From IMG/VR virus record IMGVR_UViG_3300044960_000368, positions 1-39,116 of that record: a stretch of 39,116 nucleotides of DNA. The stretch is one strand, 5' to 3'. How positions within the stretch are numbered: position 1 is the stretch's first letter; the number at the start of each line of letters is the position of its first letter. The position numbers and the translations under genes were made by a program. The stretch comes from a virus. Under the pieces are notes generated by a model. The model saw only the letters and a list, made by a program, of their open reading frames with translations, was not told the DNA's origin and searched no databases. Below, piece after piece: positions 1 through 39,116 of this stretch.

Positions 1-105
1 GAGGCCGTCGCGACCTTCCCCATTCTCCCAGACCAGCTGCTGGACCGAGTAGATCCAGCCCTGTCCGATCTTCTGCATCTCGATGTGGTAGGTGGTCTCG
101 ATCAT
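1..105 (-). CDS. Small hypothetical protein, 3' end beyond base 1
   Basis: A minus-strand reading frame starts with ATG at 105-103, behind an AGAGGAGAAG ribosome site. It runs 35 codons without a stop to the window edge and begins MIETTYHIEMQKIGQGW. I do not recognise a family. The leader (CAGACAGAGAGGAGAAG) nearly matches the leader of the minus gene starting at 22349, so both probably belong to the same class of small leftward phage genes. If base 1 is joined to base 39116, the frame continues for five codons (RTPPA) and stops at TAA (39101-39099), giving a complete 40-residue protein. The frame and ribosome site are visible; the closure is inference. Confidence 0.6.
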   Translation of the reverse strand, partial: MIETTYHIEMQKIGQGWIYSVQQLVWENGEGRDGL

Positions 106-234
106 CGTCTTCTCCTCTCTGTCTGCGCCAGGGTGCTCTCCTGTGCGCGTCCCTGTATTCGCGCTGCACATGGTAGGCTGCAAGCGAATGCAGCGGTTAA
201 GTTGTTGCTTTCTTTCGGAGGTCCTGATCACATC
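106..234. other. Divergent intergenic region before terminase
   Basis: This gap separates the leftward gene at 105 from the rightward terminase gene at 235. It holds a small hairpin (stems 177-182 and 189-194, six pairs, six-base loop) and the GGAGG at 217-221 that serves the terminase start. By position it could hold the late promoter or part of a cos/packaging site, but I see no convincing -35/-10 pair. Confidence 0.35.
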
Positions 235-852
235 ATGATCGGAGGTCTATCGTCTGCACGGGTGCCATCGCAGCGCGAGGTGGCACGCCGGCTAGGGATC
301 TCGCACACGACGCTGCAGAAGGCGCAACGCTCGGGACGCATCGCGCCCGAGCCGGACGGCACCTGGGACATCGAGAAGCTGCGCGAGCAACTCGCCCGCA
401 CGGCAGACCCGGCGCGCAAGACCGCCGCGATCGCAATCAAGCCATCGCCTGCAGCGCGCCGGACAGCGCCTCCGGCGACGAAGCCCACGCCGATCGGTGC
501 GTCCGTGTCTCCGCCTCCGTCTCCGTCTCCGTCCGCACCTTCGTTCGATCCGCCACCGAGCGGGGCGAGCTACCACAACGCGCGCACGGCCAACGAGGTT
601 CTGAAGGCGCAGGAGCGCAAGCTCCGCCTCGAGGAGCGCAAAGGCAAGCTGGTCGACAAGGCGCGCGCGCTGCTGCTGGTGCATCGGCTGGCGAAGGAGG
701 AGCGTGACGCGATCCTGGGCTGGCCCGCACGGGTCGCGGCCGAGATGGCGGCCGAGCTCGGCGTCGATGCGCACCGTTTGCAGACGATGCTTGAAACGCG
801 GCTGCGTGCGCTGCTTGCCGAGCGCAACGACGTGCGGATCGCGGTGACATGA
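235..852 (+). CDS. Terminase small subunit (Nu1-like DNA recognition)
   Basis: This 205-residue protein probably recognises the packaging site and recruits the large terminase, which it precedes with an ATGA overlap. Residues 12-37 (SQREVARRLGISHTTLQKAQ) form a clear helix-turn-helix. A proline/serine-rich linker follows, around residues 85-110, then a charged helical C-terminus from about residue 120 (EVLKAQERKLRLEERKGKLV), as expected for oligomerisation and large-subunit contact. I chose ATG 235 (GGAGG at 217-221, 13-base spacing). The frame is open back to 85, but that extension looks non-coding, and GTG 262 behind GGAGG 241-245 is an alternative. The function comes from HTH plus position and was not confirmed by a family search. 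Confidence 0.75.
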   Translation: MIGGLSSARVPSQREVARRLGISHTTLQKAQRSGRIAPEPDGTWDIEKLREQLARTADPARKTAAIAIKPSPAARRTAPPATKPTPIGASVSPPPSPSPSAPSFDPPPSGASYHNARTANEVLKAQERKLRLEERKGKLVDKARALLLVHRLAKEERDAILGWPARVAAEMAAELGVDAHRLQTMLETRLRALLAERNDVRIAVT

Positions 853-2885
853 CCAGCCTGGAGACGATCCTTGCGGAGGTCGGCCGGTTCGATGGCGACC
901 TCGAGATCGTCCAGGCCTGGCGCGACGGCCTAACTCCTGAGCCAGCGCTGCTGGTCTCGGAATGGGCAGACAAGCATCGCGTGCTCGGCTCGCGGGACTC
1001 CGCCGAGCCGGGTCCCTATCGCACCGCCCGCACGCCCTACCTGCGCGAGATCATGGACGCGCTGTCGCCGTCGCACCCGGCGCGCCGCGTGGTGTTCATG
1101 AAAGGCGCGCAGGTCGGTGCGACCACCGTGGGGACGAACTGGATCGGCTACGTCATCCACCACGCACCCGGCCCAATGCTCGCGGTGCAGCCGACGACGG
1201 AGCTCGCCAAGCGCTTTTCCGACCAGCGCATCGATCCGCTGATCGAAGAGACGCCCGCGATCCGAGAGCGGGTGGCACCGGCACGGTCGCGGGACTCCGG
1301 CAATCGCCAGCTTTCGAAGGAGTTCCCCGGCGGGCAGCTGGTGATGACCGGCGCGAACAGCGCCGTGGGCCTGCGGTCGATGAGTGCCCGCTTCCTGTTC
1401 CTCGACGAGATCGACGCCTATCCCGGCGACGTCGAGGGCGAGGGCGATCCGATCGCGCTCGCCGAGGCGCGCGCACGCACCTTCGGCTGGCGCCGCAAGA
1501 CCTTTCTGGTCTCGACGCCGACCATCGCTGGGCTGTCGCGCATCGAGCGCGAATATCTCGCGTCCGATCAGCGTCGGTTCTTCGTGCCGTGTCCGCGCTG
1601 CAACGCGATGCAGTGGTTGCGCTTCGAGCGGCTGGTCTGGCAGAAGGGCGAACCAGGAAGCGCGCGGTATCTGTGCGAGGCGTGCGAGCATGCGATCGGC
1701 GAGCAGCACAAGACCGCGATGCTGGCCGCGGGGGAATGGCGCGCCACGGCTGTATCGGACGATCCGCACACGATCGGCTTCCACATCTCGGCGCTGTACT
1801 CCCCGGTCGGCTGGCTTTCTTGGAGCGAGATCGCCCGGTCCTGGGAGGCGGCGCAGGGCGACGATCGCGCGATCAAGACGTTCAAGAACACCGTGCTCGG
1901 CGAGACCTGGCAGGAGAGCGGCGAAGCGCCGGACTGGCAGCGGCTCTACGAGCGGCGCGAGGACTGGCCGATCGGCACGGTGCCCGCTGGCGGTCTGTTC
2001 CTCACCGCCGGCGCAGACGTGCAGCGCGACCGTATCGAGGTCTCGATCTGGGCCTGGGGCCGTGGCCTCGAGAGCTGGTTCGTCGACCACGTGGTGATCG
2101 ATGGCGGGCCCGAGCGTGCCGAGACATGGGCCAGGCTGACGACGCTTCTGAGCCGCACCTGGCCGCACGTCAGCGGGGCGCGCCTCGGGCTGGCGAAGCT
2201 CGCCATCGACACCGGCTACGAGGCGCCCGCAGTCTACGCCTGGGCGCGCCGCGCCGGACATGCCCAGGTCGTGCCGGTGAAGGGCGTGGACGGCTTCAAC
2301 CGTGCCGCGCCGATCGTCGGGCCAAGCTACGTCGATGTGACCGAGGGTGGCCGCAAGCTGCGACGCGGCGCTCGTCTTTGGACCATCGCCGTCGCCACCT
2401 TCAAGAGCGAGACCTACCGTTTCTTGCGGCTCAGCCGACCGACGGATGAGGTTCTCGCCGCTGGTGGCACCTATCCACCTGGATACGTCCATCTGCCGCG
2501 CGGCATGGAAGCGGAATGGGTGAAGCAGCTCGTCGCCGAGCAGCTGGTGAGCGTGCGCACGAAGCGTGGCTTCGCCCGGCTCGAGTGGCAGAAGCTGTGG
2601 CAGCGCAACGAGGTCCTCGACTGCCGCGTCTATGCCCGCGCGGCAGCTTGGATCGCCGGGGCCGATCGCTGGACCGAAACGACCTGGCGCAATCTCGAGG
2701 CGCAAACCAAACTTCCGTCCAGCCAGCATGAGGAGCCCCCGGCCGCGCCCGAACATCGCGATGACGTTCCTGCGCCAGCGTCCGAGCAATCGAATGTTGC
2801 CGATCCCGAGCCACCCTCTGCTGGTGTGCTTCGTCGCCGAACCCTGCGTGGTCGTCGCGTCTTCACTCCATCCTATCTGCGCTGA
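849..2885 (+). CDS. Terminase large subunit, GpA family
   Basis: This is the ATP-driven DNA packaging motor and nuclease of the prohead (678 residues, normal for GpA). The ATPase domain has a Walker A-like KGAQVGATT at residues 85-93 and a Walker B LFLDE at 183-187. A zinc-binding pair of CxxC motifs follows at 248-251 and 276-279. The C-terminal RNase H-like nuclease begins near residue 385 with the acidic GADVQRDR motif (Asp390). The C-terminal 60 residues are proline-rich and variable. It overlaps the small subunit by four bases and precedes the gpW-like connector by nine, so it is translationally coupled in the packaging operon. Confidence 0.95.
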   Translation: MTSLETILAEVGRFDGDLEIVQAWRDGLTPEPALLVSEWADKHRVLGSRDSAEPGPYRTARTPYLREIMDALSPSHPARRVVFMKGAQVGATTVGTNWIGYVIHHAPGPMLAVQPTTELAKRFSDQRIDPLIEETPAIRERVAPARSRDSGNRQLSKEFPGGQLVMTGANSAVGLRSMSARFLFLDEIDAYPGDVEGEGDPIALAEARARTFGWRRKTFLVSTPTIAGLSRIEREYLASDQRRFFVPCPRCNAMQWLRFERLVWQKGEPGSARYLCEACEHAIGEQHKTAMLAAGEWRATAVSDDPHTIGFHISALYSPVGWLSWSEIARSWEAAQGDDRAIKTFKNTVLGETWQESGEAPDWQRLYERREDWPIGTVPAGGLFLTAGADVQRDRIEVSIWAWGRGLESWFVDHVVIDGGPERAETWARLTTLLSRTWPHVSGARLGLAKLAIDTGYEAPAVYAWARRAGHAQVVPVKGVDGFNRAAPIVGPSYVDVTEGGRKLRRGARLWTIAVATFKSETYRFLRLSRPTDEVLAAGGTYPPGYVHLPRGMEAEWVKQLVAEQLVSVRTKRGFARLEWQKLWQRNEVLDCRVYARAAAWIAGADRWTETTWRNLEAQTKLPSSQHEEPPAAPEHRDDVPAPASEQSNVADPEPPSAGVLRRRTLRGRRVFTPSYLR

Positions 2886-2894
2886 GGTGATGCC

Positions 2895-3107
2895 GTGAAC
2901 ATCCAGCAGATGACCGCGCGCCGCGATGCGCTGCTTGAGGCGCGCTGGCGCGGAGTGCGAGTTGTCGATATCGACGGCCGTCGTATCACCTACGCCTCCG
3001 ACGCCGAAATGGCCGCAGCAATCGCGGATCTCGAACGTCGCATCGCAGATGCGTCCGCTGGCGTTAGGCGTCGCATCGTCCGCACCACCGCCAGCAAGGG
3101 ACTCTAG
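2895..3107 (+). CDS. gpW-like head-tail connector
   Basis: This 70-residue protein matches lambda gpW in size and pattern: an N-terminal helix (QMTARRDALLEARW), a short beta hairpin with the VxxxGRRITYAS pattern, and a second helix (MAAAIADLERRIADAS). In lambda, gpW binds the portal after packaging and prepares the head for tail attachment. The start is GTG 2895 behind TGAGGTG. The gene lies between the large terminase and the portal, exactly where W sits in lambda. Confidence 0.85.
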   Translation: MNIQQMTARRDALLEARWRGVRVVDIDGRRITYASDAEMAAAIADLERRIADASAGVRRRIVRTTASKGL

Positions 3108-3113
3108 GATCTG

Positions 3114-4601
3114 ATGCTATCCAAGCTCTCGCGCTGGCGTCGACGCGTCGGTGCTCTTATCGGCGGTTTCGAGGCCGGACAAACCGGCCGTCGGCTGCGC
3201 CATTTCCAGCCGACCCGTGCCCACCTCAACGCGCTCATCGCTGCTGCAGGAGCGGACATCACCGCGCGCGCCCGCTGGCTGGTGCGCAACAACGGCTACG
3301 CGCTGAACGCCATCGAGTCCTGGGCCGGCAACGTCGTCGGCAACGGCATCACGCCGTCCTCCAGGATCGCCGATAGCGGGATCAAAGCCCAGGTGCAGCG
3401 GCTCTGGCTCGACTGGACCGACGAGAGCGACGCCGAAGGCTTCACCGACTTCTACGGCCAGCAACGCCGGGTCGCGCGCGAGGTGTTCATCGCTGGCGAG
3501 GTGTTCCTGCGTTTCCGCCCCCGCCGCCCCGAAGACGGGCTCGTCGTGCCGCTGCAACTGCAGATGCTGCCGTCGGAAATGCTGCCGCTCAACCGCAACG
3601 AAATCGCCCCCAACGGCAACGTCATCCGCCAGGGCATCGAGTTCGACCGCATCGGCCGCCGCGTCGCCTATCACTTCCTTCGTCGCCATCCAGGCGACAC
3701 CACCGATCCGGGTCTCGCAGGCGAGACCGTGCGCGTGCCAGCCTCGGAGGTGATCCACGTGATCGATCCGGTCGAGGCTGGACAACTGCGCGGTGTTTCA
3801 CGCTTCGCGCCAGGCATCGTCAAGCTCTTCCTGCTGGACCAGTACGACGACGCCGAGCTTGACAGGAAGAAGGTCGCGGCGATGCACGCCTTGTTCATCA
3901 CCACCCCCGCGCCAGCCGAGCCGTTCGACGTCGCCGAGAGTGATGATGCTGCTGGCGAGCGGCAGATGAATCTCCAGCCGGGCCAGATCATCATGCTTGA
4001 GCCGGGCGAGGAGATCCAGACATCCGCACCAGCCGACGTCGGCCAAACCTACGAGCCGTTCCAGTACCGCACGCTGCTGCAGGTCTCGGCGGCGCTCGGC
4101 ATCCCCTACGCCTACCTTTCCAACGACATGGTGCGCGCCAACTACTCGAACTCGCGGCTCGCGCTCCTCGAGTTCCGTCGTCGCGTCGAGGCCTATCAGC
4201 ACGCAGTGATGGTCTGGCAGCTCTGCCGACAGGTCTGGATGCGCTGGATGGACACGGCGGTGATGGCGGGCGTGCTCGATCTGCCCGACTACGAAGAGCG
4301 CCGCCGTGAATGGCTTGCGTGCACCTGGCTGCCGCCGCGCTGGGATTGGGTCGATCCGCTGAAGGACGCGCGCGCCGAGATCGAACAGATCATTGCCGGT
4401 CTGAAAAGCCGCACGCAGGCGCTTGCCGAGCGCGGCTACGACGCCGAACAGGTGGACGCCGAGATCGCCGCCGATCGCGCGCGCGAGCGAAGGCTTGGAT
4501 TGGTATTCGCGTCCACGCCAGGTGCCCAGAACATGGATGCCGACAACGACGCCAACGAGCCGCAGCCTGCGGCCCCAACCCCTGGTGACGAGGCCCCATG
4601 A
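3114..4601 (+). CDS. Portal protein, lambda gpB family
   Basis: This 495-residue protein is the expected length of a lambda-family portal, the dodecameric ring through which DNA enters and leaves the head. Supporting blocks are the N-terminal RARWLVRNNGYALNAIESW region, which in this family precedes the clip and wing, and the central LGIPYAYLSNDMVRANYSN segment near residues 325-345. The C-terminus is acidic and low in complexity. It starts at ATG 3114 and overlaps the protease gene by four bases (ATGA at 4598). Gene order W, portal, S49 protease is lambda-like. Confidence 0.93.
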   Translation: MLSKLSRWRRRVGALIGGFEAGQTGRRLRHFQPTRAHLNALIAAAGADITARARWLVRNNGYALNAIESWAGNVVGNGITPSSRIADSGIKAQVQRLWLDWTDESDAEGFTDFYGQQRRVAREVFIAGEVFLRFRPRRPEDGLVVPLQLQMLPSEMLPLNRNEIAPNGNVIRQGIEFDRIGRRVAYHFLRRHPGDTTDPGLAGETVRVPASEVIHVIDPVEAGQLRGVSRFAPGIVKLFLLDQYDDAELDRKKVAAMHALFITTPAPAEPFDVAESDDAAGERQMNLQPGQIIMLEPGEEIQTSAPADVGQTYEPFQYRTLLQVSAALGIPYAYLSNDMVRANYSNSRLALLEFRRRVEAYQHAVMVWQLCRQVWMRWMDTAVMAGVLDLPDYEERRREWLACTWLPPRWDWVDPLKDARAEIEQIIAGLKSRTQALAERGYDAEQVDAEIAADRARERRLGLVFASTPGAQNMDADNDANEPQPAAPTPGDEAP

Positions 4602-5845
4602 CATCCTTGCAGACGATGCTCATCCGGTTCGCCAGCCGACCGCTGGCGATCGCGCCGCGCGCGCTCGAAGCAATGCTTGCGGCTGGTCACGTTGACACTG
4701 CAGCGCAGACCAGTAAGCCCAAGCGCTCGCGCGGCTATGCCGTCACGGATGCTGGCATCGCGGTGGTGCCGGTGCTGGGTCCGCTGGTCGCGCGCGGCGA
4801 CTGGCTGACCGAACTGTTCGGCGCATCAGTCTACGGCGAGGTCGGCGACACCATCGAGAGCGCGCTGGCCGATCCGTCGGTGCGTGGCGTGGTGATGGAG
4901 ATCGACTCACCGGGCGGCGAGGTCGCCGGCATGTTCGATCTCGTCGACCGGCTGGCTTCGCTGCGTCGCGCCGCAGGCAAGCCGATGTGGGCGGTCGCCA
5001 GCGACAGCGCGACCTCGGCGGCCTACGCCATCGCCAGCGCAGCAGAGCGCATCTACGTCACCCGGACCGGCGAGGTCGGCTCGATCGGCATCGTTGCCGC
5101 GCATCTCGACCAAAGCGGCGCCGACGCGAAGGCCGGGTTGTCCTGGACCTTCATTCATGCGGGCGCGCATAAGCTTGACGGCAATCCGCACCAGCCGTTG
5201 TCCAGCTCAGCGCGCGCGGCGATCCAGGCGGACGTCGATGCGCTCTACAACGAGTTGGTCGACCTGGTCGCGCGCAACCGCAAGCTTTCGCCTGACGTCG
5301 TGCGCGCCACCGAGGCGGCGATCTATCGCGGCCGCGCGGGCGTCTCGATCGGTCTCGCCGATCGCAACGGCACCCTCGAGACTGCGCTCTCCGACATGAC
5401 TGCCACCTTTGCGTCGCCGCCGCGACGGCGCAGTTCCGCCACCCAAACCAATGGTAGGAGAATGAAGATGACCTATCCGGTCGAGCCTGACAACGTTCCG
5501 GAGACGGATGTTGAACAGAAGGAGCCGTCGCAGGAGGCTCCCGCGACTGCACCGCCCGAGCCTGCGCCGGAAGCGCCAAACGAAGCGGCGCGCGCCGCCG
5601 CCGCGGAGATCGCGGAGGTGGCCGCACAGGCCAACCGTCTCGGCATTGCGGTCGATGCAGCCGACGCCATCCGGCGCGGCATCACCGCCTCCGCGCTGCG
5701 CCGCTCCGTGCTCGACAGCCTTGCCGCGCGTGCCGAGGCGAGCGCGGTGATCGCCGCCAAGCCCAATCCGGCATCCGACAATCCGTCGGAGAGCCCGATC
5801 GTCCGGCGTGCGCGCGAGCGCGCGGCGGCCGTTGCGCAGCACTGA
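4598..5845 (+). CDS. Prohead protease, S49/SppA family (lambda gpC-like)
   Basis: This 415-residue protein matures the prohead. The S49 fold is clear: IDSPGGEVAG at residues 102-111, the nucleophile Ser140 in SATSAAYAIA, and the likely general base Lys192 in AGAHKLDG, a Ser-Lys dyad as in SppA and lambda C. The protease domain ends near residue 270. The remaining part is acidic, alanine-rich and helical, and it can also be made separately from an internal start at 5468 as a scaffold. It overlaps the portal gene by four bases. Confidence 0.93.
   Translation: MTSLQTMLIRFASRPLAIAPRALEAMLAAGHVDTAAQTSKPKRSRGYAVTDAGIAVVPVLGPLVARGDWLTELFGASVYGEVGDTIESALADPSVRGVVMEIDSPGGEVAGMFDLVDRLASLRRAAGKPMWAVASDSATSAAYAIASAAERIYVTRTGEVGSIGIVAAHLDQSGADAKAGLSWTFIHAGAHKLDGNPHQPLSSSARAAIQADVDALYNELVDLVARNRKLSPDVVRATEAAIYRGRAGVSIGLADRNGTLETALSDMTATFASPPRRRSSATQTNGRRMKMTYPVEPDNVPETDVEQKEPSQEAPATAPPEPAPEAPNEAARAAAAEIAEVAAQANRLGIAVDAADAIRRGITASALRRSVLDSLAARAEASAVIAAKPNPASDNPSESPIVRRARERAAAVAQH
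5468..5845 (+). CDS. Nested in-frame scaffold protein (Nu3-like)
   Basis: Within the protease gene and in the same frame, ATG 5468 is preceded at seven bases by GTAGGAG (5454-5460), one of the better ribosome sites in the module. A second ATG lies at 5462. Initiation here gives a 125-residue acidic, alanine- and proline-rich protein (EAPATAPPEPAPEAPNEAAR), which fits a capsid scaffold. Lambda Nu3 is encoded in the same way inside C. The site and frame are visible; the scaffold role is by analogy. Confidence 0.7.
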   Translation: MTYPVEPDNVPETDVEQKEPSQEAPATAPPEPAPEAPNEAARAAAAEIAEVAAQANRLGIAVDAADAIRRGITASALRRSVLDSLAARAEASAVIAAKPNPASDNPSESPIVRRARERAAAVAQH

Positions 5846-5860
5846 CAAGGAGCCACTGCT

Positions 5861-6250
5861 ATGCCTGTTCTGACCAAGGATCCCACGCTCGGCGATCTGC
5901 TGAAGTACGAGCTCAACGGGAACTACAACCGCGAGGTCGTGACGCTGAAGAGCGGCACGAACTACCAGCTCGGGTCCGTGCTCGGAAGGATCACGTCCTC
6001 CGGCATCTACCGGCTCTCGCCAGACACTCAGGTCCCGGCCGACGCGGGCGCGGAAACCGCGGTTGCCGTGCTGCTCGAGGCGGTCGACGCCACCGGCGGC
6101 AACGCCAAAGGTGTGGTGGTCAGGCGTGGCCCGGCGATCGTCAGCAAGGATGCGCTGGTGTTCGATACGACGGTCAACAACCAGACTAAGATCGCCGCCA
6201 AGCACAGCCAGCTCATCGACGTCGGCATCGTCCCACGCGATACCGCCTGA
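5861..6250 (+). CDS. Head decoration protein, lambda gpD family
   Basis: This 129-residue protein begins MPVLTKDPTLGDLLKYE and carries the SPDT and VPADAGAETAVAVLLE blocks typical of HDPD/gpD trimers. These sit on capsid three-fold axes and stabilise expanded heads. It lies directly between protease/scaffold and major capsid, as in lambda. An AAGGAG site at 5848-5853 precedes the start. A hairpin separates it from the capsid gene. Confidence 0.9.
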   Translation: MPVLTKDPTLGDLLKYELNGNYNREVVTLKSGTNYQLGSVLGRITSSGIYRLSPDTQVPADAGAETAVAVLLEAVDATGGNAKGVVVRRGPAIVSKDALVFDTTVNNQTKIAAKHSQLIDVGIVPRDTA

Positions 6251-6275
6251 GCACGTTCACCCATCCACATCAAGC

Positions 6276-6298
6276 GCGGCGCCGTCGGTCGGCGCCGT
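6276..6298 (+). promoter_or_regulatory. Hairpin between decoration and capsid genes
   Basis: A stem of eight Watson-Crick pairs (6277-6284 with 6290-6297), closed by a five-base loop and extended by a G-T pair, sits in the 78-base gap before the capsid ribosome site (AGGAGG 6315-6320). There is no T tract, so it is more likely an mRNA stabiliser, processing site or weak attenuator than a strong terminator. Confidence 0.45.
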
Positions 6299-6328
6299 AC
6301 TCGTTCCTACCTGAAGGAGGTCCGACCG

Positions 6329-7351
6329 ATGGTCGCAATCATCAACCCGTTTGACGCCGGCGGCTACTCGCTCGCCGAAATGACAACGGCCATCAACATC
6401 CTGCCCAACGTCTACACTCGCCTTGGGCAGATTGGCCTGTTCCGTTTCGAAGGCATCACCCAGCGCTCGGTGATCATCGAGCAGGCGGAAGGTGTGCTGA
6501 ACCTGCTCCCTTCCGTGCAGCTTGGCGGCCCTGCCACGGTCGCCAATCGCGACACGCGGTCCATGCGCTCGTTTGTCGTGCCGTGGATTCCGCATGACGA
6601 CGTCATCACGCCGCAGGACATCCAGGGCGTGCGCGGCTTCGGTGTCGCCGACGCAGCCGATCCGCTTGCGACGGTAATGGAGCGCAAGCTGACTCGCATG
6701 CGCGTCAAGCACGCGCAGACGCGCGAGTACATGGAGATCAACGCGCTGCGCGGCACCGTCAAGGACGGCGCCGGGACCACGCTCTACAACTACTTCACCG
6801 AGTTCGGTCTCACGCAGATCAGCGTGGATTTCGTCCTCGGCACCAACACGACCAACGTGCAGGCGAAGGTTCGCGAGGTGCTGCGCAAGATCGAGGAGGA
6901 GTTGAAGGGCGAAAGCATGACCAGCATTCACGCGCTGGTCAGCCCGGAGTTCTTCGACAAGCTCATCAGCCACCCCAAGGTCGAGGAGGCCTACAAGTAC
7001 TATGCCTCCACGGGAGCCCAGCCGCTGCGTGACGACACGCGTCAGCGCTTTCCGTTCGCCGGCGTGATGTTCGAGGAGTACAACGCGACCGTGACGCTCT
7101 CCACCGGCACGACCGAGAAGCTGATTCCCGCGAACGAGGGCATCGCCTTCCCGCTCGGCACGATCGACACCTTCGTCACTTACGGCGCGCCGGCCAACCT
7201 GATCGAGACGGTCAACACAGTCGGGCTGCCCATCTACGCGCGTCAACTCCCGCGTCCGGATGGCTCCGTGATCGAGGTGAAGACCGAAGCGTCGATCCTG
7301 CCAGTCAACAAGCGGCCTCGGCTCGCGGTGCGGCTCTTCTCTTCGAACTGA
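6329..7351 (+). CDS. Major capsid protein, lambda gpE family
   Basis: This 340-residue protein is the main shell subunit. It has the gpE-family pattern: N-terminal FDAGGYSLAEMTTAINILPN, the RSVIIEQAEG beta strand, and the C-terminal RQLPRPDGSVIEVKTEASIL and NKRPRLAVRLF blocks. Length and position after the decoration gene match lambda E. The start ATG 6329 has a strong AGGAGG site eight bases upstream, consistent with high expression. Confidence 0.95.
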   Translation: MVAIINPFDAGGYSLAEMTTAINILPNVYTRLGQIGLFRFEGITQRSVIIEQAEGVLNLLPSVQLGGPATVANRDTRSMRSFVVPWIPHDDVITPQDIQGVRGFGVADAADPLATVMERKLTRMRVKHAQTREYMEINALRGTVKDGAGTTLYNYFTEFGLTQISVDFVLGTNTTNVQAKVREVLRKIEEELKGESMTSIHALVSPEFFDKLISHPKVEEAYKYYASTGAQPLRDDTRQRFPFAGVMFEEYNATVTLSTGTTEKLIPANEGIAFPLGTIDTFVTYGAPANLIETVNTVGLPIYARQLPRPDGSVIEVKTEASILPVNKRPRLAVRLFSSN

Positions 7352-7352
7352 G

Positions 7353-7664
7353 ATGAGCCTCTTCGCTGCGGCTCTCGGCGACATCCTCGCCGATCCGCAC
7401 ATCGGGACGGACGCAACATGGCGCGCGGGTGGTGTTGGACCACCCGTCGCCGTGCGTGTGGTCCGCTCGTCACCAGATCAGGTCGCAGGCGTCTTCGACA
7501 CTGCGGTGATCCAAGCGACCGACGTGCTCACCGTTGCGGTTGAAGACGTTCCAAGCCTCGCAGCCGACGACACTTTCGATATCGGGACCGACACGCTCGT
7601 CGTCCAGCACGCCGAGCGCGATACGATCGGCATGGCGTGGCGGGCGTTCTGCCGGAGGCAGTGA
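7353..7664 (+). CDS. Head-tail attachment protein (gpFII-like)
   Basis: This 103-residue protein has the beta-rich pattern of lambda gpFII and related head-tail joining proteins (PPVAVRVVRS, VLTVAVEDVPSL, DTLVVQHAERDTIG). It probably caps the connector and forms the surface to which the finished tail binds. It starts one base after the capsid stop and ends in a one-base overlap with the lysis gene. The assignment rests on size, pattern and position. Confidence 0.72.
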   Translation: MSLFAAALGDILADPHIGTDATWRAGGVGPPVAVRVVRSSPDQVAGVFDTAVIQATDVLTVAVEDVPSLAADDTFDIGTDTLVVQHAERDTIGMAWRAFCRRQ

Positions 7665-8323
7665 TGAGCAGAAACGATCCACGGAACAGCCGCGGCTATC
7701 GCAACCGCAACCCTGGCAACATCGAGCACAACCCAGCCAACAAATGGCTGGGGCTCGACAACCCGCCATCGGACGGACGGTTCTGCCGCTTCGTCAGTCA
7801 TGAGTACGGTATCCGCGCACTGGCCATCCTGCTGCAGTCCTACCAGGACCGCCACGGGCTGCGCACGCTGCGCGAGATCATCGGTCGCTACGCCCCGCCC
7901 AACGAAAACAAAACCGAGGCCTACATCAACACGGTTGCGCGACGAATGGGCATTGCTCGTGACGTCACGATCGACGTGCATGATCCCGAGACCATGCGCG
8001 GTCTGGTGGAAGGGATCATCACGGTCGAGCTTGGCGGCCAGCCCTACGACGACGCTACCCTCACCGAGGGGCTGCGCATGGCCGGGCTGGTGCAGCCAGG
8101 CCTTACGCACAGCGGCACGGCGAAAGCGGCAGCCGGGACCGCAGCGGCAGCGGTCGGCACCACGGCCTTGATGGAAGCCGTGACGGAGATCGCACCGCAC
8201 GTCGAGGGGATCGCCGCCGTTCTGCGCGCACTCGGACCCTGGACCGTGGCGTGCGCCGTGCTCGTGGTTGCCGCCTGGTTCATCTGGCAGCGCTGGCGTC
8301 GCCAGCATCGCATCGCGCCATGA
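7664..8323 (+). CDS. Lysozyme-like P5-type protein with C-terminal membrane segment
   Basis: This 219-residue protein opens with the RGYRNRNPGNIEHNP motif (residues 10-24), followed by FCRFVSHEYGIRALAILLQSY and APPNENKTEAYINTVARRMG. These are the signatures of a phage lysozyme-like family often annotated as P5-type structural protein. Residues 1-145 are the likely peptidoglycan-active domain. An alanine-rich linker (152-166) follows, and one hydrophobic span (about 192-208) anchors the C-terminus. It starts the lysis cassette, behind GGAGG at 7654-7658. It could be the endolysin or a virion-associated wall enzyme; no other endolysin is visible. Confidence 0.7.
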   Translation: MSRNDPRNSRGYRNRNPGNIEHNPANKWLGLDNPPSDGRFCRFVSHEYGIRALAILLQSYQDRHGLRTLREIIGRYAPPNENKTEAYINTVARRMGIARDVTIDVHDPETMRGLVEGIITVELGGQPYDDATLTEGLRMAGLVQPGLTHSGTAKAAAGTAAAAVGTTALMEAVTEIAPHVEGIAAVLRALGPWTVACAVLVVAAWFIWQRWRRQHRIAP

Positions 8324-8544
8324 TCGGCGCGCTGTTCGGCCGGTTCTGGCGTGAGCTTTCTGCTCTTGCAGCTGCTTTTGCGGCCATAGGCACCATCTAT
8401 CTCAAGGGACGGCGTGATGCTGCGCGCGATGCCGAGCGCTTTGCGCTGAAGCAGCGTGCCGCTGCACAGGAGAAGGCTGATGCGGAAGCTGCCAAGTATC
8501 GCGCTGCTGGTGCTGCTCACAAGCTGCACGACGGTCAGTTCTGA
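8320..8544 (+). CDS. i-spanin-like inner-membrane protein
   Basis: This 74-residue protein has one N-terminal transmembrane span (about residues 10-27, ELSALAAAFAAIGTIYL) followed by a charged, alanine-rich helical tail (GRRDAARDAERFALKQRAAA). That is the layout of an Rz-type i-spanin. It overlaps the upstream gene by four bases (ATGA), and its 3' end is overlapped in another frame by a lipoprotein gene, the classic Rz/Rz1 arrangement. Its role would be fusion of inner and outer membranes during lysis. Confidence 0.75.
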   Translation: MIGALFGRFWRELSALAAAFAAIGTIYLKGRRDAARDAERFALKQRAAAQEKADAEAAKYRAAGAAHKLHDGQF

Positions 8545-8701
8545 CGGTCCGTTTTGCCCGGCGCTTGTGCCCTATCCGCCTGAGTTCCAGCGCCGCGCCG
8601 CCGCCGAGCTCGTTGCCTTACCGCCCGGCTCCGCGCTCGCGCGCATGATCGAGGACTACGGCGAGCTGCGTGCACGCATCCGAGGTGCATGCGGCTCATG
8701 A
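8480..8701 (+). CDS. o-spanin lipoprotein (Rz1-like)
   Basis: This 73-residue protein starts at ATG 8480 behind AGGAG (8468-8472). It has a lipoprotein signal MRKLPSIALLVLLTSC with the lipobox LTSC and acylated Cys16. The mature part is proline-containing and short (CPALVPYPPEFQRRAA), then helical. It begins inside the i-spanin gene in a different frame (65-base overlap). It should sit in the inner leaflet of the outer membrane and bind the i-spanin tail. Confidence 0.82.
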   Translation: MRKLPSIALLVLLTSCTTVSSDGPFCPALVPYPPEFQRRAAAELVALPPGSALARMIEDYGELRARIRGACGS

Positions 8702-8931
8702 ACGACAACAACATCGCTCTGCTCACTCGGCTGGTCGAGAGCAGCCCGGCGGTCGTGTTGATCTGCTTTTTCTTCATCGGTCTGTTGCTGCGCTGGCATC
8801 ATCGAATGGAAGAGCGGCTGCAGGAGAAGGACGATCAGATTATCGCATTGCAGCGCGATACGCTGCAGGCGCTCTACAAAGTTCAGGACGCTGTGCGCGA
8901 TCTTGCGAACGCGCTACGCAACGCCCGCTGA
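8698..8931 (+). CDS. Small membrane protein, holin-like candidate
   Basis: This 77-residue protein has one strong transmembrane span (VVLICFFFIGLLLRW, about residues 20-34) followed by a charged coiled-coil-like helix (MEERLQEKDDQIIALQRDTL). It starts with ATGA overlapping the o-spanin stop. Position at the end of the lysis cassette suggests a pinholin or holin-accessory role, but a single-span protein with a cytoplasmic coil is not diagnostic. Confidence 0.55.
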   Translation: MNDNNIALLTRLVESSPAVVLICFFFIGLLLRWHHRMEERLQEKDDQIIALQRDTLQALYKVQDAVRDLANALRNAR

Positions 8932-9632
8932 TGAAGATCGCTGCATTCATCGTCAAAGACCTGAGCAAAATCCTGCAAGAGGAGGTGCGCGCAGGCGAGC
9001 GTGCCGTCACGCGCGCGGTGCGGGCCGAGACCGAGCGGCTCAAGACCGAGCTGCGCCAGCAGGTGACGACAGCGTTCGGAGAGCGCAGCCGCGGCATCGC
9101 CAACGCCTGGCGCTCGCGCGTCTTCCCGCAAACAGGCGAGAGCCTGGGCGCGGCCGGGATCGTCTGGACCAAGGTGCCGAACATCATCGACGCGTTCGAA
9201 CGCGGCGCTGTCATCCGCGCTCGTAGCGGTCGGTTCCTCGCGATCCCGACTGGTTTCAACAGGCAAGGCGGCCGGCGTGGCGCCAAGCCGCGTGTCACTC
9301 CTCAGCAGATGGTCGCCAGCCGAAAGGCGTTCCTGCGTCCGTTCCGCTCCGGCCGAGGCTTCGTCTGGTGTCTTCCGGTGCGGCAGGGCGAGCGCGTCGG
9401 TCGTCGCCGCGCGCCTCTGATCGCCGGTGGGCTGGTCACTGTTGCCACGGGCCGCCGAAAGGCTGCGGCCGCTTGGCAGCAGTCCCTGCTTGCGCAGGGC
9501 TTCGTGCCGATGTTTCTGTTGCTGCCCGAGGTGCGGCTGGGTAAGCGGCTGGATGCACAGCGCGCCGGCAATCAAGCGCTCGCACGCCTGCCAGCCGAGA
9601 TCGTGCGGCAATGGGAGACGATGGCTCAATGA
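8931..9632 (+). CDS. DUF6441 tail-region protein
   Basis: This 233-residue protein shows the DUF6441 pattern: an N-terminal charged helix, GIANAWRSRVFPQTGESLGAAG, DAFERGAVIRARSGRFLAIPT and RRRAPLIAGGLVTV. Family members lie between head-completion and tail-tube genes in alphaproteobacterial siphophages, the place of lambda minor tail protein Z, and are probably tail-completion components. The start ATG 8931 overlaps the preceding stop by one base; the frame is open further upstream, but only as a shadow of the lysis genes. Confidence 0.78.
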   Translation: MKIAAFIVKDLSKILQEEVRAGERAVTRAVRAETERLKTELRQQVTTAFGERSRGIANAWRSRVFPQTGESLGAAGIVWTKVPNIIDAFERGAVIRARSGRFLAIPTGFNRQGGRRGAKPRVTPQQMVASRKAFLRPFRSGRGFVWCLPVRQGERVGRRRAPLIAGGLVTVATGRRKAAAAWQQSLLAQGFVPMFLLLPEVRLGKRLDAQRAGNQALARLPAEIVRQWETMAQ

Positions 9633-9769
9633 CGGAGAAGTACTCGCCCAGGTTGTCATTGATGGTGCTGCTGCTCGGCGTCTTGCTAAGCTGGCTGGTT
9701 GCCTTGCTCGCGCTTGGCATCATCTATCTGCTCGGGCGCTGGATCGCGGAGATGCTCGGATGGCTGTGA
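9629..9769 (+). CDS. 46-residue membrane miniprotein
   Basis: ATG 9629 overlaps the DUF6441 stop (ATGA), and the frame ends at TGA 9767-9769. The product is a short cytoplasmic start (MTEKYSPRLS) followed by about 30 strongly hydrophobic residues (LMVLLLGVLLSWLVALLALG, then IIYLLGRWIAEMLGWL), enough for one long or two short membrane spans. The tail gene at 9760 begins inside it. It may be a second holin-type or accessory lysis protein placed among tail genes. No family recognised. Confidence 0.6.
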   Translation: MTEKYSPRLSLMVLLLGVLLSWLVALLALGIIYLLGRWIAEMLGWL

Positions 9770-10212
9770 GCACCCGCGAAGCGGCGATCGCCGCGCTGCA
9801 TACCGCTCTCTCGACCGCTCTCGCCTCGCGCTCACCTGCGCCGCAAGTGCTGCGCAACGAAACTGTTCCACAGCGCATCACGGCCGGTGGCCTGGTCGTG
9901 GTCCAGGACGGCGAAACGGTCGAGGAAACCGCCGTCCTCTCGCCGCTGCGCTGGCAGGTGCGGCATGTCGCCGTGGTGGTGGTCGCGGCGCCCGGCGCGA
10001 CGCCGGACGATCGAACGCAGCTGCTGGATGAGCTGCTGGTGGACATCGCTGACGCGATCGTCGCCGACCGCACGCTCGGCGGTGAGGTCGAATGGGCGCA
10101 GCCCGAAAGCCCATCTTTCGACGACCTCGACTTCGACGGCGCCGCTTCCACGCGTGCCGCGTCCGTGCCGGTCTCGCTCTGGTTCACCACCAGCGAGACC
10201 CCTCTCTCCTGA
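9760..10212 (+). CDS. Tail terminator/completion protein (gpU-like)
   Basis: This 150-residue protein fits lambda gpU in length and position: an N-terminal helix (STREAAIAALHTALSTAL), alternating beta strands (WQVRHVAVVVVAAPG), a DDRTQLLDELLVDIADAIVADRTLGG helix region and a final beta strand (ASVPVSLWFTT). Such proteins cap the tail tube at its head end and set final length. The start ATG 9760 has GGAG at 9748-9751 and overlaps the miniprotein by ten bases. The tail tube gene follows. Confidence 0.68.
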   Translation: MAVSTREAAIAALHTALSTALASRSPAPQVLRNETVPQRITAGGLVVVQDGETVEETAVLSPLRWQVRHVAVVVVAAPGATPDDRTQLLDELLVDIADAIVADRTLGGEVEWAQPESPSFDDLDFDGAASTRAASVPVSLWFTTSETPLS

Positions 10213-10227
10213 TCCTCGGAGGTCCAC

Positions 10228-11178
10228 ATGGCCCGTGCTATCGGTGCGAACAGCAAGATCCACATGGCGGTCGAGACTGTCTACGGCACGCCGCCAGGCG
10301 GCAACTGGCGGCTGATGCCAATCATCAATTTCGATCTCGGTGCCGAGCAGCCATTCATCGACGCCGACGTGATCGGTCTCGCGACCAACCGCGACGTCGC
10401 ACCGCCTTTCCGCGGCATCGTCACCGTCCAGGGACAGGCGGAAGTGCCGGTCGATCTCGAGTTCATCGGTGACTGGTTGCGGCTGCTGCTTGGGCCGCCG
10501 ACTACCACCGGCACCGCGCCCGACTTCCAGCACGTCTTCGTCTCTGGCGCCTCTTCGCTGCCGTCGAACAGCATCGAGCAAGCCATGCCGGATGTGCCCA
10601 ACTATGCCGTCTCATCTGGCGTGCGCGCCGATACCTGGCAGATCGACTTCTCACCTTCCGGCGCTGCCACCGCCACATTCGGTCTGATCGCGCAGGGTGC
10701 GACGCGCTCGAACACGTCCTCCGCAGGCACGCCGACCACGCGCGACTACACCGCCTTCAACAAGGCGCAGGGCATCATCCGTCGCAACAACAACGCGCTC
10801 GCACAGATCACCGGCGGCCAGTTGAACTTCTCGAACGGCATCGAGATCGTCCAAACGATCCGCGACGATTCCAAGATCGAGGGTGCCGATCCTGGGCTCT
10901 CGCGTGCCACCGGGCAGGTGACAAGCCGTTTCGCTGACACCACGCTGCTGAATGACGCGATCAACAACACCGCGATCGCTCTCGAGTTCGAGTATCGCAT
11001 CAGCACCACCCGTCGTCTCACCATCACGCTGCACAAGACCTATCTGGCTCTTGCCAAGACGCCGATCCAGGGACCGCAAGGCATCGAAGCCAGCTTCGAT
11101 TTCCGTTGTGCTTTCGACTCTGGCGTCGGCCGCATGATGACCGTCACGCTTCGCAACGCCGTTGCGAGCTACGCCTGA
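10228..11178 (+). CDS. Major tail tube protein
   Basis: This 316-residue protein forms the stacked rings of the tail tube. It has the pattern of the Phage_tube_2 group: N-terminal SKIHMAVETVYGTPP, ADVIGLATNRDVAPPFRGIV, the duplicated GAATATFGLIAQGATRS and GQLNFSNGIEIVQTI blocks, and a final FDFRCAFDSGVGRMMTVTL beta strand. A GGAGG site lies at 10217-10221. It directly precedes the tail assembly chaperone pair. Confidence 0.85.
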   Translation: MARAIGANSKIHMAVETVYGTPPGGNWRLMPIINFDLGAEQPFIDADVIGLATNRDVAPPFRGIVTVQGQAEVPVDLEFIGDWLRLLLGPPTTTGTAPDFQHVFVSGASSLPSNSIEQAMPDVPNYAVSSGVRADTWQIDFSPSGAATATFGLIAQGATRSNTSSAGTPTTRDYTAFNKAQGIIRRNNNALAQITGGQLNFSNGIEIVQTIRDDSKIEGADPGLSRATGQVTSRFADTTLLNDAINNTAIALEFEYRISTTRRLTITLHKTYLALAKTPIQGPQGIEASFDFRCAFDSGVGRMMTVTLRNAVASYA

Positions 11179-11633
11179 TGTTCCGGCTCACGCAGAAGGA
11201 GCGGTGGGTCGACTTGCCGCATGGCGTGCGGCTGCTGGTCGCACCGATCACCACAGTCGTCGTCGCAGCAGCGCAGGCAGCGGCTCGGAAACGAGCGTTC
11301 GAACTGCTCGGCAAGGAGGATTTGCCGGAGCAGGAAAACCTGCGTCGCGGCGTGGCGCTCATGCTCACCATCCAGGCGCTCGGGCGCGAATGCATCCGCG
11401 CCTGGGAGAACGTGGTGGACGAAGATGGCGCAACGGTCCCCATCACGCCGGAGGCGATCGAGGTCCTCCTGAGTCATGAGGAGATGGCGTTCGCCTTCTT
11501 CGATGCCGTCATGACTCCGCTGCGGGTGGTTGAAGCGGAGGGAAACGCCTCAGGGCCCGCGCCACATGGCACTGCGGCGGCGGGCCAGAATACTGCCGAG
11601 GCTGCGCCAATCTCGGACACGAGTGCGGCTTGA
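11178..11633 (+). CDS. Tail assembly chaperone, G-like
   Basis: This 151-residue protein lies between tube and tape measure, the place of lambda G. It has a beta start (RWVDLPHGVRLLVAPITT), then helices (LRRGVALMLTIQALGRECIRAW), an acidic ITPEAIEVLLSHEEMAFAFF segment and a disordered Ala/Gly-rich tail. Such proteins coat the tape measure during tail assembly. Codons 122-123 form the slippery heptamer G GGA AAC at 11540-11546, so some ribosomes should shift -1 to make a 231-residue GT fusion ending at 11872. The frame and heptamer are visible; frameshifting is inferred. Confidence 0.82.
   Translation: MFRLTQKERWVDLPHGVRLLVAPITTVVVAAAQAAARKRAFELLGKEDLPEQENLRRGVALMLTIQALGRECIRAWENVVDEDGATVPITPEAIEVLLSHEEMAFAFFDAVMTPLRVVEAEGNASGPAPHGTAAAGQNTAEAAPISDTSAA
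11540..11586 (+). promoter_or_regulatory. -1 ribosomal frameshift signal (GGGAAAC plus stem)
   Basis: Heptamer GGGAAAC (11540-11546) is in the X XXY YYZ register for the G-like frame (codons GGA, AAC). Lambda uses GGGAAAG at the same point in G. After a seven-base spacer, 11554-11560 (GGCCCGC) pairs perfectly with 11580-11586 (GCGGGCC) around a 19-base loop, a plausible stimulator. The last -1-frame stop is TGA 11531-11533, so the -1 frame opens just before the heptamer. Confidence 0.82.
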
Positions 11634-11872
11634 GCTGTCCCTACGTCGAGCACGCTCCGGAAACGGTTGATGGCATGGCGTGCTGGCGTGCGGCGCTCGC
11701 ATGCCTGACGGCGGACATGGCAGGCGTGCGGATCGACATGGCTGCCGCGCTGGCAATGGCGCAGGCGCTCGGATCCGCCCCAGAGGTGACAGGCGAGCTG
11801 CTGGCCGCGATCGCGGATGGAATGGCGGAAGCGCAGGTGAAACGAGCGAAGGAGCGGCGCGATGGTAGCTGA
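11546..11872 (+). CDS. T-like part of the GT tail chaperone fusion
   Basis: The -1 frame from 11546 gives 108 residues. They start with a cysteine-rich stretch (HCGGPEYCRGCANLGHEC) and continue as a helical domain (MAGVRIDMAAALAMAQALG, then ELLAAIADGMAEAQVKRAK). It has no good start of its own: the only upstream candidate near the conserved part is TTG 11630 with a poor ribosome site, supporting expression as a G-T fusion. The frame overlaps the tape measure by 11 bases. In lambda, the T part of GT binds the tape measure. Confidence 0.75.
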   Translation, partial: RLRARATWHCGGGPEYCRGCANLGHECGLSCPYVEHAPETVDGMACWRAALACLTADMAGVRIDMAAALAMAQALGSAPEVTGELLAAIADGMAEAQVKRAKERRDGS

Positions 11873-14051
11873 AGCAGTGCGTCGCTTCCTGCTGCGGCTG
11901 TCGGTTGAAGGCGCGCAGCAAGCGAAGACCGAGCTCAACCAGCTCGGCGAACAGGGAGATCGCGCGTTTCAGCGCATCGTCTCCGGGGCGCAGGGCGCCA
12001 GCCGCGCGTTGTCCCTGCTCAGCCCCGTGCTGTCGGCGCTCTCGGTTGGCGCGCTCGCCAACTTCGCGAAGCGGGCCGTCGATGCAGTGGGCGGGCTCGG
12101 GGAGCTTGCTGACAGCGTCGGCGTCTCGACCGACGCGCTGCAGGCGTTCCGGTTCGCCGCCACCGAGGTCGGGCTTCGCAGTGAGGATCTCGAACGTGGC
12201 CTCGCCATTCTGACTCGCCGCATCGGCGAGGCGGCGGTTGATGGCGGCGAGGCAGAAAAAGCGTTTCGCAATATCGGCGTCGCCTTCCTCGATGCGTCCG
12301 GCAACGCGCGCGCGACCGAGGGCGTGCTGGCGGACATCGCCGACCGCATTGCGGCGATTGAGAGTCCAGCCGAGCGCGCACGCATCGCCACCGAAATTTT
12401 CGGTGACCGGATTGGCCAGCGGCTGATCCCATTCCTGGCGCAGGGACGGCAAAAGCTTGAGGAGCTGATCGCCGAGGCGCTGCGCTATGGCGTGATCGTT
12501 GACGCTGAACTGATCGTCAAGGCAGATCAGGCGTCTGACAAGCTTGCAAAGCTTGGTGAAGCTTTTGGCCGCTTGGCAACGCGGATCGCGGCCGAGGCGG
12601 CGCCAGCGCTGAGCACGTTCGCGACCGTGCTCGAAGGCGTGCTCTTCGGCAGGCCGGTGTCGGAACAGATCAGAGATCTAGAACGCGAAAGAGAGCGTAT
12701 CTCTGGTCTCATCGACCGTGCTGTCGATGGCGTTGTTACCACGACCACACGCCGCGGCCGCACGGTGCGGACGCCCGTCCAAGAACTCATTCGCGCGCGT
12801 CAGGAAATCGAACAAGAGCTTGCGCGGCTACGTCCGCTCAATCAGCAATACCAAGAGCGAGCGCGTGAAATCCTCGAAGGACGAACCCGCACGGGCGCGA
12901 ACGAGGCCGAGCTTCGCCGTCAGCGCGCGGCCGAGGATATTGCGAGGCTGCGCGAGACGTTCGATGCACGGGTGCGGATCGAGCGCGAGTACCAAGAGCG
13001 GCTGGATCGCATTCGTCGGGCTGCCGAGACGGGCGCGATCGATCCTGGACAGCGACAGGAACTCGAAACGCAGGCGCTGCGCGCACGTGATGAGGCGCTT
13101 CAAAGGCTAACGCGAACCACCAATACGGCAACCAGCGCCGAGGAGCGGCGCATCGACGCGCTTCGCCGGCAACTCGAGATCGCGCAGCTCGTGGACGAAC
13201 GCGAGCGGTTCGTCGCCGAGCGGGTCGCGGGCCTCACTGGCGCCCAGCGTGTGGAGGCTGAACGGCTCGCCAACGCGCTGTTTGAGTTACAGCAGGCACG
13301 GCGAGAGGAGAACCAGGCGCTCAGCGAGGTCGCGCGTCTTTACGAGGAGACGCGCACGCCGATCGAGCGCTACATCGAGGCGCTGGAACGGCTCGGCCAG
13401 CTGCGTCCCGTGCTCGAATTGCGGTTCGGCGCCGAGCAGGCCAACGAGATCATCAGCCGACGCGCGGAAGCGCTGGTCAACGAACTGAACCGGGCGGAAC
13501 GACAGGTCACGCAGGTCGACGATGTCGCGCGCCAGCTGGGCCTCACCTTCGAGAGCGCGTTCGAGAATGCAATCACGCGCGGCCAGAGCTTCTCGAGAGT
13601 GCTGAAAGGCATCGAGCAGGATCTGTTGAAGCTCGGCACACGCAAGCTGATTACTGAGCCGCTGCTGGCGCTGTTCAACTCGGCGCTGAAAGGCGTCTTC
13701 GGCGAAAGCGGGATCAGCGGCATCTTTTCCGGCATCGGCTCGTTCATCGCCGGGCTGTTCCACGACGGCGGCGTGGTCGGCGCGAGCGCCGTGCCGCAGC
13801 GTCGCGTGCCAGCGCTCGCATTCGCCAATGCGCCAAGACTGCACAACGGCTGGTTCCGACCGGACGAGTACCCTGCTATCCTGCAGCGCGGCGAGATCGT
13901 CGTGCCCAAGCGCGAAGCGCGCCGTGGCTTCGGCTCCATGAATGTAACCATCAACATCACCACCCCTGACGCAGACAGCTTCCGCGCCTCGCAAAGCCAG
14001 ATCGCGGCCTCCATGGCGCGCACGCTGCAGCGCGCGCAGCGGAGCCTCTGA
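11862..14051 (+). CDS. Tail tape measure protein
   Basis: This 729-residue, mostly helical protein sets tail length and is ejected during infection. The N-terminus (RRFLLRLSVEGAQQAKTELNQ) and a hydrophobic helix pair (LSLLSPVLSALSVGALANFAK) match lambda-like tape measures. The middle is long coiled coil rich in Arg and Glu (about residues 270-560). The C-terminus has a glycine-rich hydrophobic patch (GIFSGIGSFIAGLFHDGG) and the common VPKREARRGFGSMNVTINI ending. At about 1.5 angstrom per residue the tail would be near 110 nm, an estimate only. AAGGAG is at 11849-11854. Confidence 0.92.
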   Translation: MVAEAVRRFLLRLSVEGAQQAKTELNQLGEQGDRAFQRIVSGAQGASRALSLLSPVLSALSVGALANFAKRAVDAVGGLGELADSVGVSTDALQAFRFAATEVGLRSEDLERGLAILTRRIGEAAVDGGEAEKAFRNIGVAFLDASGNARATEGVLADIADRIAAIESPAERARIATEIFGDRIGQRLIPFLAQGRQKLEELIAEALRYGVIVDAELIVKADQASDKLAKLGEAFGRLATRIAAEAAPALSTFATVLEGVLFGRPVSEQIRDLERERERISGLIDRAVDGVVTTTTRRGRTVRTPVQELIRARQEIEQELARLRPLNQQYQERAREILEGRTRTGANEAELRRQRAAEDIARLRETFDARVRIEREYQERLDRIRRAAETGAIDPGQRQELETQALRARDEALQRLTRTTNTATSAEERRIDALRRQLEIAQLVDERERFVAERVAGLTGAQRVEAERLANALFELQQARREENQALSEVARLYEETRTPIERYIEALERLGQLRPVLELRFGAEQANEIISRRAEALVNELNRAERQVTQVDDVARQLGLTFESAFENAITRGQSFSRVLKGIEQDLLKLGTRKLITEPLLALFNSALKGVFGESGISGIFSGIGSFIAGLFHDGGVVGASAVPQRRVPALAFANAPRLHNGWFRPDEYPAILQRGEIVVPKREARRGFGSMNVTINITTPDADSFRASQSQIAASMARTLQRAQRSL

Positions 14052-14671
14052 TGGCGTTCCACGACGTTCGCTTCCCGGACAAGATCGCGCTCGGGGCGAC
14101 CGGCGGGCCGCTGTGGTCCACGAACGTGGTCACGACCGCCGGCGGCCACGAGCGGCGCAACCAGAACTGGTCAGCCTCGCGCGGCCGCTGGAACGTCGGA
14201 TCCGGGCTCAAGACGCGCGACGACCTGGCCGAACTGATCGCGTTCTTCCGCGCCCGTCGCGGCCGCGGCTTCGCGTTCCGCTTCAAGGATTGGTCCGACT
14301 TTCAGATGCCGCGCCAGCAGATCGGCACGACGGACGGCACGACGGCGACCTTTCAGATCATCCGCACCTACATCTCCGGCCCCGCATCGCAGGTGCGCAC
14401 GATCCAATTGCCGGTGACTGGCACGGTGAAGTGCTGGGTCAACAACGTGGAGCGAACGCTTGGCGGCGGTTCGAACCAGTTCCAGGTGAACACGACGACG
14501 GGCGTCATCACCCTCGGCGTCAGCCTGCGGTCGCCCGCTGGACAGGCTGTTGAGGCGTCCTGCGAATTCGACGTGCCCGTGCGTTTCGATGTTGATGAAC
14601 TCGGGCTGACCCTGGAGAACTTCTTTCAGGGCCAGTGGACCGACATCCCGGTGGTCGAGGTGCGGCTGTGA
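14051..14671 (+). CDS. Distal tail protein, DUF2460 (GTA gp12-like)
   Basis: This 206-residue protein has the DUF2460 start FHDVRFPDKIALGATGGPLW, followed by RRNQNWSASRGRWNVGSGLK and FRARRGRGFAFRFKDWSDF. In gene transfer agents the homologue (gp12) forms the distal-tail ring joining tube to hub. It begins with a one-base overlap after the tape measure, and its stop overlaps the next start by three bases. The DUF2460, DUF2163, NlpC/P60, hub order is conserved in alphaproteobacterial GTAs and phages. Confidence 0.9.
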   Translation: MAFHDVRFPDKIALGATGGPLWSTNVVTTAGGHERRNQNWSASRGRWNVGSGLKTRDDLAELIAFFRARRGRGFAFRFKDWSDFQMPRQQIGTTDGTTATFQIIRTYISGPASQVRTIQLPVTGTVKCWVNNVERTLGGGSNQFQVNTTTGVITLGVSLRSPAGQAVEASCEFDVPVRFDVDELGLTLENFFQGQWTDIPVVEVRL

Positions 14672-15735
14672 AATCGGCATCCGGCGCGTTGGCAACCCAT
14701 CTCGGCGAGCGGCTCACCACGCTGGCGACCTGCTGGCGTGTCGAGCGCCGCGATGGTCTGGTGTTCGGCTTCACCGATCATGACCGGGATCTGGTGATCA
14801 GCGGCGTCACCTATCGCGCGCAGACCGGCTATCGGCGGGCCGCGATCGCGTCGCGCGCCGATCTCTCGGTGGACGACACCGAGATCGAAGGCATCCTGGA
14901 TGCGGCGGAGATCGATGCTCCGTCGCTGCGCGCTGGCATCTGGGACGGCGCCGAGGTGCGCATCTTCCTGGTCAATTGGGCCGACCTGTCGCAGGGAACG
15001 CTCCGGCTGCGGCGCGGGCGGCTTGGCGAGGTTGTGGCGCGCGACGACGGCACCTTCCGCGCCGAGCTTCGCGGCCTCGCGCAGGCGCTGAACGTGACGG
15101 TCGGCGAACTCTACACGCCCGAGTGCCGCGCCGACTTGGGTGACGCGCGATGCAAGGTGCCGATCCGGCCGTCGCTGCGGGCAAACAGCACCGCCTACAC
15201 GCTCGGGACGTTCGTGCGGGTCGAGACCGACCCGCTGGCGACGGGCACCTGGCGCGAAGAGCAGCGCATCTATGAATGCACAACCGCTGGCACCAGCGCC
15301 GCCACCCCTCCGACGTTCAACACCACGGTCAACGCCACCACGACGGATGGCACGGTGACCTGGACCGCGCGCATGGCGTGGACGCTGCCGGCGACGGTCG
15401 CCTCCGCGCCTGATCTGCAGACGGTCGTGATCCAGAACATCGGCGAGGCACCGACCCGTGCGAGCGGGTGGTTCGAGGCGGGCGTGGTGGTGTTCGAGAC
15501 CGGGCTGAACGCCGGGGTGGCGCGCGACGTGCTCGGCTGGGTGCAGGCCAGCCGCACCTTGACCCTCTTCCTGCCGCTGCCATTCCCGGCTGTCGCCGGC
15601 GACGTGCTGCGAATCCAACCTGGCTGCGACAAGCGCCTTGCCACCTGCCGGGACAAGTTCGCGAACCGGCTCAATTTCCGCGGCGAGCCGTATGTGCCCG
15701 GCGACAAGGGCGTGATCGAGACGGGGGTCACGTGA
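14668..15735 (+). CDS. Tail tip hub protein, DUF2163 (GTA gp13-like)
   Basis: This 355-residue protein shows the DUF2163 pattern: TTLATCWRVERRDGLVFGFT, DHDRDLVISGVTYRA, the LYTPECRADLGDARCKV block and an ending with CDKRLATCRDKFANRLNF plus GEPYVPG. The cysteine pairs are a family feature that in GTA gp13 holds a metal cluster. I chose GTG 14668 (GAGG at 14657-14660). Residues about 170-235 contain an insertion of about 65 residues with Thr-rich beta repeats (TAGTSAATPPTFNTTVNATT) resembling a carbohydrate-binding-like module. Confidence 0.88.
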   Translation: MKSASGALATHLGERLTTLATCWRVERRDGLVFGFTDHDRDLVISGVTYRAQTGYRRAAIASRADLSVDDTEIEGILDAAEIDAPSLRAGIWDGAEVRIFLVNWADLSQGTLRLRRGRLGEVVARDDGTFRAELRGLAQALNVTVGELYTPECRADLGDARCKVPIRPSLRANSTAYTLGTFVRVETDPLATGTWREEQRIYECTTAGTSAATPPTFNTTVNATTTDGTVTWTARMAWTLPATVASAPDLQTVVIQNIGEAPTRASGWFEAGVVVFETGLNAGVARDVLGWVQASRTLTLFLPLPFPAVAGDVLRIQPGCDKRLATCRDKFANRLNFRGEPYVPGDKGVIETGVT

Positions 15736-16142
15736 CGCTCGACGAAGCCGCGCGGGCCTATCTTGGCGTGCCGTGGCGGCACCTTGGCCGCTCGCGCGAG
15801 GGGCTGGACTGCATTGGGCTGGTGCTGCTGGCGGCGCGCGATTGCGGCTTCGACGTGCCGGACCCGCCGCCCTACGAGCGCGAGCCTTCTTCGCATCGTT
15901 TGCGTCAGGAACTGACGTCCTTGCTCGATCAGGGATCGGTTGCGGATCCTCGCCCGGGCGACGTGTTGCTCTTCAACGTGGGCGTCTACGGCGGGCACAT
16001 CGGTATTGCGGGCCTGCATCCCGAGTACCGATGCCTGTCGCTGATCCACGCCTATGCGCCCCGCCGACGCGTGGTGGAGGATCGTCTGACCGGCTCAGAG
16101 ATCGGGCTGATGACGGGCGTCTTCCGGCTGAGGGACGTCTGA
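15732..16142 (+). CDS. NlpC/P60 cell-wall peptidase of the tail tip (GTA gp14-like)
   Basis: This 136-residue protein probably opens peptidoglycan during DNA entry. The Cys-His-His triad of NlpC/P60 enzymes is present: Cys27 in GLDCIGLVLLAARD, His89 in YGGHIGIAG and His106 in SLIHAYAPRR. The PRPGDVLLF motif typical of the family lies before His89. It starts with GTG 15732 overlapping the DUF2163 stop, and is followed after one base by the hub gene. Confidence 0.92.
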   Translation: MTLDEAARAYLGVPWRHLGRSREGLDCIGLVLLAARDCGFDVPDPPPYEREPSSHRLRQELTSLLDQGSVADPRPGDVLLFNVGVYGGHIGIAGLHPEYRCLSLIHAYAPRRRVVEDRLTGSEIGLMTGVFRLRDV

Positions 16143-16143
16143 G

Positions 16144-19100
16144 ATGGCCGTCCTCGCGCTCGCGGCTGGCGGAGCGGCGCTGGGGGGCGCCATCGGCAGC
16201 GCGCTCGGCGCGGCTTCGCTCGGCGTGTCGGTCGGCTGGGCGCTCGGCGGGCTCGCCGGCAATCTGTTGTTCGGCCCGAAGCCGCCGCCCATCAGCGGGC
16301 CGCGCCTCGGCGACCTCTCGGTCCAGACAAGCACCTACGGCGCCGCCATCCCGCTGGTGTTCGGCACGGCGCGCGTCGCCGGGAACATCATCTGGTCGTC
16401 GGGCATTCGCGAGCAGACGAACACGCGACGGGTGCGCGCTGGCAAGGGCGGACGACGGCAGACCGTCACGACCTACTCCTACTTCGCCTCCTGGGCATCC
16501 GCGCTCTGCGCCGGTCCAATGGCTGCGGTGCTGCGGATCTGGATGGACGACAAGCTGGTCTACGACGCGTCAGGTGCGTCGCTCGAGTTGCAGGTGCCCG
16601 GTCTGCGATGGCGATTCTATCCTGGCAACGAAACGCAGCTTCCGGATCCGCTGATCGAGGCGAACGTCGGCGCGGCGAATGCGGTCGCGCATCGCGGTCT
16701 CTGCTACCTCGTGTTCGAGGACGTGCCGCTGAATGCCTTCGGCAATCGCATTCCGTCGGTCAGCGTCGAAGTGGTGGCGGCCGGTGGCATCGCTTCGATC
16801 GAAACGACAGCGACGCTCCCAGCGTCCGGCGGCTGGTCCGGCGCGCTTTACGCCGCAGACCACGAGCGCGCCACAGTGCTGTTGCTCGGCACCGAACCGA
16901 ACGACAGCACGCTCCGCTTCTTGGGCTCGGTGAACACGCTGACGATGGATGCGCAGCGTGCGTATGGTCCGAGCCTTGCACAGTTCGCGCACGCGATTGC
17001 CTTGCAGGACGGCAAAGCCTACGTGGTGCACGGGCCGCCGGGCGATGTGTGGCTGCGCAAGTACGATCTCGACGCCGGCGTTCGGATCGAGCCGCCATTT
17101 GAAGCGACGACTGCAGCATTCACAACCACGCGCACCCGCTTCCGCGTGCCGCTGCGCGGTGATTGCGTGATCGCTCGCGTGCTTGGTCCCTTCGGCTGGC
17201 GGCGCTTCTTCCTGACGGTGCCGCAGGGCAGCCCGGCGGCCGTCTACTGCATCGATGCCGACACAATGCAATACGTGTTCGGCTCGTCTGCCACCGGCGA
17301 TCAGCGCATCATGGAAGCGCCGACAAACGGACTGCTAGCGGCAGGCGAGGAGCGGGAGGGCGAGTCCGACGTCTGGTATGCCGCGCCGGTTTCCGGTGGC
17401 GGCATTGAGCTCTGGCGCATCGTGATCACCTACGGCGCAATCGGCGGACAACAGATCGCAGGCGTGAAGGCGTCGCAGGTTGCTACCTATACCAATGCCG
17501 AGCTTGGTTTGACCGGTTCGGGAACAATCAAACTTAACGCCTTTGATTACGATCCAGACGACAACACTCTGATCCTCGCTGCGTTGCCCAACTCGCCCGT
17601 CGAAACCGCGATTATCAAGCTGCGCGCGGATGGATCGATCGCCTGGCAGCGATACTTCGCAACCTTCTTCTCCGAGTCACGGTCTGGCACCAAGCGCGTC
17701 CTCGGTGGCACCTGGGCAATCCAAAGAGAAGGCACGAACGATGTAACGTTGCTCGATACGCGCACGGGCGCGACGCTGCAGACCGTCACGACTTCCGGCA
17801 TGCCGACCTTTGCCGCGTTCGCCTGGGACTCGTCGATTAAAGCGGCTTTCTACTTCGGCATAGGCGGCGTTTATCGTCGGTTGCTAATGCAGCGCCAGAG
17901 CAGCAATACGGTGTCGCTCTCGTCGATCGTATCGACGCTCTGCACGCGCGCGGGGCTCGTCGCCTCAGACATCAACGTCGCAGCGCTCACCGACAGCGTG
18001 CGCGGCTTTGTGGTGGCGCGCCCAATGACGGCGCGCCAGGCGCTTGAGCCGCTGGCAACCGCATTCTCCTTCGATGCGGTCGAGCGTGACGACGTGCTGG
18101 TGTTCCGCAAGCGGGGCGGCGCCACGGTAGCGACGATCGCGCACAACGATCTGGTGCGGAGCGGCGACAGCCCGGTGATCCAGGAACAGCGCGCGCAGGA
18201 CGCCGAGCTTCCACGCGCGGTCTCGGTGCGCCACATCGACCCGGCGCGCGCCTACGAGGTCGGCACCCAACGCTGGCAGCGGCCGCTCGCGCCCACCGCC
18301 ACCATGGCGTCGGTCGGCGAGACCACGCTCGACCTGCCGATCGTGCTCACCGCATCAGAAGCGAAGGCGATCGCGCGTCGGATTGTCACCGCAGCCTGGC
18401 GCGAGCGCACGCGCTTCAGCTTCGCCGGCACGACCCAGCATCTTCGTCTTGAGCCGACCGATCCGATCCTGCTCACGCGCGCCGATGGCGCGCAGGCTCG
18501 CGCGCGCATTCTTTCGGCGCAGCTTGGCGCCAACTGGACGGTCGAGATCGAAGCGGTCGAGGAGGCGACTGGCGACTACGTGCAGCCCGCACTGGCCGAC
18601 GGCGGCGCAGGGCATGCGCCGGATACTTTGCCGCTGCCCTACGCGGTGCGCGGCTTCGCGCCCAACCTGCCGCTGATCGTCGACGCCGACGATCTGGCCG
18701 GCTCCGGGCTGCGCACCTACCTGCACGGCGGCGCCATCCGCGGCCAGACCTGGCGAAGGGCGGATGCTTTCCGCTCAATCGACGGCACCGTCTGGGAGCC
18801 GGTCGGCGCGCTGGTGGACCCGGCGGCCTGGGGCACCGTCGTCTCGCCCGTGCCGGTCCCAGGCTCCTACTGGACCTGGGACGACACCACCGTGCTCACG
18901 GTCCAGATGCAGACTGGTGCCGAGCGCATTGAAGGCGCAACCGATCTCGAGGTGCTGAACGGCGCCAACCTCGCGGCGCTGCTGGCTCAGGATGGTCGTG
19001 TCGAACTGATCCAGTTCGGCGTCGCTGATCCGCTCGGCTCCGGACGGTTCTTGCTGCGGCGGCTGCTGCGCGGCCGGCGCGGCACCGAGGACGCCGGCGC

Positions 19101-19599
19101 CTTCACCACCGGGGCCACCTTCCTGCTGCTCGACGCATCCATCCTGCGCAGCGCATCGCCAACCGGCGCGCTCAACACCGTCGAGCGGTTCCGCTTCGTC
19201 GGCCTGTTCGGCTCGATCCAGACGGCCAGCGAGGTGCGGCGGCTGACGATCGGGCGCGCGGAGCAGCCCTACGCCCCCGTGCACATCGTCGGCACGCGCA
19301 ATCCGGGCCAGGACCTCACCGTGACTTGGGTGCGGCGCACACGGATCGGCGGCGAGCTGGTCGATCTGACCGACTCGGTGCCGCTTGCCGAGGAGACTGA
19401 AGCCTACGAGGTGGACATCCGCAACACCGGCGACACCGCTACGCTGCGCACCTTCACCGGGCTGACCTCTCCGACCGTCACCTACACCGCCGCGCAGCAG
19501 ACGACCGACGGGCTGACGCCGGGCGATCCGGTGCGGGTGCATGTGTTTCAGATGAGCGCTCTTGTCGGGCGCGGTCGTAGGGGAGTTGCGGTCGTATGA
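16144..19599 (+). CDS. Central tail hub / host-specificity protein (GTA gp15-like)
   Basis: This 1151-residue protein is the baseplate hub and fibre-bearing protein. It opens with a glycine/alanine-rich hydrophobic segment (GAALGGAIGSALGAASLGVS), then the conserved GDLSVQTSTYGAAIPLVFGT and YSYFASWASALCAGP region. The hub domain resumes near residue 590 (VSLSSIVSTLCTRAGL), with the rcc01698-like region around 730-820 (LPIVLTASEAKAIARRIV, FAGTTQHLRLEPTDPILLT). Roughly residues 220-580 form beta-repeat sequence resembling a propeller. The TIM-barrel region expected in GTA gp15 is not recognisable. It overlaps the next gene by four bases. Confidence 0.88.
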   Translation: MAVLALAAGGAALGGAIGSALGAASLGVSVGWALGGLAGNLLFGPKPPPISGPRLGDLSVQTSTYGAAIPLVFGTARVAGNIIWSSGIREQTNTRRVRAGKGGRRQTVTTYSYFASWASALCAGPMAAVLRIWMDDKLVYDASGASLELQVPGLRWRFYPGNETQLPDPLIEANVGAANAVAHRGLCYLVFEDVPLNAFGNRIPSVSVEVVAAGGIASIETTATLPASGGWSGALYAADHERATVLLLGTEPNDSTLRFLGSVNTLTMDAQRAYGPSLAQFAHAIALQDGKAYVVHGPPGDVWLRKYDLDAGVRIEPPFEATTAAFTTTRTRFRVPLRGDCVIARVLGPFGWRRFFLTVPQGSPAAVYCIDADTMQYVFGSSATGDQRIMEAPTNGLLAAGEEREGESDVWYAAPVSGGGIELWRIVITYGAIGGQQIAGVKASQVATYTNAELGLTGSGTIKLNAFDYDPDDNTLILAALPNSPVETAIIKLRADGSIAWQRYFATFFSESRSGTKRVLGGTWAIQREGTNDVTLLDTRTGATLQTVTTSGMPTFAAFAWDSSIKAAFYFGIGGVYRRLLMQRQSSNTVSLSSIVSTLCTRAGLVASDINVAALTDSVRGFVVARPMTARQALEPLATAFSFDAVERDDVLVFRKRGGATVATIAHNDLVRSGDSPVIQEQRAQDAELPRAVSVRHIDPARAYEVGTQRWQRPLAPTATMASVGETTLDLPIVLTASEAKAIARRIVTAAWRERTRFSFAGTTQHLRLEPTDPILLTRADGAQARARILSAQLGANWTVEIEAVEEATGDYVQPALADGGAGHAPDTLPLPYAVRGFAPNLPLIVDADDLAGSGLRTYLHGGAIRGQTWRRADAFRSIDGTVWEPVGALVDPAAWGTVVSPVPVPGSYWTWDDTTVLTVQMQTGAERIEGATDLEVLNGANLAALLAQDGRVELIQFGVADPLGSGRFLLRRLLRGRRGTEDAGAFTTGATFLLLDASILRSASPTGALNTVERFRFVGLFGSIQTASEVRRLTIGRAEQPYAPVHIVGTRNPGQDLTVTWVRRTRIGGELVDLTDSVPLAEETEAYEVDIRNTGDTATLRTFTGLTSPTVTYTAAQQTTDGLTPGDPVRVHVFQMSALVGRGRRGVAVV

Positions 19600-20303
19600 G
19601 CACGCCGAACCTCGCCATCCCGCACGTCGCTGCGGCGCAGGCGCAGAAGGAGGTGACGATCAACGCCGGTTTCGATGCGCTGGACAACGCCACCAATCGC
19701 GAGGTGACGATCACCTACGCCGACGCCGACATCACTCTCACGACGGACCAAGCCCGACGCAATGCAGTGATCCGCTGCATCGGCAGCGTCACCGCAAATC
19801 GACGTCTCATCCTTCCTGCCGGTCGTCGGCTCTTGTGCGTCGACAACCGGCTGCCAGGCGTGCATTCGATCGAGGTCGGCTACTCTACCGGCGCGCGCGT
19901 GTGGGTGCCGCCTCTCGCATCGATCTGGGTGCAGGGCGATGGCACAAACGTCCTGGCGATCGGGGCCGGCATGGAGATCGGCTTCTTCGTCGCGGACCAG
20001 CCTGCCAACGACGAGCTCGTGGGAATGTTCGTGGCCTCGCGCCGTTTCGTAATCGCTGCCAATGCGCCGGGCGCGCGCGGCTACGCGGTGACTGCGCCGA
20101 CTGTCGCATCGTCCTTTGCGATCCAGAGGAACGGAACCGGCCTGGGCAGCGTGCAATTCGGCGCCGGCTCCAATGTGGCCACGTTCTCCTTCGGCAACGA
20201 TGAAACATTCGTGCCAGGCGACCGACTGATGCTGCGAGCACCTCTCGTGCAGGACGCCACGCTCGCAGACGTCGCGATAACCCTCCGGGCAAGGATCCTC
20301 TGA
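19596..20303 (+). CDS. DUF2793-type tail fibre protein
   Basis: This 235-residue protein begins with the DUF2793 signature (PNLAIPHVAAAQAQKEVTIN, then AGFDALDNATNREV) and continues as beta strands with Ala/Gly/Asn turns. DUF2793 proteins are common next to the hub in alphaproteobacterial phages and are probably fibre or receptor-binding subunits. The last 90 residues (about 145-235) look like a separate beta-sandwich. It overlaps the hub gene by four bases. Confidence 0.78.
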   Translation: MSTPNLAIPHVAAAQAQKEVTINAGFDALDNATNREVTITYADADITLTTDQARRNAVIRCIGSVTANRRLILPAGRRLLCVDNRLPGVHSIEVGYSTGARVWVPPLASIWVQGDGTNVLAIGAGMEIGFFVADQPANDELVGMFVASRRFVIAANAPGARGYAVTAPTVASSFAIQRNGTGLGSVQFGAGSNVATFSFGNDETFVPGDRLMLRAPLVQDATLADVAITLRARIL

Positions 20304-20304
20304 C

Positions 20305-21345
20305 ATGGCCTACACGCTAATCGAGGGCTTCGACTACTACGGCTCGCAGAACGACATGTCGGCTTCACCACAATGGGTTACGCTAGCGGGTGGCATCCAG
20401 CTGGTGCCTGGTTTCTTCAACCACGGCCGGGCGCTGAGCATTCCGAACGCATCGAGTGCGAACACAGTAATCCGCGAGGCGTCGTCGGCTTCGACGGAGG
20501 TCTTTATCGCCTTCGATGTCCTGCTGGAGGCGTTGCCGACCACCAACCCGTCCCTGCTTGTTGGGTGTCTAGAGGACAGCACGTCCCACTCCAACATTGC
20601 CGTAACGACGAGCGGCGCCATTCGCATGCGCCGGACGACCACGCAACTCGGGTCGGACAGCACCTTTACCTTCGCGCTCAACAGTCGATATCGCGTCGAG
20701 GTGCGTTTCGTCATCGCGGACTCCGGCGGGCTTATCGATGTGCGCGTTGACGGAACGTCTGTCGTATCGGTGACAAACGTCGATACGCGCAACGCTGGCA
20801 CGTCCGGCGCCATCAACCGCGTCGAGCTGCGAGGAATGATTCAATCTTCCAACGTCGGCGCGACGGTCTTCGACAACCTTACGGTAAACAACACGACCGG
20901 CAACGCACCAACATCGTGGCCCGGTCTGCGTCGCATCGAGACCATCTTTCCGAACAGCGACGAGGTGGCGCAGTGGACGCCATCGCAGGGCGGTCTTAAC
21001 TACGAGCTCGTAAACGACGCGACTCCAGATCTGCTTACCTGGGTCCAGTCGAATACGACCGGGCAGGTGGATCGATATGGACTCGCTAATCTCTCCGGCA
21101 CGCCGACCGCGATCGACGCGGTGCAACTGGTAACTCGCGCCGGACGTTCCGACAACGGCGCGCGCACCATGCGAGGCTTCATCCGGTCCGGCACCACCAC
21201 GAGCAACGGGGCGACGTTTACGCCGGTGGCGACTCCGAATGGCCAGTACCACCGCGACATCTGGCACGCCGACCCTAACACTTCGGCGGCCTGGACTGCG
21301 GCGGCGGTGAACGCGCTCGAGGCTGGCATCGAGGTGGTTTCGTGA
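20305..21345 (+). CDS. LamG/concanavalin-like fibre or adhesin protein
   Basis: This 346-residue protein begins with YTLIEGFDYYGSQNDMSASP. Its N-terminal 200 residues have the LamG/concanavalin jelly-roll pattern (FFNHGRALSIPN, VFIAFDVLLEALPTTNP, YRVEVRFVIADSGGLIDVRV, VDGTSVVSVTNVDTR), suggesting sugar binding. The C-terminal part (about 205-346) resembles a tail-fibre repeat region (QVDRYGLANLSGTPTAIDAV). It is probably a receptor-binding or decorating fibre. Fold is by pattern only. Confidence 0.6.
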   Translation: MAYTLIEGFDYYGSQNDMSASPQWVTLAGGIQLVPGFFNHGRALSIPNASSANTVIREASSASTEVFIAFDVLLEALPTTNPSLLVGCLEDSTSHSNIAVTTSGAIRMRRTTTQLGSDSTFTFALNSRYRVEVRFVIADSGGLIDVRVDGTSVVSVTNVDTRNAGTSGAINRVELRGMIQSSNVGATVFDNLTVNNTTGNAPTSWPGLRRIETIFPNSDEVAQWTPSQGGLNYELVNDATPDLLTWVQSNTTGQVDRYGLANLSGTPTAIDAVQLVTRAGRSDNGARTMRGFIRSGTTTSNGATFTPVATPNGQYHRDIWHADPNTSAAWTAAAVNALEAGIEVVS

Positions 21346-21641
21346 CACAGGCACGCGTATTCCAGCTTGGCCTGCAGGTGGTGCACGACCAGCAGCCGGC
21401 CAACACCGGTACGGCTCGCGTGTCGCAGGTGGCCGCGCAGGTGGTGCGCGACCGCGTTGACTGGGTGGGCGATTACGCGAGAACCTTTCAGCAGACGCTG
21501 CAGGTGGTGCACGACCAGCAACCGGCCAACACTGGCACCGCGCGCGTGTCGCAGGTGGCCGTGCAGGTGGTGCGCTCGGTGGCCGAGGTCGGCGGAGGAG
21601 GCGGAGGCGCGCGTCGAGCGGTAATCGTCGTGGCTTCTTAG
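21342..21641 (+). CDS. Repeat-containing fibre-tip protein ending at amber codon
   Basis: This 99-residue protein starts with GTG 21342 overlapping the upstream stop. It holds two near-identical beta segments (LQVVHDQQPANTGTARVSQV), from 21372-21449 and 21498-21575, 126 bases (42 residues) apart. A glycine hinge (GGGGGG) precedes a short end, ARRAVIVVAS. The frame stops at TAG 21639-21641, yet the same frame continues with sensible coding sequence for 30 codons. Similar valine-rich repeat proteins occur near the fibres of other alphaproteobacterial phages. Function unknown. Confidence 0.65.
   Translation: MTQARVFQLGLQVVHDQQPANTGTARVSQVAAQVVRDRVDWVGDYARTFQQTLQVVHDQQPANTGTARVSQVAVQVVRSVAEVGGGGGGARRAVIVVAS
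21372..21575 (+). repeat. Two 78-bp direct repeats, period 126 bp
   Basis: Copies 21372-21449 and 21498-21575 both open with CTGCAGGTGGTGCACGACCA and differ at a few mostly synonymous positions. They encode the repeated beta segment of the 21342 gene and are separated by a 48-bp unrelated linker. Confidence 0.9.
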
Positions 21642-21734
21642 GATGACGGCTCCGTCGATCTCGATCCTGGCGACCCGCCGGCGTCGACGCTGGTCACGGT
21701 CGTCCACGACGGCACCGTCTTCCGCATCGCATGA
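21642..21734 (+). other. In-frame continuation after amber codon
   Basis: Directly after TAG 21639-21641 the same frame reads 30 codons (DDGSVDLDPGDPP, then ASTLVTVVHDGTVFRIA) to TGA 21732-21734. Third positions are mostly G or C, like real genes here, and the sequence ends in a beta strand like the preceding protein. The other frame starting at ATG 21643 is arginine-rich and looks like a shadow. Readthrough, a recent nonsense mutation or a base error are all possible. Confidence 0.6.
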
Positions 21735-21770
21735 TCCTATGGAGACCACACCAGGATCCTGATACGATCA

Positions 21771-21794
21771 GCACGCCCGATGGTTCGGGCGTGC
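21771..21794 (+). terminator. Hairpin after the fibre genes
   Basis: A perfect ten-pair stem (GCACGCCCGA with TCGGGCGTGC) with loop TGGT lies 37 bases after the readthrough stop. No T tract follows directly (ATGACGTTTCTCC). It may act together with the stronger terminator 24 bases downstream. Confidence 0.55.
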
Positions 21795-21817
21795 ATGACG
21801 TTTCTCCTCCCTACCTG

Positions 21818-21850
21818 GGCCGCGCAGCACATCGCTGCGCGGCCTTTTTT
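21818..21850 (+). terminator. Rho-independent terminator of the late operon
   Basis: A perfect 11-pair stem (GGCCGCGCAGC with GCTGCGCGGCC), loop ACATC, is followed by six T residues (21845-21850). This ends the rightward structural operon and faces the convergent minus-strand genes, whose last stop is at 21854. Confidence 0.93.
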
Positions 21851-21853
21851 CAT

Positions 21854-22069
21854 TCAGGGCTTTCGCAAATCAAAAACAGGCGGCGGATGCTTGGCGTGCC
21901 AGTCAGCGGCTTTGGCCAGCCAAACCTCCAGAGCAGGTGGGATCGACGCCTGGCCGGCCACCCAGCGCCGCACCTGGGTCTCGCCTACATTCAGGCGACG
22001 CGCAAGCTCGCGCTGCGACCAGCCGATGGTCCGCAGCGCGACGGCAAGCTCAGCACCAGTCACTGACAC
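21854..22069 (-). CDS. XRE-type helix-turn-helix regulator
   Basis: This 71-residue protein has a Cro/CI-type HTH at residues 6-50 (ALRTIGWSQRELARRLNVGE, TQVRRWVAGQ) and a short C-terminal helix. It is the last gene of the minus arm. GTG 22069 is preceded at six bases by AGGAG (22076-22080). Twenty bases further upstream lies a perfect inverted repeat (22089-22104) that could be its own operator. It probably controls phage genes, but no dimerisation or cleavage domain is visible, so it is not a classical CI repressor. Confidence 0.8.
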   Translation of the reverse strand: MSVTGAELAVALRTIGWSQRELARRLNVGETQVRRWVAGQASIPPALEVWLAKAADWHAKHPPPVFDLRKP

Positions 22070-22088
22070 TGGTCGCTCCTGAGATGGT

Positions 22089-22104
22089 GTAGAAGACCTT
22101 CTAC
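22089..22104. promoter_or_regulatory. Inverted repeat GTAGAAG-AC-CTTCTAC
   Basis: Perfect seven-base arms around a two-base centre lie at the 3' end of the gene at 22101-22349 and 20 bases upstream of the XRE gene. A two-base loop is poor for an RNA hairpin, so a dimeric operator site for the XRE protein is the better guess. Confidence 0.45.
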
Positions 22105-22349
22105 TTCCACGTCAGGACCCGGCGCAGGTGCCGCCGAAACGAAGAAGCGGTGCGCGCCGCGAACTGGCCAGTGCCGATAATCTGACGCCAATCATGCCTA
22201 GCGTCATCCCAAACCCAGAGCCCGGTGCGATCCGGGCTGGTCCGGTACTCGACTGTGCAGGTCGAGTCGAGCCAGGCGCCAGTCACGACCGCCACGAAGC
22301 GGCCTTGCACGTCTTCCTTGACAGCGATCTTGTTGATGATATTGAACAT
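22101..22349 (-). CDS. Hypothetical 82-residue protein
   Basis: No family recognised. The protein begins MFNIINKIAVKEDVQGRFVA and is beta-rich with several Trp residues (GAWLDSTCTVEY, GLWVWDDARHDWRQIIG), ending in a basic helix (SFRRHLRRVLTWK). I chose ATG 22349 because AGGAGAAG lies in front of it; the frame is open to 22418 but runs through a hairpin. Its leader, CAGACAGACAGGAGAAG, is nearly identical to that of the leftward gene at base 105. Confidence 0.7.
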   Translation of the reverse strand: MFNIINKIAVKEDVQGRFVAVVTGAWLDSTCTVEYRTSPDRTGLWVWDDARHDWRQIIGTGQFAARTASSFRRHLRRVLTWK

Positions 22350-22369
22350 CGGCTTCTCCTGTCTGTCTG

Positions 22370-22408
22370 GCCGGGTCCCGCGCTCTTTGCACGGGGCCCG
22401 GCTTTTTT
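22370..22408 (+). terminator. Second rightward terminator / leader hairpin
   Basis: GCCGGGTCCC (22370-22379) pairs with GGGGCCCGGC (22393-22402; one T-G pair) and is followed by six T (22403-22408). Read rightward it is a good intrinsic terminator, able to stop late transcripts that pass the one at 21818. Read leftward it lies in the leader of the 22349 gene and has no T tract. Confidence 0.75.
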
Positions 22409-22414
22409 CGTTCC

Positions 22415-22720
22415 TCACCAGCCGCGCAGCACGGGCCAGAGCCCGTCCCAGTGTTGCGCCACTGGGCGGCCGTAGGCGCGGTTGGCCGCGCGGTCGGCCG
22501 CTGCCTGTGCCTCGGCCCAGACAGCCGCAAGGTCGGTCATGGGCGCGTCAGCGTCGATCTCCATCTGATGCCGATAGGCGCGGTAGGCCGCCCCGTAATC
22601 GGCGACACCGTAGCGGTCGAGAACGCGTCGCGCAGCGTTCTCGGCAGCCCACTCGCAGCGCAGACGCTTTGCCAGCGGCTGCGGCTCGCCTTCGGGCCAA
22701 TCAATCGCGAGTTGCTGCAT
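22415..22720 (-). CDS. Hypothetical 101-residue protein
   Basis: No family recognised. The product (MQQLAIDWPEGEPQPLAKRL and on) is helical, alanine- and tryptophan-rich, with ENAARRVLDRYGVADYGAAY and AEAQAAADRAANRAYGRPVA segments. ATG 22720 has GGAGG at 22727-22731 with good spacing, better than the alternative ATG 22732. It overlaps the upstream minus gene by 20 bases, which indicates coupled translation. Confidence 0.65.
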   Translation of the reverse strand: MQQLAIDWPEGEPQPLAKRLRCEWAAENAARRVLDRYGVADYGAAYRAYRHQMEIDADAPMTDLAAVWAEAQAAADRAANRAYGRPVAQHWDGLWPVLRGW

Positions 22721-23048
22721 CTTCGCCTCCATGCATCTCGTAGTCGGCGTCGGTGAACTCGGCGAGCCCCGCCTCGATGGCGTCGAGCGCGCCGGCATCG
22801 AAAGCATCTTCGACCTCGCGGTCGGAGAAGCGCCAATGGCGCCGCTGCTCCTCGCGCACGAGCCCCCACCAGATGTCTCTGTGCCAGGGTTTGTCGGGCT
22901 CGCACCCACCGGCCCAGGCCTCCCAGTCCAGTTTCTCCTTCGCCCGCTGTTCCAGACGGGCGGCGACCAGCCACCCGTCTTCATAGGCCTCGGCTAGGGC
23001 CGGATCGGCCCGGTAGGCCTCAGGGGTCTTGTCGGGATAGTCGCGCAT
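22701..23048 (-). CDS. Acidic hypothetical protein, 115 residues
   Basis: No family recognised. The protein (MRDYPDKTPEAYRADPALAE, then AYEDGWLVAARLEQRAKEKL) is acidic and rich in Trp (WEAW, WHRDIWWG), ending with two short acidic helices (AGALDAIEAGLAEFTDADYE). Small acidic phage proteins are sometimes DNA mimics, but nothing specific supports that here. ATG 23048 follows GGAGAGG. Confidence 0.65.
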   Translation of the reverse strand: MRDYPDKTPEAYRADPALAEAYEDGWLVAARLEQRAKEKLDWEAWAGGCEPDKPWHRDIWWGLVREEQRRHWRFSDREVEDAFDAGALDAIEAGLAEFTDADYEMHGGEDAATRD

Positions 23049-23062
23049 GGCGGCCTCTCCAA

Positions 23063-23458
23063 TCACGCCGCCTGCTCGACGGGCGGCAGCTCATCGAGAA
23101 CCGCCCTGCTCCGGATCTGTGCCCGGGTCTCGTAGTAGGGAGCGTAACCCCCTGCCTGGAGCCCTGCAGGCGGCACCGTGCTGCGCAGGTAGCGCGGCAG
23201 GGTCCGCTTCGCCCCGCGCGGCACATACAGCGCGCGGCGCTGCACCTGCTGAGCGTCGTAGAACACGGCGCTCAGCCGCGACGCGTGCCGCAGGACGAAC
23301 CCCGCGGCCACGCCGGCCGCCACCGCGTCGGCGGCGGCCTGCACGGCAGCCACGTCCGGGTGGACGTAGCTGCACCCCTCGGGAGGCTCACCCCCGAGGG
23401 CGGCCCGGAAAGCGCTGTAGAGCGCCTTCCACTGAGCTTTCTTGGTCTGCTGCTGCAT
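23063..23458 (-). CDS. Hypothetical 131-residue protein
   Basis: No family recognised. The N-terminus is a basic helix (MQQQTKKAQWKALYSAFRAA), followed by an alanine-rich helix (DVAAVQAAADAVAAGVAAG) and a Tyr/Arg-rich C-terminal part (YVPRGAKRTLPRYLRS). ATG 23458 follows AGGAGG (GGCAGGAGGACAAG). A 133-base gap with two inverted repeats precedes it, so transcription may start again here. Confidence 0.65.
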   Translation of the reverse strand: MQQQTKKAQWKALYSAFRAALGGEPPEGCSYVHPDVAAVQAAADAVAAGVAAGFVLRHASRLSAVFYDAQQVQRRALYVPRGAKRTLPRYLRSTVPPAGLQAGGYAPYYETRAQIRSRAVLDELPPVEQAA

Positions 23459-23506
23459 CTTGTCCTCCTGCCTGCCCGGCACCATCGCCAGGCGCGTTCC
23501 CACGTA

Positions 23507-23523
23507 TGGCGCATTTTGCGCCA
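23507..23523. promoter_or_regulatory. Operator-like palindrome TGGCGCA-TTT-TGCGCCA
   Basis: Perfect seven-base arms with a three-base centre lie 50 bases upstream of the minus gene starting at 23458. On the minus strand they fall between a possible -35 (TTGCAT) and -10 (CATACG) with 17-base spacing, as expected for a repressor site inside a promoter. The promoter boxes are weak. Confidence 0.4.
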
Positions 23524-23538
23524 CGATGCAACGGCGCA

Positions 23539-23584
23539 ATGCGGCAGGTCCAGCTTACGAATTGTTTCAGCCGACCTGCCGCAT
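23539..23584. repeat. 12-bp perfect inverted repeat with 22-bp loop
   Basis: ATGCGGCAGGTC (23539-23550) and GACCTGCCGCAT (23573-23584) are exact reverse complements, just downstream of the stop of the minus gene 23592-23888. No T tract is adjacent on either strand. It could be a terminator-like barrier, an mRNA 3' protective hairpin or a protein-binding site. Confidence 0.6.
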
Positions 23585-23591
23585 CAGGCGT

Positions 23592-23888
23592 CTACATGCC
23601 GGCCGTGCGCAGCTGGTGCAGCCGAGCTTCCGCTTCCTGCGAGCGTCGCTCGATCTCGGCGTCGTGCAGCAGCTCTTCGGCCGCTGCAGTCAGATCCAGA
23701 CGCCACGCTGGCGTGTTCGTCGCCGGATCGATCACTAGCGTGCAGACATATTCGCCAGCCTGATCGGCAAGATCCTCGGCGACGGCCTCGACCGCGTACT
23801 GCTCTGCGACATGCACAGTGGCATCGTATTTCAGCGGCGTGTGCTCTGCACGCCAAACGTTGATCCACAGAGCCTTTTTGTTGGCCAT
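23592..23888 (-). CDS. Hypothetical 98-residue protein downstream of the TIGR array
   Basis: No family recognised. The product (MANKKALWINVWRAEHTPLK) is beta-rich in its first half (GEYVCTLVIDPATNTPAWRL) and a charged helix in its second (DAEIERRSQEAEARLHQLR). ATG 23888 follows AAGGAGAAG. It is the first gene after the TIGR array on the same strand; whether it belongs to the system or is only a neighbour is unknown. A hairpin-like inverted repeat (23902-23919) separates it from the array end. Confidence 0.65.
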   Translation of the reverse strand: MANKKALWINVWRAEHTPLKYDATVHVAEQYAVEAVAEDLADQAGEYVCTLVIDPATNTPAWRLDLTAAAEELLHDAEIERRSQEAEARLHQLRTAGM

Positions 23889-23920
23889 TTTCTTCTCCTT
23901 ATCCAAACGATTTCGTTTTG

Positions 23921-24362
23921 GTTTCACTCCGGCAACACGGTGCTCTCGAAACATACGGTTCGCTCGACTCTTTCGGTGCTCTCGCATTCTGAGGCTCGCT
24001 TAAGCGGTGCGGTTCTCTCCCGCGGCTCGGCTCGCTCAGTACACACGGTTCGCTCCACATGCACGGCTCGCTCCCAGGTTTCGGTTCTCTCAGAAGGCGC
24101 AGCTCGCTCAACATGAACGGTTCTCTCACGTATCACGGCTCGCTCCTTGTTCGCGATTCTCTCAATGGCTGCGGCTCGCTCTTTCTTCCCGGCGCTCTCG
24201 CCCGTAGCGGCTCGCTCTCCTGAGACGGTTCTCTCTACACCCCAGGCTCGCTCGTAGGGAACGGTTCTCTCCCGATGCCAGGCTCGCTCTGACTTTCCGG
24301 TTCTCTCCGCGACTCCGGACTCGCTCACTGGCGACGGTTCTCTCTGCGAAGTCGGCTCGCTC
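23921..24362 (-). repeat. TIGR array: alternating 9-bp repeats with 9-bp spacers
   Basis: Read on the minus strand, two repeats alternate, type B GAGCGAGCC and type A GAGAGAACC, each followed by a unique 9-base spacer, so the full unit is 36 bases. Repeat starts (left plus coordinate) run from 24354 down through 24336, 24318, 24299, 24281 and then every 18 bases to 23939, with a decayed copy at 23921: 24 clear repeats plus one degenerate. The first lies four bases after the stop of the Nop-domain gene. The first spacers are GACTTCGCA, GTCGCCAGT, CGGAGTCGCG, GGAAAGTCA, TGGCATCGG, GTTCCCTAC; no two spacers are alike. Every spacer after an A repeat starts with G. One step (24299 to 24318) is 19 bases. 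The last five repeats are the most degenerate. The design matches tandem interspaced guide RNA arrays, whose transcripts are cut into 36-nt guides with two 9-nt spacers. Confidence 0.88.
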
Positions 24363-24366
24363 GGCG

Positions 24367-25185
24367 CTACTGCATCGGCCAGTTGGGCGGCCCGATGTAG
24401 TGCGCGTGCCCTTTGATCGCGATGACATAAGGCTTCGGCGGCGGCTCGCCGAACCTGAGTTCGAACATCACGTGATGAAAATGCGCCAGGAAAAGCTTGG
24501 TCGCATAGCGCTGCGCGCGCAGCTCGAGACGCGCGCGAGGCAGCCGCCCCGCTTCGTATTGCTTGCGCGCTTCTGTATCGGCCCCAAAACGCTTTGCCTT
24601 CAACGCCTCCGCAGCCTGTTCGGCATATGCGCCAGCCTCGTTGCGTGCAATCTCGAATTCCTTCCGCATTTTGTAGATCGCGCCGTAGAAAGCGTCGGGA
24701 CGGCCCGATATCTTCGTGAAGCTCTGGCCGATCTTCCATGCGATCAACTTCAACGCAGCATTCCACGGACGTCTCTGGCCGCGCTCCCAGCGGACAGTCG
24801 GATCGAGCCCGGCGAACCGCCAGATGTGACCGACGGTCGGAGCCTTTTCGATGTCGATGTGAGCGAGCAATCCTGCCGAGATCACCGGGCCAATGCCCTT
24901 CACGCTCATCAGCCAGGCACCCACCGGATGGGATTCGACATAGATGCCCAGCGTCTTGCGGATCTGCTGCTCGATGCGCTCATGACGCTTGGCCAGCCAT
25001 TCGACCATGGCGTGCGGAGCATTCTCCTGGATGCATGCGCGCAGCTGCGCGTGATCGCGAATGCGATCCTTCTGCATCTGGTAGTAGACCTTGACCAGGA
25101 ATGCAGCCTCGCGATCTCCGAGCGTCTTGCACGCCTCCTTGAGATCGCGACTGATGATCCATTCAGCATCCGTATCAGTCAGCAC
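24367..25185 (-). CDS. Nuclease-less Tas protein (Nop/IS110 C-terminal-like)
   Basis: This 272-residue protein probably binds guide RNAs from the adjacent array and directs them to DNA. Residues 1-85 are a charged helical domain. Residues 94-111 (SVKGIGPVISAGLLAHID) are a helix-hairpin-helix like that of IS110 transposase C-terminal domains, followed by VGHIWRFAGLDP (118-129), the RPWNAALKLIAWKIGQSFTK helix (139-158) and a C-terminal helix (RYATKLFLAHFHHVMFELRF). This region is related to Nop proteins in published comparisons of TIGR-Tas with IS110. I see no DEDD/RuvC or HNH motif, so it fits the nuclease-free class. The start is GTG 25185 behind GGAGGAAC; it overlaps the upstream gene by 11 bases. 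An automatic annotation would probably say IS110-family transposase. Confidence 0.83.
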   Translation of the reverse strand: MLTDTDAEWIISRDLKEACKTLGDREAAFLVKVYYQMQKDRIRDHAQLRACIQENAPHAMVEWLAKRHERIEQQIRKTLGIYVESHPVGAWLMSVKGIGPVISAGLLAHIDIEKAPTVGHIWRFAGLDPTVRWERGQRRPWNAALKLIAWKIGQSFTKISGRPDAFYGAIYKMRKEFEIARNEAGAYAEQAAEALKAKRFGADTEARKQYEAGRLPRARLELRAQRYATKLFLAHFHHVMFELRFGEPPPKPYVIAIKGHAHYIGPPNWPMQ

Positions 25186-25477
25186 GCTGTTCCTCCGTTG
25201 CCAGATCGCAAGAGCGATTGATCAGCTCCGCCAGGATTTGGAGCTGCCGCTGACAGCGTTCCGTGCGCGCAAAGATCGTGAAAAGACCTTCGCGATTCAC
25301 CTCGATCGTCATCCAGGCAAGCTGCTCGATCGCCGGTACCAGCTTCTCCAAATCCTTCGCGGTACGTCCGACGCGAGCCGAGATTTCATCGGCATTATGC
25401 ACATGCGTCCAGACGACCGGCGTTCGCCGTCTGGGCGACGGCGGATTGCCGTCAGAAGGCTGCTGCATATCACTCAT
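25175..25477 (-). CDS. Hypothetical 100-residue protein upstream of tas
   Basis: No family recognised. After a basic, proline-rich start (GNPPSPRRRTPVVWTHVHN) the protein is helical (ISARVGRTAKDLEKLVPAIE, then FARTERCQRQLQILAELINR). It overlaps the Tas start by 11 bases, so the two are translationally coupled, which makes it a candidate accessory protein or simply an operon neighbour. ATG 25477 lies eight bases inside the end of the upstream gene. Confidence 0.65.
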   Translation of the reverse strand: MSDMQQPSDGNPPSPRRRTPVVWTHVHNADEISARVGRTAKDLEKLVPAIEQLAWMTIEVNREGLFTIFARTERCQRQLQILAELINRSCDLATEEQRAD

Positions 25478-25712
25478 TCCATTTTTCCTTCCATGTTGTT
25501 TTCACGCGCAAGGACCGCGACGAACGGTCCGCGGCGCGCGCTTCCGTGCCGCTCATGATCTTGATGCTCGCACGCAGGTGCGCCTCGACCAGCAGCTTCA
25601 GAAACATCCAGAGGCTATGCGGCTTGACGTCGGCGGTGGCGGCGGCAATGAACTGTTTAACCACGTGGTCAAGCGCGGTGCGGTCGCCGCCATAATCATT
25701 GCGCTCGGTCAT
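25470..25712 (-). CDS. Hypothetical 80-residue protein
   Basis: No family recognised. It begins MTERNDYGGDRTALDHVVKQ, has one amphipathic helix region (LWMFLKLLVEAHLRASIKIM) and a basic end (RSSRSLRVKTTWKEKW). ATG 25712 follows GGAGG. Overlaps of 17 bases upstream and eight bases downstream place it in the compact operon leading to tas. Confidence 0.6.
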   Translation of the reverse strand: MTERNDYGGDRTALDHVVKQFIAAATADVKPHSLWMFLKLLVEAHLRASIKIMSGTEARAADRSSRSLRVKTTWKEKWNE

Positions 25713-25926
25713 GTTGCGCCTCCGTCGCCGCCCCCTGCAGCGCGCGCAGGAAGGCGTTGATGATGAGTTTCGTTTCGTCTTCGCGCGCCTCGCACGGACC
25801 ATGCAGATCGCCGTGCCGCGTCTCGTAGCACTCGCCCTCGCAGACGCACCACGCGCGCGCCGCCGCGCGAAGCGCCGCTCGCACGCGAGCGTTGTCGTCG
25901 GCCAGCCACTCAAGCAGCTCAGCCAT
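25696..25926 (-). CDS. Hypothetical 76-residue protein with cysteine cluster
   Basis: No family recognised. The protein (MAELLEWLADDNARVRAALR) carries CVCEGECYETRHGDLHGPCE, four Cys and two His in about 18 residues, which could bind zinc, then a helix (DETKLIINAFLRALQG). ATG 25926 overlaps the upstream stop by eight bases and has no clear ribosome site of its own; GTG 25944 is an alternative start. Confidence 0.6.
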   Translation of the reverse strand: MAELLEWLADDNARVRAALRAAARAWCVCEGECYETRHGDLHGPCEAREDETKLIINAFLRALQGAATEAQHDRAQ

Positions 25927-26431
25927 CGGCGTCAGCCGTCCCACCGGTCATGCGTGCCAGCCAGCGCTTTGCGACCAGCGCGACCGGCTCGGGCTTGATC
26001 GGTGCGTCCTCACGCAAGGTCTTCACGCGCTCTCGCGCTGCATGCTCAATGATCCCAAGAATCCCCAGTTCGTGCACGGCGCGGCGGCGAACGTCCATCG
26101 AGAGGTCGTTCGCCTTTTCTATGGCTGTGCTGATTGCGCGGGACGTGCGCCTGGCCGTGCGGGCGATGTGCTTGCGGGCGGTCGGGGCGACGACGGCCAC
26201 GGTGCGTTCGGCGTCGAGCCGCCGGTAGCCGACACCGCGCACGCTGGCGAAAACCGCCCCAGCTTCGCGCTCAGCCACACGACGGGCAGCCACGATAATG
26301 TGCCGACGCTTGCGGATGTCCCTGCCGATAGCAGCAGACATGGCGTCTAGCGTCACAGTCTCACCGATCGGGCATTCAAGCATCACGTCCAAGACGGCGC
26401 GGGTTTCAGCAGAGAGTTCAGTGATCAGCAT
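25919..26431 (-). CDS. Putative winged-helix regulator, first gene of the tas operon
   Basis: This 170-residue protein has an N-terminal domain (ITELSAETRAVLDVMLECPI, TVTLDAMSAAIGRDIRKRRH, IIVAARRVAEREAGAVFASV) ending in VRGVGYRRL, which resembles the wing of OmpR/PhoB-type DNA-binding domains. The C-terminal half is helical and basic (TARKHIARTARRTSRAIST). ATG 26431 follows AAGGAG. It is the first of five overlapping minus genes ending with tas, so it may regulate or simply accompany the system. Hairpin array 1 lies directly upstream. The DNA-binding role is by pattern only. Confidence 0.6.
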   Translation of the reverse strand: MLITELSAETRAVLDVMLECPIGETVTLDAMSAAIGRDIRKRRHIIVAARRVAEREAGAVFASVRGVGYRRLDAERTVAVVAPTARKHIARTARRTSRAISTAIEKANDLSMDVRRRAVHELGILGIIEHAARERVKTLREDAPIKPEPVALVAKRWLARMTGGTADADG

Positions 26432-26445
26432 GGTTACTCCTTCGA

Positions 26446-27411
26446 TTGGTGGAACGTTGCGTTGCGTTGCGGAGCGGGGCGATGCGAGGCGAAGCGGGGC
26501 GCTGCGCTGCGCTGCGCCGCGACGCGTTGCGATGCGGCGGGACCGCGCAAGGTGCCAGCCCCTCGCGGGGCTGGCCGTCGCGGTGCGACGCGGGGCGTGG
26601 CGCAGTGGTGCGGCGCGAGGCGCTGCGAGGCGTTGCGCCGTTGTGGTGCCGCTTGGCACCCCAGACCGTCCAAGCTTCGGGCGGTCGGGGGTGCCAGCCC
26701 CTCGCGGGGCTGGCCGTCGCGATGCGATGCGCTGCGGGGCGAAGCGGGGCGCCGCGCCGCGTAGCGCTGCGAAACGATGCGGGGCGGGGCGTCGTGGTGC
26801 TCATGGCACCTCGGACCGTCTGCACTCCAGGCGGTCGGAGGTGCCAGCCCCTCGCGGGGCTGGCCGTCGCGGTGCGATGCGCCGCGTGGCGGCGTGGGGC
26901 GCTGCGTTGCGAGGCGACGCGGAGCGGGGCGGGGCGCCGTGGTGCCCATGGCACCCCGAACCGTCTGCGTGCCAGGCGGTTGAGGGTGCCAGCCCCCGAA
27001 GGGGCTGGCCGTCGCGTCGAGTTGCGGTGCGGGGCGGTGCGGGGCGATGCGCGGCGATGCGAAGCGCTGAGGAGCGCTGCAGAGCGGAGCGCGGCGCCGT
27101 GGTGCGCATAGCACCTCGGACCGTCTGGACTCCCAGGCGGTCGAAGGTGCCAGCCCCCGAAGGGGCTGGCCGTCGCGTTGCGATGCGAGGCAGGGCGCGG
27201 CGCCGCGTGGCGGGGCGGGGCGCTGCGTTGCGACGCGGCGCGGAGCGGGGCGGCGCGCCGTGGTGCCCGTGGCACCCCAAACCGTCTGCGTGCCAGGCGG
27301 TCGAGGGTGCCAGCCCCTCGCGGGGCTGGCCGTTGCGGGGCGCGGCGGCGCGCTGCGTAGCGAGGCGTGGCGAAGCGGAGCGGCGCGCTGCGGAGCGTGG
27401 CGGCGCGACGC
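26446..27411. repeat. Hairpin/pentamer array 1 (five units plus a half unit)
   Basis: A 966-bp tract with no convincing gene. Each unit of about 150 bp has a run of GCGNN pentamers in which GCG is fixed and NN varies (80-110 bp), then hairpin 1 (about 20 pairs: GGCACC... with ...GGTGCC) and hairpin 2 (GCCAGCCCC, tetraloop, GGGGCTGGC). Full hairpin pairs start at 26655, 26805, 26950, 27111 and 27271; 26551-26576 has hairpin 2 only. Hairpin 1 varies with compensatory base changes, and hairpin 2 has loops TCGC or CGAA. All units point the same way. It lies between minus-strand genes, in the leader of the gene starting at 26431. Long open frames here are an artefact of a repeat nearly free of stop codons. 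Confidence 0.9.
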
Positions 27412-27412
27412 A

Positions 27413-28006
27413 TCAAGCCACCAGCGACCTGTTGTCGGTCCACACCAGCGACTTGAGCCTGAACCGGCCGTTGGTCCCGCCCTTCTCGGGCCGAAACCTG
27501 CCGATGCCGATGAACATTCCGGCAATCTCGACCATCTCCTTGAACACATCCTCCGTGATGATCGGATCCAAGATGAACACATCGAACGTGCTTTGCCAGG
27601 ACGGAATGATCGGGAACCGGCGCGGCACGCGCTTGCCGCTGCCGCGCACGCCGTCGGCGTTCGCGCTGATGGTCACGCACTGAACCTCGTCCGGATTCAC
27701 GTTGAGCGCAGGATCTTCAGCGATCATCAACCCGGCTACAAATTTCATCGTCCAGGTCGCCTTGCCTTGGCCCGGGATCTGCCTCTTGCTGTACTTTGCC
27801 GCAGCTGCAATCGCCTGGTGCAGTCCGTGCGCAGGGATCACCACTACCCTGCGACCGTCGCGCTCGGCGACGTTCATCTTCGCGCGCCAGGTGCGCGCGT
27901 CATAGGCGTCACGGCTTTCGCCTTCGAGCATCGGCTCGTCGTGCTGCCGCGATTGCGAATACGGGCTCAGGCTTTCGAGCGTCAGGCGAGCTTGGGTGAA
28001 CCTCAT
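27413..28006 (-). CDS. Conserved-looking protein between the hairpin arrays
   Basis: This 197-residue protein starts at ATG 28006 behind AGGAG and is flanked on both sides by the hairpin/pentamer arrays. Segments include SPYSQSRQHDEPMLEGES, VVIPAHGLHQAIAAAAKYSK, GKATWTMKFVAGLMI and a glycine-rich end GIGRFRPEKGGTNGRFRL. It resembles phage proteins of unknown role that share the G-RF-P-GRF ending; the glycine-rich loop recalls RAMP/RRM-fold RNA-binding proteins, but I cannot establish that. Codon use is normal for the window, unlike the flanking repeats. Confidence 0.7.
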   Translation of the reverse strand: MRFTQARLTLESLSPYSQSRQHDEPMLEGESRDAYDARTWRAKMNVAERDGRRVVVIPAHGLHQAIAAAAKYSKRQIPGQGKATWTMKFVAGLMIAEDPALNVNPDEVQCVTISANADGVRGSGKRVPRRFPIIPSWQSTFDVFILDPIITEDVFKEMVEIAGMFIGIGRFRPEKGGTNGRFRLKSLVWTDNRSLVA

Positions 28007-28019
28007 GCTATCTCCTATC

Positions 28020-29026
28020 GATTGTGAGGCCTTGCGTTGCGTTGCGTAGCGGAGCGGCGCGTTGCGATGCGTTGCATCGCGGCGCGGCGCGGCGCTTGGT
28101 GCCCATGGCACCTCGGACCGTCTGCACTCCAGGCGGTCGGAGGTGCCAGCCCCTCGCGGAGCTGGCCGAAGCGTTGAGATGCGAGGAGACGCGCGGCGTT
28201 GCGTGGCGTTGCGACGCGTCGCAATGCGTCGCGTTGCGACGCGGCGCTTGGTGCGCATGGCACCTCGGACCGTCCGGGGCCCAGGCGGTCGGAGGTGCCA
28301 GCCCCTCGCGGGGCTGGCCGTTGCGGTGAGATGCGGTGCGAAGCGCAGCGCTGCGCTGCGTAGCGAGGCGCGGCGTGGCGGCGCTTGGTGCGCATGGCAC
28401 CCCAGACCGTCCAAGCTTCGGGCGGTCGAAGGTGCCAGCCCCTCGCGGGGCTGACCGTTGCGTTGCGTTGCGACGCGGTGCGAGGCGGGGCGACGCGGGG
28501 CATAGCGGGGCGACGCGACGCGTTGCGGCGCGGCGCCGTGGTGCGCACGGCACCTCGGACCGTCTGGATTCCCAGGCGGTCGGAGGTGCCAGCCCCTCGC
28601 GGAGCTGGCCGTTGCGGAGCGGCGCGGAGCGATGCGGCGCGGTGCGAGGCGAAGCGGGGCGAAGCGCAGCGACGCGCAGCGCGGTGGTGCTCATGGCACC
28701 TCGGACCGTCTGCACTCCAGGCGGTCGGAGGTGCCAGCCCCTCGCGGGGCTGACCGTTGCGTTGCGTTGCGGCGCGGAGCACGGCGTGGCGCCGCGCTGC
28801 GGAGCGACGCGACGCGATGCGGCGCGGAGCAGTGCAATGCGATGCGTCGCGACGCGTGGCGGTGCGGAGCGGAGCGACGCGCGGTGGTGCCGATGGCACC
28901 TCGGACCGTCCGGGGCCCAGGCGGTCGGAGGTGCCAGCCCCTCGCGGAGCTGGCCGTTGCGTTGCGTTGCGGGGCGAAGCACAGCGCTGCGCTGCACTGC
29001 GCTGCGACGCGCTGCGCGGCGGAGTG
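28020..29026. repeat. Hairpin/pentamer array 2 (six units)
   Basis: A second tract of about 1 kb with the same unit and orientation as array 1. Hairpin pairs start at 28107, 28259, 28396, 28549, 28695 and 28895 (spacing 137-200 bp), separated by GCGNN pentamer runs. Inner hairpin versions are shared with array 1: loop AAGCTTC at 26655 and 28396; CACTC at 26805, 28107 and 28695; ACTC/ATTC at 27111 and 28549; GGC at 28259 and 28895. Some hairpin-2 copies carry GGAGCTGGC or GGGGCTGACC, which weakens one pair. It occupies the gap between the minus genes starting at 28006 and ending at 29049. I see no gene in it. Confidence 0.9.
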
Positions 29027-29048
29027 ATCCTGACAGCGGGACGCAAGT

Positions 29049-29282
29049 TCATGCAGCGCCGCCGTCGATCACACGGAAACGGCGCCGCTCTGTGGCAGCC
29101 ACCTGAACACCCGGTGGGCGTCCCAAGCATGCGACCTGCTGCTCCAGCGTCGCCGCCTGATCGGCCAGGTCGGCCAGCACGTGATGCAGCGCGCGCGCCT
29201 CATCAGCGTTGAACACCCGGCCGCCCTGCAGAAAGTAGCGGCCGAAATGGATCGCCAACCGCTTCAGATCCTCGCTGAGCAT
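29049..29282 (-). CDS. Hypothetical 77-residue protein, first gene of the minus arm
   Basis: No family recognised. It begins MLSEDLKRLAIHFGRYFLQG, has an acidic helix (FNADEARALHHVLADLADQA) and a basic tail (AATERRRFRVIDG). ATG 29282 follows GGAGGAG. A good minus-strand promoter lies just upstream (29313-29341), so this is probably the first leftward gene transcribed. Confidence 0.7.
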   Translation of the reverse strand: MLSEDLKRLAIHFGRYFLQGGRVFNADEARALHHVLADLADQAATLEQQVACLGRPPGVQVAATERRRFRVIDGGAA

Positions 29283-29312
29283 CACGCTCCTCCATCGTCT
29301 CGTCCTGCAGGC

Positions 29313-29341
29313 ACCATACGCCGGGGGCGCTACAAAATCAA
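29313..29341 (-). promoter_or_regulatory. Leftward promoter with operator-like motif
   Basis: On the minus strand, TTGATT (29341-29336), 17 bases and TATGGT (29318-29313) form a sigma-70-type promoter with a start near 29305, 23 bases before the gene at 29282. The first 16 bases, TTGATTTTGTAGCGCC (29341-29326), match the rightward promoter at 29767 at 15 of 16 positions, suggesting a shared operator. Confidence 0.65.
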
Positions 29342-29360
29342 TCCGTCTTTGCGCAGCCGG

Positions 29361-29390
29361 TTGACTCTCTCGCGAGGGGACCGCAATGCT
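29361..29390 (+). promoter_or_regulatory. Possible rightward early promoter
   Basis: TTGACT (29361-29366) is followed after 18 bases by AATGCT (29385-29390). The -10 is weak. It would drive the early gene at 29439 and is divergent from the leftward promoter at 29313-29341. Confidence 0.4.
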
Positions 29391-29438
29391 GACGCCAGCG
29401 TCGACTGATCTCAACCGCAGCAAGAAAGGAAAATCAGC

Positions 29439-29753
29439 ATGAATCGACAGACGCGGCTCGAACAGCTCCGCAACTACCGCACGCGCTACGAGGTGGAACT
29501 CGCGCTCCCCAGCGGTGCGCGGCTGCTGCTCGGCTACACAGCCAGGAAATCGATGGCCGGAGTCATAGCGCTGATCCGTGCACGCTGGGACTGCCTGGAA
29601 CGAATCGCGAAGATCACCAACGACACCAGGGTCTACCGCGCCAGGATCGGGACTGGCGTTTCATTCGAGAACGGCGCGCAGATCAGGCTCACCGGCTTCA
29701 CCGAGCGTGACGCCATCATGCGCGGCGAGTTGCCGCGCATCGGCGCGAACTAG
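29439..29753 (+). CDS. Hypothetical early protein, 104 residues
   Basis: No family recognised. The protein is basic and beta-rich: YRTRYEVELALPSGARLLLG, a helix (AGVIALIRARWDCLERIAKI), then RVYRARIGTGVSFENGAQIR. AAAGGAAA precedes ATG 29439. It is the first rightward gene of the early region. Confidence 0.65.
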   Translation: MNRQTRLEQLRNYRTRYEVELALPSGARLLLGYTARKSMAGVIALIRARWDCLERIAKITNDTRVYRARIGTGVSFENGAQIRLTGFTERDAIMRGELPRIGAN

Positions 29754-29766
29754 ACTCACGCACCGT

Positions 29767-29795
29767 TTGACTTTGTAGCGCCGTCTCGCTACCGT
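29767..29795 (+). promoter_or_regulatory. Promoter and operator of the Cro-like gene
   Basis: TTGACT (29767-29772), 17 bases, TACCGT (29790-29795). The expected start coincides with the ATG at 29802, so the message is probably leaderless. The inverted repeat GTAGCG-CCGTCT-CGCTAC (29775-29792) sits across the spacer and -10, as an autoregulatory operator would. Confidence 0.6.
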
Positions 29796-29801
29796 CTCGT
29801 C

Positions 29802-30047
29802 ATGCGACGAAACCAGGACGCAGCAAACATCATCGCCAAATGGCCGAGCGCATCCGCGCTGGCAGAGGACCTCGGGATTGCAACCGTCACCGTCCGGTCC
29901 TGGCGCACGCGTGGCATCCCAGCCCACCGCTGGACTGCGATCGTGCGCGCCGCGCAGGCGCGAGCCCTGCGCGGCGTCAGTCTCGCGGCGCTCGCGAGAG
30001 CGCACGACAAAAGTTCACAAAAGGAGCCACGCAATGGATCATCGTGA
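29802..30047 (+). CDS. Cro-like HTH protein, probably leaderless
   Basis: This 81-residue protein has an HTH (WPSASALAEDLGIATVTVRS, then WRTRGIPAHRWTAIVRAAQA) of the type found in phage Cro-like proteins that sense WRxRG-IP patterns, followed by LRGVSLAALARAHD. No ribosome site lies before ATG 29802, and the promoter -10 ends six bases upstream, so translation probably starts at the 5' end of the message, as for lambda cI from pRM. It likely controls its own promoter and, through the shared motif, the leftward promoter at 29313. Confidence 0.75.
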   Translation: MRRNQDAANIIAKWPSASALAEDLGIATVTVRSWRTRGIPAHRWTAIVRAAQARALRGVSLAALARAHDKSSQKEPRNGSS

Positions 30048-30309
30048 ACACGCCATGGATCCTCGTGAAGCAGAAATCATGGCGCTGGTCGAGGCCATCT
30101 CGACCGAGATCCGGTGGCGCCAAGCGACGGCGCACGACGCCGTCATCGCGCTCGCGGCCGCGCTCGAAGCATACATCCGAAAGACGTTGCCACACCACGA
30201 TGCGCCGGAATTGGCTGCGCAGGTCGCCATCGAAATCTTCTCGCAGCGCGTGCGCATGAGCCGCGCGATGGCATCTCGGGAACCGCGTCGTGCGCACGAT
30301 TGGCATTGA
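30034..30309 (+). CDS. Hypothetical 91-residue protein
   Basis: No family recognised. Two helices (EIMALVEAISTEIRWRQATA and DAVIALAAALEAYIRKTLPH) are followed by LAAQVAIEIFSQRVRMSRAM. ATG 30034 follows AAAGGAG at good spacing and lies inside the end of the Cro-like gene; the RuvC-like gene starts 20 bases before its stop. The length and helical pattern would fit a small regulatory or replication accessory protein. Confidence 0.65.
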   Translation: MDHREHAMDPREAEIMALVEAISTEIRWRQATAHDAVIALAAALEAYIRKTLPHHDAPELAAQVAIEIFSQRVRMSRAMASREPRRAHDWH

Positions 30310-30751
30310 TCCCGGCATCGGCGGAGCGATCGCGTGGATCGATCCCGAGCAGGGCGTCTGCATCCACGACATGCCGGTGATGGGTAAGCGCAACCTAATC
30401 AATGGAGCTGAGGTGGCGCGCATCTTGCGACATGCCAAAGACCGGCTTCCATACGCTCATGTGGTTATCGAGCGCGCGCAATCGATGCCGAAACAGGGCA
30501 TCGCAAGTGCGTTCGCCTACGGTCGCGGGTTCGGAACGATTGAAGGCGTTGTGTATGCGCTGCAGTTGCCGCTCACCTTCATCGCACCAGCCGTCTGGAA
30601 GCGTCGCGTCGGAATCGGCTCCGACAAGCGCGAAGCCATCGCGCGCGCGATCCAGCTGCGTCCCGATGCCGCCCCGCTGCTGCGGCGTGTCAAAGACCAC
30701 GGTCGCGCCGAAGCGCTGTTGATCGCCATCATCCACGGAGGCACCGCATGA
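30290..30751 (+). CDS. RuvC-like Holliday junction resolvase
   Basis: This 153-residue protein has the RNase H-like fold of RuvC: Asp7 in IGIDPGIGGAIAW, Glu61 in VVIERAQSMPKQG, the Tyr/Gly-rich FAYGRGFGTIEG segment, the VWKRRVGIGSDKREAIARA helix, and Asp136 with Glu141 in KDHGRAEALLIA. In phages it resolves branched DNA before packaging. The start is GTG 30290. It fits the recombination genes that follow (Sak4-like, DUF669, Cas4-like nuclease). Confidence 0.9.
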   Translation: MRTIGIDPGIGGAIAWIDPEQGVCIHDMPVMGKRNLINGAEVARILRHAKDRLPYAHVVIERAQSMPKQGIASAFAYGRGFGTIEGVVYALQLPLTFIAPAVWKRRVGIGSDKREAIARAIQLRPDAAPLLRRVKDHGRAEALLIAIIHGGTA

Positions 30752-30789
30752 CCATGCTCCGCTCGACCTGACTGACGGTCAAGCAGACC

Positions 30790-30821
30790 GTCTGCTGCGC
30801 ACGCCCGGATGCGCAGCAGAC
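30790..30821 (+). terminator. 12-pair hairpin after the resolvase gene
   Basis: GTCTGCTGCGCA (30790-30801) and TGCGCAGCAGAC (30810-30821) pair perfectly around an eight-base loop. TCCTTTCCC follows, a poor T tract. It lies in the 100-base gap before the next gene and may attenuate early transcription or be an RNA processing site. Confidence 0.5.
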
Positions 30822-30851
30822 TCCTTTCCCGGGCCAACCACGAGGACCGAC

Positions 30852-31328
30852 ATGCACAACCGACCAACCCTCGCGCAGCTGCGAGAGATGACTGCTGAGC
30901 AGGCAGCCAACCTGCCCGTCGATCATCTGGCTCTGCTGCTCGAAGATGTCGCTGCACTCAAGGCTGACGCCAAGCATCTTTCCGATCTGCTGCATGACGC
31001 TCTGCAGATGCGGTACGGCGAATCCGCCGCTGCGGCGCGGCACGCTGAAAAAAAAGACACGGGACGCGTCCGGCTGGAAGACGGCGATTACCAGGTGATC
31101 GTCGACGTGCCGAAGCGCGTCGACTGGGACCAGGCGCTGCTGGAAGAAGCGATCGACACCCTGCGTTCCTGGGGCCAGGATCCGGCTGACTACGTCATCA
31201 CCGAGATCCGCGTGCCCGAAGCGCGCTTCGCCGCCTGGCCGCCGCCAATCCGCGCGCTCTTCGAGCCCGCGCGCACCGTCCACGCAGGCCGAGCATCATT
31301 CACTCTCGAACCGAAGGAGACCCGCTGA
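30852..31328 (+). CDS. Conserved phage protein upstream of Sak4-like ATPase
   Basis: This 158-residue protein has an N-terminal helical part (MHNRPTLAQLREMTAEQAAN, LPVDHLALLLEDVAALKADA) and a C-terminal part with KDTGRVRLEDGDYQVIVDVP, KRVDWDQALLEEAIDTLRSW and WPPPIRALFEPART. Such proteins often precede Sak4/DUF669 pairs in phages, but their role is not established. It overlaps the ATPase start by one base. Confidence 0.7.
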   Translation: MHNRPTLAQLREMTAEQAANLPVDHLALLLEDVAALKADAKHLSDLLHDALQMRYGESAAAARHAEKKDTGRVRLEDGDYQVIVDVPKRVDWDQALLEEAIDTLRSWGQDPADYVITEIRVPEARFAAWPPPIRALFEPARTVHAGRASFTLEPKETR

Positions 31329-32101
31329 TGGCCATCTCTCTGGCATCGCTTCGTCGCGGCGGTGAAGCACGACCGCCTCGTCTGCTGATCTACGGCGTCG
31401 CTGGCGTCGGCAAGACCAGCCTCGGCGCTGCAGCACCCAAGCCCGTCTTTCTGCAGACTGAGGACGGCCTCGGGATGCTCGATGTGCCGACGTTTGGTAT
31501 GCTGCGCAGCCTCAACGAGGTGATCGAAGCACTCGACGCGCTTCAGACCGAAGACCACGATTTCGAGACGGCCGTGATCGACAGCCTAGACTGGCTCGAA
31601 CCGCTGGTCTGGCAGCACACGGCAGTCATGCACAATCATAAGGATATCGAGTCATTCGGATATGGCAAAGGCTACGTGATGGCGCTCGACACTTGGCGCA
31701 TCGTTCTGGACCGCCTCAACGCGCTGCGAGACCAGCGGAACATGACGATCATCATGCTGGCGCACGCCGAGATCAAGCGCTTTGACAGCCCTGAGACGGA
31801 ACCCTACGATCGCTATCAGCCCAAGCTGCATCGAAGCGCGTCAGCATTGGTGCAGGAACATGTCGATGCCGTGCTCTTCGCGAACTACCGCATCAGCACG
31901 TTGAAGACCGACGTCGGATTTAATAAGCAAGTCGTGCGCGGCGTCGGCGGCGGCGACGCGCGCGTGCTGCATACGACCGAGCGGCCAGCCTACCTCGCAA
32001 AAAATCGTTTCAACATGCCCGAAACAATCCCGCTTTCCTGGCCCGACCTCGCCGCACACCTAACCTTCTACGCCAACCCCAACCCCAACCCAAGGAGCTG
32101 A
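31328..32101 (+). CDS. Sak4-like RecA-fold ATPase (single-strand annealing)
   Basis: This 257-residue protein has a Walker A (GVAGVGKTSL) near residues 23-32, a Walker B-like FETAVIDSLDWLEPL, and the MTIIMLAHAEIKRFDSPETE and LVQEHVDAVLFANYR blocks of the phage nucleotide-binding (AAA_24/Sak4) family. Sak4 proteins anneal single strands with the help of an SSB-like partner, here the adjacent DUF669 protein. It is the likely phage recombinase. Confidence 0.88.
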   Translation: MAISLASLRRGGEARPPRLLIYGVAGVGKTSLGAAAPKPVFLQTEDGLGMLDVPTFGMLRSLNEVIEALDALQTEDHDFETAVIDSLDWLEPLVWQHTAVMHNHKDIESFGYGKGYVMALDTWRIVLDRLNALRDQRNMTIIMLAHAEIKRFDSPETEPYDRYQPKLHRSASALVQEHVDAVLFANYRISTLKTDVGFNKQVVRGVGGGDARVLHTTERPAYLAKNRFNMPETIPLSWPDLAAHLTFYANPNPNPRS

Positions 32102-32104
32102 TCC

Positions 32105-32671
32105 ATGGCATACCTCAACAACACCTTCGATGCTTCCGCGATTGAACCAAATCAGCCGCTGGAAACGCTGCCACCCGGTCGCTACATCGCTCACATCATC
32201 AACAGCGAGATGCGTCCGACGCGCTCCGGCTCGGGTCAATACCTCTGGCTTGAGATGGAAGTCCTGGAAGGACCGTATAAGAACCGTCGCATCTGGGACC
32301 AGCTGAACCTGATCAACCCCAATCCGCAGACGGTGGAGATCGCGCAGCGCACGCTGTCGGCGATCTGCCGCGCGGTCGGACAGATGCAGGTCGAAGACAG
32401 CGAGCAGCTGCATTTCAAGCCGCTCGCCGTGACACTCAAGGTCGAGCCGGCCGGACCGGACAAGACAGGCGTGTGGCGCGATGCGCGCAACCGCGTCAGC
32501 GGCTACTCTGCCGTCAACAGCGCCAGCACGCCGGCACCCGCCTCAGCGCCCGCAGCAGCGCCTGCGCCGCGTCCCGCCAATCCGGCCGCACGTCCCGCCG
32601 GCGCCGCGGCTGCGGTGCCGCCCGCGCGTCCCAGCCCGCCCGCCACGCCGCCTTGGCGCCGCAACGGCTGA
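32105..32671 (+). CDS. DUF669 protein, SSB-like partner of Sak4
   Basis: This 188-residue protein matches DUF669: LPPGRYIAHIINSEMRPTRS, SGQYLWLEMEVLEGPYKNRR, WDQLNLINPNPQTVEIAQRT, LSAICRAVGQMQVEDSEQL. The C-terminal 50 residues are Pro/Ala-rich and disordered, like the tails of single-strand-binding proteins. It lies three bases after the ATPase gene. Its partnership with Sak4 is known from other phages; here it follows from adjacency. Confidence 0.88.
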   Translation: MAYLNNTFDASAIEPNQPLETLPPGRYIAHIINSEMRPTRSGSGQYLWLEMEVLEGPYKNRRIWDQLNLINPNPQTVEIAQRTLSAICRAVGQMQVEDSEQLHFKPLAVTLKVEPAGPDKTGVWRDARNRVSGYSAVNSASTPAPASAPAAAPAPRPANPAARPAGAAAAVPPARPSPPATPPWRRNG

Positions 32672-32677
32672 TCCTTG

Positions 32678-32702
32678 GCCGGCAGGCTGTGCGCCTGCCG
32701 GC
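32678..32702 (+). terminator. Ten-pair hairpin after DUF669
   Basis: GCCGGCAGGC and GCCTGCCGGC pair around the loop TGTGC. GTCCTCTTT follows, a weak T tract. It lies between the DUF669 and nuclease genes and may attenuate or process the early transcript. Confidence 0.5.
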
Positions 32703-32726
32703 GTCCTCTTTGGATGCGGGATCACG

Positions 32727-33680
32727 ATGGCTGCTCTTCCACCACCACCATCGCCGACCGTCACCGCCATTTACGCGGCCTACGAAGCCGCAGCGGATAG
32801 CGGCTACCGCGCGCATCTCGGTGCCTCCCTGATCGGCACGGAATGCGAACGCGCGCTCTGGTACACGTTCCGCTGGGCGACGCGAGCGCGCCACACGGGC
32901 CGCATGCTGCGGCTGTTCCAGACGGGCGTGCTCGAAGAAGCCCGGCTCATCGCCGACCTGCGTCGCATCGGCGTCACCGTGCTCGACGTCGATCCAGACA
33001 CCGGCCGCCAGTGGAAGTTGCGTGACGCCTCCGGGCATTTCGGCGGCAGCATGGACGCGGTCGCCAGAGGCTTCCCAGAAGCGCCGAAAACCTGGCACGT
33101 CTGCGAGTTCAAGACGCACAACGCAGAGTCGTTCAAAAAGCTGAAATCCGAAGGCGTCGCTGCGGCCAAGCCGCTGCATTGGACGCAGATGCAAGCATAC
33201 ATGCACCTCTCCGGCATCGATCGCGCCTTCTATCTGGCGGTCTGCAAAGACACGGACGAGCTCTACCAGGAGCGCGTCCACTACGATGTGGAAGTCGCGC
33301 TGCGGATCCTGGCGAAGGCAGCACGCATCATCAACGCGCCTCGACCACCGACACGCATCAGCGACGATCCAGCATGGTGGCAGTGTCGCCTCTGCGATCA
33401 TCACGCGGTCTGTCATGACGGGAGGGTTCCCGAGCGACATTGCCGCTCGTGCCTGCACTCCACGCCCGTCGACGACGGCGCCTGGCACTGCGCGCGCCAC
33501 AATATCCTGCTGGACAGGCGCACGCAGGAAACCGGCTGCTCAGCGCACCTCTACATCCCGGACCTGATCGCGGGCGAGCAGGTCGACGCCGGCGAGGACT
33601 GGGTCGGCTACCGGATGCCCGACGGCAGCGAATGGCGCGATGGAACGCCGAATGAACCCGCGACAGGAGATGCGCCATGA
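32727..33680 (+). CDS. Cas4/RecB-like PD-(D/E)XK nuclease
   Basis: This 317-residue protein has GGSMDAV (Asp110) and CEFKT (Glu127, Lys129), the PD-(D/E)XK core, with the conserved N-terminal LIGTECERALWYTFRW segment. A Cys cluster (CRLCDHHAVC, then HCRSCLHSTP and HCARH) suggests an iron-sulfur or zinc site, as in Cas4 and AddB-type nucleases. In phages it probably resects DNA ends for the annealing system. I chose ATG 32727; the frame is open further upstream. It overlaps the helicase gene by four bases. Confidence 0.85.
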   Translation: MAALPPPPSPTVTAIYAAYEAAADSGYRAHLGASLIGTECERALWYTFRWATRARHTGRMLRLFQTGVLEEARLIADLRRIGVTVLDVDPDTGRQWKLRDASGHFGGSMDAVARGFPEAPKTWHVCEFKTHNAESFKKLKSEGVAAAKPLHWTQMQAYMHLSGIDRAFYLAVCKDTDELYQERVHYDVEVALRILAKAARIINAPRPPTRISDDPAWWQCRLCDHHAVCHDGRVPERHCRSCLHSTPVDDGAWHCARHNILLDRRTQETGCSAHLYIPDLIAGEQVDAGEDWVGYRMPDGSEWRDGTPNEPATGDAP

Positions 33681-35260
33681 GCATCTCCCTGCGTCCCTAT
33701 CAGCAGGCAGCGATCGAGGCACTCTACGACTACTTCTCAGCGAACAGCGGCAACCCGCTGATCGTAATGCCAACAGGGACGGGCAAAAGCGTCGTTATCG
33801 CAACATTCATTCGCGAAGCCATCGCCGCATACCACGACACCCGCGTCCTGGTCCTGACGCACGTGCGCGAGCTCATCCAACAGAACTTCCTGGCGATGAT
33901 GCGCGTCTGGCCGCAGGCCCCCGCAGGCATCTACTCCGCCGGCCTGTCCCGTCGCGACATCCGCGCGCAGATCCTGTTCGCCGGCATCCAGTCCATCCAC
34001 CGCCACGCGCGCCAAGTGCAGCGCTGCGACCTCGTGCTGATCGACGAAGCACACCTGCTCGGCCGCAACGACAGCAGCATGTACCGCTCCTTCTTGAAAG
34101 AGCTGAACGAGATCAACGCAGGGCTGCTGAAAGTCATCGGCTTCACCGCCACGCCTTACCGGCTCGACAGCGGGCTGCTCCACGAAGGCAAGGATCGCCT
34201 CTTCACCGACATCGCCTACGAGGTCCCGATCCTGCACATGATCGAGCAAGGCTACCTCTGCCCGGTCGTGCCCAAGCAAACCAAAACGCAACTCGATGTC
34301 AGCGGCGTCGGCACGCGCGGAGGAGAGTTCATCGCCAAGGAGCTCGAAGCCGCCGTCGATCGCGACGACATCACGCGCGCAGCGGTCCGCGAAATCGTCC
34401 AGCACGGCGCCGACCGCGGATCCTGGCTCGTCTTCTGTTCCGGCGTCGATCACGCGCATCACGTGCGCGACGCCATCCGCGAACACGAGATCTCCTGCGA
34501 AACAATCACCGGCGAGACGCCAACGCCAGAGCGCGACGCAATCATCAACGCCTTCAAAACCGGACGGCTGCGCTGCATCACCAACGCCAACGTCCTGACC
34601 ACCGGATTCGACGCACCCGGCGTCGACATGATCGCGCTGCTGCGACCGACGAAGAGCGTCGGACTCTACGTCCAGATGATCGGACGCGGCATGCGGCTCG
34701 CCGAAGGCAAGGACGATTGCCTCGTGCTCGACTTCGCCGGAAATACGCAACGACACGGTCCCATCGACATGGTCGATGGACGAAAAAGCAAATCGGACAA
34801 GACGGGAGAACCGCCAACCAAGGTTTGCCCGGAATGCGGAACAATCACCGCCATCAACACGCAGCAATGCAAAGAATGCGGATTTGTCTTCCCGCCGCGC
34901 GAGATCAAGGTCTCATCGACAGCGGCTGATGACGCGCTGCTGTCGACGCAACTCAAAACGACCTGGTGCGACGTCACAGGGATCAGCTACGCGCGCCACG
35001 AAAAGCTTGGCAAGCCGCCATCCATGCGCGTCACCTACGAGTGCGGCCTCGCACGACACAGCGAGTGGATATGTTTCGAGCACACCGGGTATCCTCGCGA
35101 GAAAGCAGTCAGCTGGTGGCGTCGCCGCGCCGGCAATCTGCCGCCGCCAGCGACAGTCAGCCAGGCGCTGCAGCAGACAGACCAGCTCCGCCGACCGATC
35201 GCGATCCAGGTCCGACCCGTCGGCAAATACACGGAGATCGTCAACGTGAGGTTCGAGTGA
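33677..35260 (+). CDS. SF2 DEAH-box helicase with zinc finger
   Basis: This 527-residue protein unwinds DNA with ATP. Motif I MPTGTGKS is at residues 31-38, the DEAH box at 123-126 (LVLIDEAH), motif III GFTATPYR near 155, and the C-terminal motif VI QMIGRGMRLAEG near 333. A zinc finger follows (CPECG and CKECGF, about 385-405), then a 110-residue C-terminal domain (CDVTGISYARHEKLGK). It resembles phage replication or recombination helicases of the RadD/ComFA-like group. It overlaps its neighbours by four bases on both sides. Confidence 0.92.
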   Translation: MSISLRPYQQAAIEALYDYFSANSGNPLIVMPTGTGKSVVIATFIREAIAAYHDTRVLVLTHVRELIQQNFLAMMRVWPQAPAGIYSAGLSRRDIRAQILFAGIQSIHRHARQVQRCDLVLIDEAHLLGRNDSSMYRSFLKELNEINAGLLKVIGFTATPYRLDSGLLHEGKDRLFTDIAYEVPILHMIEQGYLCPVVPKQTKTQLDVSGVGTRGGEFIAKELEAAVDRDDITRAAVREIVQHGADRGSWLVFCSGVDHAHHVRDAIREHEISCETITGETPTPERDAIINAFKTGRLRCITNANVLTTGFDAPGVDMIALLRPTKSVGLYVQMIGRGMRLAEGKDDCLVLDFAGNTQRHGPIDMVDGRKSKSDKTGEPPTKVCPECGTITAINTQQCKECGFVFPPREIKVSSTAADDALLSTQLKTTWCDVTGISYARHEKLGKPPSMRVTYECGLARHSEWICFEHTGYPREKAVSWWRRRAGNLPPPATVSQALQQTDQLRRPIAIQVRPVGKYTEIVNVRFE

Positions 35261-35601
35261 GATGCGCAGCCTGCCGACTCCGCACCGCCCGCGGCTTCGG
35301 ATGGTTCAACCCGCGCGTCCTACCCTCGACGATCCTCCACGCGTGCTCGATGCGCTGCATGGACATCCTCTGCCGGAGGTGGGGCGTGGTTGACCCGGAC
35401 GAACACGAGACCGCCGCCATCGCCGCCGCCAGCCCGGTCGCCGGCGAATACCTCGACAGCATCGGCAAGACCGATCTCGCGACGCTCACCGAAGCGGAGT
35501 GGCTCACGCTGCTCGAGGTGATCGTCACCGCCTACCAGGACGAACTCGCGCGCCGATTGGACCAGGCGCGCAACCCGATGGACGCAGGGGGCATCCCATG
35601 A
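35257..35601 (+). CDS. DUF6511-type protein
   Basis: This 114-residue protein has an N-terminal cysteine motif (CAACRLRTARGFGWFNPR) and CSMRCMDILCRRWG, as in DUF6511 proteins of alphaproteobacterial phages, then helices ending with LLEVIVTAYQDELARRLDQA. The cysteines suggest zinc binding. GTG 35257 is coupled to the helicase stop (GTGA). The role is unknown; by position it is part of the replication module. Confidence 0.75.
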   Translation: MRCAACRLRTARGFGWFNPRVLPSTILHACSMRCMDILCRRWGVVDPDEHETAAIAAASPVAGEYLDSIGKTDLATLTEAEWLTLLEVIVTAYQDELARRLDQARNPMDAGGIP

Positions 35602-37931
35602 CGCTGCCGTCCTTCATGGCCGACTACGGCGAGCGCCTGGTCGACAACGGCTATCCCGTCATCCCGATCATGCCCGGCACCAAGGTGCCCGGCCAATACC
35701 GCAACGGCGAGTGGTCGCCCTACCCAGGCTGGACCCGACACTGCGACCGCCCGACGAAACCCTTCGAGGTCGACATCTGGCGACGCTGGCCGGGCTGCGG
35801 CATAGGCATCGCCTGCGGATCCGTCATCGGCGTCGACATCGACGTCATGGACGCCGAGCTCGCCATCAAGCTCACCGAGCTCGCGAAGCAGATGCTCGGC
35901 GACACGTCCTGCTGGCGCATCGGCCGCGCGCCGAAGCGGATGCTGGTCTACCGCGCCTCGTCGCCCTTCCCCGGCCGACGCCGCCACCCGATCGAGGTGC
36001 TCGGACGCGGGCAACAATTCGTTGCATACGCGATCCACCCCGACACCGAGCGCCCCTACGAATGGCCCGAGGACAGCCTGGTCGAGACACCCATCTCGCG
36101 CCTGCCCGAGGTGGACGAAAAGAGCTGCAACGCATTTCTCGATGCAGCAGCGCGGCTGATCCCAGAGGAGATGCGCACCGCCTCGATCCTGGCGAAGGAG
36201 CCGAACGGCGGCTGGCACGGACCGAGCGACCCGAAGGGCACGCGCGAGGCCATCGCCGCCGCCCTGGCCTGGATCCCCAACGACGACCTGCCTGGCGACG
36301 AATGGATCACCATCGGCGCGGCCATCAAGGCAGCGCTGGGCGAAGAGGGACGGGACCTGTGGATCGCCTGGTCGCGCCAGTCCAAGAAGTCCGGCCAATC
36401 CGGACGCCACGACACGCCTGAACGGCGCTGGGCGAAGCTCCGACCGCACAGCGTCGGAGCCGGGACCATCTACTGGCTCGCGCAGCAGCGCGGCTGGAAA
36501 CCCGAGCGCGAGCTGATCCTGAACGGCACGGTAGCGGAGCTCGCGACGCAGCCCCATCCGGCCGTCGCGCTGCTGGCGAAAGCGGTCGTCCCGACCAACC
36601 TGCCGACGCCGCCGCCGCCGAAGCCCTACCGCGTCCCGGCCGAGCTGCTGCAGGTGGACGGAGCGCTGAAGCTGTTCGTCGACTACGCCACCGCCAGCGC
36701 CATCAGCCCGCAGCCCTTCCTGGCGCTCGGCGCCGCCATCTGCCTGATCGGCGTCCTCGCAGGACGCCGCTACCGCACGCCCACCGACCTGCGCAGCAAC
36801 ATCTACGCTGTCGGCATCGGCGACAGCGGCAGCGGGAAAGAGCACGCGCGCAAATGCATCAAGGGAGTGCTTCTTTCTGCTGGCCTCGAACGCTATCTGG
36901 GCGGCGAGGAAATCGGCTCGTCGGCCGGGCTGATCACGTCGCTGCAACTCCATCCCGCCCGGCTGTTCCTGCTCGACGAGTTTGGTCAGTTCGTCAAAAC
37001 GATCATGAGCCCGCGCACGCCAGCGCACAAAGCCGCCATCTGGTCCGAGCTGACCAAGCTCTACACCTCCGCTTCCACGTTCTACATCACCGCCGAATAC
37101 GCTGATCAGAAAGCGCGACCACGCGTCACCATCCAGCAGCCCTGCGCCTGCGTTTGGGCCGTCACGGTGCCGGATCCGTTCTGGTCGGCGCTGGAAAGCG
37201 GAGCGCTGGCAGACGGATCGATCGCGCGATACCTGGTCTTCCTGACCGACAAGGACTACCCAGACCAGAACAAGAATTCGGAGCCGATGGACCCGCCAGC
37301 GGAGCTCGTAGAAGCGCTGCAAGCGATCGCGAGCGGCGCAGCTGACCACGACTACGGCGGGAACCTCGCCGACGCCATGCAGGCCTCGTCGCGGATCTTG
37401 TCCTACGTCGTGCCGCTGACGGATGAAGCCGAAGATGCGATGGATCGCGTGCGGCAGGAGGCTCTCGACCTTCTGCGTGCGCACGCCGGCACCTACGCCA
37501 CCGCGCTGTTCGGCCGCTACGCCGAGAACACTGCGAAGCTTGCCATGATCGCCGCCATCAGCCGCAATCCGGCGAAGCCGGTCACTGAGAAGCGGGACAT
37601 TGTTTGGGCTGCGGCGCTGGTCGAGCACTGCATCCGCACGACGCTGCGCGAGGCCGATCGGCGAGTCTCGAAAAACAAGGTTGAGGCAAATCACAAGGTC
37701 GTTTTGGAGATCATCCGCAACAATCCCGGGATCGATGGCAACACTCTCGCGCGCAAGACGCAGTTTCTGTCGAAGCGTGAGCGCGACGAGATCCTTGACG
37801 TGCTTCTCGAAAGCGAGCAGATTGTTCGCGTCGTGCGCCCGCAGGTTGGGCGTGGCCGGCCGCTGACGAAATTCTGGCTGGCGTCGCCGGGCGCGGAGAC
37901 CGAGCCCGAATTTCCTCAATTGAGGAAATGA
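35598..37931 (+). CDS. Primase-polymerase/helicase fusion
   Basis: This 777-residue protein probably starts replication. The N-terminal domain (1-190) is an archaeo-eukaryotic primase-polymerase type (VIGVDIDVMDAELAIKL with Asp80 and Asp82; HPIEVLGRGQQFVAYAIHP). Residues 225-315 resemble a primase C-terminal domain (IPNDDLPGDEWITIGAAIKA). From residue 370 a helicase-like DUF3987-type domain follows, with Walker A GDSGSGKEHARK near 408 and a Walker B-like LFLLDEFGQF near 460. The C-terminus (about 695-770) is winged-helix-like. The last codons lie inside the first origin palindrome. Confidence 0.9.
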   Translation: MTLPSFMADYGERLVDNGYPVIPIMPGTKVPGQYRNGEWSPYPGWTRHCDRPTKPFEVDIWRRWPGCGIGIACGSVIGVDIDVMDAELAIKLTELAKQMLGDTSCWRIGRAPKRMLVYRASSPFPGRRRHPIEVLGRGQQFVAYAIHPDTERPYEWPEDSLVETPISRLPEVDEKSCNAFLDAAARLIPEEMRTASILAKEPNGGWHGPSDPKGTREAIAAALAWIPNDDLPGDEWITIGAAIKAALGEEGRDLWIAWSRQSKKSGQSGRHDTPERRWAKLRPHSVGAGTIYWLAQQRGWKPERELILNGTVAELATQPHPAVALLAKAVVPTNLPTPPPPKPYRVPAELLQVDGALKLFVDYATASAISPQPFLALGAAICLIGVLAGRRYRTPTDLRSNIYAVGIGDSGSGKEHARKCIKGVLLSAGLERYLGGEEIGSSAGLITSLQLHPARLFLLDEFGQFVKTIMSPRTPAHKAAIWSELTKLYTSASTFYITAEYADQKARPRVTIQQPCACVWAVTVPDPFWSALESGALADGSIARYLVFLTDKDYPDQNKNSEPMDPPAELVEALQAIASGAADHDYGGNLADAMQASSRILSYVVPLTDEAEDAMDRVRQEALDLLRAHAGTYATALFGRYAENTAKLAMIAAISRNPAKPVTEKRDIVWAAALVEHCIRTTLREADRRVSKNKVEANHKVVLEIIRNNPGIDGNTLARKTQFLSKRERDEILDVLLESEQIVRVVRPQVGRGRPLTKFWLASPGAETEPEFPQLRK

Positions 37932-38161
37932 ATTTCCTCAAGCGAGGAGACGGGCGGGAAAGCGGCGGGAAACCGCCACAAAACGAATTTCCTCAATTTC
38001 CTCAATTCCTCAACGTAGAGCCCCTTCCCCGAGGGGAAGGGACAAACACGTCCCCTCCATTGAGGAATTGAGAAAAATGAGAAATATATATCTTAAAGAA
38101 AGAGTCGTATTAGCAGGCGCAGACCCCCCCGAATTTCCTCAAAATTCTCTCAATTCCTCAA
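37910..38161. other. Candidate replication origin with AATTTCCTCAA iterons
   Basis: At least eight copies of AATTTCCTCAA, some one base short or inverted, lie in 252 bp: a perfect 20-bp palindrome at 37910-37929, then 37931-37941, 37986-37996, 37995-38005, 38004-38013, inverted 38060-38069, 38132-38142 and 38152-38161. Between them are a nine-pair hairpin (38022-38041) and an AT-rich stretch (38081-38105, GAAATATATATCTTAAAG), the most AT-rich DNA in the window. Placement right after the primase-helicase gene fits a phage origin with an unwinding element. No gene is seen in it. Confidence 0.75.
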
Positions 38162-38218
38162 GGCCCCCCGCCGCCGACGAGGGACGAGGCAGGCGCGGCC
38201 ACGTCGCCATGGCCGCGC

Positions 38219-38884
38219 ATGGCCACGCTGGATATGCTCGCCGCCGCCGCCAACCCCAGGGCCGTCGTTGCGAAAGCAAAACAAGGTGCGTGCTGCATGA
38301 AGGCGAAACGTAAGCGGAAATCGGCCCCGGGCCAGAACGCCAGCCGCCCCAGCCGCTGGCGTCTGCAGCACGGCGACTTCAGCGAGCCGCTGCGGATCCC
38401 AGACCCCGAGACCGGAACGCCCGTCACCGTCCGCCGCGCCCGCACGCTCCTCGACCGCATGGTCGACGCCGGGACCATCACCCCGGCCATGCGCCAGGCC
38501 GGCGAAGACTTCCACCGCCTCTTTCGCGTCGCCGCTCTCGATCCGCTTCGCGCGCAACCGCTGCTGCGCCTGCCCCCCAGCACCGGCGACAATCTGGCCG
38601 AGCGCGTCGAGGCCGCTCGCCACCGTGTCGCGCTGGCCATGGCCGCGCTCGGCGGCCAAGACAGCCCAGCCGGATCGTGCGTCTGGCACGTGATCGGCTG
38701 CGAGACCTCGATCCGCGAGTGGGCGACGCGATACGGCTGGAGCGGTCACGCCATGGGCCACAGCCAAGCGCAGGGCGTCCTGGTGGCCGCGCTCGGCGTG
38801 CTCGCGCAGCACTACGGGCTGGACGCGTCTCAGCGCAACAACCCAGGGACGAAAAAGATTGACACTGGAATCCAAAAACGATAG
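38219..38884 (+). CDS. DUF6456 protein
   Basis: This 221-residue protein has the DUF6456 pattern in its second half (MRQAGEDFHRLFRVAAL, VWHVIGCETSIREWATRYGW, AAALGVLAQHYGLDA), a helical domain common in alphaproteobacterial phages and hosts and often thought to bind DNA or regulate. A basic segment (MKAKRKRKSAPGQNASRPS) lies near residue 27. The start is uncertain: ATG 38219, or ATG 38297 with a modest AAGGTG site. It is the last recognised gene of the window. Confidence 0.72.
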   Translation: MATLDMLAAAANPRAVVAKAKQGACCMKAKRKRKSAPGQNASRPSRWRLQHGDFSEPLRIPDPETGTPVTVRRARTLLDRMVDAGTITPAMRQAGEDFHRLFRVAALDPLRAQPLLRLPPSTGDNLAERVEAARHRVALAMAALGGQDSPAGSCVWHVIGCETSIREWATRYGWSGHAMGHSQAQGVLVAALGVLAQHYGLDASQRNNPGTKKIDTGIQKR

Positions 38885-39116
38885 CGAGCCGCCAACGTGG
38901 CGACGCGCGCCCGGCGCGCGATGCCCCCTCGCCCCCCCGACACCCCTCTGGAAGCCCTTCAGGCGCGCGCTGGTTGGCCTTCGGCTTCGGGCCGCATCCA
39001 CCCCTGCGGAAAACGCCAGACCCCGCTCAGCGCGCGTCCTAGGGCCAACGGCGGGCATGTCGCGTCGCGACCGCGCGGTTCCTCCCGGGCCAGTCGGCTT
39101 ATGCGGGGGGCGTGCG
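38885..39116. other. Right-end non-coding region, possible cos side
   Basis: GC-rich, with no convincing gene. It holds a seven-pair hairpin (38904-38910 with 38914-38920) that may end the early operon, C-tracts (38925-38940) and a G-run at the extreme end (39105-39110). On the minus strand its last 18 bases would complete the gene cut at base 1 if the ends were joined, stop TAA at 39101-39099. A cos or packaging site would be expected near here. Confidence 0.4.

What the first reader, a model, noticed from the sequence alone, without database searches (positions are those of the whole stretch)
23921..25185. A phage TIGR-Tas locus: nuclease-less Tas protein with a 24-repeat dual-repeat guide array
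Seen: a 272-residue protein with an IS110-C/Nop-like helix-hairpin-helix region and no nuclease motif, followed four bases after its stop by alternating repeats GAGCGAGCC and GAGAGAACC, each with a unique 9-base spacer, giving 36-base units. Known: TIGR-Tas systems, described from phages and parasitic bacteria, pair a Nop-domain Tas protein with arrays processed into 36-nt guides carrying two 9-nt spacers, and Tas is structurally close to IS110 and box C/D proteins. Inference: this alphaproteobacterial phage encodes a nuclease-free version that probably binds DNA without cutting, for example to silence or occlude targets. Standard annotation would call the protein a transposase and miss the array.
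Basis: partly seen in the sequence, partly recalled or inferred. Interest (0 to 1): 0.97.

Follow-up and report, generated by a model that had tools for sequence, protein, structure and literature searches.

The report
Phage TIGR-TasA RNA-guided DNA-binding locus
A bacterial virus carries a small, recently described RNA-guided DNA-binding system with no cutting domain; the family is known, but a close relative's guides match genes of a rival mobile element in the same cell, a first lead to what such systems are for.

Summary
On the minus strand, 4 bases after the stop of a 272-aa gene, lies a dual-repeat array of 25 repeats (13 edge, 12 loop) forming 12 units of 36 nt. Comparison with 41 relatives shows 10-nt repeats with 8-nt spacers, not 9+9. 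The protein is a Tas protein: NCBIfam TIGR_Tas_endo 5.8e-59, fold match to TasH and TasR (Z 19.5, 18.4) well above IS110 (13.2), no nuclease domain. It is a TIGR-TasA system, the commonest published class: a new member of a known kind. (2) Related phages gain and lose whole such modules. (3) A relative's array, in an Acidobacteriaceae prophage, matches a rival 10-kb tRNA-integrated phage/satellite-like element in the same chromosome: one exact 16-bp site and two with mostly synonymous mismatches, all at gap 0 in the inferred targeting geometry. This candidate natural target suggests RNA-guided repression of rivals' early genes. It rests on one lysogen; no target was found for the window's own guides.

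The parts
24367..25185 (-). tasA gene: 272-aa solo Nop/IS110-C-like Tas protein without HNH or RuvC domain
   Evidence: NCBIfam NF052498 TIGR_Tas_endo E 5.8e-59, cutoff passed; PDB phmmer TasR 8e-15 and TasH 2e-10, profile 4e-29 and 8e-19; AF2 pLDDT 88.3; fold match TasH Z 19.5, TasR Z 18.4, IS110 13.2, Nop5 7.4
23920..24362 (-). TIGR array: 13 edge repeats (GAGCGAGCCG type) alternating with 12 loop repeats (GAGAGAACCG type), 8-nt spacers, 12 predicted 36-nt tigRNA units
23920..23965 (-). last unit: edge 12 GAGCGAACCG, spacer TATGTTTC, loop GAGAGCACCG, spacer TGTTGCCG, degenerate edge 13 GAGTGAAACC; A7 of edge 12 pairs with T4 of edge 13, a compensatory change between neighbouring edges
23903..23921 (-). 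small inverted repeat (CCAAAACGA..TCGTTTGG) at the array end, no T-run; possible transcript-end hairpin or read-through into the next gene
   Evidence: sequence read directly
23592..23888 (-). next gene downstream of the array (98 aa, no family match), same strand, possibly the same transcript
25175..25477 (-). gene just upstream, overlapping the tas start (100 aa, no family match)

Best explanation
This is a phage-borne TIGR-TasA system. Shown here by sequence and predicted structure: a solo-Nop Tas protein, and an array whose conserved unit runs from the middle of one edge repeat to the middle of the next. Inferred from the published family: the tas-array transcript is cut into twelve 36-nt tigRNAs; a TasA dimer holds one tigRNA by the box C/D motifs of edge and loop repeats; the two 8-nt spacers pair with opposite strands of a contiguous 16-bp site, opening and bending the DNA without cutting it. 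Inferred from a relative: the natural targets are early regulatory and replication genes of rival temperate phages or satellites, so binding probably blocks their expression or replication, while the carrier phage's own related gene has diverged at the sites and escapes. Confidence is about 0.97 for the identity, about 0.7 that rival mobile elements are the targets, and about 0.55 that the effect is repression without cleavage.
For: Identity. Array and tigRNA unit: (39 arrays have informative cells; neighbouring-edge pairing beats same-edge pairing in 21 and loses in none). Modules move as units. Target: in the KBS 96 lysogen (tas 54-55% identical) unit 2 matches exactly, gap 0, 25 nt inside an excisionase-like HTH gene; unit 5 with 2 and unit 6 with 3 mismatches fall in the adjacent replication-initiation-like gene. 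Three of the five mismatches are synonymous third positions, and both of unit 5's mismatched bases agree with the carrier's own homologous sequence. The element is 10,153 bp, flanked by a 26-bp tRNA-Glu repeat, with integrase, repressor, rep, small terminase, capsid and protease. The carrier's own rep copy has 7 and 11 mismatches at the two sites (from the alignment). The control orders of the spacers give no exact match in the element.
Against: No RNA or binding data. No target found for the window's 12 units in about 2.9 Mb of terminase, primase and capsid relatives. The target case is one lysogen, with modest statistics: about 0.05 expected by chance for an exact hit (my estimate), times 0.006-0.007 for the two further sites. 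Over 47 carrier contigs there is no overall excess of target-like matches. Units 1, 3 and 4 have no match in the element.
Confidence: 0.7

Rival explanations
1. TIGR-TasA with another role: RNA-guided DNA bending that helps the phage's own integration, segregation or gene regulation, as the discoverers proposed (integrase aid, ParB partner).
For: Some relatives carry a ParB-like gene beside the arrays; the discoverers report TasA-ParB operons and suggest an integrase role (PMC12045711).
Against: No self-targets above background in 586 units; no ParB-like gene recognised beside the window's tas; the one strong target cluster is in a rival element.
Confidence: 0.2
2. A decayed or domesticated IS110-family transposase whose downstream repeats are unrelated or a bridge-RNA relic.
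For: Pfam PF02371 and PHROG 'transposase' labels.
Against: TasH and TasR outscore IS110 in sequence and fold; no catalytic domain; the array is conserved with the gene across diverse phages and its units covary as an RNA.
Confidence: 0.01
3. The array is a tandem-repeat coding region (a 280-aa minus-strand ORF, 23924-24766, runs through it).
For: The period 36 is a multiple of 3 and the ORF is open.
Against: The ORF overlaps tas in another frame; the compensatory changes link neighbouring edge repeats at RNA-pairing positions; relatives keep the array with other periods (34, 37).
Confidence: 0.01
4. The KBS 96 target match is coincidence and the true targets lie elsewhere (plasmids, lytic phages, host genes).
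For: 16-bp sites carry little information; three of six units have no match in the element; no further case was found.
Against: One exact and two near matches within about 930 bp, same geometry, gap 0, in phage genes, mismatches mostly at synonymous positions.
Confidence: 0.25

Closest known systems
TIGR-TasA, e.g. FpTIGR of Flavonifractor plautii (Faure et al. 2025, PMC12045711)
   Same: Solo-Nop Tas protein, dual alternating repeats, two spacers per unit, 36-nt units.
   Different: This family has 8-nt spacers (16 nt per guide; FpTIGR has 18) and GA..CCR repeats; no RNA data yet.
TasH of Salicola phage CGphi29 (SpTIGR; PDB 21kl, 9w04)
   Same: Best fold match (Z 19.5), 27% identity; a phage-borne array with 16 nt per guide.
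   Different: It carries an N-terminal HNH nuclease; the window protein starts at the coiled-coil/Nop part.
TasR (PDB 9mty)
   Same: Nop domain, rmsd 2.6 A over 195 residues; the same kind of edge-repeat pairing.
   Different: It carries an N-terminal RuvC nuclease and uses 9-nt spacers.
IS110/IS621 bridge-RNA recombinases
   Same: Shared RNA-binding domain (Z 13.2).
   Different: They have an N-terminal catalytic domain and a single bridge RNA, not an array.
ICP1 phage CRISPR-Cas against the PLE satellite
   Same: If the target lead is right: a phage-borne guide system aimed at a rival or satellite element (PMC8263062).
   Different: Unrelated proteins and RNA; TasA has no nuclease.

Membership tests
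TIGR-Tas | Tas protein with a Nop domain closer to TasR/TasH than to IS110 or Nop5 | tested here: met
TIGR-Tas | array of two alternating 8-12-nt repeats beside tas | tested here: met
TIGR-Tas | short spacers, two per unit (16-18 nt per guide in the published cases) | tested here: met
   8-nt spacers, 16 nt per guide, as in SpTIGR
TIGR-Tas | edge repeats supply an extra base pair between the two ends of a processed unit; loop repeats lack it | tested here: met
   pos7-pos4 of successive edges: 531 of 534 pair, 165 of 168 informative; loop positions 4-7 mostly A-A
[quoted passage not shown]
   the last edge is degenerate and followed by a small inverted repeat, but there is no T-run
TIGR-Tas | array processed into 36-nt tigRNAs bound by Tas | not testable with these tools
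   needs RNA sequencing
TIGR-Tas | tandem-spacer targeting of opposite DNA strands | tested here: inconclusive
   fits the candidate target sites of one relative; untested biochemically
TasA subclass | no HNH or RuvC domain | tested here: met
   Pfam shows PF02371 only above its cutoff; the model aligns from about residue 64 of TasH and 110 of TasR onward
IS110 transposase | N-terminal RuvC-like (DEDD) catalytic domain | tested here: not met
   absent from the Pfam scan and from the model; NCBIfam IS110 below its cutoff
CRISPR-Cas | Cas effector with a single repeat of 25-36 nt | tested here: not met
   10-nt alternating repeats and a Nop protein
box C/D snoRNP | Nop5 with fibrillarin and L7Ae | not tested
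   only the fold was compared: Nop5 Z 7.4

The most novel reading that the evidence does not exclude
Phage-borne TIGR-TasA is a nuclease-free, RNA-guided repressor of competing temperate phages and satellites: its guides match early regulatory and replication genes of rival elements, of which the carrier has a related copy that has diverged at the sites, and its arrays evolve by gain and loss of whole mid-edge-to-mid-edge modules with drifting spacers.
Probability: 0.5. Interest if true: 0.85.

Novelty: new member of a known kind. Interest (0 to 1): 0.58.

Why it matters
The discoverers of TIGR-Tas could not identify natural targets and left TasA's function open (PMC12045711). An isolate genome holding both a TIGR-TasA prophage and a matching rival element makes that question testable in a laboratory strain, and the module-level comparison of arrays gives a handle on how they change. 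It also shows that the current NCBI family name, 'endonuclease', misdescribes nuclease-less members.

Tried and rejected
Self-targets: none above background in 586 units. Cross-targets among carrier phages, gaps 0-4: isolated exact hits at gap 1 (for example in ParB-like genes), no more than control orders give. Overlapping or swapped targets between arrays: none (its A=B excess came from wrong edge/loop labels in some arrays, corrected). Palindromic bias of unit pairs: none. Five-residue matches to carrier proteomes: no excess. Window units in terminase, primase and capsid relatives: nothing. Relatives of the KBS 96 rival's rep gene in IMG/VR: only the carrier prophage itself; in 200 genomes of its family, only weak matches besides its own. 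A second lysogen (Propionivibrio): one pattern covering two units, no hit. Rfam: no match. DNA search of annotated phages with the locus: no match.

Full report
Observation. The minus strand of 25220-23880 reads tas gene, stop, four bases, then repeats. The array has 25 repeats from 24362 down to 23920: GAGCGAGCC-type (edge) and GAGAGAACC-type (loop) in strict alternation, 12 complete units, the last edge degenerate (GAGTGAAACC). Across 58 arrays in 42 sequences, 1171 of 1218 spacers are 8 nt and the last repeat base is mostly A or G, so the usual layout is 10+8+10+8. Relatives with periods 34 and 37 keep 8-nt spacers and change repeat length instead.

Identity. The 272-aa product hits NCBIfam NF052498 TIGR_Tas_endo at 5.8e-59 (199.7 bits, cutoff 100), with IS110 far below its own cutoff. 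In the PDB its best sequence matches are TasR (8.3e-15) and TasH (2.3e-10), with IS621 at 0.18; a 25-sequence profile gives 4e-29, 8e-19 and 3e-4. The AlphaFold2 model (pLDDT 88.3, pTM 0.85) matches TasH (Z 19.5) and TasR (Z 18.4, rmsd 2.6 A over 195 residues), then IS110 (13.2) and Nop5 (7.4). It aligns to TasH and TasR from beyond their N-terminal nuclease domains, and Pfam finds no HNH or RuvC. By the published definitions (PMC12045711) this is TasA. PHROG calls the family 'transposase'.

Setting. The window is an IMG/VR virus record of 39,116 bases with terminase, portal, capsid, tail, Sak4-like annealing protein, Cas4-like exonuclease, SSB, helicase and primase genes. The closest named terminases are from Rhodobacter capsulatus phages at 62%. 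Forty-three viral contigs and three genomes hold relatives of the protein; annotated phages hold only distant ones. The window's terminase matches none of the 43 contigs, so the locus appears to travel between phage types, though an empty search there is weak evidence.

RNA architecture from sequence alone. If the tigRNA runs from the middle of one edge repeat to the middle of the next, position 7 of an edge should pair with position 4 of the next edge rather than with its own. In 534 distinct units 531 pair this way. In the 168 cells where neighbouring edges differ, 165 pair between neighbours, 109 within the same edge and 121 in the reversed sense. Of 39 arrays with informative cells, neighbour pairing is better than same-edge pairing in 21 and worse in none. 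The window's last unit holds such a compensatory A-U pair. The published TasR structure shows this kind of pairing, with covariation across loci; here it also holds within arrays.

Array evolution. Eight related phages (L007-L014) share modules in which both half-edges, the loop variant and the spacers travel together, in different orders and neighbourhoods, with slow spacer drift. This points to the mid-edge-to-mid-edge module as the unit of gain and loss. How new spacers arise is not shown.

Target geometry. The paper states that the two spacers pair with opposite strands of one site, that gaps of 1-2 bp are tolerated, and that cleavage leaves 8-nt 3' overhangs. Taken with its C-5 rule I infer that the site reads 5'-A-rc(B)-3' on one strand. 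This is my derivation; other orders were run as controls.

Candidate natural target. One relative (tas 54-55% identical) lies in a prophage of Acidobacteriaceae bacterium KBS 96 with a six-unit array. Each unit was sought exactly in that 6.7-Mb genome as A N{0,2} rc(B). There was one hit, at gap 0: unit 2 at 6,329,962, with reversed-pattern controls at zero. It falls 25 nt inside an excisionase-like HTH gene of an early operon next to an XRE repressor and an integrase. In the same operon unit 5 matches with 2 mismatches and unit 6 with 3, both at gap 0 and both in a replication-initiation-like gene. The element spans 10,153 bp between copies of a 26-bp piece of tRNA-Glu and holds integrase, regulators, rep, small terminase, capsid and prohead protease; no large terminase, portal or complete tail module was recognised. 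It could be a satellite or a decayed prophage.

Why the two near matches count. The carrier prophage has its own related gene (59% protein identity over the C-terminal half). In codon alignment unit 6's mismatches are two synonymous third positions and one E-to-Q change; unit 5's two mismatched bases both agree with the carrier's own sequence at that place, one of them synonymous. The units therefore look like matches to an ortholog in a related element. The carrier's own sites differ at 7 and 11 of 16 positions. Given the exact hit, the chance of one further unit at 2 or fewer and another at 3 or fewer mismatches in the element is 0.006-0.007 by two nulls. I estimate about 0.05 for the exact hit itself. 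The combined figure is of order 3e-4, from one lysogen, and the element was chosen because of its exact hit.

What is not shown. No transcription, processing, binding or phenotype was measured. The window's own 12 units have no target in about 2.9 Mb of relatives, and across all carrier contigs target-like matches are not in excess. The role of TasA as a repressor rests on the absence of a nuclease and on published speculation.

Verdict. The interest lies in the target lead and the within-array covariation, which make an open question about TIGR biology directly testable.

Noticed in passing
L007, L008, L010-L014 (arrays after tas, e.g. L011:6783-8215): Several related phages have two arrays and share guide modules in shuffled order; the second arrays have highly variable edge repeats that still pair between neighbours.
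   Followed up: yes
G008 near 30,600, G011 near 45,900, G014 near 30,400: A ParB-like gene lies beside the arrays, like the published TasA-ParB loci; a unit of another phage (L022) matches it exactly at gap 1, which is no more than control orders give.
   Followed up: partly
L046:9735-9942: Two units in one array differ by a single base in spacer A (GAAATAAC, GAAGTAAC) with the same spacer B, as if tracking a variable target.
   Followed up: partly
G044:C1:6321951-6332103: A 10,153-bp tRNA-Glu-integrated element with rep, small terminase, capsid and protease but no recognised portal or large terminase: satellite-like or a decayed prophage in Acidobacteriaceae KBS 96.
   Followed up: partly
window 28718-28917: A 30-bp-period repeat inside an unknown 371-aa ORF (28015-29130, -), relatives of which were found in only two other viral contigs.
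   Followed up: no
window 24367-25185: NCBIfam names the family 'RNA-guided endonuclease', which would mislabel this nuclease-less member.
   Followed up: yes

Follow-up and report, generated by a model that had tools for sequence, protein, structure and literature searches.

A probable variant of the VIPR system with C[G/U]C pentamer arrays in a clade of phages

VIPR (Viral Interference Programmable Repeat), described in a 2026 preprint (PMC13142463), is composed of the protein Vipr, vap genes and vrRNAs, which consist of 9 to 16 YNNGG repeats followed by a structured 3' tail and are matched to double-stranded DNA under a rule that skips one base (PMC13142463). By the definition given there, Vipr is a small RAMP protein with an RRM core, a G-loop and a thumb; the repeats follow GGY/NN "or a related consensus"; the vrRNAs are approximately 100 nt long, are bound by Vipr and end in a nearly invariant tail; a vap gene encodes a DNA-interacting accessory; and the systems occur mainly in phages and proviruses (PMC13142463). 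Another RNA-guided system, TIGR-Tas, is characterized by two alternating repeats of 8 to 12 nt, 9-nt spacers, a Nop/IS110-like Tas protein and guides that are 36-nt tigRNAs (PMC12045711).

We analyzed an IMG/VR virus record of 39,116 bases (the window, meaning the whole stretch of DNA under study), which carries terminase, portal, helicase and primase genes, and the locus described below is thus phage borne. The original prediction, made from the letters of this DNA, had been of twin pentamer arrays around one gene, with eleven full units and one half unit in a single orientation, and this anatomy was borne out. GCGNN runs were present at 26457-27407 and 28032-29021, on either side of one 197-aa gene on the minus strand; they were confined to one strand, the longest comprised 16 perfect units, and no further run occurred in the rest of the 39,116-base window. 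There were 14 repeat tracts in total, and the hairpins that split them made up 11 complete pairs and a half pair, exactly the predicted count. The order proposed for the parts of a unit was right in joining GCG tracts to a pair of hairpins but wrong as to strand: in the RNA sense each unit reads 5'-(NNCGC)n, short hairpin, long hairpin-3', so that the fixed triplet is CGC and the short hairpin precedes the long one. Two tail-less tracts stop at the ribosome-binding sites of vipr and vap, 26 nt before the start codons. The features are as follows, in window coordinates; except where marked, tracts come from array detection and tails from tail alignment and folding.

27413..28006, minus strand: vipr, 197 aa, RAMP/Cas7-like (profile match to 36pp_D; model fold)
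25919..26431, minus strand: vap1-like accessory gene, 170 aa, N-terminal winged helix and long helices (profile A2; model)
28957..29021, minus strand: guide tract 1 (NNCGC repeats)
28885..28956, minus strand: 3' tail 1, short then long hairpin
28757..28881, minus strand: guide tract 2, long, with one interruption, possibly two guides
28685..28756, minus strand: 3' tail 2
28612..28681, minus strand: guide tract 3, NN code with a candidate Peptidase_M15 target (array detection; target scan)
28539..28611, minus strand: 3' tail 3
28458..28532, minus strand: guide tract 4
28386..28457, minus strand: 3' tail 4
28321..28380, minus strand: guide tract 5
28249..28320, minus strand: 3' tail 5
28169..28243, minus strand: guide tract 6
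28097..28168, minus strand: 3' tail 6
28032..28091, minus strand: tract without a tail, ends 26 nt upstream of the vipr start codon
27333..27407, minus strand: guide tract 7, beginning directly after the vipr stop codon
27261..27332, minus strand: 3' tail 7
27173..27257, minus strand: guide tract 8
27100..27172, minus strand: 3' tail 8
27012..27106, minus strand: guide tract 9
26940..27011, minus strand: 3' tail 9
26867..26936, minus strand: guide tract 10
26795..26866, minus strand: 3' tail 10
26717..26791, minus strand: guide tract 11
26644..26716, minus strand: 3' tail 11
26578..26637, minus strand: guide tract 12
26539..26579, minus strand: half tail, short hairpin only (hairpin search)
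26457..26536, minus strand: tract without a tail, ends 26 nt upstream of the vap start codon
23939..24362: TIGR-like array (repeat pattern)
24370..25185, minus strand: Tas-like (IS110/Nop) gene (TasH, 9mty and PF02371 matches)

The NN positions were free, as had been proposed, with an interior entropy of 3.8 to 3.9 of 4 bits over 314 arrays. The array detector returned no arrays in 330 shuffled neighborhoods, 36 distant 3-kb windows of relatives or 210 bacterial 3-kb windows, and the arrays are therefore not a product of chance. Neither are they an artifact of assembly, a doubt that the original prediction had raised, since contigs from many separate metagenomes show the same anatomy. Rfam yielded one subthreshold miRNA-like match and nothing else, hence no hammerhead ribozyme at an E value of ≤1. 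A search of viral_contigs for an exact copy of one window tail found none, the window's own record possibly being absent from that collection.

The gene enclosed by the arrays encodes a relative of Vipr. Profile A1, built from 50 relatives, matched a single PDB sequence, 36pp_D, "SUSP1 Vipr protein" (E = 1.5e-8). The AlphaFold model of the window protein (pLDDT 91) had a type VII CRISPR chain as its top Foldseek match (E = 1.1e-7), and alignment of the model with VIA-align gave a Z score of 12.6 and 4.7 Å over 164 residues; the modeled fold is that of Cas7/Csm3. The invariant residues near the C terminus are G163, G167, G169, R170, R172, G180 and R181. The match to 36pp_D and the modeled fold together identify the product as the small RAMP protein of a VIPR system. 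Profile A2, derived from the window vap, matched the gene adjoining vipr in SUSP1 (E = 6e-8) and in LESphi2 (E = 8.6e-7) in a small set of open reading frames. The Vap model (pLDDT 92) has an N-terminal winged helix, and a Foldseek search with the whole model returned weak matches, none at an E value of ≤0.001. By homology to the SUSP1 and LESphi2 neighbors, the gene corresponds to the vap accessory gene of VIPR, and its product is predicted to bind DNA.

A protein search with the window vipr returned 15 viral loci at 67 to 94% identity; in nearly all of them, arrays surround this gene. Scanning for ten GCG triplets at five-base spacing returned 101 viral stretches; 100 loci were analyzed from this set, and 89 were kept after 11 had been dropped for low NN entropy. 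Although these 89 loci with diverse NN had been found through GCGNN alone, vipr or vap was present in 74 (vap in 58), and the CGC strand of the array was the sense strand of vipr in 66 of the 67 vipr-bearing loci from the scan. Neither gene was recognized in the analyzed stretch of the other 15 (e.g., L043, L076 and L102), possibly because of truncation or a more distant Vipr. Since most of the 50 Viprs in our tree had been collected through GCG arrays, loci found through the protein motif only offer a fairer test of linkage. Searching for the motif GIGRFRP-x2-GG-x-NGRF of Vipr with a DNA pattern identified 66 such viral loci; 63 of them had C[G/T]C arrays at a distance of up to 1.5 kb on the vipr-sense strand, and none (0/66) had any on the opposite strand. 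The flanks are truncated in the remaining three loci (L248, L250 and L283), the last of which has a shorter GCG run. Where one phage is represented by near-duplicate records (e.g., L012/L029), each is counted separately in all these locus counts. The Vipr profile found nothing in 12 bacterial genomes or in the 369 genomes of the class of the Rubrivivax locus (G001), empty results that carry little weight unless backed by a known positive; the 385 genomes of the class of the Paracoccus locus (G005) gave 3 matches, all distant and all with GGY arrays. No match was found in plasmids with the Vipr of L065.

We aligned 20 tails (11 from the window and 9 from relatives) and folded the alignment on both strands. 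For the CGC strand, RNAalifold gave 19 pairs, 4 of them changed on both sides, at -37.2 kcal/mol; for the GCG strand it gave 22 pairs, 4 changed on both sides, at -30.6 kcal/mol and with several broken pairs. Over the 20 tails, G-U pairs in the short hairpin numbered 10 on the CGC strand, against 0 on the GCG strand, and the loops of this hairpin included GCGA (11 tails), UUCG (4) and GAAA (1), stable tetraloops being found only on the CGC strand; the corresponding counts of stable tetraloops in a wider set were 19 and 1. Some observations were contrary. At stem positions 36-49, 17 of the 20 tails have C-A, a combination that would form a pair on the GCG strand only, and a looser hairpin count, which includes array sequence, gave 120 G-U pairs for the GCG strand versus 43 for the CGC strand and 14 tetraloops to 4 in favor of the CGC strand. 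The tail covariation, the G-U pairs and the GNRA/UUCG loops, with which the orientation in SUSP1 and LESphi2 agrees, place the RNA on the vipr-sense strand, tract first and then tail, the order known from vrRNAs. The earlier suggestion of a family of structured RNAs is supported by this covariation, and the tail is structured and nearly invariant, as in VIPR.

Across 4,762 positions in the 314 arrays, the fixed triplet was CGC in 90.4%, CUC in 3.5% and CAC in 2.5%. The triplet is mostly CUC in L281, on the vipr-sense strand of an array 0.5 to 0.75 kb from the vipr motif, and positions 1100 to 4200 of L061 hold a mixture of CGC and CUC on the same strand; the triplet of the clade is therefore written C[G/U]C. 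The tandem pentanucleotides with hypervariable NN fit the VIPR definition, in which CGC may be one form of the "related consensus", the GGY form being absent here. In SUSP1, the Vipr profile matched one gene with GGY arrays on its sense strand, one upstream, approximately 110 nt from vipr, and two found downstream (PMC13142463 reports three). LESphi2 has the same layout, with GGY arrays on the vipr-sense strand, and HY02, Medea1 and MakoManhole likewise have GGY arrays on that strand and no C[G/T]C array. The Vipr gene is annotated merely as a hypothetical protein in LESphi2 (L240), Medea1 (L296) and MakoManhole (L297). A tblastn search with the LESphi2 Vipr returned 134 phage records. The same search of phages with the window and L285 Viprs gave only a weak match to LESphi2, and that with the L078 Vipr gave none, so that few if any of the cultured phages searched belong to the C[G/U]C clade.

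In a tree of 50 Viprs of the clade and 5 from GGY systems, the two groups parted on one branch with 100/100 support; the GGY rows are long-branched, and the root serves for drawing only. The fixed triplet and the Vipr protein change together, in one change on the Vipr tree with full support. The locus shares with the SUSP1 and P. fulva clades of VIPR the Vipr RAMP, a vap1-type gene, pentanucleotide tracts with hypervariable NN, a structured 3' tail, arrays on the vipr-sense strand and its encoding by phages. It differs from characterized VIPR in its fixed triplet, where CGC (C[G/U]C) stands in place of GGY; in its tail, which has two hairpins with GNRA/UUCG loops, whereas that of SUSP1 is described as including a pseudoknot; and in its layout of 14 tandem tracts on both sides of vipr with tail-less tracts at start codons. 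Homology, anatomy and linkage make the window locus a VIPR system; its triplet, tail and array layout make it a variant. The claim that no described element has this build was nearly right: one description was found, the VIPR preprint, the main text of which mentions neither TIGR nor a CGC triplet (PMC13142463).

The NN code of the guides is hypervariable and turns over between close relatives, with 7 similar pairs among 263 guides; constraint was seen at the tail-junction end only, where the NN beside the tail is mostly AA. No skip-rule excess was found when 293 guides were compared with 2.43 Mb of collected loci at skips of 0 to 4 with two shuffled controls, and an earlier pass with 263 guides also gave no excess. 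A pattern joining one window guide (28612-28681) and one L093 guide had 1 viral match, and the 10-dinucleotide core of the same window guide matched 2 viral contigs, both in the same Peptidase_M15 gene (L292:7359-7709; L293 near 5696). These matches are in frame, the skipped bases are wobble positions, and mismatches flank the 10-NN core. As a candidate target of this guide, the Peptidase_M15 gene is suggestive at most, and the matches could be due to chance. Scans of viral_contigs with two further window guides gave 0 matches, and tblastn of decoded guide peptides in phages gave none. Codon positions 1-2 explained NN usage best among six codon-position models (KL, 0.076 versus 0.103 for the next), whereas the base composition of NN itself fitted better still (KL, 0.043 versus 0.076). 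The codon-position analysis thus only mildly favors targets read at codon positions 1-2, with "23 antisense" close.

Approximately 0.7 kb from the VIPR locus, the region at 23939-24362 comprises 24 repeats of nine bases, which alternate between two forms and are separated by spacers of the same length, and 22 of the 23 repeat steps are 18 nt, the remaining one being 19 nt. The gene at 24370-25185 on the minus strand matched a TasH chain (E = 2.3e-10), 9mty (E = 8.3e-15) and PF02371 (E = 4.6e-6). By its repeats, spacers and Tas-like gene, 23939-25185 fits TIGR-Tas and is predicted to be such a system. The pairing of VIPR with TIGR-Tas recurs in the contigs of L009/L032 and L010/L041, and L062 has a TIGR-like array, a Tas homologue and a vap gene with one array. 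TIGR-Tas resembles the VIPR locus in being a phage-borne, RNA-guided array system and differs in its unrelated Nop/IS110-like protein and in its 9-nt spacers between two alternating repeats. Class 1 CRISPR-Cas (Cas7/Csm3) has in common with the locus the protein fold and the storage of guides as an array but possesses long repeats and spacers, whereas the window has pentamers. A class 1 CRISPR array, with repeats of 25 to 36 nt and spacers of similar size, was rejected, the units here being pentamer tracts with hairpin tails, and no cas genes were recognized adjoining the locus. The RNA-binding protein TRAP recognizes a fixed triplet every five RNA nucleotides in a regulatory leader, without a hypervariable code; the spacing is like that of the window arrays, but the protein is different. 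A TRAP-like RNA-binding ring, considered for the five-base period, was dropped because the gene proved to be Vipr.

As a whole, the locus is very probably a phage-encoded VIPR system with vrRNA-like guides, a reading that we hold with high confidence. The strand encoding vipr and vap would be transcribed, and each unit would give rise to a guide made of an NNCGC tract and a two-hairpin 3' tail. Each pentamer of the tract would be occupied by one Vipr subunit of the predicted Cas7 fold, which would grip the CGC triplet; the target DNA would be recognized by the NN pairs, with a single base passed over between one pair and the next. With the aid of the winged-helix Vap, the resulting complex may keep genes of rival phages or prophages from being transcribed. 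The RNA processing, the subunit stoichiometry, the 1-nt skip rule, the binding of double-stranded DNA and the silencing in this scheme follow by analogy from the work on SUSP1.

Other readings of the arrays were weighed against this one. The pentamer runs might be a double-stranded DNA platform, such as an operator or a centromere-like or packaging element, bound by the neighboring winged-helix protein. The five-base period and the usual proximity of a predicted DNA-binding protein (vap, with its winged-helix model, in 58/89 array loci) would suit such a platform. However, the covariation, G-U pairs and GNRA/UUCG loops of the tails are those of RNA; the array strand is fixed relative to vipr, 63 to 0; the NN positions are hypervariable and turn over between close relatives; and the fold of Vipr is that of RNA-binding RAMPs. 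We consider a DNA platform very unlikely, and the original prediction's helix-face protein platform and its centromere-like or packaging element received no support, since the arrays go with the Vipr gene and the tails show RNA covariation. The same prediction had also offered decoys, that is, anti-defense RNAs titrating a host RNA-binding protein such as a CRISPR effector. Structured repeat RNAs in a phage beside a Cas7-like protein would be compatible with decoys, but a decoy needs conserved sequence, whereas NN is near-uniform, and the phage brings its own cognate Vipr. Guide RNAs explain these observations better, and a decoy role is even more improbable than a DNA platform. Least credible, to the point of being practically negligible, is low-complexity expansion or an assembly artifact. 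Bacterial (GCGNN)12 matches (at least 116 loci) do look like simple repeats, none of those listed having an NN entropy above 2.2 bits, but the phage arrays combine 3.8 to 3.9 bits of NN entropy with intervening tails, a fixed gene context and recurrence in many independent contigs.

The tail-less tracts at the starts of vipr and vap might act as leaders through which Vipr represses its own synthesis, a role that would be added to that of guides rather than replace it. Among 332 arrays, 65 lie directly before vipr and 65 directly before vap, mostly 10 to 35 nt from the start codon, in contrast to the distance of the upstream array in SUSP1. Tail-less tracts abutting the ribosome-binding sites recur in this arrangement throughout the clade. 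The tail-less tracts may, however, simply be degenerate guides, and we regard the leader role as less likely than not. Returning to the VIPR reading, we tentatively propose, at somewhat less than even chances, that a clade of uncultivated phages rewrote the fixed letters of VIPR from GGY to C[G/U]C together with Vipr, that some of its members pair the system with TIGR-Tas in one island, giving a single phage two unrelated RNA-guided weapons, and that tail-less tracts let Vipr control its own operon.

It has been proposed that VIPR was a forerunner of the class 1 CRISPR systems. The triplet differs while the architecture is constant, which suggests that the protein dictates the scaffold letters and that these are exchangeable, and natural pairs of Viprs offer a way to find the residues that read the triplet. 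With many guides from wild phages, and with VIPR beside TIGR-Tas, the idea of "inter-phage warfare" becomes testable outside E. coli and Pseudomonas.
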